Positions 1 through 64,000 of a stretch of 64,000 nt of DNA are shown here, piece by piece (position 1 is the stretch's first letter; every line of letters starts with the position of its first letter). The notes under the pieces were generated by a model that saw only the letters and a list, made by a program, of their open reading frames with translations, made no database searches and was not told the DNA's origin. The stretch spans positions 62,001 to 126,000 of the forward strand of contig JAUIAB010000001.1 of the NCBI GenBank assembly GCA_030425505.1. The letters run 5' to 3'. The stretch is from Bacteroidia bacterium. GTDB lineage: Bacteria; Bacteroidota; Bacteroidia; Cytophagales; Flammeovirgaceae. A program made the position numbers and the translations under genes.

Positions 1-327
1 ATCATGACCGCAAGCATGCATTACTCCATTGTTTTTTGACTTATATACACAATCGTTTTGTTCTTGTATGGGTAAAGCATCCATATCAGCTCTCAAGGCT
101 ATTGTTTTAGAGTCTGGATTTTTACCTTTAATTAAACCTACAATACCCGTTCCTGCAATACCAGTAGAGTGCTCAATTTGATATGAGTTTAACCTGTCAG
201 AAACAAACTTCATTGTTTCAAATTCTTTAAAAGAAAGCTCAGGGTTTTGATGGATATGCCTTCTCGTTTCCAGAATCTCTAATTTTATGGAAGCAGCAAG
301 CTCTTTAATTTTATTGATTAAATACAT
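1..327 (-). CDS. M20 family metallopeptidase / amidohydrolase, partial (N-terminal 109 residues)
   Basis: The window edge cuts this gene, so only the N-terminus is visible, reading leftwards from the ATG at 325-327. The translation contains RRHIHQNPELSF near the start and ends with MHACGHD, the metal-binding signature of the M20D amidohydrolases (hippurate hydrolase / N-acyl-amino-acid hydrolase type). In the family, the Cys and His of this motif bind the di-metal centre that cleaves an amide or peptide bond. The substrate cannot be told from this part. The gene lies downstream of icd on the same strand, with a terminator hairpin between them, so it is probably transcribed separately. I see no signal peptide, so a cytoplasmic enzyme is likely. 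Confidence 0.85.
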   Translation of the reverse strand, partial: MYLINKIKELAASIKLEILETRRHIHQNPELSFKEFETMKFVSDRLNSYQIEHSTGIAGTGIVGLIKGKNPDSKTIALRADMDALPIQEQNDCVYKSKNNGVMHACGHD

Positions 328-349
328 ATATCAGTTTTTGAAGAAGTTT

Positions 350-395
350 ATAATAAAAAAAGCAACCTTTTTAAAATATTTAAGGTTGCTTTTTT
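350..395 (-). terminator. Rho-independent terminator after icd
   Basis: A 9-bp perfect stem (361-369 with 382-390) is flanked by an A-run on the left and a T-run on the right. Read on the minus strand it follows the icd stop codon and runs into a U-tract. Confidence 0.7.
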
Positions 396-417
396 AAGCA
401 TATATAAAAATATAAAA

Positions 418-1683
418 TCACATATTGTTGATTATTTCTGAGCCAAATTCAGAGCACTTAAGAAGAGTCGCTCCTTCCATCAACCTTTCAAAATCATAAG
501 TTACTTTTTTCTTTTGGATAGCCCCTTCTATACCTTTGTAAATGAGATCAGCTGCTTCCTGCCAACCAAAATACTCTAACATCATAGCACCTGATAAAAT
601 CACAGAACCTGGATTAACCTTATCTTGTCCTGCATATTTGGGAGCAGTACCATGGGTAGCCTCAAAAATAGCATGACCTGTATCGTAGTTGATATTTGCG
701 CCTGGTGCTATACCAATACCACCAACAATAGCGGCTAAAGCATCAGAAACATAATCTCCATTTAGGTTAAGCGTAGCTATTACAGAGTACTCAGAAGGTC
801 TGGTAAGTATTTGCTGAAGGAAAGCATCCGCTATAGAGTCTTTGATTAAAATTTTACCTTGCTTTAAAGCATCTTCTTGAGCTTTATTAGCAGCGTCTTT
901 CCCTTTCTCTTCAGCAATCTTATCGTATTGCGCCCAAGTGAAAACTTTATCTCCAAATTCTCTTTCTGCCAGTTGATATCCCCAGCTTTTGAAAGCACCC
1001 TCCGTAAACTTCATTATATTTCCTTTATGCACTAAGGTCACAGAAGGAAGGTGGTGTTGAATAGCGTAGTTAATTGCCGCTCTCACCAGTCGTTCTGTTC
1101 CTTCCAGAGAAACTGGCTTAATACCTATAGAAGAAGTTTTTGGGAAACGAATCTTACTCACGCCCATTTCATTTTGCAGAAAACTCTTTACCTTTTCTAC
1201 TTCATCCGTTCCATGCATATACTCTATTCCAGCATAAATATCTTCTGTATTTTCTCGGAAGATAACCATATTGGTTAGCTCAGGTTTTTTTACAGGAGAA
1301 GGAACCCCGTCAAAATATCTTACAGGTCGTACACAGGCAAAAAGATCTAACTGCTGCCTTAATGCTACATTTAAAGATCTAATCCCACCTCCTACTGGAG
1401 TAGTCAGAGGTCCTTTAATACCAACCAAGTATTCTCTAAAAGTATCTAAAGTTTCTTCTGGAAGCCAGCTACCTGTTGCTTTAAAAGCTTTCTCTCCAGC
1501 CAATACTTCTTTCCAAATAATTTTTTTCTCTCCATTATATGCGTTTTCTACAGCAGTATCAAAAACACGCACTGCAGCAGCCCAGATATCTGGGCCAATA
1601 CCATCTCCTTCAATAAATGGTACAATAGGTTTATTGGGTACATTTAATTTGCCATTCTCAATAGAAATTTTTCCTTCACTCAT
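418..1683 (-). CDS. icd: Isocitrate dehydrogenase, NADP-dependent
   Basis: This enzyme oxidatively decarboxylates isocitrate to 2-oxoglutarate and makes NADPH in the citric acid cycle, in the cytoplasm. The translation is collinear with the bacterial homodimeric form of about 415-425 residues. It carries [10 protein letters not shown] near the N-terminus, the isocitrate-binding stretch [15 protein letters not shown] followed by CVRPVRYF, the metal-binding [10 protein letters not shown], and [17 protein letters not shown], whose Lys-Tyr pair is the NADP-specificity signature in the family. I start at the ATG of [10 protein letters not shown] (1683). An in-frame upstream ATG at 1695 would add four residues and is less like homologues. 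A -7 box lies about 45 bp upstream and a terminator follows. The gene appears monocistronic. Confidence 0.96.
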
Positions 1684-1728
1684 CTTAAAAATCAAAAATT
1701 ACTTATATAAAAAAACTTAAAAGTTGCA

Positions 1729-1736
1729 CAAAGATA
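1729..1736 (-). promoter_or_regulatory. Candidate Bacteroidota -7 element for icd
   Basis: The minus strand reads TATCTTTG, a perfect TAnnTTTG match, about 45 bp before the icd start. No clear TTTG -33 element sits 20 nt upstream, so this call rests on the -7 box and its position only. Confidence 0.45.
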
Positions 1737-1835
1737 GTCTTGTAATGAAAAACTACATAAAATCTGTAAAATGATTACATGAAAAGTATTAGTAAGTATC
1801 AAGTTATCCGCAATAAATTATATTCTTTTGTGGTA

Positions 1836-2471
1836 TTAGTTAACAGTTTCAGTATAAAAACTAAGGCTTTTTATCATTTCAAAAACTTTATGAAAAATAA
1901 TATCGACCCACATTGAATACTGACTAGCTGATGGGTGTAGACCATCTGAAGCTGTAAACTCAGGGTCTTTTTTAGCTAGCTTTGATACTGGAGTAATATC
2001 TAAAAACTTCACCTTATTTCGCCTACAAATACTTTTTGCATAATGATTATACATTTCCAGTTCCTCAGCAATTTTACTTGGATTTTTTTCTTTAGCAAAA
2101 GGCGTAACGCCATAGTCAGGAATGGATAGACAAAAAACTCCAGCGCTTCCATTTTTGCAAAAAGAAATAGCTAAAGCTAATAGCTTTCTATATTCTTTTT
2201 TATACTGCCCGAAAGGATAATTTCTGTACTGGTTATTTACACCAATCAAGAGGGAAACCACATCAAACTTTTGGTTTACATTTTCTTTTTCAATCGCTCC
2301 CAAAAGTTCATCTGTAGTCCAACCAGTAGTCGCGATAACTTTAGAGACCTCTAGAGGGATTCCCTTCTTATTAATCTTTTCCGCCAATAAGAAGGGCCAT
2401 GACTTTTTTTGCTCAACTAATTCACCTATCGTATACGAATCGCCTAGTGCTAAGAAAGAAAGTTTTTTCAT
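1836..2471 (-). CDS. SGNH/GDSL-family hydrolase (lipase/esterase-like)
   Basis: A 211-residue protein with the SGNH hydrolase fold. Block I is GDSYTIGE, with nucleophile Ser12; block III is IGVNNQYR; block V is DGLHPS at 176-181, supplying the catalytic Asp and His. Family members hydrolyse esters of lipids, lysophospholipids or acetylated sugars, and the substrate here is unknown. There is no obvious signal peptide, so a cytoplasmic enzyme is likely. The gene starts 5 bp after the stop of the membrane-protein gene at 2477-2917 on the same strand, which suggests one transcript. Confidence 0.88.
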   Translation of the reverse strand: MKKLSFLALGDSYTIGELVEQKKSWPFLLAEKINKKGIPLEVSKVIATTGWTTDELLGAIEKENVNQKFDVVSLLIGVNNQYRNYPFGQYKKEYRKLLALAISFCKNGSAGVFCLSIPDYGVTPFAKEKNPSKIAEELEMYNHYAKSICRRNKVKFLDITPVSKLAKKDPEFTASDGLHPSASQYSMWVDIIFHKVFEMIKSLSFYTETVN

Positions 2472-2476
2472 TGAGT

Positions 2477-2917
2477 TTAATCTATGAAATATAAACCACC
2501 GTTAAATTTTTTAATAGCTTTTCTAGCTTTATGCCTTGCCAAAACCTCAAAAATAATTCCTACTGCAGCAGTAGAAATACCAGCTATAAAAACCTCTTTG
2601 TTCAATTCATTGTCAGAAATTCTTTTACCAATTTCATAACCAGCTACCCCTCCCCCAATAATTTGAAGTGCAAGGGATGATGCTGAGAAGAACTTATACG
2701 AGTTGTATTTCTTTTTAATTACTGGATCATTTTTAGATAACAACACAGTTTCTAGCTTTCTAAGGTTACTAGATTTTATATTCTGATAAGAATATTTGAT
2801 GGGGATTCCTCTTTTGCTTAATGCAATCATGTCAGGGTCGTAGTTTTTTGCTTGGCCATTTGTTTTTGAAGTAATGAGCAAAAAAGAAAAGAATAGCAAA
2901 AAAAAGTGTTTTAACAT
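2477..2917 (-). CDS. Hypothetical secreted/membrane protein
   Basis: I do not recognise this family. From the ATG at 2917 (MLKHFFLLFF) the protein has a hydrophobic signal-like segment ending near SKTNGQA. A central region follows that contains IPIKYSYQN and two Gly/Ala-rich hydrophobic stretches (IIGGGVAGYEIG and IAGISTAAVGIIFEVLA), which look like a pair of membrane helices. The C-terminus, HKARKAIKKF, is basic. A start four codons upstream (2929) is possible but would put extra residues before the signal. It is the first gene of an apparent pair with the GDSL hydrolase. Confidence 0.65.
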   Translation of the reverse strand: MLKHFFLLFFSFLLITSKTNGQAKNYDPDMIALSKRGIPIKYSYQNIKSSNLRKLETVLLSKNDPVIKKKYNSYKFFSASSLALQIIGGGVAGYEIGKRISDNELNKEVFIAGISTAAVGIIFEVLARHKARKAIKKFNGGLYFID

Positions 2918-3120
2918 ACTGTAAATCAAAATTTTAAATAAACAAGAAAGATAAAATTAAATAATAGAAATCTATTTATGTTAAAACTTGCACCTCAACT
3001 CTACAAAAGATGCGACGTCTTTCTACCAGGTATACATTAACAATTTCTTGTAAAATTATCTTTTGAATTCAATGTAATAAAATAACAATTTGTAATTTGG
3101 TCAAAATAAATCTGTAGTAA

Positions 3121-4278
3121 ATGCCGAAAGTCTTAATTATTGATGACGAGAAAAATATTAGAGATACGCTAAGAGAGATACTAGAGTTTGAAAAATATAA
3201 AGTAGATGAAGCAAAAGATGGTGAAGACGGTATTGAGAAAATAGTCATTAATAAGTATGATGTGATCCTTTGTGATATAAAAATGCCTAAAATGGATGGC
3301 TTACAAGTTATACAAAAGGCTAAAGAATTACAGCAGGATGTGCAGTTTATAATGATATCTGCTTTTGGCACCATAGAGATGGCAGTGGAGGCTACCAAAA
3401 AAGGTGCTTTTGACTTTATTCCTAAACCACCAGACTTAAATAGGTTACTGCTATCAGTAAGAAATGCACTTGACAAGAAAGAACTAGTTTCTGAGACAAA
3501 GAAGTTGAGGCAAAAAATTTCTAAAATCGAAGATATAATAGGAGAGTCTAAGGCAATATCTCAGGTAAAAGAATCTATTGAAAAGGTTGGTCCAACAGAA
3601 GCAAGAGTTTTAATAACAGGTCCTAATGGTTCAGGAAAAGAACTAGTGGCAAAATGGATTCATCAAAGAAGTGCAAGAGCATCAGGATCACTAGTTGAAG
3701 TAAACTGCGCAGCGATTCCATCAGAACTAATTGAAAGTGAGCTTTTTGGCCATGAAAAAGGATCGTTTACATCTGCTCATAAACAGAGAATAGGCAAGTT
3801 TGAACAAGCTAATGGGGGTACTTTATTTCTCGATGAAATAGGAGATATGAGTCTTTCTGCTCAGGCTAAAGTTTTAAGAGCCTTGCAAGAAAATAAGATA
3901 GTAAGAGTCGGTGGTGACAAAGAGATTTCTGTTGATGTTAGAGTAATTGCAGCAACAAATAAAAATCTTAAAGAAGAAATTAATAAAAAAAACTTCAGAG
4001 AAGACTTATACCATAGAATTGGTGTAATTCTGATAAAAGTTCCTCCTCTTAATCAAAGAAAAGAAGATATTCCTTCTCTAGTGGATAAGTTTCTTCAAGA
4101 TATAGCATTAGAATATGGGAATGCCAAGAAAGAAATAACCAAAGAAGCATACAAGCTACTTCAAGAGTATGATTGGACAGGTAACGTGAGGGAGCTAAGA
4201 AACGTAGTTGAAAGATTAATCATCATGTCTTCAGAGAGTACAATGATTAATGATGAGGTAGTAAAGAAGTATTTGTAA
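3121..4278 (+). CDS. NtrC-like sigma-54 response regulator (receiver + AAA+), no C-terminal HTH
   Basis: An N-terminal receiver domain (residues 1-120) has the acidic pair Asp8-Asp9, phospho-acceptor Asp52 in LCDIKMPKMDG, and the switch Lys in IPKPPDL. The AAA+ domain follows (about 140-370): Walker A GPNGSGKE, Walker B GTLFLDEIGD, and the sigma-54-contact loop as GSFTSA instead of GAFTGA. The protein ends at residue 385, a few residues after the AAA+ lid, so it lacks the Fis-type DNA-binding domain of NtrC. Similar 380-390 residue forms are common in Bacteroidota. Its likely role is activating RpoN promoters, or another AAA+ regulatory function, on phosphorylation by an unlinked kinase. No histidine kinase gene is adjacent. 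Confidence 0.9.
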   Translation: MPKVLIIDDEKNIRDTLREILEFEKYKVDEAKDGEDGIEKIVINKYDVILCDIKMPKMDGLQVIQKAKELQQDVQFIMISAFGTIEMAVEATKKGAFDFIPKPPDLNRLLLSVRNALDKKELVSETKKLRQKISKIEDIIGESKAISQVKESIEKVGPTEARVLITGPNGSGKELVAKWIHQRSARASGSLVEVNCAAIPSELIESELFGHEKGSFTSAHKQRIGKFEQANGGTLFLDEIGDMSLSAQAKVLRALQENKIVRVGGDKEISVDVRVIAATNKNLKEEINKKNFREDLYHRIGVILIKVPPLNQRKEDIPSLVDKFLQDIALEYGNAKKEITKEAYKLLQEYDWTGNVRELRNVVERLIIMSSESTMINDEVVKKYL

Positions 4279-4309
4279 AGGCTGAAGAGTTTAAAACCTT
4301 AGCCTTTAC
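4275..4309. terminator. Bidirectional hairpin between convergent genes
   Basis: A 9-bp inverted repeat (4275-4283 with 4301-4309, GTAAAGGCT/AGCCTTTAC) overlaps the stop codons of the response regulator and of the small gene that converges on it. There is no strong T-run, so the call is moderate. Confidence 0.45.
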
Positions 4310-4452
4310 TTGTTAGAAAAACTTTTTTTAATTTCTTCCACATCTACTTTTTTGATGACTGGCTTAGTATTGAGTCTTTTAATCTCATTTTTCTTAGCTA
4401 TTGCCCTCATCTTGTTTTTTAATTTTTTTCTTTTTAAAGTATTTGAACCCAT
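4306..4452 (-). CDS. Small basic protein, 48 residues
   Basis: A short ORF from the ATG at 4450-4452 encodes a Lys/Arg-rich 48-residue protein that begins MGSNTLKRKK and ends EEIKKSFSNK, with KPVIKKVDVEEI in the middle. I do not recognise a named family, though small highly basic proteins of this kind recur in Bacteroidota and often bind RNA or ribosomes; that is inference. The strongest support is the promoter: a TTTG, 20 nt and TAACTTTG arrangement ends about 22 bp before the start codon. It converges on the response regulator gene. Confidence 0.7.
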   Translation of the reverse strand: MGSNTLKRKKLKNKMRAIAKKNEIKRLNTKPVIKKVDVEEIKKSFSNK

Positions 4453-4473
4453 CGTTTAAAAAATTTAAGGATG

Positions 4474-4505
4474 CAAAGTTAAGGGTTGATCTATGCAATA
4501 ACAAA
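4474..4505 (-). promoter_or_regulatory. Full Bacteroidota promoter of the 48-residue gene
   Basis: On the minus strand a -33 TTTG (complement of 4502-4505) is followed after exactly 20 nt by TAACTTTG (complement of 4474-4481), matching the phylum consensus at both boxes. Transcription should start near 4467, about 15 nt before the ATG. Confidence 0.75.
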
Positions 4506-4508
4506 TAA

Positions 4509-4705
4509 GTTTAACCCGAATAATTCGAGACTTAATTAATGGAATAGGTAACTCTCTGATTACAAAGTAATTTATTATGCAAGACTTGGGCTAACAGACC
4601 CCTAAATTTGCGGAATAAAATATTGTGTGATTTAAAATATAAGTACATGATAATCAATTCCTTTATCTGAAACAAACAGCCTCCTAATGAATAATTCGGG
4701 TTAAA
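4509..4705. repeat. Inverted-repeat-bounded segment, possible small non-autonomous element
   Basis: TTTAACCCGAATAATTC at 4509-4525 is repeated in inverted orientation at 4689-4705 with one mismatch in 17. Between them are about 160 bp without a convincing ORF. The right copy overlaps the stop codon of the phosphohexomutase gene. The layout resembles a miniature inverted-repeat element, but I see no clear target-site duplication. Confidence 0.4.
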
Positions 4706-6422
4706 TACCAAGCTTTTCTGTAATAGCTGTAATTTTTTGTTCCAGAGATTTTTTCGTTTCCTGAAATTTATCTTTTGAATCTAATGAGTCATTAGCACTA
4801 ATGTAATACTTGATTTTAGGCTCTGTTCCAGAGGGGCGTATAGAAACCTTAGTGTTTTTATCAGTAATAAACTGTAGCACATTTGATTTCGGAAAAGAAA
4901 TTTTTTCAATTTCAGAACCTATGCTTTTTTTCTCAAGGTTTAAGTAATCAATTTGAGTTATAACTTTTTCTCCATTAAAACTATTAGGCGATGCCTTACG
5001 GAATTTTTCCATAATTTCTGCTATTTCTTCAGCTCCTTTTTTTCCTTCCCTATAAATAGAAGTTGTTTTTTCCATATAAAAGCCAAACTGGATATAAATA
5101 TCCATGAGTTTATCCACCAGTGTTTTACCCTCACTTTTTGCTTGAGCCGCCATTTCACTGATAAGTACAGCGGCTGAAATACCATCCTTATCTCTTATTT
5201 TATCACCGATCAACAAACCATAACTTTCTTCCCCACCAACAACGTAGTTCTCAACACCTTCCTTTTCTCTGATTAGGTTTGCTATATGCTTAAAACCAGT
5301 TAAAGTATCATAGCAGTTTACATTAAAATGGTCTGCAATTCTATTTATAAGGTCTGTGGTAACAATTGTTTTGACTATAAAATCATTGGAGGTACCTTTA
5401 TTCTGCTTTCTTCTTTGACTTAGTATATAATGAAAGACAAGAGATACCATCTCATTTCCATTGATTAGATGTAACTCCCCTTGGCTGTCTCTTGCAGCAA
5501 CTCCAACTCTATCTGCATCAGGGTCATTTGCCAATACAATATCTGCATTTGCATCAGTAGCTTTTTTAAGAGCAAGAGTAAGGGCTTCTTTTTCTTCTGG
5601 GTTAGGGTAATTCACAGTTGGAAAGTTGCCATTGGGTTTTGATTGCTCTTCTACCAATAATACATTTTCAAAGCCTTGCCTTTTCAGAGCTTCCCCCATT
5701 AGCATTATTCCAGCTCCATGGATCGGGGTATAAACAACTTTTAAATTCTTCTTGGATGGAAAATCGTTGGGTAAATAAACCAAGTTATCAAGCATATTCC
5801 AGTATGCCTCATCAATTTCAGACCCAACCCTATTAACCAACTGCTCATTTCCATTAAAATGGATTTGTTCTACTGCTTTTATAGCTTGTATCTCCTCAAT
5901 TATTTTTTGATCATGAGGAGATACTATTTGAGAACCATCATTCCAATAAACTTTATAACCGTTATACTCTTTAGGGTTATGTGAAGCTGTTATTACAACC
6001 CCAGTATCACATTTTAGCTCTCTGATAGCAAAAGAAAGCTCAGGAGTAGGTCTTAAATTTTCAAATAGAAAAACCTTAATTCCATTTGCAGTAAAAATAT
6101 TAGCAGTGATTTGAGCAAACAGATTGCTGTTTATTCTGCTGTCATAGGCAATTGCAGCACTCAAACTTTTATTTGGGAATACCTTTTTGAGATAATTAGA
6201 TAGCCCCTGGGTAGCTGCTCCAATAGTATACTTATTCATCCTATTGGGACCAACTCCCATTTTACCCCTCATTCCACCAGTCCCAAAGGTTAAATCGGTA
6301 TAAAACGAATCAAAAAGAAGATCTTTATCCTTTTCTTTTAGTTCTAGAATCTTACTTTTTGTTTCATTATCATAATTTCCAGATAGCCATTGGTTTACTC
6401 GATCTTCTATAAAAGCTTCCAT
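4701..6422 (-). CDS. Phospho-sugar mutase (phosphoglucomutase/phosphomannomutase family)
   Basis: A 573-residue alpha-D-phosphohexomutase, the length of the PgcA/PGM2-like branch. The four family landmarks are present in order: the phosphoserine loop TASHNPKEYNGYK, the Mg-binding DPDADR, the sugar-binding GGEESYG, and the C-terminal phosphate-binding RPSGTEPKIK. It interconverts hexose 1- and 6-phosphates through a bis-phosphate intermediate in the cytoplasm, feeding glycogen, LPS or exopolysaccharide synthesis. Whether glucose or mannose phosphate is preferred cannot be told from sequence. The TTA complementary to its stop codon lies inside an inverted repeat (4689-4705). The ATG at 6420-6422 is the first in frame and gives a full N-terminus. 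Confidence 0.93.
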   Translation of the reverse strand: MEAFIEDRVNQWLSGNYDNETKSKILELKEKDKDLLFDSFYTDLTFGTGGMRGKMGVGPNRMNKYTIGAATQGLSNYLKKVFPNKSLSAAIAYDSRINSNLFAQITANIFTANGIKVFLFENLRPTPELSFAIRELKCDTGVVITASHNPKEYNGYKVYWNDGSQIVSPHDQKIIEEIQAIKAVEQIHFNGNEQLVNRVGSEIDEAYWNMLDNLVYLPNDFPSKKNLKVVYTPIHGAGIMLMGEALKRQGFENVLLVEEQSKPNGNFPTVNYPNPEEKEALTLALKKATDANADIVLANDPDADRVGVAARDSQGELHLINGNEMVSLVFHYILSQRRKQNKGTSNDFIVKTIVTTDLINRIADHFNVNCYDTLTGFKHIANLIREKEGVENYVVGGEESYGLLIGDKIRDKDGISAAVLISEMAAQAKSEGKTLVDKLMDIYIQFGFYMEKTTSIYREGKKGAEEIAEIMEKFRKASPNSFNGEKVITQIDYLNLEKKSIGSEIEKISFPKSNVLQFITDKNTKVSIRPSGTEPKIKYYISANDSLDSKDKFQETKKSLEQKITAITEKLGI

Positions 6423-6502
6423 TAGAATAAATAAATTACTGTTTTACAAAGGTTGTAAATCATATTTGTAATAATCAATGAAAAAAACGTTCTTTAAAAA
6501 CT

Positions 6503-7174
6503 GTGAAAAGAATATACAAAAAAGTAAATGACAAAAAAGTAACAATTAAACATGTTTGTGAAGTAGGGGTGCATATGCCAAAAACCTCTAATGTTCAAGA
6601 CTTTATAAAAGATGGAATCAAAGCAACATTAGTTGAGCCTGACCCAGGTAGTATTCAAGCGATAAAAGAATTTTTCGAAAAGTATAGTAACTGGAAGCTT
6701 TATCCTTTTGCAGTATATGATTATAATGGGGAGTTAGAATTGGCTCAAGCTGGCCCATCAACTTTTGTCGCAAGCCTTCCCTCAAGCCCTGCTTTGGTAA
6801 ATGATAACTATAAGGTGGAAGAAGAAAAGAAGTTTACTGTTCCTTGTAAAATATTTTCAGAAATAGATGATGGCACTATTGATCTTATAAGTATAGATGT
6901 TGAGGGTGCAGAGTGGTACGTTTTAAAAAATATGGTGAGTAAGCCTAAAATAGTTTCCATAGAAACACATGGTAAGTATTACAAAAACCCTTTTTTAGAT
7001 GAAATAAATAACTGGATTGTAGAAAATAAATATAAAGTTTGGTTTAAAGATTCTAGTGATACAGTGTATGTAAAAGAAGGGTTACTCAAGCAAAGCTTTA
7101 AAGAAACTCTAGAAATAAAAATAGTGGAGTTGAAGCTTTCTATAAAAAGAGCAAAAAAGGTTTTTAAGGGATAG
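6503..7174 (+). CDS. FkbM-family SAM-dependent methyltransferase
   Basis: A 223-residue Rossmann-fold methyltransferase. The N-terminal SAM-binding strand reads CEVGVHMP (a variant of the usual DVGANxG), followed by the acidic ribose-binding strand VEPDPGS. The FkbM hallmark DLISIDVEGAEWYVLKNM sits in the C-terminal half. Family members O-methylate sugars or other glycans, and are often found near surface-polysaccharide genes. The frame opens after a stop at 6479-6481 and no ATG precedes the SAM motif, so I use the GTG at 6503. The C-terminus is strongly basic. The gene diverges from the phosphohexomutase. Confidence 0.8.
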   Translation: MKRIYKKVNDKKVTIKHVCEVGVHMPKTSNVQDFIKDGIKATLVEPDPGSIQAIKEFFEKYSNWKLYPFAVYDYNGELELAQAGPSTFVASLPSSPALVNDNYKVEEEKKFTVPCKIFSEIDDGTIDLISIDVEGAEWYVLKNMVSKPKIVSIETHGKYYKNPFLDEINNWIVENKYKVWFKDSSDTVYVKEGLLKQSFKETLEIKIVELKLSIKRAKKVFKG

Positions 7175-7176
7175 AC

Positions 7177-7290
7177 ATGACATCCCAGTTTACTCCTACA
7201 CAACAAGGGATAGTGTCTTTTATCATCTTCATAGTTATCTTTATCTCTGAATTTGTAGACAGACTAAATAGAACATCTTTTGATTGTTAG
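7177..7290 (+). CDS. Possible 37-residue single-span membrane peptide
   Basis: An ATG two bases after the methyltransferase stop opens a 37-codon frame. It encodes a short polar start, one hydrophobic helix (IVSFIIFIVIFISEF) and a polar tail. It overlaps the start of the next gene by 11 bp. Tight spacing and a clean transmembrane helix make it plausible as a translated small protein, but the length is short and no family is recognised. A chance ORF is a real alternative. Confidence 0.3.
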   Translation: MTSQFTPTQQGIVSFIIFIVIFISEFVDRLNRTSFDC

Positions 7291-10054
7291 GTTTCAAAAA
7301 ACATTTTACAGGCTTTTTGCACTTACCATTATTCTTTTAGGGTGTAGTTATTCTTCATCCTATGCTACCCATATAAGAGCTGGGGACTTGACAGCAGTAA
7401 GAATTGATTCCAATTCGTTGACGTACCACATTACGGTTATTTTGTATTTGGATACAGACGGAATTGACCCAGGAGACGGCTTTATTGATTTTGGCGCAGG
7501 AGAAGATCCGCTTAGAGTATCCCCACAGGTGGTTCAGGTAATTCCCGAACTAAGAACGCAAGTGGTTCAATATTCTGTAGAATATACATTTCCTTCTGCT
7601 GGCTTTTATAAAATCAGCTATTTTGAAGATAATAGAAATGCGAATGTAAATAATATGGCTCTTTCTGTTGATACTCCTTTCTACATTGAGTCAGAAATTT
7701 TGATTAATCCAGTGTTAGGCTTAAATAGCACTCCTCTTCTATCGATTGCTCCATTGGATGGGGCTGTTGTAGGACAAAAATTTACACATAACCCTGGTGC
7801 TTATGACAAGGAAGGAGATAGCCTTTCATATGAGCTTACTGTTTGTAAGCAGGCAAGGGATCTTGATGTTTTAGATTATACCTTTCCTGATAACTCTCAA
7901 TGGAGTGATGAAAGGGAAGATGGAAGCACTCCTGCCATTTTTTCAATAGATCCTTTAACAGGAGATCTGGTATGGGATGCGCCGGGAGTTCCTGGTGAAT
8001 ATAATGTGGCATTTTATGTAAATGAGTGGAGAGACGGCGTGTTAATTGGCCGAGTCAATAGGGATATGCAAATCATAGTTCGTGAGCACGAAAATCAGCG
8101 ACCGAATTTGATTTTGCCTGCAGATACTTGTTTAGTAGCAGGAAGCTTTTTACAAGATACTATCCAAGCTATTGATCCAGATGGAGATTTTGTCCAGCTC
8201 ACTATTGCTGGAGACCAAGATAATTTTGAGGGGCTATTCAACCTCCCTGAGCCTAGGAGTAGTGCTACATTTGAGCTTTTAAACCTTCAACCGCCAAATG
8301 GTGAAGAAAGAGGGCTTTTTAGCTGGCAAACTTCTTGCCTAGATGTGAGAAGAGAGCCTTATCTAGCTGTTTTCAAGGCTGAAGACCAGCCTGAGGGTTT
8401 TGGAAGGGTTTTGGCAGATATTAAAAGCTGGTTGATTAGAGTGATTGGTCCTGCTCCAGAAAATTTTTCTGCTTTAGCAAATGAAGATGATTTAAGTATT
8501 GAGTTGAGTTGGGATGTTTACACCTGCCCAAATGCAGAAAGAATGACCATATGGAGAAGACGAGGCTCTTATCCTTTTGAACCTGCTGGCTGCACCGTTG
8601 GAATTCCAGAAGAAGCAGGTTATGAAAGAATTGGAGAAGTGGACATCAATCAGACTTCATTTTTGGACGACAATAATGGAGATGGTCTGGAGAGAGGTGT
8701 AAATTACTGCTACAGGATTTATGCTGTTTTTCCAGAACCTGCTGGAGGAGAAAGTTATGCTTCAGTTGAGGTATGCGCATTTATACCAAGTATTGCGCCT
8801 TATATTACCAATGTTTCTGTACTAGAAACAGGTCAAGACAATGGTCAAATTGAAGTTATCTGGACTAAGCCTCAAGAAATTGACCCTGAGGAGGTTGCTC
8901 TACCTATTACGTATCAGCTGGAAAGATCTTTGGATGGAGAAGAATTTACAGTTATTGCATCTAATGTTGCTGAAGAGGACACTACTTTTTTAGATTCTGG
9001 GATAAATACCCTTAATGAGGTATTTACATATAAAGTAGGGCTTTACGACGCCAATAGTAATTTATTAGAGTATTCGTTAGAAGCTTCTTCTGTAAGATTA
9101 AGTGGATCACCTACAGCTAATAGCATTGATCTTAATTGGTCAGCTACTGTTCCTTGGAACAATAGCTCTGCTAGTTTCCCTTTCCACTATGTTTATAGAA
9201 AAGTAGAAGGAGAGGAAGCATTTACTTTGATTGACAGTGTTGATGTGTTTGAGAATGGCTTTCAATATGAGGATACTGGTGGCAATATTGTTTTAGAGCA
9301 AGACACACAATACTGTTATTATATTACTACAAGTGGAAGTTATGAGAATGATATTATCAGAGAACCACTACTAAATAATAGCCAGGAGTTTTGCTCCTTT
9401 ATTTTAGATGAGCAAGTACCTTGTCCTCCTATTTTGTCTTTGAAAAAGTTAAATTGTGATGAACTCATTTTAGAACAAGACCCCCAAACAGACTGTGTGG
9501 ACGAAGTTTATGTAAATGAGCTAACTTGGATAGATTCCAATGAGGCTAACTGTGAACAAGATATTGTATCATATAATTTATATTATAGTCCTACAGGAAC
9601 AGAAGGAACATTTGAGTTACTAGTTAACACCCCTAACAAGTTTTTCAATCATGAAGACCTAGTATCTGTAGAAGGGTGTTATGCAGTTACAGCAGTAGAT
9701 GAAGTTGGCAATGAAAGTCCTTTTAGCAATATTGAGTGCAACGAAAACTGCCCATTTTATAAGTTGCCAAATGCCTTTACCCCAAGATCTGGTAATAATA
9801 ATATCAACTCCAAATTTGTCCCTATACGGTGTCCTAGGTTTGTCCAAAGGGTGGAGTTTAAGGTTTATAACCGCTGGGGAGAGCTGCTATACGAAAGTGA
9901 TGATGATATTTATTTGAACTGGAGAGGCGTGGATAGTAAAGGAAGTGAGCTAAGCCAGGGAGTTTATTATTACACTGCGCAGGTAACCTTCTATGGTCAA
10001 CTTGGTGATGACAACTCTGAGTTTATCAAAGGCTGGGTTTATATTTTGTATTAA
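7280..10054 (+). CDS. Large secreted protein with gliding-associated C-terminal (CHU_C, T9SS type B) domain
   Basis: A 924-residue exported protein. The start is a TTG (7280), chosen because it gives a complete signal peptide (RLFALTIILLGCSYSSSYA) just before THIRAGDLTAVRI, a typical mature N-terminus of these Cytophagales proteins. The middle has beta-rich, Ig/fibronectin-like segments, including SLSYELTVCKQ, YCYRIYAVFPEP and YCYYITTSGSY. The last ~95 residues (PNAFTPRSGNNN to the end, with FKVYNRWGELLYES and GVYYYTAQVTF) are the CHU_C domain that directs export by the type IX system and surface attachment. The function of the body is unknown, with adhesion a reasonable guess. Its stop overlaps the start of the next gene (TAATG). 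Confidence 0.85.
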   Translation: MIVRFQKTFYRLFALTIILLGCSYSSSYATHIRAGDLTAVRIDSNSLTYHITVILYLDTDGIDPGDGFIDFGAGEDPLRVSPQVVQVIPELRTQVVQYSVEYTFPSAGFYKISYFEDNRNANVNNMALSVDTPFYIESEILINPVLGLNSTPLLSIAPLDGAVVGQKFTHNPGAYDKEGDSLSYELTVCKQARDLDVLDYTFPDNSQWSDEREDGSTPAIFSIDPLTGDLVWDAPGVPGEYNVAFYVNEWRDGVLIGRVNRDMQIIVREHENQRPNLILPADTCLVAGSFLQDTIQAIDPDGDFVQLTIAGDQDNFEGLFNLPEPRSSATFELLNLQPPNGEERGLFSWQTSCLDVRREPYLAVFKAEDQPEGFGRVLADIKSWLIRVIGPAPENFSALANEDDLSIELSWDVYTCPNAERMTIWRRRGSYPFEPAGCTVGIPEEAGYERIGEVDINQTSFLDDNNGDGLERGVNYCYRIYAVFPEPAGGESYASVEVCAFIPSIAPYITNVSVLETGQDNGQIEVIWTKPQEIDPEEVALPITYQLERSLDGEEFTVIASNVAEEDTTFLDSGINTLNEVFTYKVGLYDANSNLLEYSLEASSVRLSGSPTANSIDLNWSATVPWNNSSASFPFHYVYRKVEGEEAFTLIDSVDVFENGFQYEDTGGNIVLEQDTQYCYYITTSGSYENDIIREPLLNNSQEFCSFILDEQVPCPPILSLKKLNCDELILEQDPQTDCVDEVYVNELTWIDSNEANCEQDIVSYNLYYSPTGTEGTFELLVNTPNKFFNHEDLVSVEGCYAVTAVDEVGNESPFSNIECNENCPFYKLPNAFTPRSGNNNINSKFVPIRCPRFVQRVEFKVYNRWGELLYESDDDIYLNWRGVDSKGSELSQGVYYYTAQVTFYGQLGDDNSEFIKGWVYILY

Positions 10055-11035
10055 TGAGGTTATTTTAGAGATAGAAGTAAATCCGTTATCAAAAAGATTC
10101 TATTTTACCTTTCTGATTTTGCAAGAGAACATTTTAAGCTAAATCTTTATGTTTTCTTTGCCATTTTCCTCAGTATTACTACGTGGGTAAATTATGCATT
10201 AGACTTCGAGGATAGTATTTTAGATAGATATTATGGAAGAAGTTATTCTTTCATTCTCTACAGCTTATTTTATGCATTTCCTTATTATGCAGTAGCCATT
10301 GGTCAGGCTTTTTTAACAAAAAGGACAAAGCCACTTTTTTCAAAGGGTTTTTGGCTTAAAAGTGGTCTTTTTTTAGTTATTCTGGGGATATGTATTTCGT
10401 TTTCTTATCATAAAAAGCTTTCTTTTTTTATATCTAGCGACTCCCACGAAGTTTTCTTTCTTCAAAAGATTTTCAATGAATCAAAAAAAATAATCTTAAG
10501 CCTGATCCTACTTTTTGCTGTTAAGCTCTTATTTGATAGAAGCGAAAAAGGTCTTTATGGGTTAAGAAAACAAGCTATTTCTATTTCTCCTTATGTTTGG
10601 ATGATAGTGATTATGCTGCCTTTGATTGTATGGGCATCTTTTCAGAGTTCATTTTTAAACACCTATCCTGTTTTTAAGCCTTGGATTATTAAAGAAGTTT
10701 TTGGTCTACCCCATTGGCAAATGGGAGCAACTTATGAGTTTTTTTATGGCTTAGACTTTCTTTCCATAGAGTTACTCTTTAGAGGAGCCTTGGTAGTAGG
10801 GATGATTAAAATTTTAGGAAAAGATAGCATTTTGCCAATGGCTGCTGCTTATGCTTTTTTGCATTATGGCAAACCTTTTCCCGAAACTTTAGGGTCTGTT
10901 TTCGGTGGCTACATCCTAGGGATAATTGCATTGAGAACAGGTAATATCTGGGGTGGCTGCTTAATCCATATTGGAGTTGCGTACATGATGGATTTTGTAG
11001 CATATATACAACATTATTGGAGAGGAGATTTTTAA
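10054..11035 (+). pseudogene. CPBP-family intramembrane protease, apparent 1-nt frameshift near the start
   Basis: An open frame without any ATG runs from 10058 through a membrane protein, and the first ATG in frame (10601) is already in the middle of it. The likely true start is the ATG at 10054-10056, overlapping the upstream stop as TAATG: it reads MRLF, then hits TAG. Removing one T from the TTTT at 10063-10066 joins it to RDRSKSVIKKILFYL and gives a continuous ~327-residue polytopic protein. The C-terminal half has the CPBP motifs IELLFRGALVVG, FLHYGK and CLIHIGVAYMMDF. The usual first Glu of EExxxR is Ile here. This may be a true mutation, slippage at the T-run or a sequence error. The gene converges with, and overlaps by 4 bp, the glycosyltransferase gene. 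Confidence 0.7.
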
Positions 11036-12051
11036 TTCTCTTTATATAACCTACCCTTCCATTCAACTTTTTTTGAGAATATATTCTTCACAATTAGAGT
11101 AGCATAGAGAAACCCCTGATAGAACTCAAAAGTAAAAAGGTTTAACCAAGGAATTTTAAGCTTAGCCTTTGAAAAACCATAAATAATCACAGTACTTTGC
11201 AAAATAATTTTAAGACCTAAAGCGCATATAGCAGCCACAGGAAAGAAAAAGATCAAAGGAATAATCAACCATAAAAAGCAAGTTTGTATGTAGGGTAATA
11301 TTCTTAAATACCAGGGTATTTTATTTAAACCTGCACCCCATCTGAATCGTTGCTTTAGCAGCTCATTAAAAGAAACTTCAGGTTTACTAATACCAAGAGC
11401 ATTCGAGGTAATTAAGTGTTTAAATTTCCAGCCTTTTTTGATGACTTCTTGAAAAAGAGCAAAATCTTCGACAACAGAAAATGGGATTTTCTCATAACCC
11501 CCAGTACTTTCATACGCACTTTTTGACACCAACATATTATTCCCCATGCAGCTTATTGGAATATTTATTTTAGATAATAGGAAAAGTGATGTTAAAACGT
11601 TTACCCACTCTACCTTTTGCCATTTTGCCAAAGTACTATTTCCTTCAACAGTAGTAAATCCAGTGATGATATGATAACCATTACTATATTCATTTACCAT
11701 TTCCTTTACCCAGTTAGAGGACAATACCATATCTGCATCCGTAATTAGAAAAACTTCACCTTTGGCTTTTTTTGCTAGTTGAGCTAACACATTTGCTTTT
11801 CCTTTGGCTAGTCCTAGGTTTTCTTTGATTTTGAATAACTGAACTATATTGTTTGTTTGTGCTATACTTTGTACTATCTCATAAGTATCGTCTTCTGAAC
11901 CATCATCTCCAACAAGAATCTCTATCTTTTCTTTTGGGTAAGATTGGTTAATAAGGGATTCAATACAAGTTTGAATATTATCTTCCTCATTCCTGGCGGC
12001 AACTAGAATACTTACAAACAGATATTTTTCCACGGTACTCAAAAATAGCAA
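11032..12051 (-). CDS. Family 2 glycosyltransferase, membrane-associated
   Basis: The GT-A catalytic domain begins almost at the N-terminus (SILVAARNEEDNI). It has GDDGSEDDT, the metal-binding ITDADMV, the catalytic VVEDFALF and QRFRWG, the Q/RxxRW acceptor motif of processive or lipid-linked GT2 enzymes. Two hydrophobic segments near the C-terminus (about 250-300) should anchor it. Many relatives carry an N-terminal membrane helix before the catalytic domain. Here two in-frame stops lie directly upstream, so that helix is absent. The start is TTG at 12051, or a GTG six codons later. It lies 28 bp after the CrtD-like gene, so a role in glycosylating a carotenoid or lipid is plausible but inferred. 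Confidence 0.83.
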   Translation of the reverse strand: MLFLSTVEKYLFVSILVAARNEEDNIQTCIESLINQSYPKEKIEILVGDDGSEDDTYEIVQSIAQTNNIVQLFKIKENLGLAKGKANVLAQLAKKAKGEVFLITDADMVLSSNWVKEMVNEYSNGYHIITGFTTVEGNSTLAKWQKVEWVNVLTSLFLLSKINIPISCMGNNMLVSKSAYESTGGYEKIPFSVVEDFALFQEVIKKGWKFKHLITSNALGISKPEVSFNELLKQRFRWGAGLNKIPWYLRILPYIQTCFLWLIIPLIFFFPVAAICALGLKIILQSTVIIYGFSKAKLKIPWLNLFTFEFYQGFLYATLIVKNIFSKKVEWKGRLYKEN

Positions 12052-12079
12052 TCACTATTTAACCATTAACTACTTAACC

Positions 12080-13567
12080 TCACAACTTTCTTGCAAAACC
12101 TTTCTTAACCAAATCTTGAACAATTCTTGCAGAGAGAAGACATAACGGTATTCCTCCTCCTGGGTGAACACTTCCTCCGCAGAAATATAGATTTTTTATC
12201 CTACTAGAAAAATTAGGGTGTCTCAAAAAAGCTGCAATTCTATTATTGCTACTATTTCCATAAAGAGCTCCTCCAAAGGAAGAAGTCTTAGCTTCGATAG
12301 ATCTAGGGTCGAGTTCTTCTTCAACTTCAATGTGTTTTTCAAGATCAACGTTCAAAACCCTGGAGAGCTTTTTTATAGTATTTCTTCTTACTTTTTCAAT
12401 AATAACATCCCAGTCTTGCCCTTCATTGTGAGGAGTATTGACCATTACAAACCAGTTTTCACACTTGGGCGGAGCATCTTCTTTATTCAATTTAGAAGAA
12501 ATATTTACATACACTGTTGGGTCATTGGTTACACTTTGGCTCTTAAAAATGTACTTAAACTCTTTTTTATAATCCTCTGAAAAGAAAATATTATGCAAAT
12601 CTAGTTCAGGAAAACCTCTACTTATTCCCCAATAAAAAATAACAGCAGAGCTTGATTTGGGCTGGTTCAAATATATTTTTGGTGGTCTTTTATTAATCAA
12701 CTTTCTTCTGTAAGCATTATTAACATCCATATTGCAGATCACAAAGTCATAATTGACTTCTTTATCTTTCAGCCTAATTCCCTTTACTTTATTCCTTTCA
12801 AGAATTATTTCTTTCACAGGCTCATTGAAGTGGAAAATAACACCTAATCGCAAAGCGAGTTGATACATAGACTTAGTGATACTATGCATTCCTCCTTTAG
12901 GGAAAAACGCGCCTTTCCCAAACTCTAAGTGGGGAATTACATTCATAGTAGCTGGTGTTTGATATGGATCTGAACCATTATAGGTTGCATAGCGATTAAA
13001 TAGTTGCACTAGTTTTTCATTTTTAAACTGCTTTCGGTTAGAGCCATTCATAGTATCAAATAGCCCTATTTGGTGCAATTTCATCATTGCCTTAAGAGTA
13101 GTTTTTGAGAGGTAAGTGTCTAGTTTATGAAGTGATTTTTTTAAAAATACATCTGTCGTTATTTCATAAATCTTTTTACTCTTTTGGATGAATTCTAAAA
13201 CTGACCTTTCTGGTACACCAAGTTTCTCTTTTATCTCCTTAGCAAAAGCAACAACATCTGAAGTAGCAGTAAGCGTAGTTTTGTCTTCAAAAAAGTACTT
13301 TGTTATTATTGAGAGCTTCTGATATTCGAAAAACTGCTTTGGGTCTTCACCTACTTCTTCAAACAAAGCATCTATCTCTTCAGGAAGTGTGAAAAGCGAA
13401 GGACCTGCATCAAAACGGTAGCTGCCCAATTTCAACTCCGTAAGCTTTCCTCCTGGATAACTATTGGCTTCATAGACATGTACTTCATAGCCTAAGGCTG
13501 CCATTCGTACAGAAGAGGCTAGTCCTGCTATTCCAGATCCAATTATTCCAACGGTAGGCTTATACAA
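12080..13567 (-). CDS. CrtI/CrtD-type carotenoid desaturase (FAD-dependent)
   Basis: A 495-residue flavoprotein. The dinucleotide-binding loop GSGIAG is at 10-15, followed by VYEANSYPGGKLTELKLGSYRFDAGPS split over 31-57. The C-terminal FAD motif is LYFCGGSVHPGGGIPLCLL. The N-terminal YRFDAGPSLFTLPEEIDALF is closer in memory to the CrtD-type (1-hydroxycarotenoid 3,4-desaturase) branch of Bacteroidota than to phytoene desaturase CrtI, whose matching stretch reads FDMGPSW. The likely reaction is desaturation of a hydroxylated carotene in a monocyclic-carotenoid (myxol/flexixanthin-like) pathway. No crtB, crtY or crtZ lies in the window, so pathway placement is inference. It appears to share a transcript with the glycosyltransferase. 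Confidence 0.82.
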   Translation of the reverse strand: MYKPTVGIIGSGIAGLASSVRMAALGYEVHVYEANSYPGGKLTELKLGSYRFDAGPSLFTLPEEIDALFEEVGEDPKQFFEYQKLSIITKYFFEDKTTLTATSDVVAFAKEIKEKLGVPERSVLEFIQKSKKIYEITTDVFLKKSLHKLDTYLSKTTLKAMMKLHQIGLFDTMNGSNRKQFKNEKLVQLFNRYATYNGSDPYQTPATMNVIPHLEFGKGAFFPKGGMHSITKSMYQLALRLGVIFHFNEPVKEIILERNKVKGIRLKDKEVNYDFVICNMDVNNAYRRKLINKRPPKIYLNQPKSSSAVIFYWGISRGFPELDLHNIFFSEDYKKEFKYIFKSQSVTNDPTVYVNISSKLNKEDAPPKCENWFVMVNTPHNEGQDWDVIIEKVRRNTIKKLSRVLNVDLEKHIEVEEELDPRSIEAKTSSFGGALYGNSSNNRIAAFLRHPNFSSRIKNLYFCGGSVHPGGGIPLCLLSARIVQDLVKKGFARKL

Positions 13568-13625
13568 TATTCATCCTATTTTTCTCTAAAGCAGTAGTTT
13601 AACCTCTAATAACAGTCTATTGTTT

Positions 13626-14615
13626 TTAGGAAAACAAGGTTTTATACCAATCCATGGTAAGTTCCATCCCTTCATGAAAGGTAAACTCAGGCTTATAGCC
13701 AATTAGCTCTTTCGCTTTAGAAATGTCTGAAAGGCTATTTCTTACATCACCAGGCCTTTCTGGGCCATATATAGGAATCATTTCACTTCCCAAAAGAGAC
13801 TTTATGCTAATAAATAGTTGGTTTATCGTAGTTCTTTTCTCGTTACCTACATTAAGTACCGACCCTGGTAACTTTGGATGAGAAGAAAAAAGAGACTTTA
13901 TATTAGCCTGAACAACATTCTCAATAAATGTAAAATCTCTAGACTGTTCCCCATCTCCGTTAATTTTAGGAGCTTGCTGATTAAGAACAGCCTTAGCAAA
14001 AAGGGGAATTACAGCAGCATACGTCAAATCTGGGCTTTGCCTTGGCCCAAACACATTAAAATACCTTAACCCAACCGTTTCTAAACCAAAATTTTCATAA
14101 AAAGCATAGCCATACTTTTCGCAAGTGAGCTTACTCACTGCATAAGGAGAAAGTGGATTTCCAATCAAACCTTCCTTTTTAGGAAGGTTTTGGTCATCAC
14201 CGTAAACGGAAGAAGAAGAAGCATAAACTACTCTTTTTACTTTCGAATCTTTAGAAGCCAAAAAAATATTTAGCGTACCAGTAATATTGGCATGGTGAGT
14301 TGCCATAGGATTATCAATACTTCTCGGAACAGACCCCAAAGCCGCTTGATGAATTACATAATCTACTTTAGTGCAAACCTTATTACAGGTATCTAAATCT
14401 GTAATATCACCTTCAATAAACTCAAAGTTCTGATACTCCAAAAATCGCTCAATATTGCTTTTAAAGCCATTAGATAAATTATCTAAAACCATTACTTTTT
14501 TGGCATTATGCTTCAACAAATACTCTGTAATATTAGTGCCTATAAAGCCAGCACCACCAGTTACTAAAAAAGTACTACTATCAAGCTCTGTTGAATGGTA
14601 AGAGTGATTATACAT
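13626..14615 (-). CDS. NAD-dependent epimerase/dehydratase (UDP-hexose 4-epimerase-like SDR)
   Basis: An extended short-chain dehydrogenase of 329 residues. The NAD-binding TGGAGFIGTN is near residue 20, the catalytic Ser sits in ASSSSVYGDDQ, and Tyr/Lys lie in YAVSKLTCEKYG. GLRYFNVFGPRQSPD and GDGEQSRDFTFIENVVQAN are the substrate-domain signatures of the WbpP/GalE-like group that makes UDP-GlcNAc(A)/GalNAc(A)-type precursors for surface polysaccharides. Exact substrate is not determinable. The gene is 58 bp upstream of the CrtD-like gene on the same strand, so the three genes could be one operon. Confidence 0.88.
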   Translation of the reverse strand: MYNHSYHSTELDSSTFLVTGGAGFIGTNITEYLLKHNAKKVMVLDNLSNGFKSNIERFLEYQNFEFIEGDITDLDTCNKVCTKVDYVIHQAALGSVPRSIDNPMATHHANITGTLNIFLASKDSKVKRVVYASSSSVYGDDQNLPKKEGLIGNPLSPYAVSKLTCEKYGYAFYENFGLETVGLRYFNVFGPRQSPDLTYAAVIPLFAKAVLNQQAPKINGDGEQSRDFTFIENVVQANIKSLFSSHPKLPGSVLNVGNEKRTTINQLFISIKSLLGSEMIPIYGPERPGDVRNSLSDISKAKELIGYKPEFTFHEGMELTMDWYKTLFS

Positions 14616-14856
14616 TTCTTTAGGTATAGTTTCCAGCCAAAACTACCTAAGTTTAATTGCAATAAGGAGTACTTTTGCAAATAATTAAGCAGTTTTTTAG
14701 TTAACCAGAAACAAAATCACTAATCCACCTTAACTTTACTTGCGATTATAACTTTAATACCTCAAACTTGCTTAGATTATAAGGGTTTTTGTCATTATTA
14801 TGCTTTCTGGGCTTGCCCTGAGGCAGTTTACTAAATAGTCTCTCATCAGATAAATT

Positions 14857-15543
14857 ATGAATAGATTTTTTGCGAGAATTCAGATTTGGAAGCTGATAGC
14901 CATTGTTCTTGTCATCTTTACTTTATGTGCAGGTCTCCTATTCGATGTTCCAAGAAAGCCCATTCTCAATGAAAGCATTAGAAACCTATACTTTCACGTA
15001 CCTATGTGGTTTGGAATGGTAATCATCATGGCGACCTCTGCATTCTACGCCATTAAGTTTCTGCAGAAAAACGACATCAAATATGACTTTTACTCAGAAT
15101 CTTGTGCCAGAGTTGGTCTACTATTTGGTGTGTTAGGTTTGATTACTGGGATGTTGTGGGCAAAATATACTTGGGGGGCTTATTGGAGTGGCGATCCCAA
15201 ACAAAACGTTTCTGCTATAGGAATACTTATTTATGCTGCTTATATAGTACTCAGAGGCTCTATAAATGACGACTATCAGAGAGCACGAGTTGGAGGCATT
15301 TACAACATACTAGCTTTTTCGGCATTTATCCCTTTAATATTCGTACTTCCTAGATTGACAGACTCCCTTCACCCTGGAAATGGTGGTAACCCAGGATTTA
15401 ATATTTACGATGTCGACAACCGAATGCGTCTTATTTTTTACCCAGCTGTTATTGCTTGGACTATGCTCGGGTTTTGGATTATAAACTTGCGATACCGGCA
15501 CCAGATCTTACAGCTAGAACTGGATGAGCTAGAAGATGATTAA
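14857..15543 (+). CDS. ccmC: Cytochrome c biogenesis haem protein CcmC/CcsA-like
   Basis: A 228-residue polytopic membrane protein with about six helices. It contains the tryptophan-rich haem-handling motif WGAYWSGDPKQN (the WWD domain), flanked by conserved histidines in LYFHVPMW and TDSLHPG. In the family it presents haem on the outer face of the cytoplasmic membrane for covalent attachment to c-type cytochromes. The length fits CcmC rather than the much longer CcsA/CcmF. It stands without other ccm genes in the window. The 220 bp before it hold no ORF that I can support. Confidence 0.87.
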   Translation: MNRFFARIQIWKLIAIVLVIFTLCAGLLFDVPRKPILNESIRNLYFHVPMWFGMVIIMATSAFYAIKFLQKNDIKYDFYSESCARVGLLFGVLGLITGMLWAKYTWGAYWSGDPKQNVSAIGILIYAAYIVLRGSINDDYQRARVGGIYNILAFSAFIPLIFVLPRLTDSLHPGNGGNPGFNIYDVDNRMRLIFYPAVIAWTMLGFWIINLRYRHQILQLELDELEDD

Positions 15544-15546
15544 AAT

Positions 15547-15655
15547 GAAAAAAGATTGGGCACCCTCCGCATGGCTCATCCCGGCTGCCAAAGCTAGAAC
15601 AAGCCCTGCAAACCTCTTCGATCTTTGGCTTAGCCTCTTTCCCTAGGGTGCGAAG
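15547..15655 (-). ncRNA. Unidentified structured RNA candidate (GC-rich hairpin)
   Basis: About 57 percent of the bases from 15555 to 15652 are G or C, against roughly one third in the neighbourhood, and no gene covers them. The segment folds into one long rod: a 7-bp closing stem (15560-15566 with 15645-15651), then GGCT/AGCC (15583-15586 with 15632-15635) stacked on GCCAAAG/CTTTGGC (15587-15593 with 15623-15629). On the minus strand the closing stem is followed shortly by six U (complement of 15548-15553), consistent with a terminated minus-strand transcript. I checked it for SRP RNA features (the GGAA tetraloop region) and tmRNA features and found neither. Strand and identity are uncertain. 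Confidence 0.45.
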
Positions 15656-15660
15656 ATAAA

Positions 15661-15878
15661 TGAACTAATGTGCTAATAAGGTTAATATGCTAATTTGATG
15701 AGGTCTTCCAATTTTTCTTGTAGAGCACATTTTTAACACGTCATTTGATGAATGCTTCTTTTCAGAATTTGAAAACCAGTCGGGTTCACTTTCAATCTAA
15801 CTTATTGGTTTGGCACAAATCCCTCAAATAATATAAAGTTATTAGAAACAGCTTATTGAAATAAAACAAATTTATACG
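15661..15878. other. Intergenic stretch, nothing recognised
   Basis: An A+T-rich spacer between the structured RNA candidate and the tRNA-Leu promoter. I see no ORF, repeat or hairpin that I would defend here. Confidence 0.5.
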
Positions 15879-15886
15879 TAGATTTG
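15856..15886 (+). promoter_or_regulatory. Promoter of tRNA-Leu
   Basis: A TTG at 15856-15858 is followed after 20 nt by a perfect -7 box TAGATTTG at 15879-15886. Initiation about 7 nt later falls 2-4 nt before the mature tRNA 5' end at 15896. Confidence 0.75.
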
Positions 15887-15895
15887 CAAACTTTT

Positions 15896-15980
15896 GCGGA
15901 TGTGGCGAAATTGGTAGACGCACTAGACTTAGGATCTAGCGCCGCGAGGCATGGGGGTTCGAGTCCCTCCATCCGCACCA
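15896..15980 (+). tRNA. tRNA-Leu (anticodon UAG)
   Basis: A complete class II cloverleaf: 7-bp acceptor (GCGGATG with CATCCGC), Leu-type D-arm GCG-AAATTGGTAGA-CGC, anticodon stem CTAGA/TCTAG with loop CTTAGGA (anticodon TAG at 15930-15932), a long variable arm, a T-arm with GTTCGAG, discriminator A and an encoded CCA. It reads CUN leucine codons. Confidence 0.97.
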
Positions 15981-15990
15981 TCAAACTATG

Positions 15991-16014
15991 CTCAGCTAAG
16001 CTGAGTTTTTTTTT
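15991..16014 (+). terminator. Rho-independent terminator after tRNA-Leu
   Basis: A 6-bp perfect stem CTCAGC/GCTGAG with a 3-nt loop (15991-16005) is followed directly by nine T. Confidence 0.85.
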
Positions 16015-16034
16015 AGCCTTAATGTTGCAAAAAC

Positions 16035-17357
16035 ATGAACATTACTTTAGAAACCAAAAGCGATAACTATGCATTACTTCATCTAAACGTCAACAAAGAT
16101 GACTACATGCCGGAGTTTAATGAGAAACTCAAAGAGTATGGAAAAAAGACTAGCATAAAAGGATTTAGACCAGGAAAAGTTCCTCCCGCTTTGATAAAAC
16201 AGCTCTATGGAAAATCGATCAAAACAGAGGTCTTTCAAGAAACGCTAAACAAAAAACTAGAAGAATACATAAAAGAAAATGATGTTTCTTTTCTGATTGA
16301 GCCAATCAAAAAAGGAGAAGCGCTAGATGAAGAAAAAATATGGGCTAAAGAGGATTTTGAAATAGAATTAGAAGGCTGCATTGAGCCAAAAGAACTAGGC
16401 TTTGAAATAAACAAAGACATAAAAGCTCCAAAATATAAAGTTGAAATTAGTAAAGAAGACTTAGATGAGCACTTAGAAGAGATAAAAGTTAAACACTCTA
16501 CCTGGGAAGATGCAGAAGACATCCAAGATGAAGATTCTATTTTCACTAAAGCTTCAGGAGAAGGGATAGATGAGGTAAAAGACCTTTATTTAAATCAGAA
16601 AGATTTTACAGAAAAGACTTGGAAGTCCGTAAAAGACAAAAAAAAGGGAGAGGAATTTACTATAAATACTGAGAAAGATTTAAAAAATGCTGAAGGGTTA
16701 GGTAAACGGTTAAATTTGGAAAACATTCCTAAAGAATTAAACCTAACCATTGATAAAATCCAAAGAAACGTCAAAGCCGAACTCAACCAGGAAACGTTTG
16801 ACAAGCACCTTGGGGAAGGGATAGCTAAAAACCTAGAAGAGTTTAAAAGCATAGTAAAAGAAGACCTAGAAAAATACTATGAAAGAATGTCTTCTTTCAA
16901 ATTAAATAATGACCTACAAGACCAACTTGTAGAGATGGTTACCACCTCTTTTCCGAAAGACCTGATTGTAAAATTAATTCAAGACTCGTCTAAAGAAAAG
17001 TTAGATGATGAGCAAACACAGAAAAGCCTGGAAAATCAGATAAAAGCTCTTAAATGGAGATTGATCACAAAAAGAGTTGGAAAAGATGCAAATATTAAAC
17101 TTGAGCATGAAGACATCAATAAGTCTGCTGTAGATATAGTAAAAAATAGATTCATGCAAATGGGCTACTCCTCATTGCCAGATGAATACATAGAACAAAT
17201 GGCAGCAAACTTAATGGCTGATACTAAAAACAATAAAGAGCTAATCAACTCTGCTGTAGATGCTGCCTATATGGAAAAAGTTTTTGAAGCAATTAAAGAA
17301 AGAATTTCTTTTGAAGACAAAAAAGTCTCTCTAAAAGAGTTTAGAGAAAAGTTATAA
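16035..17357 (+). CDS. tig: Trigger factor chaperone
   Basis: A 440-residue ribosome-associated chaperone that binds nascent chains at the exit tunnel. The N-terminal domain has the ribosome-binding signature in a Bacteroidota form (SIKGFRPGKVPPALIKQLYG, residues about 39-58). The middle region, where the FKBP-type isomerase domain sits, is strongly diverged (DEDSIFTKASGEG). The C-terminal half is a long charged alpha-helical domain (LEEFKSIVKEDLEKYY and following). Length and layout match trigger factors of this phylum. It starts 20 bp after the tRNA terminator and ends at its own 15-bp terminator. Confidence 0.93.
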   Translation: MNITLETKSDNYALLHLNVNKDDYMPEFNEKLKEYGKKTSIKGFRPGKVPPALIKQLYGKSIKTEVFQETLNKKLEEYIKENDVSFLIEPIKKGEALDEEKIWAKEDFEIELEGCIEPKELGFEINKDIKAPKYKVEISKEDLDEHLEEIKVKHSTWEDAEDIQDEDSIFTKASGEGIDEVKDLYLNQKDFTEKTWKSVKDKKKGEEFTINTEKDLKNAEGLGKRLNLENIPKELNLTIDKIQRNVKAELNQETFDKHLGEGIAKNLEEFKSIVKEDLEKYYERMSSFKLNNDLQDQLVEMVTTSFPKDLIVKLIQDSSKEKLDDEQTQKSLENQIKALKWRLITKRVGKDANIKLEHEDINKSAVDIVKNRFMQMGYSSLPDEYIEQMAANLMADTKNNKELINSAVDAAYMEKVFEAIKERISFEDKKVSLKEFREKL

Positions 17358-17391
17358 GTTTCTCTTTCTATTACTTTAGTTAGATAGTTAG

Positions 17392-17441
17392 AAGCTTTAA
17401 TTAGTATTTATTAAATTCAACTACTAATTAAAGCTTTTTTT
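17392..17441 (+). terminator. Rho-independent terminator after tig
   Basis: A perfect 15-bp stem (17392-17406 with 17422-17436) ends in a T-run to 17441. It lies only a few bases before the next start codon. Confidence 0.8.
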
Positions 17442-17444
17442 ATA

Positions 17445-19031
17445 GTGTTCCAGATTATATTTAAATCAACCTTACTTTTATTCTTTTCTTTAGCACTTGG
17501 GATATCAAAGGCTCAAAGAATCCAACAAAAAGAAATAAAGTTTAAAATTGACAATAAACTGGGAGATGATTATATCCTAATTCCACACAGTAACAATGGA
17601 GTACTATGTCTTCACAACCAGTCTAGTAGGTTTGGTAATAACAAAAGAAGCTTACACTACACAATGCTGGATACCTCCCTAAATAAAAAGTGGGAATTTG
17701 ATAATGTTGTTGATTCGAATTTAAGATTCATAGAAAGTGCCATTTCTAAAAAGTCAATATGGCTTTTATTTTCTATAAAGGAGCATCAATACGAAGTACA
17801 CAAATTCGATATTGAGCAGGAAACACAATCAGTATTCGAGATAAATGAAGTGAGATCATTCAACGTGTCTTTTTTTCAGGCAACAGAGCAAGGAGTTTAT
17901 CTGGGAGGGAAGATTAGAAATAATCCTGCCGTCCTGTTTTACGATGCAGAAAAAAACCACACCTCATTTTTACCTGGTATAAACCAACTCAATGTAGATC
18001 TAATCAACCTGAAGGTAGACCCAAGTTATGAACTATTATTTGTTCTTCTACAAGGTCCAAAAATAGGGAAGGATAATGCCCTATTCGCCCACTGTTATAA
18101 CTCTGAAGGGCAGTTTCTTTACAATTATGCTCACCCGCAAAATGTTGAGTACTCTTTTATCACTGCTTTTCCATTTACTAACACCCTGAATGAGCATCTT
18201 TTAGTAGGTACTTACTCTCTTCGTAATGATGATCTGGCTCAAGGAATTTACACCATCAAGCTACTCAAAGGAAATGAAGTAGATAAACGGTTTTATGACT
18301 TTGGGTATTTCAACAATTTCTTTAACTATTTACCTGAAAAACAGAAGAGTAATTTGTTAAAGAAGATTGAAAGGAAAAGAGAAAAAGATAAAGTGTATAC
18401 ATTAAAGTATAAGCTATTTACGCACGAGCCAAGACTAATCAACGATAAAATACTGTTTATGGCAGAGTCCATAGAGTATAACAGAAGAAATAGACCCAAT
18501 AATATCAATAATGTTCCCTTTAACTCAATGTATCCTTATCGATCCTTTAATCGGTTTTACAACAATTTTAACTACCTAAACTGGAGAAGATATATGCCCT
18601 CTACTATTGCAAGGTATGGGGTTAATAATTTTAATGCTACAGATTATGAGTACGAACATGCCTTTGTTTGCTCTTTAAACTTAGACGGAAAGTTACTTTG
18701 GGATAATAGCTATACTTTTGAAAAAGGAACGGAATACGATACTCCTTTAGAGCTGATTGAAGTAGGTGTTTCCAAAGAGAGCTTGGCTTTCATAGAGCCT
18801 TCAAAAGAAAATATTAAATACGCCTTTACTAAAATAAACTCCCCTACAGATTCTACTTCCCAAATATCTGTTTCTACAATAAAAGAAAAGAGCAAAATAA
18901 CCGATTTTGAACATGGGGGCATATTACACTGGTATAGTAATAACTTTATTCATTCTGGAATCCGAAAAGTAATAAACTCAACAAATACAAGAGTGAAATA
19001 TTTTTTTATCAACAAAATTAGTGCTTACTAG
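17445..19031 (+). CDS. Hypothetical secreted protein
   Basis: I do not recognise this 528-residue protein. It has an N-terminal signal peptide (FKSTLLLFFSLALGISKAQ), so it is exported. The rest alternates short beta-like segments, as in propeller-type or carbohydrate-related periplasmic proteins, but no repeat is clear enough to claim this. Around residues 345-390 there is a segment unusually rich in Asn, Arg, Tyr and Phe (such as RRNRPNNINNVPF and FNRFYNNFNYLNWRR). There is no T9SS C-terminal domain. The start is GTG at 17445, the only one that keeps the signal peptide intact, just 4 bp after the preceding terminator's T-run. Confidence 0.75.
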   Translation: MFQIIFKSTLLLFFSLALGISKAQRIQQKEIKFKIDNKLGDDYILIPHSNNGVLCLHNQSSRFGNNKRSLHYTMLDTSLNKKWEFDNVVDSNLRFIESAISKKSIWLLFSIKEHQYEVHKFDIEQETQSVFEINEVRSFNVSFFQATEQGVYLGGKIRNNPAVLFYDAEKNHTSFLPGINQLNVDLINLKVDPSYELLFVLLQGPKIGKDNALFAHCYNSEGQFLYNYAHPQNVEYSFITAFPFTNTLNEHLLVGTYSLRNDDLAQGIYTIKLLKGNEVDKRFYDFGYFNNFFNYLPEKQKSNLLKKIERKREKDKVYTLKYKLFTHEPRLINDKILFMAESIEYNRRNRPNNINNVPFNSMYPYRSFNRFYNNFNYLNWRRYMPSTIARYGVNNFNATDYEYEHAFVCSLNLDGKLLWDNSYTFEKGTEYDTPLELIEVGVSKESLAFIEPSKENIKYAFTKINSPTDSTSQISVSTIKEKSKITDFEHGGILHWYSNNFIHSGIRKVINSTNTRVKYFFINKISAY

Positions 19032-19116
19032 CAAAAAATTTTTCGCCTAAATGTATTTAGCAATGACACTCCAATTAAGCTTAGTCTGAAAACATTAACT
19101 TAAATTAAAAATTCAA

Positions 19117-19455
19117 TTAGTCAGTTGAACTTGAATGGTTTGGCTTGAGCTTATCCATAATAATTTGAGAAATAGCCTTAGCAAGAATGCTTTTTGATTC
19201 TTTCCAGACTCTTTGAGGAAGGGACTTCTTATGCTTTAAACTTGCTTTTTTGTCATACAATGAAGCTCCAACAAGGAATATTCCAATGCTAGCAACACTG
19301 AGCATTAAAAGTGCTTTTGGGTTTACATTTTTTTTAATCTCAGAAGGTTTCAGTTGGCTTCTAAAATTATTTCTAACCAAACCTATTTGGCTCAAAAGCC
19401 TTTTCTTTTCTTCTTTTAGCAATAACTTACTTTTTATCATTCTAATATTTCTCAA
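19117..19455 (-). CDS. Hypothetical single-span membrane protein
   Basis: This 112-residue basic protein is of no recognised family. It has a charged N-terminal half (LLLKEEKKRLLSQIG), one transmembrane helix in the middle (ALLMLSVASIGIFLVGASLYD) and a Lys-rich C-terminal half with a short hydrophobic amphipathic segment (ILAKAISQIIMD). A second ATG five codons in (MIKSK, 19440) is an equally good start. The gene lies about 120 bp downstream of the tRNA-like RNA on the same strand, but nothing shows that they are linked. Confidence 0.6.
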   Translation of the reverse strand: MRNIRMIKSKLLLKEEKKRLLSQIGLVRNNFRSQLKPSEIKKNVNPKALLMLSVASIGIFLVGASLYDKKASLKHKKSLPQRVWKESKSILAKAISQIIMDKLKPNHSSSTD

Positions 19456-19577
19456 GGAATTGTTTGGATTACTTGTAAGTTAATGGTTTTCTTGCTTTTG
19501 TGATAGTCAAAAAATAATGAAATGATGTTTATTGAGGATAAAATCTATTTGTAATCAAGAAGAGAGGGAAGTAAAAG

Positions 19578-19728
19578 CTGTAGAGGAAGGATTCGAACCT
19601 TCAAGAGGTAGTTAGCTTTTGATCAGGGCATGTAAAATATGAATGATACACCCACTCATCAAAAGTTTTTCCAAGTTTCCTCACCCCCGAGAAAGGAGGG
19701 CACGGCTGCCAATTTCGTCACTCTACAG
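19578..19728 (-). ncRNA. tRNA-Leu-like RNA with a very long variable region
   Basis: On the minus strand an 8-bp acceptor-like helix (CTGTAGAG with CTCTACAG, ends at 19728 and 19578) encloses a perfect Leu-type D-arm (ACG, 11-nt loop AAATTGGCAGC, CGT), a 5-bp anticodon-like stem CCCTC/GGGGG with a 7-nt loop CTTTCTC (19700-19684), and a canonical T-arm (GAAGG-TTCGAAT-CCTTC, 19602-19586). The region between anticodon stem and T-arm is about 80 nt instead of ~15. It folds on itself through GAGG/CCTC and an 8-bp helix CTTTTGAT/ATCAAAAG (19665-19658 with 19623-19616). No CCA is encoded. The loop has a pyrimidine at position 37 and nominal anticodon TTC, odd for a decoding tRNA. It could be a tRNA-derived regulatory RNA, an unusual tRNA or a decayed gene. 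Confidence 0.65.
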
Positions 19729-19739
19729 TATGTTTAAGA

Positions 19740-20114
19740 ACTAAATATGATACAAATTTAATACAAAGAAGTTATTTTTAAAAACCATTTAAATAAATTA
19801 AAATATTTTTAGATTTTATATGATATAATGTATTTATAGGTAAAATATTTTTAAAGTTTAAATAAATTTCTTTAACCTTTTGAATACTTTTTATTACAGT
19901 AGCTTAAAACTATTATTTATTCATACTGCTTTACTATAGTTTTTCATTTTTGTACCTTTAGTTTATTTCAAAATGAAAGGTGTTATAATGAATTTCATTG
20001 ATTATTTAGAAATATATTTTATGTCATCACTCTAATACTTAATTTTATGAGTCAAGTTTTTTAAACATTTACAACTACAATAACATTAAACTATTTAGGA
20101 TATAATCTTTAATT
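19740..20114. other. Very A+T-rich intergenic region before etfB
   Basis: About 375 bp of unusually A+T-rich DNA with no supportable ORF. A near-match -7 box (TACCTTTA, about 19954-19961) is present, but its distance from etfB leaves its role open. Confidence 0.4.
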
Positions 20115-20849
20115 ATGAATATTCTCGTATGTATTACTCACGTTCCTGATACCACTACTAAAATTAAGTTTGTAGACGGAAAAGAGTTAGATAAAAATGG
20201 GGTTCAATTTGTAATAGGTCCGTACGATGACTATGCTCTTGCCAGAGCTGTTGAACTCAAAGAATCATTAGGTGCTAAAGTCACTGTTTTAAATGTTGGT
20301 AAGCAGGAAACAGAACCTACAATTAGGAAGGCATTAGCTATAGGTGCAGATGAGGCGATCAGGATAGATGCAGAACCATCAGATGCAATTTTTGTAGCGC
20401 ACCAAATAGCACACATAGCAAAACAAAATAGCTATGATTTAATATTAATGGGGAGGGAATCAAGTGACTATAATGGAGGCTTAGTTCATGGCATGGTTGG
20501 AGAAATGTTAGGGTGGCCTTCTGTTTCGCCTTGTATGAAGCTTGACCTTGAAGGGACAAATGCCAAAATGCAAAAGGAAATTGAAGGAGGAAAAGAACTT
20601 TTGGAAGCTACTCTACCCTTAGTTGCAGGATGCCAAGAACCAATTGCCGAATGGAAAATTCCAAATATGAGAGGGATTATGTCTGCTCGAACTAAACCAC
20701 TTAATGTTGTAGAAGCAATTAGCGTTGAGGGTGCTATTTCATACAATTCCTTTGACCTACCTCCTGAAAGATCTTCTTGTAAGTTTTTTGAAGTTGACCA
20801 AGTAGATGATTTGGTGAACGCTCTTAAAGAAGAAGCAAAAGTTTTATAA
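20115..20849 (+). CDS. etfB: Electron transfer flavoprotein subunit beta
   Basis: This 244-residue subunit binds AMP and pairs with EtfA. Together they carry electrons from acyl-CoA and related dehydrogenases to the quinone pool through ETF-ubiquinone oxidoreductase. The N-terminus MNILVCITHVPDTTTKIKF is typical, as are the central LMGRESSDYNGGLVHGMVGE and the C-terminal IPNMRGIMSARTKPL (EtfB signature region). It is followed 22 bp later by etfA on the same strand, so the two are co-transcribed, as in most bacteria. Confidence 0.95.
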   Translation: MNILVCITHVPDTTTKIKFVDGKELDKNGVQFVIGPYDDYALARAVELKESLGAKVTVLNVGKQETEPTIRKALAIGADEAIRIDAEPSDAIFVAHQIAHIAKQNSYDLILMGRESSDYNGGLVHGMVGEMLGWPSVSPCMKLDLEGTNAKMQKEIEGGKELLEATLPLVAGCQEPIAEWKIPNMRGIMSARTKPLNVVEAISVEGAISYNSFDLPPERSSCKFFEVDQVDDLVNALKEEAKVL

Positions 20850-20871
20850 TTAGAATTAAAATACTTTTTAT

Positions 20872-21819
20872 ATGTCAGTATTAGTTTTCATAGAAACAAA
20901 CGAAGGAGAAATAAAGAGTTCTTCTTTAGAAGCTGTTTGCTACGCTAAAAGCATCAATGAAAATGTAGTAGCAATTATGGCTGGAGAAGCAAGTTCAAAA
21001 GAGTTAGACATTTTAGGAAAATATGGAGTAACTAAAGTTTTTTACAATGAATCAGAAGCTCTTGCTAATGACTCTCAAGGCTTAGCAGAGTTTATTTTTT
21101 CGGGTGTAGAGAAAGAGGGGGCTGACTTAATAATTATAGCCAGGTCTTCTCTTGCTGACTCTATTGCTCCAAAGCTAGCCATTAAAGCAAAAGCAAGCAT
21201 TGCAACTAACGTTGTAGATTTACCATCCTCCCAAAGTCCTTTGACTGTTAAGCGTGGCGTTTTCACAGGAAAAGCCTTTGCTACTGTATCCCTACCTGAA
21301 GGAAGAAAAGTTCTTACTCTAGCAAAAAATGCCGTAGGCTTAAAAGAATCACCTTCAAGTTGCTCTTCTGAAAAGTTAGGGTTTTCAGAGGTAGCTAGCC
21401 CAAAAGTCAAAAGGTTAAGTGTTGAAAAAGCTACAGGTAGCATATTACTTCCTGAAGCAGATAAAGTTGTGTCTGCTGGTAGAGGATTAAAAGGGCCTGA
21501 AAACTGGGAAATGATTGAAGAACTGGCAAACACTTTAGGTGCTGCAACTGCATGTTCCAAACCAGTATCAGACATGGAATGGCGACCACACCATGAACAT
21601 GTTGGTCAAACGGGTATTAAAGTAAGTCCTTCTTTATATATTGCGATTGGAATCTCTGGAGCTATTCAGCACTTGGCAGGAGTTAATAGCTCTAAAACCA
21701 TTGTAGTTATAAATAAAGATGCTGAGGCTCCATTTTTTAAATCTGCCGACTATGGTATTGTTGGTGATGCTTTTGAAGTAGTTCCTAAACTTACGGAGGC
21801 AATTAAAAGAGTAGTTTGA
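20872..21819 (+). CDS. etfA: Electron transfer flavoprotein subunit alpha
   Basis: The 315-residue FAD-binding subunit of the electron transfer flavoprotein. The C-terminal FAD domain shows VVSAGRGLKGPENW, RPHHEHVGQTGIKVSP and the EtfA signature LYIAIGISGAIQHLAGV, followed by VINKDAEAPFFKSADYGIVGD. It acts with EtfB in the cytoplasm in fatty-acid and amino-acid oxidation. A long hairpin just after the stop separates it from the convergent RDD gene. Confidence 0.96.
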   Translation: MSVLVFIETNEGEIKSSSLEAVCYAKSINENVVAIMAGEASSKELDILGKYGVTKVFYNESEALANDSQGLAEFIFSGVEKEGADLIIIARSSLADSIAPKLAIKAKASIATNVVDLPSSQSPLTVKRGVFTGKAFATVSLPEGRKVLTLAKNAVGLKESPSSCSSEKLGFSEVASPKVKRLSVEKATGSILLPEADKVVSAGRGLKGPENWEMIEELANTLGAATACSKPVSDMEWRPHHEHVGQTGIKVSPSLYIAIGISGAIQHLAGVNSSKTIVVINKDAEAPFFKSADYGIVGDAFEVVPKLTEAIKRVV

Positions 21820-21823
21820 ATCT

Positions 21824-21866
21824 TTAACAGAAGGGTTTAATATTTAAATATTAAACCCTTCTGTTA
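21824..21866. terminator. Long perfect hairpin between convergent etfA and RDD gene
   Basis: A nearly loop-less inverted repeat of about 20 bp per arm (TAACAGAAGGGTTTAATATT and its complement) lies between the two converging stop codons. No T-run follows on either side, but position and stability fit a bidirectional terminator. Confidence 0.65.
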
Positions 21867-21887
21867 ATACATTGTCTCCTATCTTAT

Positions 21888-22250
21888 TTATTCAGAAACA
21901 ACTCTTGTTTTTGTTAAGCTATCATGTAAAGCTTTGCCATTATTAAATAACACAAATAGACCTTCCAAAGGGATAAGTCTACACACAGATCTTAATGCAT
22001 AATCTTTTTGTGTTGGCTCACTCCCATCTTCCATTACCACTTTAGTTTTGGTTACAAACTTTCCAACTGTTTTACCAAATTTAGCTTCCATTATAGTATA
22101 GTAGCCAAAAATAGTAACAATGTATGCTAACTGCGTTAAAGTATAGCCAAGACCAAACATAACTAAAATTTGAACTATCACTCCAATAATGATAAAGTCA
22201 ATTATAACGTTGATAACTCTTTTTACTACAGGTGCAGTTTCTTGTTCCAT
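21888..22250 (-). CDS. RDD family membrane protein
   Basis: A 120-residue protein with two to three membrane helices. RVINVIIDFIIIGVIVQ carries the Arg and Asp positions that name the RDD family. MEAKFGKTVGKFVTKTKVV is the conserved loop (ATxGKxxxxxxV), and the end LRSVCRLIPLEGLFVLF is also typical. Some relatives act in ion or osmolyte exchange, but no function can be assigned here. It has its own gene position between etfA and the MscS channel gene, 78 bp downstream of the latter. Confidence 0.8.
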   Translation of the reverse strand: MEQETAPVVKRVINVIIDFIIIGVIVQILVMFGLGYTLTQLAYIVTIFGYYTIMEAKFGKTVGKFVTKTKVVMEDGSEPTQKDYALRSVCRLIPLEGLFVLFNNGKALHDSLTKTRVVSE

Positions 22251-22328
22251 AAATAATCTATTTACATTTTAATAATTAAAGATAACATTCCACAATAATA
22301 CTCTTTTAAATTAAAAGAAAAAATTAGT

Positions 22329-23984
22329 TTATTTTTCCCTTTTAATTTTCTTCATTAACTCTTCCTTAGAAAGCTCAAACTTTGGAGTAAGTGATGGTTG
22401 CCCTGGCATTTCTTCAATATGCAACGTACTCGTTGGGAATGCAAAACGAACACCTATTTTTTCTGCTAAACGAATAATGTTAATCATGATATCTTGCCTT
22501 GTACTCAACTCTTTACTCCAATCTGGAACTTCAAAGAATATGTAGAATAGTATATTTAACGAAGAATTACCAAATGAGTTTAAATGAATTTCAAAAAAAT
22601 CTTTTCTGGTTTTTGGATGGTTTCTAACCATTTCTCTTAAGCCTTCTACAAAGACCTCAATTACATCAGCAGGAGTATCATAAGTTATACCTATTGTTGT
22701 ACTAAACCTTCTATAAACTCTTAACCCCATATTATCAACTGTCATATCTGCAATCTTCCCATTTGGAATAGAAAGCAAAGAGTTATGAAAAGTTCTAATT
22801 CTGGTAGACCTAAACCCTACTTCTTCTACTGTTCCATCGACTCCATCTGCTACTACCCAATCTCCTACCTGAAAGGGCTTATCAATAAATATGGTGAGTG
22901 AACCAAATAGGTTTTTTATTGTATCCTGAGCTGCTAAAGCAAAAGCTAAACCTCCAATAGAAATACCTGCCAGTAGTCCTGTAATATCAAAATTAAGGTT
23001 TTCTAAAATAAATAAACAGCCCCCTATAATTACTACGATTTTCAGAGACTTTTTTACAAGTGGAACTAACTGGTCATCTAATGTATTTTCTGTTTTAGCT
23101 GCTATATTTTTTAAATAGTAGCTTATGATATCTACAATTCTGTAAATAACAACTACTAAGAAAAAAGGAACTATTGCTTTAAGTACCCAAAGTATATACT
23201 GACCAAACTGTATTGGAAGCTGAAAAACAGGATAAATTTCTTTTATAAGAAATAAAATTACAAATACACTAAAAGGCCTTGCTACAGGAAGAATTATACT
23301 ACTAGCTATCTTTTTATAACCTAATTTAACCAAAAGCTTACTAATCACCCTATTAAAAAATACAGTTAAGAGCTTATGAATTATTAGGCTAAGCAGTGCA
23401 ACAAGTATCATTGCTATGTACTGCCATATTTTTAGTCCTAAAAAAGTTTTAGCTAAAAACCCTAACTTTTGATTGCTGGTATATTCAAGTATTTTATCCA
23501 TCCCAAATGGATAAAGCTTATGATGAATTGCTGGAATAGCTTTTACTGTTTCTTTAGAGTATAACCACTTATCTCCTATTTTAGTGACATAAACTTCAGG
23601 GTACTCTTTTAGTATTGTGTATTCACTTAGCCGATTATTTGTTGAGTCTGTATAATTAGGCTCTTTGGGGATTTTTTCTATGTCAATATACTCTGTTCCG
23701 TCGTAAATTTGCTTAAGCTTGATTGCTATGGCTTTTCTTTCACTCAAAGACATCCCGTCCACAACAGAAAAAGCTTTAACAGAAACCCCTGGTTTATAAT
23801 TGCTTTCTTGCAGAAACTTCAAATGCGTTACAACCGTGCCATAAGGAGAACTAAGATCGTATTTTAATGATTTCTGAGCATATATATTCGTACTTAAAAA
23901 AAACGCAAAAAAAACACTTAAAACTACATTTATTTTACTTTTAAGCTTTGTTTCCATTCTATTCATAACTTTAGCTTTACTCAT
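22329..23984 (-). CDS. MscS-family mechanosensitive ion channel
   Basis: A 551-residue protein with a cleavable-looking signal peptide (VVLSVFFAFFLSTNIYAQ). A periplasmic domain of about 150 residues follows, then several membrane helices and the MscS core. The pore helix and following beta domain read GISIGGLAFALAAQDTIKNL then FIDKPFQVGDWVVADG, with GTVEEVGFRSTRIRTF next. It should open under membrane tension and release solutes during hypo-osmotic shock. Three Met codons lie close together at the N-terminus (MSKAKVMNRMETK), and any of them could be the start. The C-terminus is Lys-rich. Confidence 0.9.
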   Translation of the reverse strand: MSKAKVMNRMETKLKSKINVVLSVFFAFFLSTNIYAQKSLKYDLSSPYGTVVTHLKFLQESNYKPGVSVKAFSVVDGMSLSERKAIAIKLKQIYDGTEYIDIEKIPKEPNYTDSTNNRLSEYTILKEYPEVYVTKIGDKWLYSKETVKAIPAIHHKLYPFGMDKILEYTSNQKLGFLAKTFLGLKIWQYIAMILVALLSLIIHKLLTVFFNRVISKLLVKLGYKKIASSIILPVARPFSVFVILFLIKEIYPVFQLPIQFGQYILWVLKAIVPFFLVVVIYRIVDIISYYLKNIAAKTENTLDDQLVPLVKKSLKIVVIIGGCLFILENLNFDITGLLAGISIGGLAFALAAQDTIKNLFGSLTIFIDKPFQVGDWVVADGVDGTVEEVGFRSTRIRTFHNSLLSIPNGKIADMTVDNMGLRVYRRFSTTIGITYDTPADVIEVFVEGLREMVRNHPKTRKDFFEIHLNSFGNSSLNILFYIFFEVPDWSKELSTRQDIMINIIRLAEKIGVRFAFPTSTLHIEEMPGQPSLTPKFELSKEELMKKIKREK

Positions 23985-24130
23985 GTTGCTATATGATTTA
24001 ATACAAAGTTATACTGATTATTTAATATTGCTTAGAACTAAAGTCATTCAAATATAGAACTGACTGATTTCCTGTCTAATGTATTGCTTTAAAAAGATGC
24101 TTTAATCTGTATAGAATGAGTTAAAATTAT

Positions 24131-24138
24131 TAACTTTG
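24131..24138 (+). promoter_or_regulatory. Candidate -7 element for hemA
   Basis: TAACTTTG matches TAnnTTTG perfectly, 17 bp before the hemA ATG, which would give a leader of about 10 nt. No TTTG is seen at the -33 position. Confidence 0.45.
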
Positions 24139-24155
24139 AAGAAGATTTAGTAAGA

Positions 24156-25415
24156 ATGATTGACAATTTTAGAGTCATATCTCTTTCTCATAAAAATGCA
24201 CCAGTTGAAGTAAGGGAAGTTTTTGCTTTAGACAAAGTTGCTCAGAAAAAACTTTTATGGAGTTTAAAAGATAATTTTTCTATTTCAGAAGCTTTAATTC
24301 TTTCAACTTGCAATAGAACAGAAGTTTATTATATAGCTGAAAAAGATTTATCAAAAGAGATTGCAAACTTTATTTCTCTCTCTGATAAATATTCTAATTA
24401 TTTTGAAAGTATCACTCCTGGAAAGCCTGCTGTTGAGCATCTTTTTAATGTTTCTATGGGTTTGGAGTCACAAGTTTTAGGAGACCTTCAGATAATTAAC
24501 CAGGTTAAAAACTCCTATCAGAACTCTGCAGATACTGAAATGGCTGGACCAATCATTCATAGATTAATGCACACCATTTTTTATGCAAATAAAAGAGCCA
24601 CTAAGGAAACTGGATTTAGAGATGGTGCAGCATCCGTTTCTTATGCTTGTAGCTCTATAGTTAGAGACCTTGTTGGTACTAACTTAGCTGACTCAAAAGT
24701 ACTTGTTATTGGCTTAGGAGAAATTGGTGAAGACGTTGTAAGAAATCTAAAGAGTGCGGGGTTAAACAATGTAACTATATGCAATAGAACAGAAGAAAAG
24801 TCCCAAGCTCTGTCGAGTGAAATGGGCTTTAGGTTTGTTTCTTTTGATAAGTGGAAAGAAGAACTGCTTGAAAATGATGTTATTGTTAGTGCAGTTACAA
24901 GTATAAAGCCAATAATTGATAAATCATTTGTTCAAAGCCTTAATGAAGAGGACTTATCATTTAAACACTTTATTGATTTATCCGTGCCAAGAAGCATCGA
25001 CAGTAATATTGTTGAGGTTTCAGGTATTACTCTTTATAATATTGATCATATAAAGGAAATTACTTCTCAAACTCTGAAAAATAGAGAAAAAGAAATTTCT
25101 AGCATAAAGTCTATCATAGATGACTCTACAGAGGAGTTTTTAGCATGGAGTCACGAAGCTTCTTTTTCTTCAGCTATTACAAAGTTTAAAAGTGCACTTG
25201 AGCAAATTAGACAAGAAGAGTTAACTAAATATCTTAAAAAAACATCTCCTGAAGAAAAGCACCTTGTTGAAAAGGTAACAAAAGGAATAATTAATAAGAT
25301 TATTAAGCTCCCTGTGCTTCAACTAAAAGCGGCTTGTAAGAGAGGGGAAGCTGAAGAGTTGGCAGAGTTACTTCAAAACCTTTTTATTGTAGAAAATGAA
25401 CAAATTACCAATTAG
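24156..25415 (+). CDS. hemA: Glutamyl-tRNA reductase
   Basis: This enzyme reduces the glutamate on tRNA-Glu to glutamate-1-semialdehyde with NADPH, the first committed step of the C5 haem pathway. The 419-residue length is standard. The N-terminal catalytic domain has the nucleophilic Cys52 in LSTCNRTEVYY, the substrate motif SMGLESQVLGDLQI, and FRDGAASVSYACSS. A Rossmann domain (VLVIGLGEIGEDVVRNL) and a C-terminal dimerisation helix follow. hemF, a later step of the same pathway, lies about 7.5 kb away on the same strand but is not in the same operon. Confidence 0.96.
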   Translation: MIDNFRVISLSHKNAPVEVREVFALDKVAQKKLLWSLKDNFSISEALILSTCNRTEVYYIAEKDLSKEIANFISLSDKYSNYFESITPGKPAVEHLFNVSMGLESQVLGDLQIINQVKNSYQNSADTEMAGPIIHRLMHTIFYANKRATKETGFRDGAASVSYACSSIVRDLVGTNLADSKVLVIGLGEIGEDVVRNLKSAGLNNVTICNRTEEKSQALSSEMGFRFVSFDKWKEELLENDVIVSAVTSIKPIIDKSFVQSLNEEDLSFKHFIDLSVPRSIDSNIVEVSGITLYNIDHIKEITSQTLKNREKEISSIKSIIDDSTEEFLAWSHEASFSSAITKFKSALEQIRQEELTKYLKKTSPEEKHLVEKVTKGIINKIIKLPVLQLKAACKRGEAEELAELLQNLFIVENEQITN

Positions 25416-25434
25416 CTATTATAGGTAGGATAGG

Positions 25435-26706
25435 TCAAATACTTTCTTCATTTAGCTCAATAGTATTCTCAATACTGCTTTCTATATAATGTAAATCATC
25501 AATAGTTAAAGACCTGTAAGAAGGTTTAGTAGCATAAACATCCCATAGCTGCAAAGTATTTTCTTTTCTCTGGTTTTTTGATAAAGCCCCACTTTTTTTG
25601 AAAGGACCTGAATTTATCAATAAGGATAAAATTAAAGGTATTTTCTTAAATGATTTTTTTAGACCTAAAGAAAGAAAAAAGTGACCGTTGACTCCTCTGT
25701 TAACTCGTACATATTTTACAGTTTCTTTTGGTATTACTATTTCTCTGTGCAGTTTTTTTGAAATGATTTTAAATGGAAATGATAGGTTTACTTTTATTAA
25801 CTCTTTTTGAATAATGATTGAGAACCTTTTATTCCTTACTATTAAGAAAAGAAAAAAGAAGAGGGAAATAAACAACAAAGAAAAGGAAATAAATATTATA
25901 GCTATGATAACACCAAAAACACTAATGTCTCCTCCACCAAATAAGCCAGCTATTGCTTCATAAATAAAATAGGATGGCACTAAAAAAAAAGCTCCAGAGG
26001 CTGCAAGTATTACAACTTGCTCACCCAGAGTTTTATTTTCAGGTTTAATTTTAAAAAACTTTCCGTTTGAAGTTGCTTGTTCTAGCAAGAAAGAACTCAC
26101 ATGCCACTTTTTTTCTTTTACGGTTAAGGAAAACTCTTTACCAGGTTTTTGTTTAATGTTTAAACCTTGGTTATCTCTAACCTCGAAACCTGTGTAGTTA
26201 GCAATTTTTTTTATTGCATTAGCCATTTTTCCAGGGCTTGAAAAACTCGACAACCATATTTCACTCCCATCTTTTTTGATAAGATAAGGACAGTAAACAA
26301 ATCTTCTATTTCCCGTAGAAGAGTTTTGGTTTTTGTGAACAGATATCTTAGCAGCTGTCAAATAAGATATGCTAACGTAGTTTATATCATACGCTTTACG
26401 TGAATATGAGCTCATCAGAAATGAAACTTTTTCTAAATGATTGTCAAAAGTAATTAGCTCTTTAAACTGACCTCGAGAGTTTCCAAGCCAAGTAGTAATC
26501 ATAATAGTGCTAAAGAGACCCAAAACAGTTAAAAATATATATATAAAAGCTCCATAGGTATGACGAGAAAGTGCTAGTTTGAATATAAAGTAAATAGAAA
26601 TAGATAAGAAAATAACTCCTATTATACCAATCACTATATATGCTGCATTAGGAACAGGTACATTTTTAATGTAAAGCTTTTCTTTTTCAATATAGTATTT
26701 GCCCAC
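25435..26706 (-). CDS. Hypothetical multi-span membrane protein
   Basis: A 423-residue protein I cannot assign. Two hydrophobic hairpins are visible: AAYIVIGIIGVIFLSISIYF with the following YIFLTVLGLFSTIMITT (residues about 22-75), and later VVILAASGAFFLVPSYFIYE with VIIAIIFISFSLLFISLFFF (about 228-290). The soluble segments between and after them contain many basic residues and likely face the cytoplasm. It converges on hemA with a 19-bp gap and diverges from the small lipoprotein gene at 26790. No catalytic motif is apparent. Confidence 0.6.
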   Translation of the reverse strand: MGKYYIEKEKLYIKNVPVPNAAYIVIGIIGVIFLSISIYFIFKLALSRHTYGAFIYIFLTVLGLFSTIMITTWLGNSRGQFKELITFDNHLEKVSFLMSSYSRKAYDINYVSISYLTAAKISVHKNQNSSTGNRRFVYCPYLIKKDGSEIWLSSFSSPGKMANAIKKIANYTGFEVRDNQGLNIKQKPGKEFSLTVKEKKWHVSSFLLEQATSNGKFFKIKPENKTLGEQVVILAASGAFFLVPSYFIYEAIAGLFGGGDISVFGVIIAIIFISFSLLFISLFFFLFLIVRNKRFSIIIQKELIKVNLSFPFKIISKKLHREIVIPKETVKYVRVNRGVNGHFFLSLGLKKSFKKIPLILSLLINSGPFKKSGALSKNQRKENTLQLWDVYATKPSYRSLTIDDLHYIESSIENTIELNEESI

Positions 26707-26789
26707 TCTATTAATTTAATTTTAATCTGCGTTTTCTAAGAAAACATCGTCTATATATATGAAACTATGTAATTAAAATTAAATAAACT

Positions 26790-27206
26790 ATGAAAAAATT
26801 AAAATTTGCAATTCTATTGTTATCTATTCTATCTTTTTATTCTTGTAATGATGATGAAGATAAATCTTCTAATTTACCTCCAGACTTTATTCTAGGCTTC
26901 TACCCTGGCACAACTATAGAGAGTATTATATTGCCTGACACTATTTTTTTAAGTAATAATCCAAGTCCAAAACTTAGAATAGCTTACATGAGAACTGATG
27001 GCTGCTCACCTTATGACAAGCTTGATACATTAAGAAGTTCAGACTATGAGGTAGAATATAGTTTTTTTTACCATAATGTCTTAAGAGAATGCACTACAGT
27101 TATAACGAATGATACCATAGATATTGATATTTCAGCTAAAATTGGTCTTCATACAATTTCCATAAATGAAGGGGAAATAGTAAGAGAAACTTATATAAGT
27201 GAGTAA
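26790..27206 (+). CDS. Hypothetical lipoprotein
   Basis: A 138-residue lipoprotein: the signal peptide ends in the lipobox FYSC with Cys19 as the lipidated residue. It is followed by an acidic stretch (NDDEDKSSN), which in Bacteroidota can act as a surface-export signal for lipoproteins. The rest is a small, mostly beta-type domain without recognised motifs. The gene stands alone, converging on the ABC ATPase gene with a 9-bp gap. Confidence 0.65.
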   Translation: MKKLKFAILLLSILSFYSCNDDEDKSSNLPPDFILGFYPGTTIESIILPDTIFLSNNPSPKLRIAYMRTDGCSPYDKLDTLRSSDYEVEYSFFYHNVLRECTTVITNDTIDIDISAKIGLHTISINEGEIVRETYISE

Positions 27207-27215
27207 GAGAATAAG

Positions 27216-28892
27216 TCAAAAAGTAGGAACGGCTGCAAGAAGGTCTTTTGTGTACTGAGATTTTGGGTTTTTAAGTAGGTTTTCAATAAAGTCTTCCTCG
27301 ACTACGTGCCCATTTTGAACTACCAAGATTTTTCTTGCTAAAGTTCTTATTACAGCAAAATCATGGGAAACGAATACTATTGATAGATTAAAGTCTTCTT
27401 TAATTTTATTGATTAAAGTCAAAAGCTTTACTTGCATGGTAACATCAATAAGAGATGCCACTTCATCTAAAATTAAAATTTTTGGTTCGCATGCTAATGC
27501 TCTAGCCAAAGCAATTTGGTGAAGTTGAGTTGGCGTAAGTTGATAGATGGTTTTTTTTAAATAAGCTTCATTTAACTGTACAAGCTCTAAAAGCTCTTCA
27601 GCTTTTTCAACCCTTTCGTCATCATCATCACCAATTTGATAGTAAGTCATAGGTTCTTTTATGATTTCTTCAACTGTCATAAATGGAGAAAAGCTATTGC
27701 TTGGGTCTTGATATAAAAGTTGAACTTCTTTTTGAAAAGTTCTTTTTATTCTTTTTGAAGCAGATAGAATATCAATTCCATTATACCATATTTGACCAGC
27801 AATTGGTTTCAACACACCAGCAATAGTTTTAGCTATAGTTGTTTTACCACTTCCTGATGATCCTACTAAACTAATTGATTCACCTAGCCTCAAATCCAGT
27901 TGGATACTACTAAGGGACTCATCACTATTTAGCAGATCATAATTTACTTTTAATCCACGTACACTAAGAAGAAGCCCTGATTTAGGATCACTTTCTTGTC
28001 TTTTTTTGGGTAAAAAAACTTCTCTAGAAGTTTCATATGTTCTTAAGGGAGTATTCTCTTTATTTTTTTTTGATTTTTCTTTTTTTGAGAGAGAAAGTTT
28101 TAATGCACTTCTAATTAGCTTTTTTGTGTAGTGATATTTAGGCCCTTTAAAAATATTTGCTGAAAGCTGATCTTCTACCAATTTTCCTTTTTCCATTACA
28201 AGAGTTCTACTTGCTACCTCAGAAACTAAAGCTAGATTATGAGATATAAAAATGATAGATGCATTACTGATCCTTCTAACTCTAAGTAGTAAGTCAATAA
28301 TTTCCCTTTGAGATAAGCTATCCAACTCAGAGGTAGGTTCGTCTGCAATAATTAGGGATGGTTTTGAGTTTATGGCAAGACAAATTGCCAGTTGCTGAGC
28401 TTCTCCATCACTAAGTTGAGATGGGTATTTTGTATAGATACTTTCTGGTTTTTTAAACCCTACCTCACTTAGCAAAAGAAAACTATTATGCTTTAACTCA
28501 TCTAAACTAACGCTACCATAAAATGACTCGCTAATTAATTCACCACAAGTTAATCGGGGATTTAGAAACTCTTTCGGGTTTGAAAAAATAACCCCAAGCT
28601 CTCTTCTTCTTATATCTGATAAAACTTCTTTACTAACTCTAAAGAGATCAACATTGCCATAATACTTAGAGTGAAAAATAGCATTACTACCTTTATCAAT
28701 CTTGATACTATCATTAGGCAGTAACCCTAATAAGGATTGAACTAACATGCTTTTTCCGCTCCCCGTCTCTCCAACGATTCCTACAACCTCTCCTCTATCC
28801 ATTCTAAAATATATATCTTTTAAAATAGAATTTCCAGAGTTGCCTATTAAAGACACACTCAAATTACCTACTTCAAGTATTTTTTCTTCCAT
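27216..28892 (-). CDS. Duplicated ABC transporter ATPase (dipeptide/oligopeptide type)
   Basis: A 558-residue fusion of two ATP-binding cassettes, as in YejF/GsiA, which energise peptide-family importers. Cassette 1 (about 1-260) has Walker A GETGSGKS, signature LSDGEAQQ, Walker B LIIADEPTSELD and FISHN. Cassette 2 (about 305-558) has GSSGSGKT, ILILDEV and FVSHDFAVI, but its signature is LTPTQLHQ rather than LSGGQ, and the D-loop after Walker B is ASLIDV. This suggests that one composite ATP site is weak or inactive. No permease or binding-protein genes are adjacent, so the transporter partner must be encoded elsewhere. Confidence 0.88.
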   Translation of the reverse strand: MEEKILEVGNLSVSLIGNSGNSILKDIYFRMDRGEVVGIVGETGSGKSMLVQSLLGLLPNDSIKIDKGSNAIFHSKYYGNVDLFRVSKEVLSDIRRRELGVIFSNPKEFLNPRLTCGELISESFYGSVSLDELKHNSFLLLSEVGFKKPESIYTKYPSQLSDGEAQQLAICLAINSKPSLIIADEPTSELDSLSQREIIDLLLRVRRISNASIIFISHNLALVSEVASRTLVMEKGKLVEDQLSANIFKGPKYHYTKKLIRSALKLSLSKKEKSKKNKENTPLRTYETSREVFLPKKRQESDPKSGLLLSVRGLKVNYDLLNSDESLSSIQLDLRLGESISLVGSSGSGKTTIAKTIAGVLKPIAGQIWYNGIDILSASKRIKRTFQKEVQLLYQDPSNSFSPFMTVEEIIKEPMTYYQIGDDDDERVEKAEELLELVQLNEAYLKKTIYQLTPTQLHQIALARALACEPKILILDEVASLIDVTMQVKLLTLINKIKEDFNLSIVFVSHDFAVIRTLARKILVVQNGHVVEEDFIENLLKNPKSQYTKDLLAAVPTF

Positions 28893-29051
28893 CTAGTTAA
28901 AAGCATCTATGCTTTAAAATATTGCAATAAAATATATTATATCAGACCTTAGTTAAATAATTACTTCTCATATCACAAAGCAACCATAGCGTAAATAGTA
29001 TTGGCACAGTTTTAAATCTATTGTTTAATTTTCACCAAAAAAAGAAAATAC

Positions 29052-29975
29052 GTGTTAAAGGCATATAAAATAATCATTCTTTTACTTCTTGTAGTCAGCG
29101 TTAAATCAAATGCTCAATACTCTAGATGGTCTGTAGGTTTAAACTTTGACTACCTAAGCTTAAAAGCAAAAAAATGGAACGAAGGAATCAATAACTATAA
29201 CACCAACAATAATGACTTATATAAAGACCAACCATTATTTAACTCTGGCATTGATTTAGGTATTTATACTTCTTTTCAGCCTATTAGTGGCTTGATGGTT
29301 AATTTGAATGGAGATTATATCACTTTTAGTAGTAAAAATGAAAGTCCTGAATACAGCTTAAATCTTAAAAATAAAATTTTTGCTTTTGGTGCAGGTGTTG
29401 ATTTATACCCTTTCAAGTGGATAAAAAGTAATTTCAAAGACTGGATAAAAGAAAACTATTTTATTGGTTTTAAGATAAATTATGGAGTTTTTAAGCCAAA
29501 AGCTGAGATCGACATACAAGTTGGTGATCTCAGCTTAAATGATACGCTTTCAGTTAGTGGTAATAACTTGGTACAACTTGGCTTAGCTACAGGATATCAC
29601 TTTTTTATCACAGACAAGATACATATTACACCTAAAGTTGGACTAAACATCACCCCTTCTGCACGTATAAATAATTTTCAGGAGGTGCTTGATAAAGAAA
29701 TAGATACTCAAGCCACATCACTGAGCAATAAAACAACTTTATTTAGTTGGAGTATTGGGGTTAAAGTTGGCTACTCACTAAAAAGCAAACTCCCCATGTG
29801 TCCTATTTCAAGCTGTAATGTTCATTTTGTTCACAAGCATCGGCTTCAGGGAGGACAGCTCTTTAGAGGAAATCCACATAGCAAAAGACAAAACCCCAGG
29901 TATGGTGAAAAGCATAGAGGAGAAGCAAAAAGAAATCAAAAAACCTTAAACAAACCTCCGAGAAATAATCACTAA
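29052..29975 (+). CDS. Hypothetical outer-membrane/secreted protein with Cys/His C-terminal tail
   Basis: A 307-residue exported protein, with signal peptide YKIIILLLLVVSVKSNAQ. Residues ~25-250 look like the alternating aromatic strands of an outer-membrane beta-barrel (WSVGLNFDYLSL, FNSGIDLGIYTSF, FFITDKIHITPKVGLNI, FSWSIGVKVGYSL). The last ~55 residues are quite different: a short Cys/His segment (MCPISSCNVHFVHKHR), then a basic Gln/Arg/Lys-rich tail (FRGNPHSKRQNPRYGEK). The start is the GTG at 29052. I cannot name a function; surface porin-like or anchoring roles are possible. The gene diverges from the ABC ATPase. Confidence 0.65.
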   Translation: MLKAYKIIILLLLVVSVKSNAQYSRWSVGLNFDYLSLKAKKWNEGINNYNTNNNDLYKDQPLFNSGIDLGIYTSFQPISGLMVNLNGDYITFSSKNESPEYSLNLKNKIFAFGAGVDLYPFKWIKSNFKDWIKENYFIGFKINYGVFKPKAEIDIQVGDLSLNDTLSVSGNNLVQLGLATGYHFFITDKIHITPKVGLNITPSARINNFQEVLDKEIDTQATSLSNKTTLFSWSIGVKVGYSLKSKLPMCPISSCNVHFVHKHRLQGGQLFRGNPHSKRQNPRYGEKHRGEAKRNQKTLNKPPRNNH

Positions 29976-30029
29976 TTTTATTTGCACAATAAGACTTGAA
30001 ATACCTAATTAGCCTATACTCAACTCCAT

Positions 30030-32009
30030 TTATTTTTTAGCAAAAACGGCTGATTCATTCACATAGTTCTTGTATTCAGAAATAGCTTTATTCCAAACAT
30101 TAAAGTGTCTGGGATGTAGCATTAGTTTATTTAAAGAAAACTTTTGCTCTAAAATCAGTTTATCACTTGACTTATTATAATTAACAGATAGATTAAAAAC
30201 TTCATTGAAAATAACTAGATCTTTGGGGTTGAAAGTAACCTCGTACCCTTTCGGAAAACAAAAAACTTGAATCAGTTTTTTTGAAATTAAAAACTCATTT
30301 TCGATGGAAAACTTCCGTTCTGGAGGAATCTTGATCAACTCTGCTAACTCATCCAAATTAAGATTAATAAAAATTTCATCTCCTACTTTTCTGCAATAAT
30401 CCTTAACAGAGAATGTATAATAAACTTTTAATGGCTTTTCTGGATCCTCAAGATCCTCAATACTTAAGCTATCTATAGAAAAAGTATTATTTCCTTTGAT
30501 TAAAAACGGGATTAACCTTTCTTTTTGTATACTTTTTGGTTTGCCATAAATCAATGGTAATAAACCTACTCTGGAGTAACCCGAGAAAGAAATAACTCCT
30601 CTTCCGCGAATAAGCATATCTTCTTCTAAAAAGAACTCAACAGAATCTATAACTTCATTATCCATGCTTTTAACTAGTGGCACATGTTCGGTTAAAAAAC
30701 TATCCTTACTGATACTAATTAAAGCTTGCTTTCCCTGAATCATTGAGCTTGGTAACTCAAAAGTTCCATATTTGCTTGTTGGATCTAAAAAATATAACTT
30801 TCCATCATCATCACGATAAGAAACAATCATATGATTATCAACCTGTGGTGTAGGAATTTCTGTGTACGAATAGGGGATTTCCCTAGTACCAATCCATGTC
30901 AAGTAAGATTGTAATCCAGCTTGGCTTAGCATGTATTTGAGAAGGGTTGCCATACCCTTACAGTCACCATACCTAGTATCAAAGACATATTCTGGGCTAG
31001 CAGGGACAAATCCAAGCAGTCCTTGTTCAAAAGCGACATAATTGATATTATCTCTTACCCAGTAATAAACACTTCTGGCTTTGGCTATTGGATTACTACT
31101 ATTTTCAGTAATCACACTGACTAGGCTATCAATAGAACTATAAGGATTATTAGGTTTATTCGAGCTTATCAAGTCAAAATACCACTGATGCAGATCTTTC
31201 AATTCAGATAAAACAGGGATATAATTGCCTTCAATACTAAAACCTTTAATAAAAAAAATAACATGAGGTGAATAGCTAGCAATAGAAGTAGACTCTGGTT
31301 CTATAGTAAATTCTGGTAACTCCTTTCCTTCCCAGGTATGGGTGGTATAGTCATCAGAAGTTTCTTTAGAATAAGAAATAGCAAACTCTTTAAAATGAAA
31401 CTCTTTAAAAGATACACTCACATCCTTATGAGCTTTGATAATCAGCTTTGCATTCTTTGTTTTGAAAATAGACTGAAAGTAAAAGGAAGGAAGAAGGCGT
31501 GGTTCTTTAACTATGTGATTGGCAATAAGTATTGATCTGGAATTACTTGAAATAGCAGGAAATGAAATTTTCTTTGTTTCAACATCATCAAAAAATATTC
31601 CCCTGCTATCTTCATTATAGCTTTCCACTTGAGTGGCAGGTATTTTTTTCCAACCTCTCTTTTGTTGCTTCATGGTAAATGCTTCAAAAGATTGAAGCGC
31701 ATTAAAAAAAGAAGAGAAAATTTTTTCTTCGTTAAAGTTAGAAGAAAGTTTAGTTAAATGAATTTTGTCAAGTCTTTTTCTTGTACTGATCTTTAACGAG
31801 TCATGATCAATATCAATAGAAACAAATAGCTCATTCTCTAAAACAACCAAGCTCTCCTTTGGGTAATCACTCTGAATCTGCCTAATTAATTTATTTTGAG
31901 CAAATGAAAAGGTACTTAAAAGTAAAAAAAGTAGTGTGTAAATAACTAAAAATCTCTTTTTACAGAAAACACCAGTAAGTGTTTGATTATCAAATATAAA
32001 GTACATCAT
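30030..32009 (-). CDS. Transglutaminase-like superfamily protein (DUF3857-type N-terminus)
   Basis: A 659-residue exported protein, with hydrophobic signal segment LVIYTLLFLLLSTFSFAQ. The transglutaminase-like core around residues 320-410 shows the catalytic Cys in RYGDCKGMATLLKYML, the His in QVDNHMIVSY and the Asp in YFLDPTSKYG, so the catalytic triad is intact. The preceding ~250 residues are a beta-rich domain, as in DUF3857 proteins, and the C-terminal part is beta-rich too. In Bacteroidota these are periplasmic or surface proteins of mostly unknown substrate, with protease or peptide-crosslinking activity possible. The gene seems to be a single transcription unit. Confidence 0.85.
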   Translation of the reverse strand: MMYFIFDNQTLTGVFCKKRFLVIYTLLFLLLSTFSFAQNKLIRQIQSDYPKESLVVLENELFVSIDIDHDSLKISTRKRLDKIHLTKLSSNFNEEKIFSSFFNALQSFEAFTMKQQKRGWKKIPATQVESYNEDSRGIFFDDVETKKISFPAISSNSRSILIANHIVKEPRLLPSFYFQSIFKTKNAKLIIKAHKDVSVSFKEFHFKEFAISYSKETSDDYTTHTWEGKELPEFTIEPESTSIASYSPHVIFFIKGFSIEGNYIPVLSELKDLHQWYFDLISSNKPNNPYSSIDSLVSVITENSSNPIAKARSVYYWVRDNINYVAFEQGLLGFVPASPEYVFDTRYGDCKGMATLLKYMLSQAGLQSYLTWIGTREIPYSYTEIPTPQVDNHMIVSYRDDDGKLYFLDPTSKYGTFELPSSMIQGKQALISISKDSFLTEHVPLVKSMDNEVIDSVEFFLEEDMLIRGRGVISFSGYSRVGLLPLIYGKPKSIQKERLIPFLIKGNNTFSIDSLSIEDLEDPEKPLKVYYTFSVKDYCRKVGDEIFINLNLDELAELIKIPPERKFSIENEFLISKKLIQVFCFPKGYEVTFNPKDLVIFNEVFNLSVNYNKSSDKLILEQKFSLNKLMLHPRHFNVWNKAISEYKNYVNESAVFAKK

Positions 32010-32062
32010 ACTAAATTAACATATAGACTTTTACTCTTAACACATTTAAGCACAAGACTCAT

Positions 32063-32758
32063 TCAATACCCAATAATAAAAACAACTGGAACTTTATGAA
32101 TAGCAGGGATTTCCTTCTTCCATAATTTAACAGTTTGTGTCTTAATAAACTGATTTTCTCCTGTGATATTAGCTGCCACACAAACTAAAGTATCATCATT
32201 GCAAATGCTCTTAAGATCCTCTAATAATTGCAGATTGCGATAAGGTGTTTCAATGAAAATTTGGGAAGACTTTGTTTTCCTTGCTATACTTTCTAAAGAA
32301 AGAATTTTTTTCTTTCTCTCCACTTTATTTATTGGCAAATATCCATGAAATGTAAAACTCTGCCCATTCAGTCCAGATGCCATTAAAGACAAAACGATAG
32401 AAGAGGGTCCAACCACTGGTACAACAGAAATACTTTTCTTATGAGCAAGTTTAACCAGCTCACTCCCGGGGTCTGCAATACCTGGGCAACCTGCTTCTGA
32501 CATCAACCCGATATCTTCACCTTCTGGGATGGACTCAAAATCAGCAAGCAACTCTTGAGCTGAAGTATTTTTACTGAGTGTAAAAAATTGATACTCGCTA
32601 AGGTTTATACCAAGATTAAGGGAAGAAATAAACCTTCGTGCCGTTCTTGGGTTTTCAACAAAATAAAAACGAATACTTTTAAAAAGAGATAGCGAATATG
32701 CAGAAAGGTAATTGTTTTCCTTTTCCACAATGGGCGTTGGTAAAAGATATACATTCAT
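32063..32758 (-). CDS. RsmI-like SAM-dependent methyltransferase (tetrapyrrole methylase fold)
   Basis: A 231-residue protein of the YraL/RsmI family. Characteristic stretches are IGLMSEAGCPGIADPGSELV, VPVVGPSSIVLSLMASGLNG and FTFHGYLP, and SSQIFIETPYRN near the C-terminal half. RsmI 2'-O-methylates C1402 of 16S rRNA. Bacteroidota often have two relatives, and this shorter form, without the C-terminal extension, may be the second one with a different target, so I leave the symbol blank. The N-terminus MNVYLLPTPIVEKENN is complete. Confidence 0.85.
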   Translation of the reverse strand: MNVYLLPTPIVEKENNYLSAYSLSLFKSIRFYFVENPRTARRFISSLNLGINLSEYQFFTLSKNTSAQELLADFESIPEGEDIGLMSEAGCPGIADPGSELVKLAHKKSISVVPVVGPSSIVLSLMASGLNGQSFTFHGYLPINKVERKKKILSLESIARKTKSSQIFIETPYRNLQLLEDLKSICNDDTLVCVAANITGENQFIKTQTVKLWKKEIPAIHKVPVVFIIGY

Positions 32759-32974
32759 AAAAGAAGTTACTTAAAGTAAAGTTCGAAAGTATGAAATTAC
32801 CTATTACATGAGTATAAACCCATAAGAGACTGGCTGCTACTCAAAGTAAGACTAACAACATGATTATTTTTTTGCTGCAAAGTCAAGACGAATTTGATTT
32901 TAAATATACAACTATTTTAAAATTAGAATCACTCTTCTGAACTTTACAAGGTTATTCTAAATCTGAAAATAAAA

Positions 32975-33871
32975 ATGACAAAAGATAAAATCAGTATAGC
33001 CTTTCAGGACTTGCAAACAGAAATATGTAACTCCCTAGAGAAGTTAGATGGAAAAAGTAAGTTCTTAACAGATCCTTGGAGTAGAAAAGATGGTGGAGGA
33101 GGTGTTACGAGGGTAATACAAAGTGGTGCGCTAATAGAAAAAGGAGGAGTGAATTTTTCTGCTGTGCATGGTAAAACCCCTGAAAAAATTCTAACTGCAT
33201 TAAGCCTTAGCCCTTCAGATTTCTTTGCAACAGGAGTGTCTATAGTGATTCACCCTATAAGCCCAATGGTGCCTATTATACATATGAATGTTCGATACTT
33301 TGAAATGGCAAATGGAACTTACTGGTTTGGTGGTGGGATTGATCTCACTCCTCATTATATTAATAAAGAAGATGCAAAAACCTTTCATACTCATCTTAAA
33401 AAAGCATGCGACAAATTTGATAACACCTACTATCCTAAATTCAAAAAGTGGGCAGATGATTACTTTTATTTAAAGCATAGAAAAGAAACAAGAGGAATCG
33501 GAGGTATTTTCTTTGATCACCTTAAAGCTACAGACTCTATTTCTAAAGAAACGCTATTCGATTTTGTATTAGAGACTGGTAAAACATTTATACCTGCATA
33601 TACTTCTGCTGTTGAGAAAAATAGAGATAAAGAATATGGGCAAAAAGAGATAGAATGGCAAAGATTAAGAAGAGGGAGGTATGTAGAGTTCAATCTGATT
33701 TGGGATAAGGGAACAAAGTTTGGTTTAGATACTGACGGAAGGACTGAGGCCATATTAATGAGTCTTCCTAACTATGCCAATTGGATTTATGATTACCAAC
33801 CTGAAAAGGGATCAAAAGAAGCTGAAACACAAAAAATGCTTAAAAAAGATATTGATTGGTTGATTAATTAA
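32975..33871 (+). CDS. hemF: Oxygen-dependent coproporphyrinogen III oxidase
   Basis: This enzyme decarboxylates two propionate groups of coproporphyrinogen III with O2 to give protoporphyrinogen IX, a late haem step. The 298-residue translation has the family signatures KDGGGGVTRV, IHPISPMVPIIHMNVRYFEM, YWFGGGIDLTPHY with following KTFHTHLKKACD, RGIGGIFFDHL, and RGRYVEFNLIWDKGTKFGL. Its presence implies aerobic growth. A perfect 11-bp terminator hairpin follows the gene. Confidence 0.96.
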   Translation: MTKDKISIAFQDLQTEICNSLEKLDGKSKFLTDPWSRKDGGGGVTRVIQSGALIEKGGVNFSAVHGKTPEKILTALSLSPSDFFATGVSIVIHPISPMVPIIHMNVRYFEMANGTYWFGGGIDLTPHYINKEDAKTFHTHLKKACDKFDNTYYPKFKKWADDYFYLKHRKETRGIGGIFFDHLKATDSISKETLFDFVLETGKTFIPAYTSAVEKNRDKEYGQKEIEWQRLRRGRYVEFNLIWDKGTKFGLDTDGRTEAILMSLPNYANWIYDYQPEKGSKEAETQKMLKKDIDWLIN

Positions 33872-33880
33872 TGGAAACAT

Positions 33881-33913
33881 CAAAAAAACAATACACTACC
33901 ACTTGTTTTTTTG
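33881..33913 (+). terminator. Terminator after hemF
   Basis: A perfect 11-bp stem (CAAAAAAACAA at 33881-33891 with TTGTTTTTTTG at 33903-33913), whose right arm doubles as the T-run. Confidence 0.55.
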
Positions 33914-33957
33914 TAAAGGGCTGAGCTAAAAGTATACTTCTAGAGGAATAAATTCAT

Positions 33958-33965
33958 TACCTTTG
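33958..33965 (+). promoter_or_regulatory. Candidate -7 element for the zinc-ribbon gene
   Basis: TACCTTTG, a perfect TAnnTTTG match, ends about 30 bp before the ATG at 33996. It overlaps the alternative TTG start at 33963, which argues for the downstream ATG. Confidence 0.5.
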
Positions 33966-33995
33966 CAACTTCAAAAAAGACTACAGTTACATAAT

Positions 33996-34787
33996 ATGGA
34001 GAATACTATCCCTCAAAAGCTTGAATTCCTTTCGAAATTACAAGAAATAGATTCAGAATTAGATCGAATAAAGAAAGTTCGAGGAGATTTACCTCAGGAA
34101 GTAGAAGATCTCGAAGATGAAATAGCAGGACTTGAAACTAGAATTAAAAACTTCAATGAGCATCTCCAAAACTATGAATCTGAAATAGAAAACCGCAAAG
34201 AAGCAATTAGCAACTCTAAAGCTCTAATCAAAAAATACGAAGAGCAACAAATGAATGTTAGAAATAACAGAGAATATGATGCAATCACCAAAGAGGTTGA
34301 GTTGCAAGAGCTAGAAATTCAAGTATCTGAAAAGAAAATAAAAGAGTCAGCAGAACTTATTGAAGAAAAAAAACAAAAAATTGAAGAAACGAACCAGTTT
34401 TTAGAAGAAAGAAAAGCTGATCTCAAAAACAAGAAAGATGAACTGAAAGTAATAATTGCAGATACTGAAAAGGAAGAAAAAAAGCTTCTAAAAGATAAAA
34501 AAGAAGCTGGAACAAAGTTGGAACAAAGACTTCTTCGATCCTATGAAAAACTAAGAGAAAACTCTTCGAATGGCTTAGCTGTAGTCTCAGTAAAAAGAGG
34601 TGCTTGTGGTGGTTGCTTCAACATGGTTCCACCCCAAAGGCAATCAGAAGTTAGAGATCAAAAAAAGTTAATTGTTTGCGAGTATTGTGGACGAATCTTT
34701 TCTGATGTTGAAATTATAGTAGAAGAAGAACCTAAGAAAAAGGTGAAAAGGGGTAGAAAGAAAAAAGAAGAAACCACAGCTTCCTAA
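33996..34787 (+). CDS. Coiled-coil protein with C4-type zinc ribbon (DUF164/CT398-like)
   Basis: About 263 residues from the ATG of MENTIPQKLEFL. The first ~190 residues form a long, highly charged antiparallel coiled coil (ELDRIKKVRGDLPQEVEDLE onwards). They are followed by the zinc ribbon, with GACGGCFNMVPPQRQ and VCEYCGRIF supplying four Cys, and a Lys/Arg-rich tail (KKKVKRGRKKKEE). Relatives are conserved across bacteria; CT398 of Chlamydia binds RpoN and secretion components. A nucleic-acid- or protein-binding adaptor role is therefore likely, but not proven here. A TTG 11 codons upstream is rejected because the promoter overlaps it. Confidence 0.88.
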   Translation: MENTIPQKLEFLSKLQEIDSELDRIKKVRGDLPQEVEDLEDEIAGLETRIKNFNEHLQNYESEIENRKEAISNSKALIKKYEEQQMNVRNNREYDAITKEVELQELEIQVSEKKIKESAELIEEKKQKIEETNQFLEERKADLKNKKDELKVIIADTEKEEKKLLKDKKEAGTKLEQRLLRSYEKLRENSSNGLAVVSVKRGACGGCFNMVPPQRQSEVRDQKKLIVCEYCGRIFSDVEIIVEEEPKKKVKRGRKKKEETTAS

Positions 34788-34809
34788 TAGCGTATAAAGT
34801 TTTAGGGTT

Positions 34810-34836
34810 AGGTTAAATATTTAGTAACCTCTTTTT
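34810..34836 (+). terminator. Terminator after the zinc-ribbon gene
   Basis: A 6-bp stem AGGTTA/TAACCT (34810-34815 with 34825-34830) is followed by CTTTTTA. Confidence 0.5.
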
Positions 34837-34919
34837 ACAATATACCATCCTAGATAAAGTGTGGTATAGTAATTGCCCATTATATGAACAAAAATTTTTC
34901 TATTAAAAACTAAATTAAA

Positions 34920-35270
34920 ATGGAAGAAAATTTGAACTCGCTCTTTCAGCAGTTTTTTAAAGAAATGATAAAGAAGGGCTTAGATAATATTCCACCTGGT
35001 TCGGCTAAAGGTAAAAAAAGCTCCTCCATGGAAGATGTATATAAAATGTTTGAAGATTTTGTAGAGCGCGCAAAAGCAGCAGGTACTACTTTTTTTGAAG
35101 ACGATTCAAAAGAGGAATCTAGTAAGAAAGAAGAAAGCATTGATTATTTAAAAGAAATCGCTGAGTTAAAAGAGCAAGTAGAAGCTCTTAAAAATCAGCT
35201 GAAAGATAAAGAAGAAATTATCAAGCTTTTAAAAGAGAAGTCTGCCAAACAAAAAAAGCAAAAACAGTAA
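34920..35270 (+). CDS. Hypothetical coiled-coil protein
   Basis: A 116-residue cytoplasmic protein of no recognised family. The N-terminal ~60 residues are predicted helical (NSLFQQFFKEMIKKGLDNIP, then MEDVYKMFEDFVERAKAAG). After a charged linker (DDSKEESSKKEE), the C-terminus is a leucine-rich coiled coil (IAELKEQVEALKNQLKDKEE) and a Lys/Gln tail. It converges on tadA with a 3-bp gap. A small oligomeric adaptor is the best description. Confidence 0.7.
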   Translation: MEENLNSLFQQFFKEMIKKGLDNIPPGSAKGKKSSSMEDVYKMFEDFVERAKAAGTTFFEDDSKEESSKKEESIDYLKEIAELKEQVEALKNQLKDKEEIIKLLKEKSAKQKKQKQ

Positions 35271-35273
35271 AAG

Positions 35274-35723
35274 CTACGAGCGCATTCTCAAAGTTTTAAA
35301 AAAGCTCTTTAATAGAATGGAAGATTCTCGTTGTAAGTATCCTTCCTCTATGATAGTTTTTGGATGTATGACGTTTAACTTCAGGCATCCTCTTTTTTTA
35401 TCATTCACACTAAAAATAAGTCTTCCTAGCTGAGACCAATATAATGCTCCCCCACACATGCAACAAGGCTCTAATGTTACATACATTGTACACTTATCCA
35501 AATACTTAGATCCCAAATGCCTGCAAGCTGCTGTAATAGCAATTATTTCTGCATGAGCTGTTGGATCCTTTAGTCTCTCTGTTTGATTGTATCCTTTTCC
35601 TATTACTTTATTATCACATACCACCACTGCACCTACAGGAACTTCTCCTTCTGCATAGGCTATCCTTGCTTGATCTAACGCAAGTTTCATAAAATAGTAG
35701 CTCGAGTAAATGGTCTTTTCCAT
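35274..35723 (-). CDS. tadA: tRNA adenosine(34) deaminase / nucleoside deaminase
   Basis: A 149-residue zinc-dependent deaminase. Zinc ligands are His57 (in HAEIIA, with catalytic Glu59) and Cys87 and Cys90 in PCCMC. GEVPVGAVVV near the N-terminus and YNQTERLKDPTAHAE are the usual substrate-loop features of TadA, which converts A34 of tRNA-Arg(ACG) to inosine. A guanine or other nucleoside deaminase of the same family cannot be excluded, but the N- and C-terminal layout fits TadA. Confidence 0.9.
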   Translation of the reverse strand: MEKTIYSSYYFMKLALDQARIAYAEGEVPVGAVVVCDNKVIGKGYNQTERLKDPTAHAEIIAITAACRHLGSKYLDKCTMYVTLEPCCMCGGALYWSQLGRLIFSVNDKKRGCLKLNVIHPKTIIEEGYLQRESSILLKSFFKTLRMRS

Positions 35724-35917
35724 TAGATAAAAATGTATTTCAAAAATGAGGCTTTGAGAGCTAAAACAAAAGTCCAGCCTTTGCGTAACAGATAAAACAC
35801 GCTCATTTTTCGATAAAACACCTATTTCTTTAGATGAACAAGTTCATAAAAAAAAGACATACATAGACCTTTGAAGAAGAAACAAACAAGAAATTTTTAA
35901 CTAAAAATAAAAAGGTC

Positions 35918-36511
35918 ATGAAAAGTCAAGCATTAAAAGATCAAGAATTAGTAAAAGCATTTATTAAAGGTGATGAAAAAGCATTTTCTACTCTTTATGA
36001 TTTGCACAATGAAAGAATAAAAAATCATCTGACAAGTATTTTAAAAGACAGAAGTTTAGCAGAAGATTTTATGCAAGATGCTTTTGTAAAAGCAGTAAAA
36101 AAGATAAAGTCTGGAAACTACAACGAAGAAGGAAAGTTCTTGCCTTGGATAATGAGAATTGCTCACAACCTGGCAATAGATTATTTCCGAAAAAAGAAAA
36201 GACAACCTGAAGAAAAAATTGATGATGAAAATAACGGACTACAAAATAAAATAAGCTATAGTGAAAACCCATTAGATTTTGAGTTTGGCAATAAAGAAGT
36301 AAGAAAGATATTAAAAAAGGGTATCAAGCAACTCCCTGATTCACAAAAAAAAGTACTAATAATGAGACACTACTTGAAAATGAGTTTTCAGGAAATCTCC
36401 GAAAGAACTGGGGTAAGTATAAATACTGCTTTGGGAAGAATGAGATATGCTGTAATCAACCTAAAAAAACAATTAGAGCAATCTGGGGAACTTGCGCTTC
36501 TTGCATACTAA
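35918..36511 (+). CDS. ECF-type sigma-70 family RNA polymerase sigma factor
   Basis: A 197-residue sigma factor with only regions 2 and 4. Region 2 spans about 20-95 (FSTLYDLHNERIKNHL, DFMQDAFVKAVKKI, FLPWIMRIAHNLAIDYFRKK). Region 4, about 135-190, includes LPDSQKKVLIMRHYLKMSFQ and the recognition helix in GVSINTALGRMRYAV. The two are joined by an acidic linker. No anti-sigma factor gene follows. Instead there is a terminator, so activity is probably controlled by expression or by an unlinked factor. A long 5' region of about 190 bp precedes it. Confidence 0.92.
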   Translation: MKSQALKDQELVKAFIKGDEKAFSTLYDLHNERIKNHLTSILKDRSLAEDFMQDAFVKAVKKIKSGNYNEEGKFLPWIMRIAHNLAIDYFRKKKRQPEEKIDDENNGLQNKISYSENPLDFEFGNKEVRKILKKGIKQLPDSQKKVLIMRHYLKMSFQEISERTGVSINTALGRMRYAVINLKKQLEQSGELALLAY

Positions 36512-36581
36512 GTCACAGATATAAAGTGTATGCAAAAAAAGTTAAAAAAACTGGATATTCTTCTACTAAGATTCTTCTGGC

Positions 36582-36637
36582 AAGCCAAGTCTACCTTCTT
36601 TAGAATTTATTTTAGAACTTGGCTTTCGCTTTTTTTA
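36582..36637 (+). terminator. Terminator after the sigma factor gene
   Basis: A 9-bp stem AAGCCAAGT/ACTTGGCTT (36582-36590 with 36617-36625) is followed by a run of seven T ending at 36636. Confidence 0.6.
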
Positions 36638-36698
36638 TTAAGACCACTAACCATGTCAATATGGCATGATAAATAGTCTTGAGAATAGACAAAGTTTA

Positions 36699-37589
36699 TT
36701 AATCTTCTTCCTTTTTCTTTTTCCAATACCTTATTAAACCCTCAACACTCATCCAAGCAGGGTTTGCAGATTGATATTTGGGCATGTTTTCTTTGGGAAC
36801 TCCCCTTTTCTCAAGATCTCTCATAGCAAACTCCTCAAAGCTTTCTACTATTTTTTCTTTTTCTTCGCCTTCCTGCCACTTTATCTTAACCCATTGAGCA
36901 TATGTACTGATATTTCTTTCTAGTTCATCGAGGTGATTATTTGTGTCTTCTACTATACCGAAATGAGTAAGATACATTTGCCGTGGTCTCAAAGATCTAA
37001 TTAGAGCAATGGACAATAGCCAGCTATCTACATCTATATCTGGTGGTGGGCAAGGCGCAACTACAGGACCGTTATCTACTCTAACTCCTGCAACATCTCC
37101 TGTAAAAAGCATGTCTTCTATAAGCCATGCTATATGGTGGCTTGCATGTCCTGGAGTATAAAATGCTCTTATTTTGACATCTCCAAATAGTAAATCTTCC
37201 TGGTCGTCTACCACTTTGATTTTATCCGAATCAATTGGGTTTATTGTTGACCATAAGCGATCCATATCGTCTTTATATATTCTTTTTGCAGAGGCAATAA
37301 GTTTTGAAGGCTCATTAAGGTGAGGTGCCCCAGATGGATGCATATATATATTAGCTCCTTTTTTTGCTAAAGCCCATGCGGCTCCAGCATGATCTAAATG
37401 AATATGTGTTAACAAAACATGTTTTATATCTTCAAGTTGATATCCTGCTTCGTTTATTTTTTGCTTTAAGGTATCGTAGGTGGAATAAGGTCCTGTCTCA
37501 ATTAAAATAGGACCTTCTTTAGTTTCTACCAGAAAAGATGCAATAGACTTACTAATCCCTAAGAAATTTAAATCTAATATTTTTATCAT
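36699..37589 (-). CDS. MBL-fold metallo-hydrolase
   Basis: A 296-residue metallo-beta-lactamase-fold hydrolase. The metal-binding HxHxDH motif is present as THIHLDHAG (about 61-69). Further ligands are the His in TPGHASHHIAW, the Asp in LFTGDVAGV and the His in YLTHFG. The layout resembles glyoxalase II-like and lactonase-like members, so thioester or lactone hydrolysis is likely, though the substrate is unknown. It starts 44 bp after the VKOR-like gene on the same strand. The C-terminus is Lys/Glu-rich. Confidence 0.88.
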   Translation of the reverse strand: MIKILDLNFLGISKSIASFLVETKEGPILIETGPYSTYDTLKQKINEAGYQLEDIKHVLLTHIHLDHAGAAWALAKKGANIYMHPSGAPHLNEPSKLIASAKRIYKDDMDRLWSTINPIDSDKIKVVDDQEDLLFGDVKIRAFYTPGHASHHIAWLIEDMLFTGDVAGVRVDNGPVVAPCPPPDIDVDSWLLSIALIRSLRPRQMYLTHFGIVEDTNNHLDELERNISTYAQWVKIKWQEGEEKEKIVESFEEFAMRDLEKRGVPKENMPKYQSANPAWMSVEGLIRYWKKKKEED

Positions 37590-37633
37590 TTTTTTCGTTC
37601 GCTTTCAATACGTTATCTGATGGAACATAGATT

Positions 37634-38647
37634 TTATTGAGAGTATTGCGTTTTATATAAATCAACTAAGTTTTTAAAGGTCTTTTTATCACCGTTAATA
37701 TAAATATCAGGTAATCTGTCTACTTTTACTTCCTGACACCATTTGTTTTGAGCGTTAAGCACTTGCTTAGCCTCTTTTTCTGAGATTATACAATTTACAA
37801 TTTTAAAATGACTTTGTAGCTTTTTCAAAGTATTGATTTTATTAGAAAACCAATTATCCAAAGCATTAATTACAAGTTTAGGCTCACATAAGTTAAGTAG
37901 AATAAAGTATCTGGAAACAGGGTCATCACCTGGAAACCGCACTATAATATTAAACTGAGTAGAAGTAATCGTCATTGACCTAACCACTTTAAAAACTTTT
38001 GCACATTCTTCACAAAAAGGAGTAATAATTAATATTTTATTATCAGAGGTTGAGTAGTTACCCAAATGTATATCTCCGGGTAAAAAATCATCATTGGTTT
38101 TGAAAAGTTGTATGTTTTTAGATGCAATAACCTCAGTGATTTTTTGCTTGCTAGTAAAGTCTTCTTTTCTTTTTTGACGACCTAAAACAAAACTTGCGAT
38201 AAAGAGAAAGACTCCTACAAGTGCAGAGAGAAATAATGGATTTAATGAAGTTTGCTCCTTAATAAAAATCCATTCAAAAAAGATATCTATAAAAATAATT
38301 AAGTGTAAAAGTATACAAACCCAGCAAAACTGATTCTTCCTTATTAGATATAAGATAAATGGTATGCTTAATGAAATAGCTAAGTAGGATAAATAGTTTA
38401 ACAGAAAATGATTAGGGCCAATAAATATTAATAATAAGCGAGATAAGAAAAAAGCAGTGCTACTTATTAACAGATGTTTAGTGCTTATAGTAACTCTAAA
38501 GTTTCTCCAAAACAGCCTTACGTTATTACTTCTGCACGAAAGGCAATAGGACTTTACTATTGAACTCTCTTTAAAAAACAAGACCCCTAAAAAACTTAAA
38601 AGGGAAATACTTAAACCCAAGATGCTAAATGTGTACTTTAAAAGCAT
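37634..38647 (-). CDS. VKOR-like membrane protein with C-terminal thioredoxin-like domain
   Basis: A 337-residue protein with four to five membrane helices in residues 1-155. The Cys pair QFCWVC (Cys108 and Cys111) sits at a helix start, as in the active site of vitamin K epoxide reductases. An additional pair, YCLSC (Cys35, Cys38), is near the first helix. The C-terminal part (about 165-337) has a thioredoxin-like CxxC in TPFCEECAKVF (Cys212, Cys215). Such fusions make disulfides outside the cytoplasm, and in Bacteroidota they often accompany peptide (bacteriocin-like) exporters. No precursor peptide or exporter is visible here, so the client is unknown. Confidence 0.75.
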   Translation of the reverse strand: MLLKYTFSILGLSISLLSFLGVLFFKESSIVKSYCLSCRSNNVRLFWRNFRVTISTKHLLISSTAFFLSRLLLIFIGPNHFLLNYLSYLAISLSIPFILYLIRKNQFCWVCILLHLIIFIDIFFEWIFIKEQTSLNPLFLSALVGVFLFIASFVLGRQKRKEDFTSKQKITEVIASKNIQLFKTNDDFLPGDIHLGNYSTSDNKILIITPFCEECAKVFKVVRSMTITSTQFNIIVRFPGDDPVSRYFILLNLCEPKLVINALDNWFSNKINTLKKLQSHFKIVNCIISEKEAKQVLNAQNKWCQEVKVDRLPDIYINGDKKTFKNLVDLYKTQYSQ

Positions 38648-38793
38648 TCTTTAGAGTGAAAATTTTTGTGCATGAGTTACAAAATAGCGAGTGGCTAATT
38701 TATGAAAGTGTTTTAATTATTTGCCTAGTAAAGCTTAGAAAGTGTATGTTTGTATTTGATTTATCTAACTTTAGTTTTAGGTAGTTATAACTC

Positions 38794-39615
38794 ATGGATT
38801 TAAGTAATCTTTGGATAGCTTTTTTGTTAACCCTCTTTGCTGGTTTATCAACCGGCATTGGTAGTTTTCTGGCTTTTTTTACGAAAAAGACAAATACAAA
38901 GCTTCTTTCCGTAGCATTAGGTTTTTCCGCAGGGGTGATGATTTATATTTCTTTTGTTGAGCTATTGGATATCGCTAGTGAATCTCTTTCCAGTTTTTAT
39001 GGAGAAAAAAAAGGTAAATGGCTAACAGCTGCTTCATTTTTTTCTGGCATTTTTATTATCGGGATTATTGACCGCTTTATTCCTTCTTTTGAGAACCCTC
39101 ATGAAGTGCATAAGATTGAAGCGTTGGGTTCTACGGAAGAAAAGAAGGTTTTTAAAAGGCAATCTTCTTTGTATAGAACTGGGATGTTTACTGCACTTGC
39201 TATTGCTATCCACAATTTCCCTGAGGGTTTGGCTACTTTTGTAAGTGCATTAAAAGACCCACAATTAGGTTTTGCTATTGCTTTTGCTATTGCTATCCAT
39301 AATATTCCTGAAGGTATAGCAGTTTCTTTTCCTATTTTTTATGCTACAGAAAATAGGAAGAAAGCATTTTTTTATTCTTTCCTTTCTGGTTTAGCTGAAC
39401 CTGTGGGTGCTATCGTAGGGTTTTGGCTTTTTTCTTCTTTTATTGACGATGCTACTTTTGGCTTTATTATGGGATCTATTGCAGGAATAATGGTTTTTAT
39501 TTCTTTGGATGAGCTTTTGCCTGCAGCTGAAGAATACGGAGAGCACCATTTATCTATCTATGGTTTGATAGCAGGGATGGCAGTCATGGCTCTAAGTTTG
39601 CTTCTTTTTCTGTAG
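38794..39615 (+). CDS. zupT: ZIP-family zinc transporter ZupT
   Basis: A 273-residue, eight-helix importer of Zn2+ and other divalent metals in the cytoplasmic membrane. The paired metal-binding helices carry IHNFPEGLATFVSALKD and IHNIPEGIAVSFP, the ZupT signatures, and a third conserved region is SGLAEPVGAIVGF. The loop between helices 3 and 4 is long and charged. The gene is preceded by about 145 bp of intergenic DNA and converges, with a 3-bp gap, on the coiled-coil protein gene. Confidence 0.95.
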   Translation: MDLSNLWIAFLLTLFAGLSTGIGSFLAFFTKKTNTKLLSVALGFSAGVMIYISFVELLDIASESLSSFYGEKKGKWLTAASFFSGIFIIGIIDRFIPSFENPHEVHKIEALGSTEEKKVFKRQSSLYRTGMFTALAIAIHNFPEGLATFVSALKDPQLGFAIAFAIAIHNIPEGIAVSFPIFYATENRKKAFFYSFLSGLAEPVGAIVGFWLFSSFIDDATFGFIMGSIAGIMVFISLDELLPAAEEYGEHHLSIYGLIAGMAVMALSLLLFL

Positions 39616-39618
39616 TAA

Positions 39619-40803
39619 TTATTTTGATAAATCAACTAATAGTGATACGCTTGAACTTAGATTATCTACTTTCTGAGTAAAGTAGTTATTAGCTTTTCCT
39701 AGCATAAGTCCTAAGCCCACCCCAACTCCCACTCTACCATATTTGTATCCAACCTGAAATGCTACGGAATTAAGTTGTGTTTTTAGTGCGTTAGCATATG
39801 TTGCTGATAAGTAAAGTTTTCTGTGTTGAAATCCTATCCCGATATCTACTGAGGGATGTATGGAAAATTTTTCATCTGGATTTAGTATCCAGGTTCCACC
39901 ACCAACAAGACCATATAAATAATCTATTTCTGATATTTTAAGGGGAACACCTACGAGCAACGACCCTTTACCAATGCTCATTCGTTTTGTATTGTCACTT
40001 GTTAAGGTTGGTCCTTCAAGTTTACCATATTGAATGTTCGACATTAACGTTATACCATATTTTGGCTTTTTTATTCCTATTTCAGCTTCTAGGTTGCTAA
40101 TTGTATGTTGAAGTTTTTGCTCTTTATGTGTTAATTCTTTTTCGAGGGAGCTTTTTTCTTTATGAACTTCATTTAACTGTAAGCTTAGACTCTCAAGGCT
40201 ATCTTGTAGTGATTGGATATTGAACTTTAAGGCTTCATACTCAGCAATATTTATTTTCACTAAATTTTGCTCCGATTTATTATTTATTTCTTTACTTACC
40301 TTGTTAAAATTTTTCTTTTCAGATGCTAATACTACAGTCTGTTTATCTATATTACTTTTTCCTTCATCTGCTACTAAGTGTGTATGAATGGGATACTCGC
40401 TTCTATACCAATGTTTATTATGGTGGTGTAAATTAGAGGCAATCTGATGAAACTTTCCTTGAGGTGTCCACCTGGGATCTTTAAGGTCTACTGCAGCTAG
40501 CTGTAATGTATCTTTACCTTTAATCTGTATTAGCCTCAGAAAGCCTTTTCTAGGCAAGGTCTTAAACTTTTTCACCCTGTTTATTTTATACTCTAGTATT
40601 GTAGAGTTATTGATTTCAAGATAGGATTTGCCAATTTTATCTTTGCTGTATGCCAGTAATGCTATATGATCGTGCTTAGTTTTGCTCATTAGCACTACTA
40701 CTTGTGAGTTGTGGCTTTTTGGATGGTATTTTCTTATGCTTTCCTGAGCTATGCAATAAGACACCAGTGATAATAAAAAAAGTATAGTAATTAGACGTTT
40801 CAT
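39619..40803 (-). CDS. Hypothetical exported protein with coiled coil and barrel-like C-terminus
   Basis: Not a family I recognise. From the ATG at 40803 it has a signal peptide (RLITILFLLSLVSYCIAQ) and a beta-type N-terminal domain. A coiled coil covers roughly residues 180-255 (IQSLQDSLESLSLQLNEVHK and beyond), and the C-terminal ~140 residues alternate aromatic and glycine strands (YGRVGVGVGLGLML), ending in ...SSVSLLVDLSK, like an outer-membrane barrel. A longer start at 40839 would overlap a palindromic site and is unlikely. The palindrome TTAGAAATTTTTAA at 40839-40852 matches the one before the adjacent regulator gene, suggesting direct control. Confidence 0.7.
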   Translation of the reverse strand: MKRLITILFLLSLVSYCIAQESIRKYHPKSHNSQVVVLMSKTKHDHIALLAYSKDKIGKSYLEINNSTILEYKINRVKKFKTLPRKGFLRLIQIKGKDTLQLAAVDLKDPRWTPQGKFHQIASNLHHHNKHWYRSEYPIHTHLVADEGKSNIDKQTVVLASEKKNFNKVSKEINNKSEQNLVKINIAEYEALKFNIQSLQDSLESLSLQLNEVHKEKSSLEKELTHKEQKLQHTISNLEAEIGIKKPKYGITLMSNIQYGKLEGPTLTSDNTKRMSIGKGSLLVGVPLKISEIDYLYGLVGGGTWILNPDEKFSIHPSVDIGIGFQHRKLYLSATYANALKTQLNSVAFQVGYKYGRVGVGVGLGLMLGKANNYFTQKVDNLSSSVSLLVDLSK

Positions 40804-40838
40804 TGTATCTGAGTTTCTCTCCTTTTTCAGATACGTCA

Positions 40839-40852
40839 TTAGAAATTTTTAA
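40839..40852. promoter_or_regulatory. Candidate operator (second copy)
   Basis: TTAGAAATTTTTAA, one mismatch from the perfect 14-bp palindrome in front of the regulator gene, lies 36 bp before the start of the exported-protein gene. Confidence 0.5.
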
Positions 40853-40900
40853 GAGAAGTTTTAGCTTGTTTTCTTTTTGCTTATTTTACATATGTATGTT

Positions 40901-41350
40901 TTACCTATCTTTTTTTAATAATTCTATGAGCTCTTCTTTTGATACTATTATCCTTTCTAGTGCTTTTATTTGATCTTTTTTTGAAGCAATTATATCATCT
41001 TTAGCTGAAAGCTTTTCTAGGCAGTCTGATTGGTTAGAGCTTTGTATGCTATACTCTTCCTGGCTTTCGGAAGCTTTGTTAAAAATAATTAATTTATCTT
41101 CTGTATTTGAAATAGAACCGTCAATTATTTTGTCATAGTATGATGATAAATCAATTATTAGTAGTTGCTCAAGTGTTAGTTTAAAATACCGAGCAATTTC
41201 AAGTAGTTTGTAAGGTTCAGGAGCACTTCCTTTTTCGTACGATTGTATGTTTCCTCTATTCATTTCAAAGATTTCTCCAAAAGCTGCTTGAGAGAGCTTA
41301 AATTTTTTTCTTAGATATCTTAAATTTTTAGATAGGTTTTTTTGGATCAT
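40901..41350 (-). CDS. XRE-family transcriptional regulator with coiled-coil tail
   Basis: 149 residues. The N-terminal 65 form a Cro/C1-type helix-turn-helix (FKLSQAAFGEIFEMNRGNIQ, then SYEKGSAPEPYKLLEIAR). The C-terminal ~45 residues are a charged coiled coil (KDQIKALERIIVSKEELIEL) that probably mediates oligomerisation. A perfect palindrome 18 bp before its start and a near copy before the next gene downstream argue that it controls itself and the exported protein at 39619-40803. Which signal it senses is unknown. Confidence 0.88.
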   Translation of the reverse strand: MIQKNLSKNLRYLRKKFKLSQAAFGEIFEMNRGNIQSYEKGSAPEPYKLLEIARYFKLTLEQLLIIDLSSYYDKIIDGSISNTEDKLIIFNKASESQEEYSIQSSNQSDCLEKLSAKDDIIASKKDQIKALERIIVSKEELIELLKKDR

Positions 41351-41367
41351 CTTTTGGAATATTAATC

Positions 41368-41381
41368 TTAGAAATTTCTAA
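41368..41381. promoter_or_regulatory. Candidate operator in front of the XRE regulator
   Basis: TTAGAAATTTCTAA is a perfect 14-bp palindrome 18 bp upstream of the regulator start codon. A one-mismatch copy is at 40839-40852. Confidence 0.55.
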
Positions 41382-41477
41382 AAAGAAAGTGAAAGTAATA
41401 CTACTATTTTATTAATTACTTAATTGTCATGTTAAGTTATTAATTTATTTGTACTAAATGCTCTCATTGATTAGGTA

Positions 41478-41861
41478 CTACCAAGTATTCTTATTATCAA
41501 TACTTATTTTTTTATGAGCAAGTAATGTGTTGATTATAAGATTGCCAATTACTAATGATATGCCAGCTATTAGACCTCCAAGTACGCTTGTTATTAAAAC
41601 TAGTAATAATGGGTTGGGAAGAGTTAGTAGTTGCGCAATTTTACTTGTCAATTTTCCTTCAGAGTAAATATATATATACAATGAGTAACTTCCCCAAAGT
41701 AACAACCCTCCTACAAAGCCTATTAAAAAATTCTTAAGTTGTTTACTTGAAGAAAATAAGCCCGCAGTAAAGCTGGCTACAAATAGAAACCACCATGGCA
41801 ATATATAGCTTAGTATTAAGCTTAGTGCGATTAGTATAAAAAATGTGGTTATTGGTTTCAT
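41478..41861 (-). CDS. Hypothetical small membrane protein
   Basis: A 127-residue, four-helix hydrophobic protein (FFILIALSLILSYILP, WFLFVASFTAGLFS, FLIGFVGGLLLWGSYSLYIY, and PLLLVLITSVLGGLIAGISL in the second half) of no recognised family. It starts 8 bp after the penicillin acylase stop and so is probably co-transcribed with it. Glycine zipper-like GGLL and GGLI stretches suggest tight helix packing. Function unknown. Confidence 0.7.
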   Translation of the reverse strand: MKPITTFFILIALSLILSYILPWWFLFVASFTAGLFSSSKQLKNFLIGFVGGLLLWGSYSLYIYIYSEGKLTSKIAQLLTLPNPLLLVLITSVLGGLIAGISLVIGNLIINTLLAHKKISIDNKNTW

Positions 41862-41869
41862 TTTAGCTT

Positions 41870-44314
41870 TTACTTTTTAAAGTATTGTGTAGTGATTGTT
41901 TCGTTTATGTTTTCTCTTGGGTTGAAAGATAAGTTTAGGGGAATATAGTTGCCTTTTACCCAGTTTTCTATCATATTATCATAGTATTTGCTTCCAGGGC
42001 TTCCCATTTGTCCACCAGGGTATATTCCCCAGGCCTCAGGGCCATTTGGCGTTAATTCTACAACCATTCTCCACGATGCTCCATGACGTTTGGAGGTAGC
42101 ATTAACAATTCCTCTATTTCCACCTATTTTTACCTCTTTACTAAAAGCACTAATCCTAGATAGGTGTTGTAGATAGGTAGCTTTGTATAATGCCCAGGTT
42201 GGTTTTTTCAGCGTTTCTTTTTTCCACTCCTCTACTTTCTCAACTGCATTTTGGTAAGCAATTTTTATTATATCATCAGCAGTCTCTTTTTTTGGAGTAT
42301 CGCTTATATCAAAAAGTTTGTATGTTGGGTTTTCTATTATCAGCTTTATCGTATTTGTTTTATTGGGAGCTTTCAAGCTAAGAGTATCGCTTCTAAACTC
42401 ATCCCAGGTTAGTTTGTATACTTGGTTAAACCACTCTTCAAAGTAAGATGCCCCAATTTCATTTGCATCATTAAAATAGTTCCATTTCTTAAGCTCTATA
42501 AAAACACTTTTTTGTATTGAATTTAAACTGTCAGGGTTAATCTTTTCCATAAACGCTGGTAAACTTTCTGAGGCCATCAGATTGAAGTTATCATTTTGAA
42601 GCCTCATCATATCTTGAACAGTTATGTTGTCAAGGCTATCAAGAACTCTATTTATTCTTCTATTTCTGTAGTACTCGTAGTGGCTATCAAAGTTATAATA
42701 TGGATAAAGGCTATCTACTGGATGTTGGTTTGCAGAGCTAACATAGCCTCTTTCTGGGTTTTTTGTATAGACATTATGTTTTTGAGGTATGTACTTTTCC
42801 CACTTGTATTCCGATTTTGATCCATCCATTACAAATTTCCCTTGTTCCTCCCACTTATTAGGAAATTTTCCTTGCACCCACAGAGCTATGTTTCCATTGT
42901 GCGATGCAAAAACTATGTTTTGTGCTGGTGCTGAAAAATACTTTATTGCTTCAAGGTAATCACTGTAGTTATTTGCTCTATTGAGATAGTAAAAGGTTAG
43001 TAACTCTTCTGACTCATCATGAGCTGTCCACCGCATTGAGTAGCCATTTTTATCAAAGTTTGGAGTAAAGCTTTCATCATAAACTATTGGTCCCCAGTGA
43101 GTATAGTTTACTGTATCGTAGTATGGACGCTGACCTCTTACTTTTATCTCTTCAATTTTTTCTCTGACCTCATGCCAAGTGCTGTCGTATAAGTACTCCT
43201 TTTTTTCTCCTGTCTTAAATGTGATTTTATACCAATCTACCACATCTCTTTTGGCATTGGTAACCCCCCAAGCTATGGAGTCATTGAAGCCAACTATTAC
43301 ATTAGGTGCCCCTGGGATGGAAGCTCCCATTACGTTTACTTCTGGACTTTTAAGGTGTATTGTAAACCAAATAGACGGGAGGTTTAAGCCTAGATGAGGG
43401 TCGTTGCATAGTATAGGGTTTCCGCTTTTTGTTTTGCTGGGACCTATCGCCCAATTGTTACTTCCGTTATCAGGATCTGGAGTTTCAATAGATGCGTTTT
43501 CCAGGTTAGTATTACTGTCCTCTATTAATGGATAATTTATTTCTGGTTTTTTAATTGTAACAGAATCAAAGTCCCATTTTGTTGTTCCATTTACAATTGG
43601 ATCTTGAAGATCCAGCATATCAGGAAATAAATAGTCGAAGTCTTTTCTGCCTAATTGTTTTAATGCATTGGTATATTCAAAGTCGTTTTCTCCAATACTG
43701 AGCATATCTGCCATGTATTTGAGCAATAATGCGGACTTTAAAGGTGTCCAGCTTTCAGGCTTGTAGTCTAAGAGTTTGTACTCTAAAGGATACTCTTTGT
43801 ATGATAATTTGTCAATGTAGGCGTTAACACCCTTAGAAAATGCATTCAACTGTATTTTTGATATTTGGTTTTCAAGGCTTTTCTTTAAGAAATTTTCTGC
43901 TGCCCAGGTTAGCCCTTTCCTTCTTTGAAAACGATCATACTTCAACACATTTTTGTTTTTACCAATTACTTCAGAAAGTCTTCCAGCAGCTGCATGGGTT
44001 TGAAACTCCATTTGCCATAGTCGCATTTGGGCTGTAACGTAGCCCTGAAGAAAGTATAGGTCTTTATCATTCTCAGCATATATATGCGGTATTAGTGTGC
44101 TGTCATATGATACTTTAGCATCTTGGCTAGTCAAGCCTTTCAGTTGGGTTTGAAACTTGTCTGCTATTTTTATTTCTGAGTTTTGCCAAAATCCATTGAA
44201 TGGATCGAGTAGCTTACCTAAGGGAGGGATACTTCCAAACTTAGTATTAAGCACTATTATTAACCCTATGTTTATGCTGAGCAGGAGTATTATTTTTATT
44301 ATCCTTAGGAACAT
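41870..44314 (-). CDS. Penicillin acylase family protein (peptidase S45, Ntn hydrolase)
   Basis: An 814-residue enzyme, made as a precursor and cleaved to expose an N-terminal nucleophile. The predicted cleavage is Gly284-Ser285 in NGSNNWAIGPSKT, giving Ser285 as the catalytic residue, followed by the family's NDPHLGLNLPSIW. A signal/anchor helix (IIKIILLLSINIGLIIVLN) leads to the periplasm. Family members hydrolyse amide bonds in penicillins, acyl-homoserine lactones or peptides, and the substrate cannot be read from sequence. It is the first gene of a likely operon with the small membrane protein. Confidence 0.92.
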   Translation of the reverse strand: MFLRIIKIILLLSINIGLIIVLNTKFGSIPPLGKLLDPFNGFWQNSEIKIADKFQTQLKGLTSQDAKVSYDSTLIPHIYAENDKDLYFLQGYVTAQMRLWQMEFQTHAAAGRLSEVIGKNKNVLKYDRFQRRKGLTWAAENFLKKSLENQISKIQLNAFSKGVNAYIDKLSYKEYPLEYKLLDYKPESWTPLKSALLLKYMADMLSIGENDFEYTNALKQLGRKDFDYLFPDMLDLQDPIVNGTTKWDFDSVTIKKPEINYPLIEDSNTNLENASIETPDPDNGSNNWAIGPSKTKSGNPILCNDPHLGLNLPSIWFTIHLKSPEVNVMGASIPGAPNVIVGFNDSIAWGVTNAKRDVVDWYKITFKTGEKKEYLYDSTWHEVREKIEEIKVRGQRPYYDTVNYTHWGPIVYDESFTPNFDKNGYSMRWTAHDESEELLTFYYLNRANNYSDYLEAIKYFSAPAQNIVFASHNGNIALWVQGKFPNKWEEQGKFVMDGSKSEYKWEKYIPQKHNVYTKNPERGYVSSANQHPVDSLYPYYNFDSHYEYYRNRRINRVLDSLDNITVQDMMRLQNDNFNLMASESLPAFMEKINPDSLNSIQKSVFIELKKWNYFNDANEIGASYFEEWFNQVYKLTWDEFRSDTLSLKAPNKTNTIKLIIENPTYKLFDISDTPKKETADDIIKIAYQNAVEKVEEWKKETLKKPTWALYKATYLQHLSRISAFSKEVKIGGNRGIVNATSKRHGASWRMVVELTPNGPEAWGIYPGGQMGSPGSKYYDNMIENWVKGNYIPLNLSFNPRENINETITTQYFKK

Positions 44315-44509
44315 TTATTTTTCTGCTTTACGTTTCCTATAGCTTGTAAGAATTTTTCGAATTATTATTTAGTAATTTATTAGATTTTTTTGAGTAATAG
44401 TATGCCATTTGCTAGATAATTTTGAGAGAAGTCATTTCCTTTTTTATTGGATATGTAGGCTTTACCTTGCATAGAGTTTTTTAAAAACATTCTAAAAAGT
44501 AAGCTGGTA

Positions 44510-45922
44510 TTAGATTAGCTCTAATAAAACTACGTTTTCTACATGATGCGTATGAGGAAACATATCTACAGGCTGTATTTGTGTCACTTTATAAGCTGGA
44601 GATAATAGCTCAATATCGCGAGCTTGTGTTGCAGGGTTACAACTAACATATACTATTCTACTGGGTTTTAAATCAAGTAAGCTGTTTATAACATTTTTGT
44701 GCATGCCAGCTCTTGGAGGATCTGTAATTACTACATCTGGCTTACAATTTTCACTTATTAGAGAGCTTAACTTCTCTTGAAGAATCATATCTTTTATATC
44801 TCCAGCAAAAAAACGTGCGTTTTCAATACTATTGATTTGAGCATTTACCTCCGCATCTTCTACTGCTTCCGAAATATACTCAAAGCCTAAAACTTCTTTT
44901 GCCTGATTAGCCAGAAAAAGCCCTATTGAACCGATTCCAGAATATAAATCAAAAACCACTTCGTCTTCTTTTACCTGTGCAAACTCTTTGATTACATTAT
45001 ATAGTTTAACGGTTTGTTTTGTATTGGTTTGAAAAAAAGATTTAGACCCAATTCTAAAAGTTACATGATCTATTTTTTCTTCAATATATGGTTTTCCAGA
45101 AAACAGCTTTATTTCTAAGTCCTGATAAGAATCATTGAGCTTTGGATTAACTACATATTGAAGTGAGGTGATACTTGGTATTTCCTGGTGTAAATGAGCC
45201 AAGGTTTTTTTTATGTTATTTTTATTGTCTTCTCCAAACTGCACAATTACCATTAGCTGTCCAGACTCGGCTGTTCGTATGATAACGTTTCTGAGAAAAC
45301 CTTGTTTTAACTTCTGATCATAAGCAGTTAAATCATTCTTAATCATGAAGTTTTTTAGCTCATTCCGTATTTTATTTGAAATATCTGCCTGCAAATAACA
45401 TGTATCTACGTCTAACACTCTATCATATCTTCCAGAAAGGTGAAACCCTACCCCCCTCCTATCTATTTTTTCTGAGTTTTCTATCTCTTCTGCAGTTAGC
45501 CACTTACTATTGGTGAAGGTAAATTCGAGCTTATTTCGATAGTGCTTTTGAGAATCGCTAGGAATAATAGACTTAATACCTGAAGTATCAATTTTACCAA
45601 TTCTGCCTAAAGTGTTTTCTACATTCTTTTCTTTATAGTAGCATTGATTTGTATAATTCAAGTTTTGCCATTTGCAGCCACCGCATGTTCCAAAGTGGTT
45701 ACAAAATGGAATAACTCTCTTCTTACTTAAGCTGTTGTATTTAGTAACCTTCCCAAGGTAAAAGTTTTTTTTCTTACTTGTTACAAGAAGGTCTACATTA
45801 TCTCCTGGAACTCCTCCCTCGGCTATGTAAACTAAACCCTCTTTTTTAGCAATACTTTTCCCTTCATCAGCAAGATCTAAAACGTCTAAGTCTTCAACTG
45901 TAAAGCTCTTCTTTCTACCCAT
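44510..45922 (-). CDS. rlmD: 23S rRNA (uracil-5-)-methyltransferase, RlmD/RumA-like
   Basis: A 470-residue RNA m5U methyltransferase. An N-terminal TRAM domain (1-70) is followed by the iron-sulfur Cys cluster CNHFGTCGGCKW plus the later Cys in DTCYLQ. The Rossmann domain shows FDLYSGIGSIGLFLA, TDPPRAGMHKNV and the catalytic Cys in VYVSCNPATQARD. In E. coli RlmD methylates U1939 of 23S rRNA. Bacteroidota may have more than one paralogue, so the exact base is inferred. The gene lies downstream of rpsA on the same strand, separated by a terminator. Confidence 0.88.
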   Translation of the reverse strand: MGRKKSFTVEDLDVLDLADEGKSIAKKEGLVYIAEGGVPGDNVDLLVTSKKKNFYLGKVTKYNSLSKKRVIPFCNHFGTCGGCKWQNLNYTNQCYYKEKNVENTLGRIGKIDTSGIKSIIPSDSQKHYRNKLEFTFTNSKWLTAEEIENSEKIDRRGVGFHLSGRYDRVLDVDTCYLQADISNKIRNELKNFMIKNDLTAYDQKLKQGFLRNVIIRTAESGQLMVIVQFGEDNKNNIKKTLAHLHQEIPSITSLQYVVNPKLNDSYQDLEIKLFSGKPYIEEKIDHVTFRIGSKSFFQTNTKQTVKLYNVIKEFAQVKEDEVVFDLYSGIGSIGLFLANQAKEVLGFEYISEAVEDAEVNAQINSIENARFFAGDIKDMILQEKLSSLISENCKPDVVITDPPRAGMHKNVINSLLDLKPSRIVYVSCNPATQARDIELLSPAYKVTQIQPVDMFPHTHHVENVVLLELI

Positions 45923-46007
45923 TTAATAAATGCTGTATATGATTTCGCCTAAGAACGCAAATGACAAGTAATTATATAATATTCTGATAAAACTTTTTTA
46001 TGGAAAA

Positions 46008-46038
46008 CAAAAAAGGCGGCTAACTAATTAACCGCCTT
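46008..46038 (-). terminator. Rho-independent terminator after rpsA
   Basis: A 7-bp stem AAGGCGG/CCGCCTT (46013-46019 with 46032-46038). On the minus strand it runs directly into six U (complement of 46009-46014). Confidence 0.85.
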
Positions 46039-46061
46039 CATGAGATATTTATTAAGAGGTT

Positions 46062-47840
46062 TTATTTTTTATTCATATCCTCTTTTAGCTGAGATAATGC
46101 TGCCAAATCTCCTAATGTAGATTTAGACTCAGCATTTTCTCTTGCTTTACCACTTCCTTTAGTAGCAGCAGTCTTTGCTTTCTTTTTCTCTTCTTTATAT
46201 GTGTGAAGGTGAGAAAGAACGATTTTTCTGTCCTCTTTAGAAAACTCGAGTACTTTGCACTCGATAGACTCACCAACTTCTGCTGTTGTTCCATCTTCTT
46301 TCTTGAGGTTTTTAAGGATAGCGATGCCTTCTATCCCATATGGAAGCTCAAGTACTGCTATTTTTTCATTGATTGAGAGTACAGAACACTTATGTACTGT
46401 TCCTTCTTCAAATACTGTTTCAAATGCATCCCAAGGATTCTCTTCCAGCTGCTTATGTCCTAATGCAAGCTTTCTCTCTTCCGCATCAATTTCCAATACT
46501 TGTACTTCTAACTCTTCTCCTACTTTGACAAATTCAGAAGGGTGCTTTATTTTTTTAGTCCATGTTAAATCAGAAACGTGTACTAAACCATCAATTCCCT
46601 CTTCCAACTCTAAGAAAAGACCGAAGTTGGTTAAGTTTCTAACTACACCTTTGTGCTTAGTGCCAACAGCATATTTTGTAAGCATCTCCTTGTTTTTCCA
46701 TGGATCTTCTGTCAGTTGCTTAATTCCTAATGACATTTTTCTCTCTTCTCTGTCAATGGTAAGAACAACAGCATCTAATTCGTCACCGATGTTGATAAAA
46801 TCTTGAGGATTTCTCAAGTGCTGAGACCATGACATCTCTGATACGTGAACTAAACCTTCAACGCCAGGTTTGATTTCTAAGAATGCTCCATAGTCAGCAA
46901 CATTCACTATTTTACCTTTCACTTTAGAGTCCACATTGATAGAAGCATCAAGAGAGTCCCATGGGTGTTCCGTTAACTGCTTCATTCCAAGAGAAATTCT
47001 CTTCTTGTCATCATCAAAGTCAAGTACTACAACGTTAACTTTCTCATCTAGCTTAAGTACTTCTTCTGGATGATTAACTCTTCCCCATGAAATATCTGTT
47101 ATATGTAATAGACCATCTACACCACCAAGATCGATAAACACACCAAAGTTGGTCATGTTTTTTATCACTCCCTCAAGTACTTGCCCAACTTCTAGGTTTG
47201 TTAGTATTTCAGAACGTTGCTTTTCAAGGTCTTTTTCTATCAATACTTTATGTGAAACAACAACATTATCATTTGCATAGTTGATTTTTACAACTTTAAG
47301 CTGAATGTTTTTATCTACATATTGGTCGAAATCTCTAACTTGCTTTACATCTATTTGAGAACCTGGCAAGAAAGCTTCGATACCAAATACATCTACTATT
47401 AACCCTCCTTTTGTTCTTCTCTTTACATAGCCTTCTATAACTGTATCGTCTTTGTAAGCATTGTCGATGGTTTCCCAAGCTCTAAATACTTTTGCCTTTT
47501 TTCTTGATAGAGATAGCTGTCCTTTTTCATCTTCTTGACTCTCTACATAAATCTCTACTTCATCTCCAACTTTAAGGTCAGCAGTATCCCTGAACTCATT
47601 TAAAGGCACCAAACCATCCGCTTTGAAACCAATATTCAAAACTACATCTCTGTCTGTGATGCTTACTACAACTCCTTTTACAACTTCTTTCTCTTGAAGC
47701 TGTGTTAAAGTTTCATCATACTGAGAAGCAAGTTGGTCTTTTTCAGCTTGACTGTAATCTTCACCAAAACCTCTGGATTCCAGGACTTCCCAATTGATTT
47801 GTTCTTGCTTTACAACTTCTTTTTCTATTGTTTCTGTCAT
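46062..47840 (-). CDS. rpsA: 30S ribosomal protein S1
   Basis: About 592 residues with six consecutive S1 (OB-fold) RNA-binding repeats. The first two are diverged (VKGVVVSITDRDVVLNIGFK, then VIEGYVKRRTKGGLIVDVFG). The central ones are classical (GVDGLLHITDISWGRVNHP, GVEGLVHVSEMSWSQHLRNP, GIDGLVHVSDLTWTKKIKHP). S1 delivers mRNA to the 30S subunit and matters especially here, where Shine-Dalgarno sequences are rare. I start at the ATG of MTETIEKE (47840) rather than four codons upstream. A perfect -7 promoter box sits about 76 bp upstream. The gene diverges from trmD. Confidence 0.96.
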   Translation of the reverse strand: MTETIEKEVVKQEQINWEVLESRGFGEDYSQAEKDQLASQYDETLTQLQEKEVVKGVVVSITDRDVVLNIGFKADGLVPLNEFRDTADLKVGDEVEIYVESQEDEKGQLSLSRKKAKVFRAWETIDNAYKDDTVIEGYVKRRTKGGLIVDVFGIEAFLPGSQIDVKQVRDFDQYVDKNIQLKVVKINYANDNVVVSHKVLIEKDLEKQRSEILTNLEVGQVLEGVIKNMTNFGVFIDLGGVDGLLHITDISWGRVNHPEEVLKLDEKVNVVVLDFDDDKKRISLGMKQLTEHPWDSLDASINVDSKVKGKIVNVADYGAFLEIKPGVEGLVHVSEMSWSQHLRNPQDFINIGDELDAVVLTIDREERKMSLGIKQLTEDPWKNKEMLTKYAVGTKHKGVVRNLTNFGLFLELEEGIDGLVHVSDLTWTKKIKHPSEFVKVGEELEVQVLEIDAEERKLALGHKQLEENPWDAFETVFEEGTVHKCSVLSINEKIAVLELPYGIEGIAILKNLKKEDGTTAEVGESIECKVLEFSKEDRKIVLSHLHTYKEEKKKAKTAATKGSGKARENAESKSTLGDLAALSQLKEDMNKK

Positions 47841-47915
47841 TTTAAATAGCACTATTAATTACACTTTCACACCGTGCTTTTTATGAAAGCTTTTGATTAA
47901 ACATAAAACGAGCTG

Positions 47916-47923
47916 CAAAGGTA
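47916..47923 (-). promoter_or_regulatory. Candidate -7 element for rpsA
   Basis: The minus strand reads TACCTTTG, a perfect TAnnTTTG match, giving a leader of about 68 nt. Instead of a -33 TTTG there is an A-tract upstream, as is common for ribosomal-protein promoters in this phylum. Confidence 0.55.
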
Positions 47924-47981
47924 CAATTATTTATCTAAATTTTTTTTAACCTTAGCAAAAGATCTTTAGAAGCAGTTAGTT

Positions 47982-48656
47982 ATGAGAATTGATTTTATTA
48001 CTTGTTTGCCAGAGTTATTATATAGCTTTTTTAACTATTCCATTGTTAAAAGGGCACAGTCTAAGGGTATCCTTACTATTAATGTTCATAATTTAAGAGA
48101 TTATGCAAATAATAAGCATAAGCAAGTAGACGATTATGCATATGGTGTTGGGGCAGGAATGGTACTGAAAATAGAACCTATTGATTCGTGCGTTCAAAAC
48201 CTAAAAAAAGAAAGAGAGTATGATGAGGTAATTTATATGACTCCGGATGGAGAAAAGCTGGATCAGAAAATGGCTAATACTTTATCTCTAAAGAAAAATA
48301 TAATCATACTATGCGGACATTATAAAGGAGTGGATCAAAGGGTTAGAGACTCTCTTATTACTAAGGAAGTTAGTATTGGAGATTATGTTCTTTCTGGTGG
48401 TGAGTTAGCTGGAGCAGTACTTGTTGACTCTATCGGGAGGCTTATCCCAGGAGTATTATCTGATGAAACATCTGCACTTACTGATTCTTTTCAAGATAAT
48501 TTGCTTGCTCCGCCAATTTATACCAGGCCAAGAGAGTATAAAGGTATGGAAGTACCTGAAGTTTTGCTCTCAGGAAATGATGCGAAAATCGAAGAGTGGA
48601 GATCAGAATTAGCATTACAAAAAACAAAAAAGTTTAGACCTGATTTACTGACTTAA
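47982..48656 (+). CDS. trmD: tRNA (guanine-N1)-methyltransferase
   Basis: This 224-residue SPOUT methyltransferase makes m1G37 next to the anticodon, which prevents +1 frameshifting. Seen are [13 protein letters not shown] at the start, [17 protein letters not shown] (the classic DxxxYGGGxGMxLxxEP in a slightly altered form), the SAM-binding knot [14 protein letters not shown] and [16 protein letters not shown], and [20 protein letters not shown]. It stands alone, outside the rpsP-rimM-trmD-rplS cluster of many bacteria. It diverges from rpsA. Confidence 0.96.
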
Positions 48657-48712
48657 AAAAGGTCTTTTTAAAATAACTTAAAATAAACAACTACATAACA
48701 ATCTAAAAAACA

Positions 48713-48761
48713 GTTGCTGAGATTTATAAATTTCAAGTTTAAATTTATAAATCTCAGCAAC
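48713..48761. repeat. Perfect 21-bp inverted repeat
   Basis: Arms 48713-48733 and 48741-48761 (GTTGCTGAGATTTATAAATTT and its complement) are separated by 7 nt. It lies between trmD and the secreted-protein cluster, without a T-run. The core GAgATTTATAAATTTCAA is shared with the palindrome at 58664-58703. Confidence 0.75.
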
Positions 48762-48883
48762 AACAGCTTTGAATATCCCTTCGCCCTCCTTTGATTTGAC
48801 ATAAAACTATCGCGATAATAACTTAAAGGAGGAAGTCGAAAATCCTTTCTAATAGAGTAGATAAAAATCAAAATTCAAATAAA

Positions 48884-50344
48884 ATGTATAAGCTTTTTTT
48901 AGTTGCTGTATTTATTATAGCATCATACCTTTCCATGAATGCACAAGACTGGCAAAGTAATAATGGCAATCTTTTTTTCAATAATGGAAATGTGGGAATT
49001 GGTACTTCTGAGCCAAGTCATTCTTTGAATGTGTTAAAAAGTGATAATGGTACTAATGCTTCCATAAAAATAGATCATCGCTCAAATGGTGACCCAAATG
49101 GTACTGGAACAGCTGAGTTAATTATTAATGCATACTATGCTGGAGCCTTAGGACTTCTTGCCAACAAATCTGGGCACATACTCAAAGGAATTCCGCATAG
49201 AGGCATTGGTCTTTTTTCGACATGGCGAGACTTTTCATTTACTACCAGCAATAATGGTCAAAATTATATCGAAGCAATGAGATTGAGAACTAATGGAAAT
49301 GCCATTTTTAACCAGAGAGTAGGTATTGGTACCAATTCCCCAGGTAGTGAATTAGACGTAGTTGGTAGTGGATGGTTTTATCCTGGAGGAGAAAATGACA
49401 GAAATAGAGAAAGAGCAAGAGTTCTTCAATTAGGATTAATTGCAGCTGAAAACTGGAGGGGACCAGGGTTTAGTTTTTACACTCATGATGATGGTGGTTC
49501 CAATGAAATGGAAATAGTAGGTAGCAGATGGGGAACAAGTTTTTATTGGTCTAGAGGTTCTAGTGATGGTATTAAAAAAGTAGCTCATATTAAAGGAGTA
49601 GGTCACCATAATTATTTTGAATTGCTTGACAGTAATGATGAGTCTTCTAAAGTAAGGCTGATTAGTAATGGGTCTTCCTATATTAATGGAGGAAGTGTAG
49701 GAATTGGCACGAGCAATCCTAACTCAAGACTACACTTATGGAGTGGTGAACCTTTAGAGGATGATAACACGCAAGACTTAATTCAAATGACTGCAAGCCC
49801 TACAGAAAACAACAGAGGATCAAAGTTTGGGATTCGCTTTTCTGCCCCTTCAGCTGATGGGCTAGTACGAGGCAGTGCTATTTACAATGTATGTGAAAGA
49901 AATTGGAGTAATACTAACGGGCTTGCATTCCACACATCTGACGGGCCTAATAGCCAACCCGCAGAAAGGATGAGAATAACTTCTAACGGAAAGGTACTTA
50001 TTGGTAGAACTTCACTAGGAAATAATGATTTTAAATTGGCAGTTACTGGAGGTGTTCTTACCGAAAAAGTAAAAGTAGAGTTGGTAGAAAATTGGCCAGA
50101 TTATGTCTTTGAGGATGGCTACCAACTAAGATCATTGAATGAAGTAGAAAGTTACATCAATAAAAACAGCCACCTACCAGATGTACCAGCAGCTACAGAG
50201 CTAGAAGGTAACGGTTTTGATCTTGCTAAGATGGATGCTACTCTTCTTCAAAAGATTGAGGAATTAACACTGTACATTATTGAGCAGGAGAAAAGGATGG
50301 TACAGCAAGAAGAGAGAATTAAGAAGCTAGAGGAAAAGCTCTAA
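48884..50344 (+). CDS. Secreted tail-fibre-like repeat protein
   Basis: A 486-residue exported protein; signal peptide YKLFLVAVFIIASYLSMNAQ. It contains three diverged copies of a fibre-type repeat, NGNVGIGTSEPSHSLNV, QRVGIGTNSPGSELDV and GGSVGIGTSNPNSRLHL, plus a fourth weak one (NGKVLIGRTSLGNNDFKLAV). It ends in a long-shaft domain (NKNSHLPDVPAATELEGNGF) and a coiled coil (IEELTLYIIEQEKRMVQQEE), the layout of phage tail-fibre and intramolecular-chaperone-type surface proteins. It has no T9SS signal itself. It is the first of three co-directional genes with short spacers (17 and 2 bp), presumably one operon. Confidence 0.85.
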   Translation: MYKLFLVAVFIIASYLSMNAQDWQSNNGNLFFNNGNVGIGTSEPSHSLNVLKSDNGTNASIKIDHRSNGDPNGTGTAELIINAYYAGALGLLANKSGHILKGIPHRGIGLFSTWRDFSFTTSNNGQNYIEAMRLRTNGNAIFNQRVGIGTNSPGSELDVVGSGWFYPGGENDRNRERARVLQLGLIAAENWRGPGFSFYTHDDGGSNEMEIVGSRWGTSFYWSRGSSDGIKKVAHIKGVGHHNYFELLDSNDESSKVRLISNGSSYINGGSVGIGTSNPNSRLHLWSGEPLEDDNTQDLIQMTASPTENNRGSKFGIRFSAPSADGLVRGSAIYNVCERNWSNTNGLAFHTSDGPNSQPAERMRITSNGKVLIGRTSLGNNDFKLAVTGGVLTEKVKVELVENWPDYVFEDGYQLRSLNEVESYINKNSHLPDVPAATELEGNGFDLAKMDATLLQKIEELTLYIIEQEKRMVQQEERIKKLEEKL

Positions 50345-50382
50345 AGCGGCTCAGTTAAACTATGAATCTTAAATATTTAATC

Positions 50383-52596
50383 ATGAAAAAAAGTTTAATT
50401 GTATTCATATTAATGATAGTTGCCATAAAATTGTATGCTCAGATGCCAAGAAATGGTGATTACTCAGATTGGGACTGGGAAGATCAAAGTAGAGATAACT
50501 GGCAAAGAAGACTGGATATTGGCGAGAATGATCCTGAAAATGATGGAGATGGGTGGGCACAAATTAACCCTCCATTCTTACCCGCCGCTGAAAGAGTAGG
50601 GGACATTGTTGATGTATTTGCTACTCAGGATTACACAAGAGAAAAAGGTTGGAATCTCATTTGGGCTCAGTTTGATGGCATATACCCGTACTTCATATTA
50701 TATAATAAGCACAAAAGCCTAGTGAGAGTATTTTTTTACTTAGGTGGAGATGAAGCTTTTACAAATATCCTAGCAACCTTATCTTTTCATGAAGATAGTA
50801 GCCCAGGTATTTTAGCTTATGTGAATGAAGGAATTGATGCTCCGAATAAATATGTAAATGGAGAAAGAGAAGGTAACGACATTATATCTGTGGTTATACC
50901 AGGTGTTGGTTTGCGTACATGGTGCTCAGCTGATTTTCCTATTTTCTTTGATAATAACATTCAAAATCAAAGTTATTCTAACAAAAAGTGGGTTTTTAGG
51001 TTTTATGGCGCAGATGAGTATGGCATTAGAATAAAGGGAAGAAATGTAACTCCCCCTGGTTACGACAGCCAACATACAATTAGTGGCGGCAGCACATTTC
51101 CTGATAATTTTTCAGCCCAACATGCTAAGTTTCATAAGCAGCTAAAAAACACAAATTCATTCTTAAACGAAATGAAAAGCTCTGTGAGTTCTATTAATGA
51201 AAACTCTCCTCCTTTTTTATATAAATACAAAAAAGAGGTTGATAAACTTAGTGGCTTAAGGGATATATTCAGCGCTGCTATAAGCATATCTTCAGGAGTT
51301 GGTGCTGTTTTAGGGTTTGTCAAAACCATAACTGGTATATTTAATAAGGAAGAATCTCCAAAGCCCTCAGCAATTATTCAATATGTTGATTTAGAGGGAT
51401 CTATGAACATTCAAAGGTCTTTAGGAGGCAACACACTTAAAATACCTGGTGTTAGAGGAAATAAGTTCCCGAATGTTCCCTGGAATCCATACAATTGTCC
51501 TCTTGGCTTTGTTAACCTAAAAAAAGCACCTGTAATAAAAGCAACAAGACCCTATCGAAGGTATGGTTGTTTAGCTCCATATACAGCTTTTCTTAACCGA
51601 GTGGATTACATAAGTGGTTATTCAGGAATGTATCGAAAATATAAATTAAATGAAGATATACATTTGGCTTTGAATGAAATAGACGGTTTAGAATTAGTTG
51701 ATATCCACTTTGCTATTGTATGTAAGCCAAATGGAAGCAATGAAAGAAACTATTCTATTAAAGATAGATCAATAGCTCTGTATAGACACTATCTAATAAA
51801 CGGTCAAGGAGATAACTATTCTGTGCCAAACCCAATATATAAAGCTCTTGAAGATGGCAGGTTTATAATACATAAATTTGACGAAGAGAATAATGAGGTA
51901 TATTTCGGAACACCGTATCTGCAAGAAAACGAGTTAAAAGGTGTAATCTTTGAAGTACCAGAGGATACAGATGTAAGGCTTAGAGTATATGCTAAATTTA
52001 ACTCTTCCTACTATCAAGATCCAGTTATTTTTCAAGCTGATTATAATTTTGATATTCAAGAAGAAGCTCCAAACAGAAGTATAGTATCGTGTAACAGAGA
52101 GCAAACCAATTTTTTATTTTCAGATTATTATACGGGAGCTCCATTTATCTCATTAGGGTCAGATACTTTCTCTGATGCTTATAGCGGTCAGACAATAGAG
52201 TTAACTCAAGGTTTTATTGGAAACCCTAGCTTTCAAGCTGAAGCCATACGTATATATCCTACAAATGGAAATACTGTTATTGACAGGTTTAATTTCAACT
52301 GCGATGCTCCACAAGTAAATGAGATGATTAATTTTAGCGATATAAATAATAATAATGCGTTAGTTATCTACCCCAACCCAACCAATAATACCCTAACTAT
52401 TGAGTTGGCTGCATCATCTCCAAAAGCTGAAATTCATATTTTCAACACGATGGGAAAAAAGGTCTATCAGACTACCCCTTATGCTGAAGTAAATAAAGTT
52501 AAAATAGATGTTCGCAACTGGAAGAGAGGAATTTACTTAATTAAAGTTTCTGATGATTTAAATAAGTATCCGCTGAAAAAAGTTATAGTCAATTAA
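50383..52596 (+). CDS. Large T9SS-secreted protein of unknown function
   Basis: From the ATG at 50383 (MKKSLIVFILMI) there is a signal peptide ending at AIKLYAQ, then ~640 residues I cannot assign. They are rich in aromatic and charged residues, with a helical central stretch (SGLRDIFSAAISISSGVGAV) that looks membrane-active. The last ~80 residues are a type A T9SS sorting domain (VIYPNPTNNTLTIEL, then IFNTMGKKVYQT and NWKRGIYLIKVSD), so the protein is exported across the outer membrane and anchored or released. An ATG seven codons upstream (50362) would precede the signal peptide and is less likely. It is flanked by the fibre-like gene and a metalloprotease gene. Confidence 0.8.
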   Translation: MKKSLIVFILMIVAIKLYAQMPRNGDYSDWDWEDQSRDNWQRRLDIGENDPENDGDGWAQINPPFLPAAERVGDIVDVFATQDYTREKGWNLIWAQFDGIYPYFILYNKHKSLVRVFFYLGGDEAFTNILATLSFHEDSSPGILAYVNEGIDAPNKYVNGEREGNDIISVVIPGVGLRTWCSADFPIFFDNNIQNQSYSNKKWVFRFYGADEYGIRIKGRNVTPPGYDSQHTISGGSTFPDNFSAQHAKFHKQLKNTNSFLNEMKSSVSSINENSPPFLYKYKKEVDKLSGLRDIFSAAISISSGVGAVLGFVKTITGIFNKEESPKPSAIIQYVDLEGSMNIQRSLGGNTLKIPGVRGNKFPNVPWNPYNCPLGFVNLKKAPVIKATRPYRRYGCLAPYTAFLNRVDYISGYSGMYRKYKLNEDIHLALNEIDGLELVDIHFAIVCKPNGSNERNYSIKDRSIALYRHYLINGQGDNYSVPNPIYKALEDGRFIIHKFDEENNEVYFGTPYLQENELKGVIFEVPEDTDVRLRVYAKFNSSYYQDPVIFQADYNFDIQEEAPNRSIVSCNREQTNFLFSDYYTGAPFISLGSDTFSDAYSGQTIELTQGFIGNPSFQAEAIRIYPTNGNTVIDRFNFNCDAPQVNEMINFSDINNNNALVIYPNPTNNTLTIELAASSPKAEIHIFNTMGKKVYQTTPYAEVNKVKIDVRNWKRGIYLIKVSDDLNKYPLKKVIVN

Positions 52597-52598
52597 TC

Positions 52599-54344
52599 AT
52601 GTTAACTAAACGTATATTTGGCAAGAAAGCTCTAGTGTTATACCTAGGGCTTACCTTGCATCTTACAAACTCTTTAGCACAAGAGGTAGAAGTAAGATCT
52701 TGTGGGACTCCCTCAATGGACTCTCTCTCTTTTGTATCTCAGGCACACTATGGTAATAATGAATATCTGCAAGAAGTTTTAGATGCTAATGGGTATCGTG
52801 GATGGGAAAGTTTGAATAATCAGATGGCTCGCTTGCCTGATAGTTCACTTGAGTTTCTTCTTACCTACAAAGATTCAATGCCATTTTACAACTACATTAT
52901 CCCTGTAAAGGTATGGGTTTACAGAGGCGATAATGCAGAGGGTGGAGCAAGTGAAAGATATGTACGGGAGGTTTTTGATCTAGTGCAACAAAACTTTGAT
53001 AGAAACAGAACCAGTATAAAGTTTTATATCAAGTGCGATATTGAATATATAAATAGTGATGGTTTTTATAGCAGAATAGATTGTTCTGATGAGTTTAGTA
53101 CTTTCAATGTCTTTCAAAACCACTATGACCCACATGCTCTGAATGCACACTTTGTAAACTCTGGTTGTCATAATTCAGGATATGCCAGATTTCCAACTGA
53201 AAGGCAGAAGTTTAGTTTTTGGGCAATAACTTCAGCTAACATAAATCAGACTGCAAACTTAGTAACCCATGAGATAGGTCATTGCTTTGGCTTATTACAC
53301 ACCCACGAAAACTGTAGAGGAGCTACTATGGATAACAGAGAAGCAGATCGGTGTTTTCAAGAGTCCGTTAGCAGGACAAGAAAAAATAGAGTTTGTGTTT
53401 TCACCTCTGGAAAGACAAAATGCTCCATCAATGGTGATGCTCTATGTGATACAGAAGCTTCGGTTGAGGATTTAGGAGATCATTTGAATAATTGTACTAC
53501 TCAACCCTCTATTGGTTCAGATAAATGGGGGGAGAGATGGAGACCGCAAGTAAGTAATTTCATGAGCTATGCTTCTTTAAGTTGTTTGAGTGATTTTACT
53601 CCACAGCAAATAGCTGTAATGTGGCGAAAAATATACTTTCACTTTAGGCAGCCCCCAGAACTTCTGGCAATGGCTAATCAATTAGCTATACCTAGTAATA
53701 TGGAGTTTACATCAGAAAACACTCTTAACGAGGAAGTTAAAATCTATGCAATGCATGAGATAGCTGGACCATACAATGAAGCTCCTTTTGTTATTCAGGA
53801 GAATACACAAGTTTCTTTTACTACTAATAGTAGTATAGAGTTGATGCCTGGTTTTGAGGCAAGTCCTGGAGCTAGTTTTACAGCTGAAGTAAAAGAAGAA
53901 TTTGATTATTGTAGAGATTTAGCAAATGTTGAGTCCTATTTTTTTGATCAAATTCACCAAAGGGTTGATCAAAATATAAATCCAGAAATTGGTGGAGCTT
54001 ATAATAGTTTACATTTAGTATCACCCCCACCATTAGAAATGCCAGTAGTAAAAAAGGTAACAGATAAGAATTCTCAAGAAAAACTTGCTCACAGTAGAGT
54101 TCATATTTTCCCTAATCCAACTAATAATGAAATTAACATCAACTTTTTACATGAAATAGTTACTTCTAAAGTAAAAATCATTTGTCTAGACTATCTGGGA
54201 AGAGTTGTTTTTGAGGGTAGTAAAATTGCTGAAATGAGTTCGTATAAAATTGACGTAAGCAACTGGAAAAAGGGTGTTTACTTCATCAAAATTTCTGATC
54301 GAGGAACTAGTTTTCTTCTAGAAAAATTTATCATACATCGATGA
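52599..54344 (+). CDS. T9SS-secreted zinc metalloprotease (M43/pappalysin-like)
   Basis: A 581-residue precursor: signal peptide (VLYLGLTLHLTNSLAQ), then a catalytic domain. Its zinc motif HEIGHCFGLLH (His224, Glu225, His228, His234) has the HExxHxxGxxH form of metzincins. The Met-turn is NFMSYASLS near residue 325, and several Cys pairs lie around the site, as in M43 cytophagalysin. The C-terminal ~80 residues are a type A T9SS domain (IFPNPTNNEININFL, NWKKGVYFIKIS). The usual job is degrading extracellular proteins. It begins 2 bp after the preceding stop, so translation is probably coupled. Confidence 0.88.
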   Translation: MLTKRIFGKKALVLYLGLTLHLTNSLAQEVEVRSCGTPSMDSLSFVSQAHYGNNEYLQEVLDANGYRGWESLNNQMARLPDSSLEFLLTYKDSMPFYNYIIPVKVWVYRGDNAEGGASERYVREVFDLVQQNFDRNRTSIKFYIKCDIEYINSDGFYSRIDCSDEFSTFNVFQNHYDPHALNAHFVNSGCHNSGYARFPTERQKFSFWAITSANINQTANLVTHEIGHCFGLLHTHENCRGATMDNREADRCFQESVSRTRKNRVCVFTSGKTKCSINGDALCDTEASVEDLGDHLNNCTTQPSIGSDKWGERWRPQVSNFMSYASLSCLSDFTPQQIAVMWRKIYFHFRQPPELLAMANQLAIPSNMEFTSENTLNEEVKIYAMHEIAGPYNEAPFVIQENTQVSFTTNSSIELMPGFEASPGASFTAEVKEEFDYCRDLANVESYFFDQIHQRVDQNINPEIGGAYNSLHLVSPPPLEMPVVKKVTDKNSQEKLAHSRVHIFPNPTNNEININFLHEIVTSKVKIICLDYLGRVVFEGSKIAEMSSYKIDVSNWKKGVYFIKISDRGTSFLLEKFIIHR

Positions 54345-54414
54345 TGCTAACGGAAAGTATATATATTAGAAAAAGGTTATAAATTTACATTTCTCAACCT
54401 TAGTAATTCCTATT

Positions 54415-55068
54415 GTGTCATTTCAAACAGGTAAGTGTGTATATCTGATCAAGGTTAATAAAAAACTCTATAAGATAGGCAAAAGCCAAAATCTACAAAA
54501 GAGAATCTCTCATTACCAAACACATTTGCCTATTCTATTCAAAGTAGTTCGGCAGTACTCTTCTGACAATATGGATGAACTGGAGAAGGTTTTGCATGTG
54601 GCTTTTCAACATAAAAGAGTTAAAGGAGAATGGTTTGAGTTAAAGAACGAAGATCTTGAAGTTTGTGACAATATTGCCAGAAGCTATTCTTTCATTGATC
54701 TAGAAAAAAAAAGGAAAAAGTATAAGCAGATAGAATTTAGTGATAACCCTGTGTTACAAGTAATGGAAGCAAATGAAAAATACTTACGCGATTACTCTCA
54801 AGTAGCAGAAGATATCAAGTTGGGCTTGAGCACTAATGAAATCTTAAGAGCTTATGATGGTAATATCAGCAAAACCGTTATCCAAACTTTACGAAAACTA
54901 CTGGAACATCACACTCCTAACTCTCTTTTTGTAAGCAAATGGCTCTTCCTTATCAAAGACTTAGAAGAAGGTCTTACGATAAAACAAATACTCGACAAAT
55001 ACCCTGGTCAGGTAAATGAAGGAGTAATTAAAACAATTAAGAGAATTCTTAGAAACCAGTTGTATTAA
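54415..55068 (+). CDS. T5orf172/GIY-YIG-type protein with two C-terminal repeats
   Basis: A 217-residue protein. The N-terminal ~85 residues match the T5orf172/MUG113 branch of the GIY-YIG superfamily: VYLIKVNKKLYKIGKSQNLQ, then RISHYQTHLP, and KRVKGEWFELKNED. Residues 130-163 and 179-212 are a tandem duplication of 34 residues (VAEDIKLGLSTNEILRAY and LIKDLEEGLTIKQILDKY are the openings) that looks like a helix-turn-helix DNA-binding module. The start is GTG at 54415. Nuclease or DNA-binding activity is likely from the domain, but no partner such as a methylase lies nearby. It may belong to a mobile or defence context; that is inference. Confidence 0.7.
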   Translation: MSFQTGKCVYLIKVNKKLYKIGKSQNLQKRISHYQTHLPILFKVVRQYSSDNMDELEKVLHVAFQHKRVKGEWFELKNEDLEVCDNIARSYSFIDLEKKRKKYKQIEFSDNPVLQVMEANEKYLRDYSQVAEDIKLGLSTNEILRAYDGNISKTVIQTLRKLLEHHTPNSLFVSKWLFLIKDLEEGLTIKQILDKYPGQVNEGVIKTIKRILRNQLY

Positions 55069-55071
55069 TAC

Positions 55072-56091
55072 TTACATCAACACATCACAATGCGGTTGAA
55101 CCTTAGGAGGTAAATCAGTTTCATCAAGCATTTCTCTAAGATCAATTTCGATACTCCGACATAATGCCGACATGGGTACGTCGTTTATAAAGTTTTCAAA
55201 AGGATCTTCGCTATTATCTCCCACTATCTCCATAGTCATAAATACCCATGATATTAAAACATGAAAAGGAATAGTAAGCCAAATAAAATAGTTCCCGAAG
55301 CTGGAAAACTCACCAATCAAGCCGAAAGGAAGCAATAAGATAAAAATCCAGGTAAATATTTTGCTGAAATAAGCATACTGTCTTGGAAAAGGAGTGTTCT
55401 TTATTCTCTCACACTTGCCTTGAAGTATATACAACTCTTCCAATACTCTCATCATCTCCATATGCCTAAAATCTTCTATCAAGCCTGTATCTGTCATATG
55501 ATTTTTAAGCTCTTCGCCTTGCATTCGTATCAATTGTGCTGGAAAATTTTCTTTAGCCGCTAACTTATCATACTCTTCTTGCGATAGAAATGGTAAAACC
55601 TCTCCCTCCCAGTGCGTACATTCTGTAGTTCCTTTACGGAAAAATCTGACAGCTCCAACATGTTTAATACTGAAAGTAGAAGGCTGTCGAAGCTTTAGCC
55701 TTAGAGCATTAACCCATGCTAAATGCCTATAAACTAATCTTTTATGAATGCTTTGAAGTTCAGTATTAGAAATATCCTTTTTTGAGTGCTGCAAAGTAAT
55801 AAAACTCAATACTTGATTTGCCCAGGTTCTACTATAGTTTACTATACCGCCCCATATTTTTCTAGCTTCCCAAAACCTATCATAGGATTGACTATTTTTA
55901 AAACCAATGTATAAAGCAACTGCAATACCAATAGTACTTAGCGGCAAAAACGGTACAACCAATTGAATATCTTTTTCTTTAAAAAAGAAATAAGAAAGGA
56001 CAGCAACTGCACTCCAAAAGGCGTAAAACAAAAGATACTTCCATGCAAAACTCAGTATTATGCTCCACTTTATATTTCTTCTTATATACAT
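55072..56091 (-). CDS. Bestrophin-family ion channel
   Basis: A 339-residue membrane protein of the bestrophin family (chloride/anion channels; bacterial members include KpBest). Features: LSTIGIAVALYIGFKNSQSY at the second helix, then YDRFWEARKIWGGIVNYSRT, the lining helix motif typical of the family, and C-terminal NDVPMSALCRSIEIDLREML. Four helices are visible. It is probably an inner-membrane anion or cation channel. It converges on the preceding gene with 3 bp between stops. Confidence 0.9.
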   Translation of the reverse strand: MYIRRNIKWSIILSFAWKYLLFYAFWSAVAVLSYFFFKEKDIQLVVPFLPLSTIGIAVALYIGFKNSQSYDRFWEARKIWGGIVNYSRTWANQVLSFITLQHSKKDISNTELQSIHKRLVYRHLAWVNALRLKLRQPSTFSIKHVGAVRFFRKGTTECTHWEGEVLPFLSQEEYDKLAAKENFPAQLIRMQGEELKNHMTDTGLIEDFRHMEMMRVLEELYILQGKCERIKNTPFPRQYAYFSKIFTWIFILLLPFGLIGEFSSFGNYFIWLTIPFHVLISWVFMTMEIVGDNSEDPFENFINDVPMSALCRSIEIDLREMLDETDLPPKVQPHCDVLM

Positions 56092-56276
56092 CGGTTTTTT
56101 TATTTTAGTTGATGAAATTATTTAAAGTTTATCTTTAGTTTTCGAATACCGATTATTAGAATTTGGTTTTACAAATTTTCTCTCAAATAATGCTACTATA
56201 GACTCAATGGCTAAATCCTAAATAACCTCAAGTGTAAAATTCATTTAGGCGGCATAGTGTTTGTTGTAACAAAACG

Positions 56277-56288
56277 TAACACGTGTTA
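56277..56288. promoter_or_regulatory. Palindrome upstream of a lipoprotein gene
   Basis: TAACACGTGTTA is a perfect 12-bp palindrome ending 14 bp before the start codon at 56303. This position fits a repressor site, but no second copy was found. Confidence 0.3.
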
Positions 56289-56302
56289 GCTAATTCTCTA
56301 AA

Positions 56303-56992
56303 ATGAAAAATACACTTTATTGCTTTATTTTATTACTTTTTTTAATTGCTTCATGCTCTAAACAGAAAAACACTGAGTCTAAAAGTATAATAACAGAACC
56401 TATCCAACCCACTTCTTCTATAGTTAAGAAGGATATAACAAACGAAATATACGGGTCAGCCTATAGAAAAAGAGCCACTAGTTATTCTGCTGTAGTTAAT
56501 AAAGATACTTCTGATTTTGCTGTTATTTTTTCAGAAGATAAAGAAGGAGGAAAAGTAAGAGTTATAGCTAATTATAATACTGGCTCTAGACCATATGAGA
56601 CAAGAATGAAAGAACTTGAAAAGATATTACCAGTTGCAAAGAATGATTATAGTTTTGACTCTTTGGTTTCTATCCAAATAGGTCGGTTAGTAAATACTGG
56701 TGATTTAGCGATTGATGTTTCCAAAGAGTTTATAGATAAATATGGAAGTGATTTTAAAATAGATGTTAATGATTATCGCGAAATTGCAAACTTCCTATCT
56801 GAATCTAAAATGGGAAGAGATATTAACAAACTTATTGCTCCTTATTCCAGAGAAATAGATAAAGTTCAAGTTGAAAAGGTTTTTTTCATAGATAAGGAAT
56901 CTATTAACTCTTCAGAAATAAACCACACCAAAAAGGAGATACCTGAAAAAATATTAGATTGCTCGGTATGGGTAGAGTTAGTAGATAAATAG
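56303..56992 (+). CDS. Hypothetical lipoprotein
   Basis: A 229-residue lipoprotein: signal segment LYCFILLLFLIASC with the lipidated Cys followed by SKQKNTESK. The body is a charged alpha/beta domain (TSDFAVIFSEDKEGGKVRVI, and VQVEKVFFIDKESINSSEI) with no recognised motif. A perfect 12-bp palindrome is just upstream. It is monocistronic, with an AT-rich spacer to the decayed gene at 57080. Confidence 0.6.
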   Translation: MKNTLYCFILLLFLIASCSKQKNTESKSIITEPIQPTSSIVKKDITNEIYGSAYRKRATSYSAVVNKDTSDFAVIFSEDKEGGKVRVIANYNTGSRPYETRMKELEKILPVAKNDYSFDSLVSIQIGRLVNTGDLAIDVSKEFIDKYGSDFKIDVNDYREIANFLSESKMGRDINKLIAPYSREIDKVQVEKVFFIDKESINSSEINHTKKEIPEKILDCSVWVELVDK

Positions 56993-57079
56993 TTTTCAAT
57001 TGAGAGTTAAGGTGAAAAAATTATATAATACGTTGTTATTTAAATTCAGCAACTTTATTTACGATAAACTAAACAGTAC

Positions 57080-58309
57080 ATGAAAACAAAATATCTAGCA
57101 GGTGCATTAATAATTGGGCTATTATCTTTTTCAGCAAAAAGCCAAACATCTTTCAACGTACTATCTCTTGGTAATGGAGCTCAATCATAAAAGCTCCTAA
57201 ATCATTTGTTAGTGTGCCTAATAAAGTCAATAGGATAATTCCTTGGACTAAAGAAGCTATTATTGACGGAACAACAGAAAAAGGTTGGAGTTCAGCATAA
57301 AATACTGCTTTTCCTCTTGTATTTGTTTTTGAACTTTCCGAAGAGTGTATAGTCAATAAATTTGGTTTCAACACTCAATGTGAAAACTATGAAGGGATAA
57401 GTGCAAAAGATTTAAATATTGAAGTTTCTACTACTAATGCTGATAATGGTTACAAAAGCATCTTAAAACCTGAGCTAAAAGAAAATGCAAGCACTACTTA
57501 CTATGATGCCGCTCCTACTAAAGCAAGGTGGATAAAAGTTTCTATACTTTCCAACCATGGGTTTAAAACACATACAGAATTGATGGAGGTTGAAGCTCTT
57601 GGATACTATGCTAGCTCTAGTGCTTCTACTGGTGATTGGGAATCAACATGGGGAACTGTTTCTATTCGACAAGAAGGAACAACTATTAATGGTTGCTATG
57701 AGTATAGAAATGGGTTAATTACTAATGCTAGCGTAGATAGACGCATCTTAACAGTTTAAGTGGCTTGAAGAAGGGAAAAATGGTGTAGGTCACGCCGTTT
57801 TGGTTGTTAATGAAGAAGGGAATAGATTGAATGGAATTTGGGGATTTGGTAATAACTTAAGTAGATACGGAATATGGACGTTCAAGAAAAAGGCAAGCAA
57901 ACCTTCTTCTTGCCAAGAAAGTGACAACAATAAAGAAGAAATTGACAGACTCGAAAAAGAACTGAAAAGCTCTGGAAAGCTGATTATCTATGGTATTGAT
58001 TTTGAAGAAAACACTTCAGAAATTACTAAAAACTCTTATCTAACGTTAACAGACATAGAAGATCTATTGCAAAAAAACACTTCTTTAAAAGTTAAAATAA
58101 CTGCTCATACTGATAATACTGCTTCAGAAAAACTCAGCCTTGATCTTTCTAAAAAAAGAACTGAAAGCATTGTCAATTATTTAGTTAGCAAAGGAATACC
58201 CAAAGCAAGGTTATCCTCAGAAGGTGTTGGATCAAAATACCCCATAGCAGATAATACTATTTGGTTAGGAAGAGCTGCAAATAGAAGAATCGAGTTAAGT
58301 TTAAATTAA
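57080..58309 (+). pseudogene. Decayed gene for an OmpA-type peptidoglycan-binding protein with N-terminal discoidin-like domain
   Basis: From the ATG at 57080 there is a signal peptide (YLAGALIIGLLSFSAKSQ) until a stop at 57188-57190. A second frame from 57187 carries the matching continuation (KAPKSFVSVPNK, with TAA at 57298-57300, then ELSEECIVNKFGFNTQ, RWIKVSILSNHGF and WESTWGTVSIRQEGTT). At about 57751-57757 it shifts again into the frame ending at 58309, which reads FKWLEEGKNGVGHA and then a complete OmpA-like C-terminal domain (TAHTDNTASEKLSLDLSKKR, GVGSKYPIADN). Two frameshifts and one internal stop mean it is no longer a working gene, unless sequence errors explain them. The isolated C-terminal 169-residue frame at 57800 could still be read. 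Confidence 0.75.
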
Positions 58310-58370
58310 AAAATAGTATGTGCTTGTTTACATAATAAAGCGCCCTGCATTTAAATAGCTTTCAGCTCTT

Positions 58371-58562
58371 TTAAGCCAAAAGTTTTTTGCCGTTTTTATC
58401 CATAAAAGTTATTGGTAAAGCAAACAAGTTTTGTTCACTATTGAATGATCTTAGAGTTGATTTTGCCATTGAGAAATTATCTACCGATAAGCAGTTAAGG
58501 ATGTATACCATATAAGCAATTGTAGAGAGTACGGGCTTCAATACAGCCCAATCTTTTTCCAA
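58371..58562 (-). pseudogene. Possible gene remnant with repeated end
   Basis: A 63-codon frame whose C-terminus (LFALPITFMDKNGKKLLA) is almost repeated in another fragment on the minus strand at 59485-59529 (FALPITFIDKNGKNFL). It is too short for a convincing intact gene, and no family is recognised. The two pieces may be remnants of one duplicated gene. Confidence 0.3.
58379..58424. repeat. Direct repeat copy 1
   Basis: This 46-bp stretch matches 59485-59529 in about 42 of 46 positions, with one indel. The two copies bracket the lipoprotein gene at 58769. Confidence 0.65.
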
Positions 58563-58663
58563 TTCTTTCTACAAAAAAACGGGAATTTACCCCTCTTATT
58601 TTATAAAACAGCTAAACAGTGAAATTTATCCATAATAGCTTGTTAACCAGTGCTTTACAATCG

Positions 58664-58703
58664 AATTTAGTGGTTGAAATTTATAAATTTCAACCACTAA
58701 ATT
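58664..58703. repeat. Perfect 40-bp palindrome
   Basis: AATTTAGTGGTTGAAATTTA followed directly by its own complement forms a loop-less 40-bp palindrome, 65 bp upstream of the lipoprotein gene. The core is shared with the inverted repeat at 48713-48761. Confidence 0.75.
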
Positions 58704-58768
58704 TAGGTTTTTCAATAAGTATAGTAATACTTTTGACAGGTATAATTTAAAACTTAAATTTAATAGTA

Positions 58769-59362
58769 ATGAAATTTTTAAGAGTAGAGTTATTGCTAAT
58801 TGCAATAGCATTTTTGAGCAGTTGTGCATCTGGTTACAAAATGATTGAACCAAAAAAAATTAGTTATGCTTCAGGTAATGAAAATAACAGTATCAAGCTA
58901 GAGTATAAATATGATTTATTAGATAAAAAATACGCAAAAAAAGAGTCCAAAAAAGGTGTTAAGCTTGTTGCTATTAAAGTAACGAACAATTCAGGAAAGG
59001 ATTTAATGTTTGGAAAAGATATTAAACTTACTTACGAAAATGGCAATGAAATAATCCCAATGAATAATAATGCGGTTTTTAATGCCTTAAAACAGAATTC
59101 TGCGTTATACCTCCTTTATTTATTGCTAACGCCTTTGACTTTGTCTACAGGAGATTCAGATCCCGTTCCTATAGGACTAATTGTTGGCCCAGGTATTGCT
59201 GCTGGTAATACAATCGGTGCTAGCTCAGCCAATAAGAAGTTTAGAGGAGAGTTAGCAATATATAATCTTGTGGGCGCTACGATTAAAAATGGGGAAACCA
59301 AACATGGCTTGATCGGGATAAAAACTAACTCTTATGAAGCATTGAAACTAAAAGTGGATTAA
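58769..59362 (+). CDS. Hypothetical lipoprotein
   Basis: A 197-residue lipoprotein with signal LLLIAIAFLSSC and lipidated Cys followed by ASGYKM. A beta-type domain (GVKLVAIKVTNNSGKDLMFG, residues ~60-80) carries an NNSGKD loop, as in small Ig-like folds. A later hydrophobic Gly/Ala-rich stretch (IGLIVGPGIAAGNTIGAS) is unusual for a lipoprotein and may bury in a membrane or partner. No family is recognised. A 40-bp palindrome lies upstream and a direct repeat brackets the gene, suggesting a mobile or recently reshuffled locus. Confidence 0.65.
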   Translation: MKFLRVELLLIAIAFLSSCASGYKMIEPKKISYASGNENNSIKLEYKYDLLDKKYAKKESKKGVKLVAIKVTNNSGKDLMFGKDIKLTYENGNEIIPMNNNAVFNALKQNSALYLLYLLLTPLTLSTGDSDPVPIGLIVGPGIAAGNTIGASSANKKFRGELAIYNLVGATIKNGETKHGLIGIKTNSYEALKLKVD

Positions 59363-59484
59363 AGTAAAAAACTAAAGAATCAACTCCTTTGCTTCACAAT
59401 TTTATCATTTATATGATAACCATTCATGTAGTTCAAATAAAAAAGTTACACTTGCAGTAAGTAATTTTCAACACCGCAATTCAG

Positions 59485-59529
59485 AAAGTTTTTACCGTTT
59501 TTATCTATGAAAGTTATTGGTAAAGCAAA
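59485..59529. repeat. Direct repeat copy 2
   Basis: Second copy of the repeat at 58379-58424. On the minus strand it lies within a 33-codon frame containing FALPITFIDKNGKNFL. The rest of the 59363-59650 spacer holds nothing else I recognise. Confidence 0.65.
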
Positions 59530-59650
59530 GTTTTCTATTTTCGTCATAGATAAGGTTTGCCAAAATGAAATACGTTAAATATTCCAAAATAATACGTTGA
59601 TAGGCTTCCTTAATTTAATTTCGATAAAATTTAGTATACAATAACTCAAA

Positions 59651-62600
59651 ATGAAACAATTCCATAAGCAGAATAATATAATTGGCATTGCGGTTTTCAT
59701 CTTCTCAACGATAGTTTATTTACTGACTGTAGAAGAAACTGCTAGCTTCTGGGATTGTGGTGAATTTATTGCCGTTTCCTATAAATTAATGGTTCCGCAT
59801 CCTCCTGGTGCTCCATTCTTTTTATTGATCAATCGATTTTTTTCCTTTTTTGCCTTTGGGGATGTTGAAAATATCGCCTATTGGGTTAATATTCAATCTG
59901 TTATAAGCAGTGGATTGACCATAATGTTTTTGTATTGGTCTATCGTTTTTTTAGCCAGAAAAATCATTAAAACCGATGAAAAAAGCGAATACAGTCAATC
60001 TCAACAATATTCTCTATTTGCTTCTGGAATTATTGGAGCATTAGCATATACCTTCTCTGACTCTTTTTGGTTTTCGGCAACAGAAGCTGAAGTTTATGCT
60101 ATGTCTTCTTTTTTTACTGCATTTATATTCTGGGCTATTCTAAAATGGGAGCATATTGAAGATGAAAATAGAGCTCTTCGCTGGCTAATTATGATAGCTT
60201 TAACTATTGGCTTATCGATAGGGGTTCATTTACTCAACCTTGTGGCTATACCAGCTTTAAGTTTGATTTATTATTATAAAAAATACCCGTCTGGCAAAAG
60301 AAGCTACTTATCTATTTTAGCAGGTCTTCTTATCATAGGAGTAATAATGGTTGTGGTTATAACAGGGTTAGCTGCTATTGGTGGAAAATTTGAGCTCTTT
60401 TTTGTCAATGGATTGAGTCTTCCTTTTGGTTCAGGAATAATTTTTCTCGTTCTCTTAATTGTTGCGGGACTAGCTTTTGGGATTTATAGATCGCACAAGA
60501 AAAATAATGTGTTAATAAATCATTTGCTACTAAGCCTTTCCTTTATTCTAATAGGCTACTCTTCTTATACACTTATTATTATTCGAGCTAATTTTAGCCC
60601 TCCTATCAATCAGAATGACCCTAAAGATGCTGTTAGTTTCTTATCTTATTTGAAAAGAGAGCAATATGGAGATAGACCTCTAATCTACGGTCCTACTTTC
60701 GTTGCCGAACATACAGATGTTAAAAAAACAGATCCAGTTTACAGAAAAGGAAAAGACAGATACGAAATTAAAGACTATAAGCAAAAGGCGGTTTATGATG
60801 GTGGTAACCAAATGTTGCTCCCTAGAATTTACAGTCAGCAGGGAGGTCACCCTGAGCTTTACAGAAAGTGGATTGGTCTTAGTCCTGGGGATAAACCCAA
60901 TATGATAGACAATATTTACTACATGTTCCGATACCAATTTGGTCATATGTATCTGCGATATTTTATGTGGAACTTTGCTGGGAGAGAAAGTGATGAAAGA
61001 GATGCTGGGTGGCTAACACCCTGGAGTGATCTGGGAGAAGATATTCCTGAAGAGCTGGAAAGAAATAAAGCAAGAAATAACTTCTATTTTCTACCTCTCT
61101 TACTTGGACTCTTAGGCATATTTTACCAATATTCAAAAGACAGGAAGAATTTTTGGATGCTATTGCTTCTCTTCTTTTTAACAGGCTTGGGTCTAGTTCT
61201 ATACCTCAATTCTCCTCCTGTTGAGCCTCGAGAAAGAGACTATATTTATGTTGGTTCCTTTTATGTGTTTGCTATTTGGATTGGATTGGGTTGTATGTCA
61301 CTTATTGCATTTTTTCAAAAAACAATGAAATGGGGATCTGCTCTTACCCTAGGCTTTACACTATCTCTTTCTGTTCCAGTAATCATGATGGCCAAAGGAT
61401 GGGATAACCATGATAGATCCAACCGATATCACTCTGTTGATCAAGCAAGAAACACTCTGAGTAGTTGTGCTCCTAATGCAATATTATTTACCGGAGGAGA
61501 TAATGATACATTCCCTTTGTGGTACTTACAAAATGTAGAAGGCTATAGAACTGATGTACGAGTTATCGTATTGAGCTATTTCAACACGGACTGGTATCTT
61601 GAGCAGATGAGACAAAAACAGTACGAGTCTGAGCCTTTATCTTTTACTATTGACCAGGAAAACTATTTGACTGGTAAAAATGACTACATACCTCTTTTGG
61701 CAGAAGATAAAGCAAGCGGAGGGGTAAATGCTAAAGCCTATATTAAACTTGTAAACCAAAATGACCCAAGGGTGCAGGTGCCTCTGCAAGATGGTACAAG
61801 GACAGCCAGGCTTTTATCTAATAGATTTGCGTTAAATATTGATAAAGAGCAAGTTATAAAACAAGGGTTTGTACCAAAAGAAATGGAAGACCAAATTCCT
61901 GAAAAGCTGGTATGGCAAATTAGAGAAGGCAAAAGAGCAATATTTAAAAACGAGTTGGCACTAATTGACTTGATAGCAACTAACGAGGACTGGTCTAGAC
62001 CCATTTACTTTAACAACACCTCAGCTAATTCTCTAAGTATGGATCTAAGACCATATATGATGTTAGAAGGTACTGCTTACAGGCTTATGCCAGTAATGCC
62101 AAAAGAGTTAGATGAGATGGGAATGGGTGGTGTTAATATCGAAGAGATGCTAAAAAATATAGAGAAATTTAAGTTCAGAGGCTTTGATGACCCTGGTACA
62201 TACAATGATGATGAGTATCGAAAATTTGGTGCTAATACCAGGCATAGCTTCTATAAACTTGCAGATGTCCTTTACAAAAAAGGGGATAAGGAAAAGGCTA
62301 TTGAAATCTTAAACATGGGCTTAGAGAAAATCCCTGACTACACTATACCATATAGCTTTTTCATTCCGAGATATATTGAACTCTACCATAAATTAGGAGA
62401 GCATGAAAAAGCAGATCAAATTGCTAACCTTGTTGCTCGAAGAGCTGTAGAAAACATTGATTATATAACTCGAAATCAAAATGATATTGAAGAGTTGCGA
62501 CAAAAGAGTATGATGATTTTACAGTCTTTATCTTCTCTATACAGAGAGCTTGGCTCGGAGAGGGATATAGATGCTATTTTAGGTTTAGACAGTTTATCTG

Positions 62601-62728
62601 AAAGTGATTCCCTTGACACTATCCATAATGATAGCATAGCTTATCCTTATGAAGAAAAGGCACTAGAGTACTATAAAATGTTTGAAGATGCCATTGGTAA
62701 ACTTCAAGCCTGGTCAGAAGAAAGCTAG
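59651..62728 (+). CDS. DUF2723 family membrane glycosyltransferase-like protein
   Basis: A 1025-residue polytopic membrane protein. The N-terminal domain has about ten helices and the DUF2723 hallmark VEETASFWDCGEFIAVSYKL, then MVPHPPGAPFFLLI, as in the protein-O-mannosyltransferase-like (GT-C) superfamily. The C-terminal ~450 residues are extracytoplasmic, with a tetratricopeptide-like helical stretch (KLADVLYKKGDKEKAIEILN and PDYTIPYSFFIPRYIELYHK). In Bacteroidota these proteins are linked to general protein O-glycosylation or lipid-linked sugar transfer. It ends at a terminator hairpin overlapping the stop codon. Confidence 0.88.
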   Translation: MKQFHKQNNIIGIAVFIFSTIVYLLTVEETASFWDCGEFIAVSYKLMVPHPPGAPFFLLINRFFSFFAFGDVENIAYWVNIQSVISSGLTIMFLYWSIVFLARKIIKTDEKSEYSQSQQYSLFASGIIGALAYTFSDSFWFSATEAEVYAMSSFFTAFIFWAILKWEHIEDENRALRWLIMIALTIGLSIGVHLLNLVAIPALSLIYYYKKYPSGKRSYLSILAGLLIIGVIMVVVITGLAAIGGKFELFFVNGLSLPFGSGIIFLVLLIVAGLAFGIYRSHKKNNVLINHLLLSLSFILIGYSSYTLIIIRANFSPPINQNDPKDAVSFLSYLKREQYGDRPLIYGPTFVAEHTDVKKTDPVYRKGKDRYEIKDYKQKAVYDGGNQMLLPRIYSQQGGHPELYRKWIGLSPGDKPNMIDNIYYMFRYQFGHMYLRYFMWNFAGRESDERDAGWLTPWSDLGEDIPEELERNKARNNFYFLPLLLGLLGIFYQYSKDRKNFWMLLLLFFLTGLGLVLYLNSPPVEPRERDYIYVGSFYVFAIWIGLGCMSLIAFFQKTMKWGSALTLGFTLSLSVPVIMMAKGWDNHDRSNRYHSVDQARNTLSSCAPNAILFTGGDNDTFPLWYLQNVEGYRTDVRVIVLSYFNTDWYLEQMRQKQYESEPLSFTIDQENYLTGKNDYIPLLAEDKASGGVNAKAYIKLVNQNDPRVQVPLQDGTRTARLLSNRFALNIDKEQVIKQGFVPKEMEDQIPEKLVWQIREGKRAIFKNELALIDLIATNEDWSRPIYFNNTSANSLSMDLRPYMMLEGTAYRLMPVMPKELDEMGMGGVNIEEMLKNIEKFKFRGFDDPGTYNDDEYRKFGANTRHSFYKLADVLYKKGDKEKAIEILNMGLEKIPDYTIPYSFFIPRYIELYHKLGEHEKADQIANLVARRAVENIDYITRNQNDIEELRQKSMMILQSLSSLYRELGSERDIDAILGLDSLSESDSLDTIHNDSIAYPYEEKALEYYKMFEDAIGKLQAWSEES

Positions 62729-62757
62729 AAAAAGAAATATAGACTCAACTAGCTTTT
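62721..62757 (+). terminator. Terminator after the DUF2723 gene
   Basis: An 8-bp stem AAAGCTAG/CTAGCTTT (62721-62728 with 62749-62756) whose left arm contains the stop codon. Only a short T-run follows. Confidence 0.45.
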
Positions 62758-62766
62758 CAAAAGAAG

Positions 62767-63042
62767 TTAACATTTAAAAGAAAAAATTAGAGCAAATAGG
62801 AAAGAAAGTATTGATGGTAGCCAAATTAGAAGTTTAGCTTTACGTTTTAGCCTTTTTTTCTTTATCCTAAATATTATAACAATAGTTAGCGCTACCAGAG
62901 CAAATATTATAGAAAGAAATGCAGGAAGGATTATATACGACAGTCCACAGTCAAGCCTAGAAGACTGAAATGCTAAAGCATTAGAGCTAAAAAAAATAGT
63001 AAATACGAAAAGAAAAAAGAGCTTTATAATATGCGTTTTCAT
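62767..63042 (-). CDS. Hypothetical small membrane protein
   Basis: A 91-residue protein with an apparent signal peptide (LFFLFVFTIFFSSNALAF), two membrane helices (YIILPAFLSIIFALVALTIV and LLIWLPSILSFLFALIFSF) and a short basic loop (RIKKKRLKRKAK). No family recognised. It lies directly upstream of the DUF2723 gene's end on the opposite strand, and 5 bp downstream of the RfbD-like gene. Confidence 0.55.
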   Translation of the reverse strand: MKTHIIKLFFLFVFTIFFSSNALAFQSSRLDCGLSYIILPAFLSIIFALVALTIVIIFRIKKKRLKRKAKLLIWLPSILSFLFALIFSFKC

Positions 63043-63047
63043 AATTT

Positions 63048-63944
63048 CTATATTAATTGATGACTTAAGACTTCTAAACCCTCTTCGAAAGAGTGAGGGT
63101 TATAACCAAAAGTATTTTTTGCCTTTCCTATATTCAATCCCGTAAAAGGCGGTCTTTTTGCTTTTTGAGAAAGAACATCGGATGATACTGGTGTAATTAG
63201 ATTTTTATCTAAATTCCAAAAATCAGCAATTCTATTTGCTATTTGATAAGGAGTTAGAAGATCTTTACCAGAAATATTATAAATACCCTCTTCAGTTTTT
63301 TTAGTACATAGATAACAGCCATATGCTAAATCCTCGGCTAGAGTTGGGGTTCTATACTGGTCATTTACAACATTGATAGGCTTTTTGTCTTCCAAAGATT
63401 TTTTTATCCACAAAATAATATTAGACCTACTCATATTTTCTACTATTCCATAAACTAAGACTGTTCTAATTATGGACCATTTTCCCTTATACTTTTTTAC
63501 AATACTTTCAGATTCCAGCTTTGTTTCAGCATAGTAGCTAAGTGGGCTCGGCGCTTCCTCTTCTGTATACATTCCACCTTCTTTCTCTCCATCAAAAATG
63601 AAGTCTGTAGATAAATGTATAAAGTGAGCATTCATCTGCTCAGAGTGGTTCAATAAATTTTTTACACCTTCTACATTTATAGAATATGCCTTTTCTCGCT
63701 CATCTTCACAAGCATCTACATTTGTCATTGCAGCAGTATTAATGATGCAAGTAGGCTGGATGCTTTCTAAAACATGCTTTACCTGGTTTTCATTGGTAAT
63801 ATCAAGTTCACAGTAATTATCCGTCAAATGCTCAACTCTTGACTTACCAGAAGAGGTTGCTACAAATGGAACTTCCTTTTCTAAAAAAAGCTTGATTAAC
63901 TTCTGCCCAAGAAGACCATTCGCTCCAGTAATAAATATCTTCAT
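63048..63944 (-). CDS. RfbD-like dTDP-4-dehydrorhamnose reductase / SDR-family sugar reductase
   Basis: A 298-residue NAD(P)-dependent extended SDR. Features: MKIFITGANGLLGQKLIKLF at the N-terminus, INTAAMTNVDACEDEREKAY (the RfbD substrate-domain signature), HLSTDFIFDG with catalytic Ser/Thr, and Tyr/Lys in YYAETKLESESIVKK. It reduces dTDP-4-keto-6-deoxysugars, as in L-rhamnose synthesis. No rfbA, rfbB or rfbC lies in the window, so the exact sugar is unproven. The first ATG, MKIFITG, is a clear start. Confidence 0.85.
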   Translation of the reverse strand: MKIFITGANGLLGQKLIKLFLEKEVPFVATSSGKSRVEHLTDNYCELDITNENQVKHVLESIQPTCIINTAAMTNVDACEDEREKAYSINVEGVKNLLNHSEQMNAHFIHLSTDFIFDGEKEGGMYTEEEAPSPLSYYAETKLESESIVKKYKGKWSIIRTVLVYGIVENMSRSNIILWIKKSLEDKKPINVVNDQYRTPTLAEDLAYGCYLCTKKTEEGIYNISGKDLLTPYQIANRIADFWNLDKNLITPVSSDVLSQKAKRPPFTGLNIGKAKNTFGYNPHSFEEGLEVLSHQLI

Positions 63945-64000
63945 CTATTTAAAATTTGTGACTTGTCTAGTTTGTTTGGCACACATCATTATCATCGCTT

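Follow-up and report, generated by a model that had tools for sequence, protein, structure and literature searches.

What is encoded on the minus strand at positions 19728..19578 of the 64,000-nucleotide stretch of Bacteroidia DNA analysed here (the window), where the letters fold like a tRNA-Leu and the anticodon loop does not look made for decoding? An initial annotation, made from the letters, described a perfectly paired tRNA-Leu-like RNA and left its role between a tRNA-derived regulatory RNA, an atypical class II tRNA and a decaying tRNA. We followed the element through related genomes and phages, and asked which known tRNA identity rules and which enzymes go with it.

The copy in the window

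The window holds one copy of the tRNA-like RNA, spanning tRNA positions −1 to 73 (Table 1). All eight acceptor positions are paired (C-1:G73 plus seven), the D-stem has 3 bp and is of Leu type, a 5-bp stem closes the anticodon loop CUUUCUC, the long variable region has its own helices and the T-arm is canonical. CCA is not encoded. As first annotated, the would-be anticodon is thus UUC followed by a pyrimidine at position 37 (U37) and then C38, and the large variable arm carries an 8-bp helix of its own.

Table 1. Parts of the tRNA-like RNA and of its upstream region in the window
Feature	Position	Strand	Remark
tRNA-like RNA, positions −1 to 73	19578..19728	-	encoded C74 at 19577
Acceptor stem 5' strand (−1 to 7)	19721..19728	-	U1 at 19727
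Acceptor stem 3' strand and discriminator G73	19578..19585	-	G73 at 19578
D-stem 5' strand	19716..19718	-	98.9% paired, two-sided changes in 2/3 pairs
D-stem 3' strand	19702..19704	-	same stem as 19716..19718
Anticodon arm, 5 bp and 7-nt loop	19684..19700	-	100% paired
Would-be anticodon UUC	19691..19693	-	family mostly GUC; U37 at 19690, C38 at 19689
Variable arm basal stem 5' strand	19679..19682	-	100% paired, two-sided changes in 3/4 pairs
Variable arm basal stem 3' strand	19605..19608	-	partner of 19679..19682
Variable arm internal loop 5' side	19666..19672	-	family consensus X-GAUAAA; X = 19672
Variable arm internal loop 3' side	19611..19615	-	CUAA-Y; Y = 19611
Variable arm distal 8-bp hairpin stem 5' strand	19658..19665	-	window fold
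Variable arm distal hairpin stem 3' strand	19616..19623	-	window fold
T-arm, 5 bp, loop UUCGAAU	19586..19602	-	pairing partly selected by picking script
Putative −7 promoter box TAAATTTG, Bacteroidota type TAnnTTTG	19753..19760	-	no clear −33 box here
BoxA-like AGTTCTTAAACA, between promoter and RNA	19731..19742	-	sequence resemblance

The fold of 19740..19570 beats 200 of 200 dinucleotide shuffles (z = −2.97). Four short copies from the family described below, folded singly, do no better than their shuffles (z from −0.66 to −1.65), so the case for structure rests on covariation.

ARAGORN makes no call at the element, and its only tRNA call in the window is an ordinary tRNA-Leu(UAG) at 15896-15980 (+). 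Rfam 15 reports nothing at gathering score for this copy, so that it does not fall within RF00005, and relaxed thresholds give only two overlapping matches at chance level (E 0.42 and 0.5). Elsewhere in the window lies a DUF805b RNA (RF02914, 40.7 bits; 48826-48863, +), a known candidate cis-regulatory RNA. The genome assembly has a single copy of the tRNA-like RNA, flanked by a 112-aa reading frame and an electron-transfer-flavoprotein gene. The reading frame (19117-19455, −) shares the strand of the RNA, lies some 120 nt downstream of it and has no Pfam or NCBIfam match.

A family supported by covariation

Searching the DNA of 58 genomes, we found that many contain near-full-length copies, often in tandem, and we took 66 copies. 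Since several relatives align across almost the full length, the window element is not a product of chance. We aligned 30 non-redundant copies with MAFFT. The script that picked them required at least 6/7 acceptor and 4/5 T-stem pairs as well as GGNAG and UUCRA, which the covariance and BLAST matches used elsewhere did not. In this alignment 95.2% of cells are paired and two-sided changes occur in 17 of 29 pairs; none of 500 shuffles matches any of five measures, and slid structures score far lower. The acceptor reaches 99.2% of cells paired with two-sided changes in 5/8 pairs, a figure that is partly selected.

Because acceptor and T-stem pairing had been partly selected by the picking script, we counted again with those two helices set aside, using the stems of the D-arm, the anticodon arm and the base of the variable arm. 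These unselected stems are 99.7% paired with two-sided changes in 6/12 pairs, and 0/500 shuffles score as high on four measures and 4/500 on the fifth. The anticodon stem contributes a two-sided change in one of its five pairs, the other four being invariant. The acceptor, Leu-type D-arm and T-arm pairing that had been judged too good for chance in a single sequence is thereby borne out by the shuffled folds, the aligned relatives and the covarying stems. Its eighth acceptor pair holds for the window and not for the family: across 213 distinct host copies C-1:G73 appears as 133 CG, 44 UG and 36 AG. As this pair is weak, the acceptor is better read as 7 bp followed by the discriminator G73 and an encoded C74.

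To count genomes we used a covariance model and called a genome RNA-positive only with a best E-value up to 1e-20. By our own count of rows, 139 of the 194 genomes sampled from the order have the RNA, as do 40 of 395 from the phylum; this first-look scan scored few candidates per genome, so that RNA-negative genomes may hide missed copies. The raw tallies (183 and 359) are inflated, since the model (R1) also scores ordinary tRNA-Leu and tRNA-Ser at about 50-62 bits. A pattern scan over genomes of 84,980 species gave at least 119 stretches, whose titles name Cytophagales, Chitinophagales, Sphingobacteriaceae, Saprospiraceae and other Bacteroidota; among the matches listed are single MAGs of Ignavibacteriales and Flavobacteriales, an unclassified MAG and a Cellulophaga record. 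Laboratory strains with the RNA include Chitinophaga pinensis, Dyadobacter fermentans and a Pedobacter strain. All 80 examined of these at least 119 stretches match the model at 88 bits or more. Total RNA length ranges from 96 to 211 nt (median 148).

The family escapes current annotation where we looked. ARAGORN misses the window copy and the RNA at each of 12 further loci, Rfam at E 0.1 has no match at the element in four loci (L262, L065, L016, L007), and BLASTN of a plasmid collection with the window copy gave no match. Within open-licence PMC text we found no title describing this RNA.

Several sets underlie the counts below. The 312 aligned rows reduce to 283 distinct ones, rows with N being excluded; one analysis used 69 loci of L002-L087 with near-duplicates excluded; and two host sets, A2 and A3, overlap in genomes (5 identical copies). 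Set A2 comprises 113 distinct copies that similarity searches with the window copy and its model retrieved, without a pattern. The pattern imposed on loci L088-L167 and L207-L286 fixed the D-loop end, C27, C28, C31, U35, C36, pyrimidine 37, C38, G39, G42, G43 and parts of the arm base, leaving position 34 and the acceptor free. As it thereby fixes loop bases, our loop statistics rest on set A2.

We regard it as nearly certain that the RNA family is real. That the element is a decaying tRNA, a repeat or an insertion artefact has a negligible chance of being right: it would suit an RNA that ARAGORN and Rfam do not recognise, and it is contradicted by compensatory changes, by tandem arrays and promoters, and by conservation that extends through the phylum and into phages. 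The two checks proposed at the outset, conservation in relatives and compensatory change, thus came out in favour of a maintained RNA.

The variable arm

The variable arm consists of a 4-bp basal stem, an internal loop of the form X-GAUAAA / CUAA-Y and a distal hairpin, the distal part varying in length and sequence across the family. The bases X and Y behave as a pair. Among set-A2 copies with CUAA they pair in 103 of 108, against a shuffle mean of 63.1 and a maximum of 80; among phage copies with CUAA they pair in 42 of 42, against a mean of 18.5 and a maximum of 28. The remaining phage copies have another internal loop, mostly GAAAUAG / UGAA, or none (L278, L272).

In the window copy, CCUCCUUUCU resembles the anti-Shine-Dalgarno end of 16S rRNA. 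We rejected mimicry of that end, as the stem strings become CCCGC, CCCAC or CCGCC with compensating pairs in other copies. A second conserved motif, GGGUUGACCAC (or GGGGUAGACCACC), is seen in the distal variable arm of many longer copies, for example L004, L012, L021, L065 and L262. It resembles the stem of a Y RNA. YrlA-type Y RNAs combine tRNA mimicry with a stem domain. We discarded this identity as well: the five stretches scanned have no Rfam match at the element, and, unlike bacterial Y RNA (YrlA, RF02553), the RNA has free acceptor ends.

Other tRNA-like RNAs are also set apart by anatomy. With tmRNA the family shares tRNA-like ends, and tmRNA genes are separately present in some phage loci that hold the RNA; it differs in having a full anticodon arm and no known tag reading frame at a median of 148 nt, and ARAGORN calls no tmRNA at the element in the window or in the 12 further loci. 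tRNA-Sec, selC* and allo-tRNAs, as far as they are described in excerpts of PMC7609411, are likewise class II RNAs with a long arm and an unusual acceptor. In contrast to these, the present RNA has no UCA anticodon, neither a 13-bp (8/5) nor a 9/3 acceptor branch and another D-arm; instead it has a 7-bp acceptor with a weak eighth pair, a 5-bp T-stem and an NUC loop. As a description of anatomy, the term atypical class II tRNA was well chosen.

A tRNA-Leu-like body with aspartate-type positions

All elements of a tRNA body are present, namely acceptor, D-, anticodon and T-arms with GG in the D-loop and UUCRA in the T-loop. Compared by eye with the tRNA-Leu(GAG) of its own genome, the RNA is alike in D-arm, D-loop, base of the variable arm and T-arm. 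It is unlike tRNA-Leu in G73, in U1-A72, in an Asp-like loop with pyrimidine 37 and in a mostly far longer variable region.

In all 113 set-A2 copies we find U1-A72, G2-C71, G73, C74, U35, C36, C38 and a pyrimidine at 37, and the D-loop ends in GGCAG, leaving no position 20a; U33 is present in 103/113 and G34 in 93/113, the wobble base being otherwise A, C or U. The window copy, with U34, is among the 20 without G34. U1-A72 is kept in 212 of 213 distinct host copies while other acceptor pairs covary, and in phage copies U1-A72 and G73 are found in 69 of 69 readable cases while pairs 3 to 6 vary and G34 is present in 70 of 70. The loop was rightly called one of non-decoding type, and it is far from random.

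Excerpts of PMC9976931 list G73, G34, U35, C36 and C38 as strong Asp determinants and G2-C71 as a minor one; they also state that U1-A72 confers amidation of Asp-tRNA and that G1-C72 and U20a, found in tRNA-Asp, are antideterminants. All five strong determinants occur together in 93/113 set-A2 and 69/70 phage copies, and U1-A72 without G1-C72 or U20a, the pattern expected of a GatCAB substrate, in 113/113. At the level of sequence, the family carries the Asp identity set published in that excerpt (with G34 in the majority) together with the tRNA-amidation determinant. The first pair also counts against charging with aspartate, because bacterial G1-C72 is said in these excerpts to help AspRS place the 3' end of tRNA-Asp and the RNA has U1-A72. 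The absence of G34 from the window copy and the 19 others weighs in the same direction, and the long variable arm might be an obstacle to AspRS.

An identity other than aspartate also has to be weighed. The excerpts of PMC9976931 describe a switch from Leu to Ser upon A73 to G73, with Ser identity ignoring the anticodon, a point in favour of serine. The RNA could then be charged with serine by SerRS, or with nothing, and serve as a sensor, decoy or ribosome-bound RNA, its link to GatB being one of ancestry. We consider this improbable: the resemblance of the body to the genome's own tRNA-Leu speaks for it, and it leaves the conserved U35, C36, C38 and U1-A72 unexplained.

Would the RNA decode? 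Among ordinary tRNAs of the pattern-fetched loci, position 37 is a purine in 407/410 and a pyrimidine in 3/410 (the L278 element excluded), and ordinary Asp loops there are mostly CUGUCAC, one base apart from the family's CUGUCUC. In contrast to decoding tRNAs, the family has a pyrimidine at 37 throughout set A2 and in 209 of 213 distinct host copies. The other four have G37; they are second copies in Mucilaginibacter with the loop UUGUCGC (L088 5942-5822, L124 3304-3184, L150 1693-1573 and L152 7411-7291, all minus strand). A tRNA reading GAY (Asp) codons, perhaps inserting Asn under stress or infection, would agree with the GUC anticodon of most copies, the intact tRNA body and those four G37 copies. 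Pyrimidine 37 and a wobble base that varies to A, C and U argue the other way, and we rate this reading as very unlikely.

Promoters, arrays and neighbouring genes

A TAnnTTTG box lies at most 90 nt upstream in 90 of 137 distinct first host copies (single-base shuffles: mean 8.9, maximum 16), and in 59 of the 137 it is preceded by TTG at 17-24 nt (shuffle mean 0.9). We take TAnnTTTG to be the Bacteroidota −7 promoter consensus. A generic sigma-70 and terminator scan of window positions 19000..20200 gave nothing above chance. GTTCTT is found upstream in 33 of 137 first copies (shuffle mean 3.0); this string and the AGTTCTTAAACA of the window resemble boxA, and a similar string is also present in the 16S leader of one genome (G012, the one usable leader from 10 genomes).

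Spacers between copies within loci have a median of 40 nt (n=84). By eye, a hairpin with a T run follows many of 20 printed loci. Between the last copy and the terminator-like hairpin, similar trailer strings (GGTTTTTAGTTTGTTGATG or TTTAGGTTTATAATTGGTTAG) are seen in loci such as L004, L012, L053, L088 and L120.

A divergent AsnC/Lrp-family gene lies upstream in 52 of 80 named host loci and in 38 of 64 other distinct host loci, with median gaps to the RNA of 132 and 123 nt in the two host sets; the sets share genomes, so these counts are not summed. The Ignavibacteriales locus also has such a gene, and in the window's genome an AsnC homologue is found on a different contig. One family member has AsnC as its best NCBIfam match at 148.6 bits, below the equivalog cut-off of 227. 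The wobble base shows no association with AsnC (Fisher p = 0.13). A sufB-like cluster adjoins 15 of 86 compared loci (1.5-kb flanks).

In two genomes of family f9, GlnRS-like genes lie near the RNA (L333 2875-3795, −, about 0.3 kb away; L334 3485-4240, −, about 1.2 kb away). They presumably encode glutamyl-Q tRNA(Asp) synthetase, an enzyme that acts on the tRNA-Asp anticodon.

Copies in phages

The same pattern gave at least 120 stretches on viral contigs. Those examined, 80 in number, all match the model, with scores from 69 to 139 bits, and one of them is cut at the stretch end. Contigs carrying the RNA reach 288 kb. Terminase and portal genes lie within 9 kb of the RNA in L230, and phage polymerases or a structural protein occur in three further viral loci. 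BLASTN of a named phage collection with two phage copies gave no match. An AsnC-family neighbour is found in 0 of 70 phage loci. The D-loops of some phage copies, for example L221, L262 and L282, have additional hairpins between GAAA and GGCAG.

At least five other tRNAs accompany the RNA in 22 of 80 viral loci and none within the stretch in 35 of 80, and some copies sit within phage tRNA arrays. In L262 the RNA, a tmRNA, a GOLLD RNA and 25 tRNA genes occur together; the GOLLD RNA (6933-7342, +, 268 bits) lies inside the tRNA array beside the tmRNA and the tRNA-like RNA. Most tRNA genes in the loci listed for 3' ends stop at C without CCA by their ARAGORN ends; in L262 this holds for 22 of 25, with 2 encoding CCA. 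In L278, where ARAGORN calls the phage copy a tRNA-Asp, all 6 called genes including the element encode CCA.

The place of the RNA in phage tRNA arrays is a further point for a tRNA that decodes Asp codons. An ordinary tRNA-Asp is already present in 8 of 36 scanned phage loci, which is a point against it. Phage carriage in itself suggests that the RNA matters during infection.

GatB is retained beside the RNA

To compare the RNA with the amidation machinery we searched GatB (TIGR00133) in 66 + 80 genomes that had been chosen by RNA status with GatB still unseen. The search for GlnRS (TIGR00440) covered 123 of the 146 genomes (all of the 66 and 57 of the 80), and that for AsnRS (TIGR00457) covered 80. 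The 57 were picked with GatB known: every RNA-positive genome was taken, and every RNA-negative genome of the same class. The other 23 belong to other classes and are RNA-negative; GatB passes the cut-off in 21 of them. GlnRS-tested RNA-negative genomes of other classes all are without GlnRS (5/5).

Where GlnRS is over cut-off, all 47 tested RNA-positive genomes have GatB, as do 3 of the 29 tested RNA-negative ones (Fisher p 2.4e-17, uncorrected for ancestry). The three exceptions are G073, G149 and G167, where missed RNA copies are possible; G042, whose GlnRS is truncated where a contig stops and in which we found no RNA and no GatB, was excluded from the 29. Without GlnRS, GatB is present in 21/21 RNA-positive and 24/25 RNA-negative genomes, G142 (84% complete) having none. 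Within families f23 and f24 taken together, GatB is found in 18/18 genomes with the RNA and 0/5 without, and as the split recurs inside each family it is not one deep split. This repetition also argues against serine charging or another task with a GatB link by ancestry. Three exceptions apart, the tested Bacteroidota that charge Gln directly have kept GatB only where this RNA is found.

AsnRS is over cut-off in all 32 tested of the 47 genomes that have the RNA, GlnRS and GatB. We considered whether the RNA replaces asparagine synthetase and rejected this, AsnB being over cut-off in 39 of 42 tested RNA-bearing genomes; a plain need for asparagine thus does not explain the RNA.

The combination of enzymes has precedents. 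According to excerpts of PMC4206432, 68 of 547 genera have AsnRS, GlnRS and GatCAB, 18 of them without asparagine synthetase, with Bacteroidetes among them and a U1-A72 tRNA-Asn in all, and in delta-proteobacteria that also have asparagine synthetase the retention of GatCAB may be vestigial. Excerpts of PMC3927822 sort 14 Bacteroidetes into 12 with GlnRS and no GatCAB and one with both, among others. The U1-A72 tRNA-Asn of the former genera makes an ordinary tRNA-Asn route a live alternative reason for GatCAB. We found no host tRNA-Asn within the fetched loci. The co-occurrence is not independent of shared ancestry, and GatCAB might be kept for ordinary tRNA-Asn instead.

tRNA-dependent Asn synthesis as outlined in excerpts of PMC4206432 (Deinococcus, Thermus, Bdellovibrio) resembles the present case in U1-A72 as amidation determinant, in the enzymes AspRS and GatCAB and in genomes that also have AsnRS and GlnRS. 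It differs in its carrier, which there is the decoding tRNA-Asn and here would be a separate Leu-bodied RNA with pyrimidine 37 and a long arm.

A second use of the same enzymes has to be considered. The RNA may bind or scaffold AspRS and GatCAB as in a transamidosome, or inhibit them, and so control amidation of ordinary tRNA-Asn or tRNA-Gln. The GatB co-occurrence fits this equally, as do the arrays and promoters, and charging alone would not call for so large and structured an arm or for its conserved internal loop. The 47 genomes with GlnRS, with AsnRS in every one tested, show no evident ordinary amidation route to control. We see a scaffold or inhibitor as unlikely.

A possible non-decoding carrier of asparagine

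The explanation that we tentatively put first, while giving it slightly less than an even chance, is a non-decoding tRNA that is charged with Asp and then amidated by GatCAB. A tRNA-Leu gene would have exchanged its Leu discriminator A73 for G73 and its decoding loop for an anticodon loop like that of tRNA-Asp, and would have acquired U1-A72 as its first pair and a structured variable arm. Judging from the anatomy of the loci, the resulting RNA would be stable and transcribed from its own promoter, often as an array, and it may mature and receive its CCA tail as a tRNA does. AspRS would charge it with aspartate, and GatCAB, to which it is tied by co-occurrence, would amidate the product to asparagine. 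Pyrimidine 37 and the large arm would exclude this product from ordinary decoding. The divergent AsnC-family regulator probably makes expression responsive to asparagine or to some related amino acid, and the most likely use of the amidated RNA would be delivery or sensing of Asn.

Somewhat more doubtful is the wider proposal that much of the Bacteroidota retains GatCAB in order to make Asn on this dedicated RNA, under AsnC control and with phages bringing their own copy. The part that assigns the carrier to delivery or sensing beyond codon reading belongs to the same proposal and is put forward just as cautiously. Besides the points on charging given above, the absence of AsnC from phage loci, the G37 of four host copies and the wobble base unlinked to AsnC weigh against the explanation that we put first. 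Of the first suggestion of a tRNA-derived regulatory RNA, the derivation stands, and as to function a carrier that is charged, amidated and linked to GatCAB is what the evidence favours first.

The RNA is present in 139 of 194 genomes of its order and on phage contigs, yet without an Rfam match where scanned. Should the wider proposal be true, it would account for the persistence of GatCAB here alongside AsnRS, GlnRS and asparagine synthetase. If GatCAB does act on the RNA, a non-decoding carrier takes part in tRNA-dependent amino-acid chemistry. The RNA makes the question of GatCAB retention in Bacteroidota directly testable.
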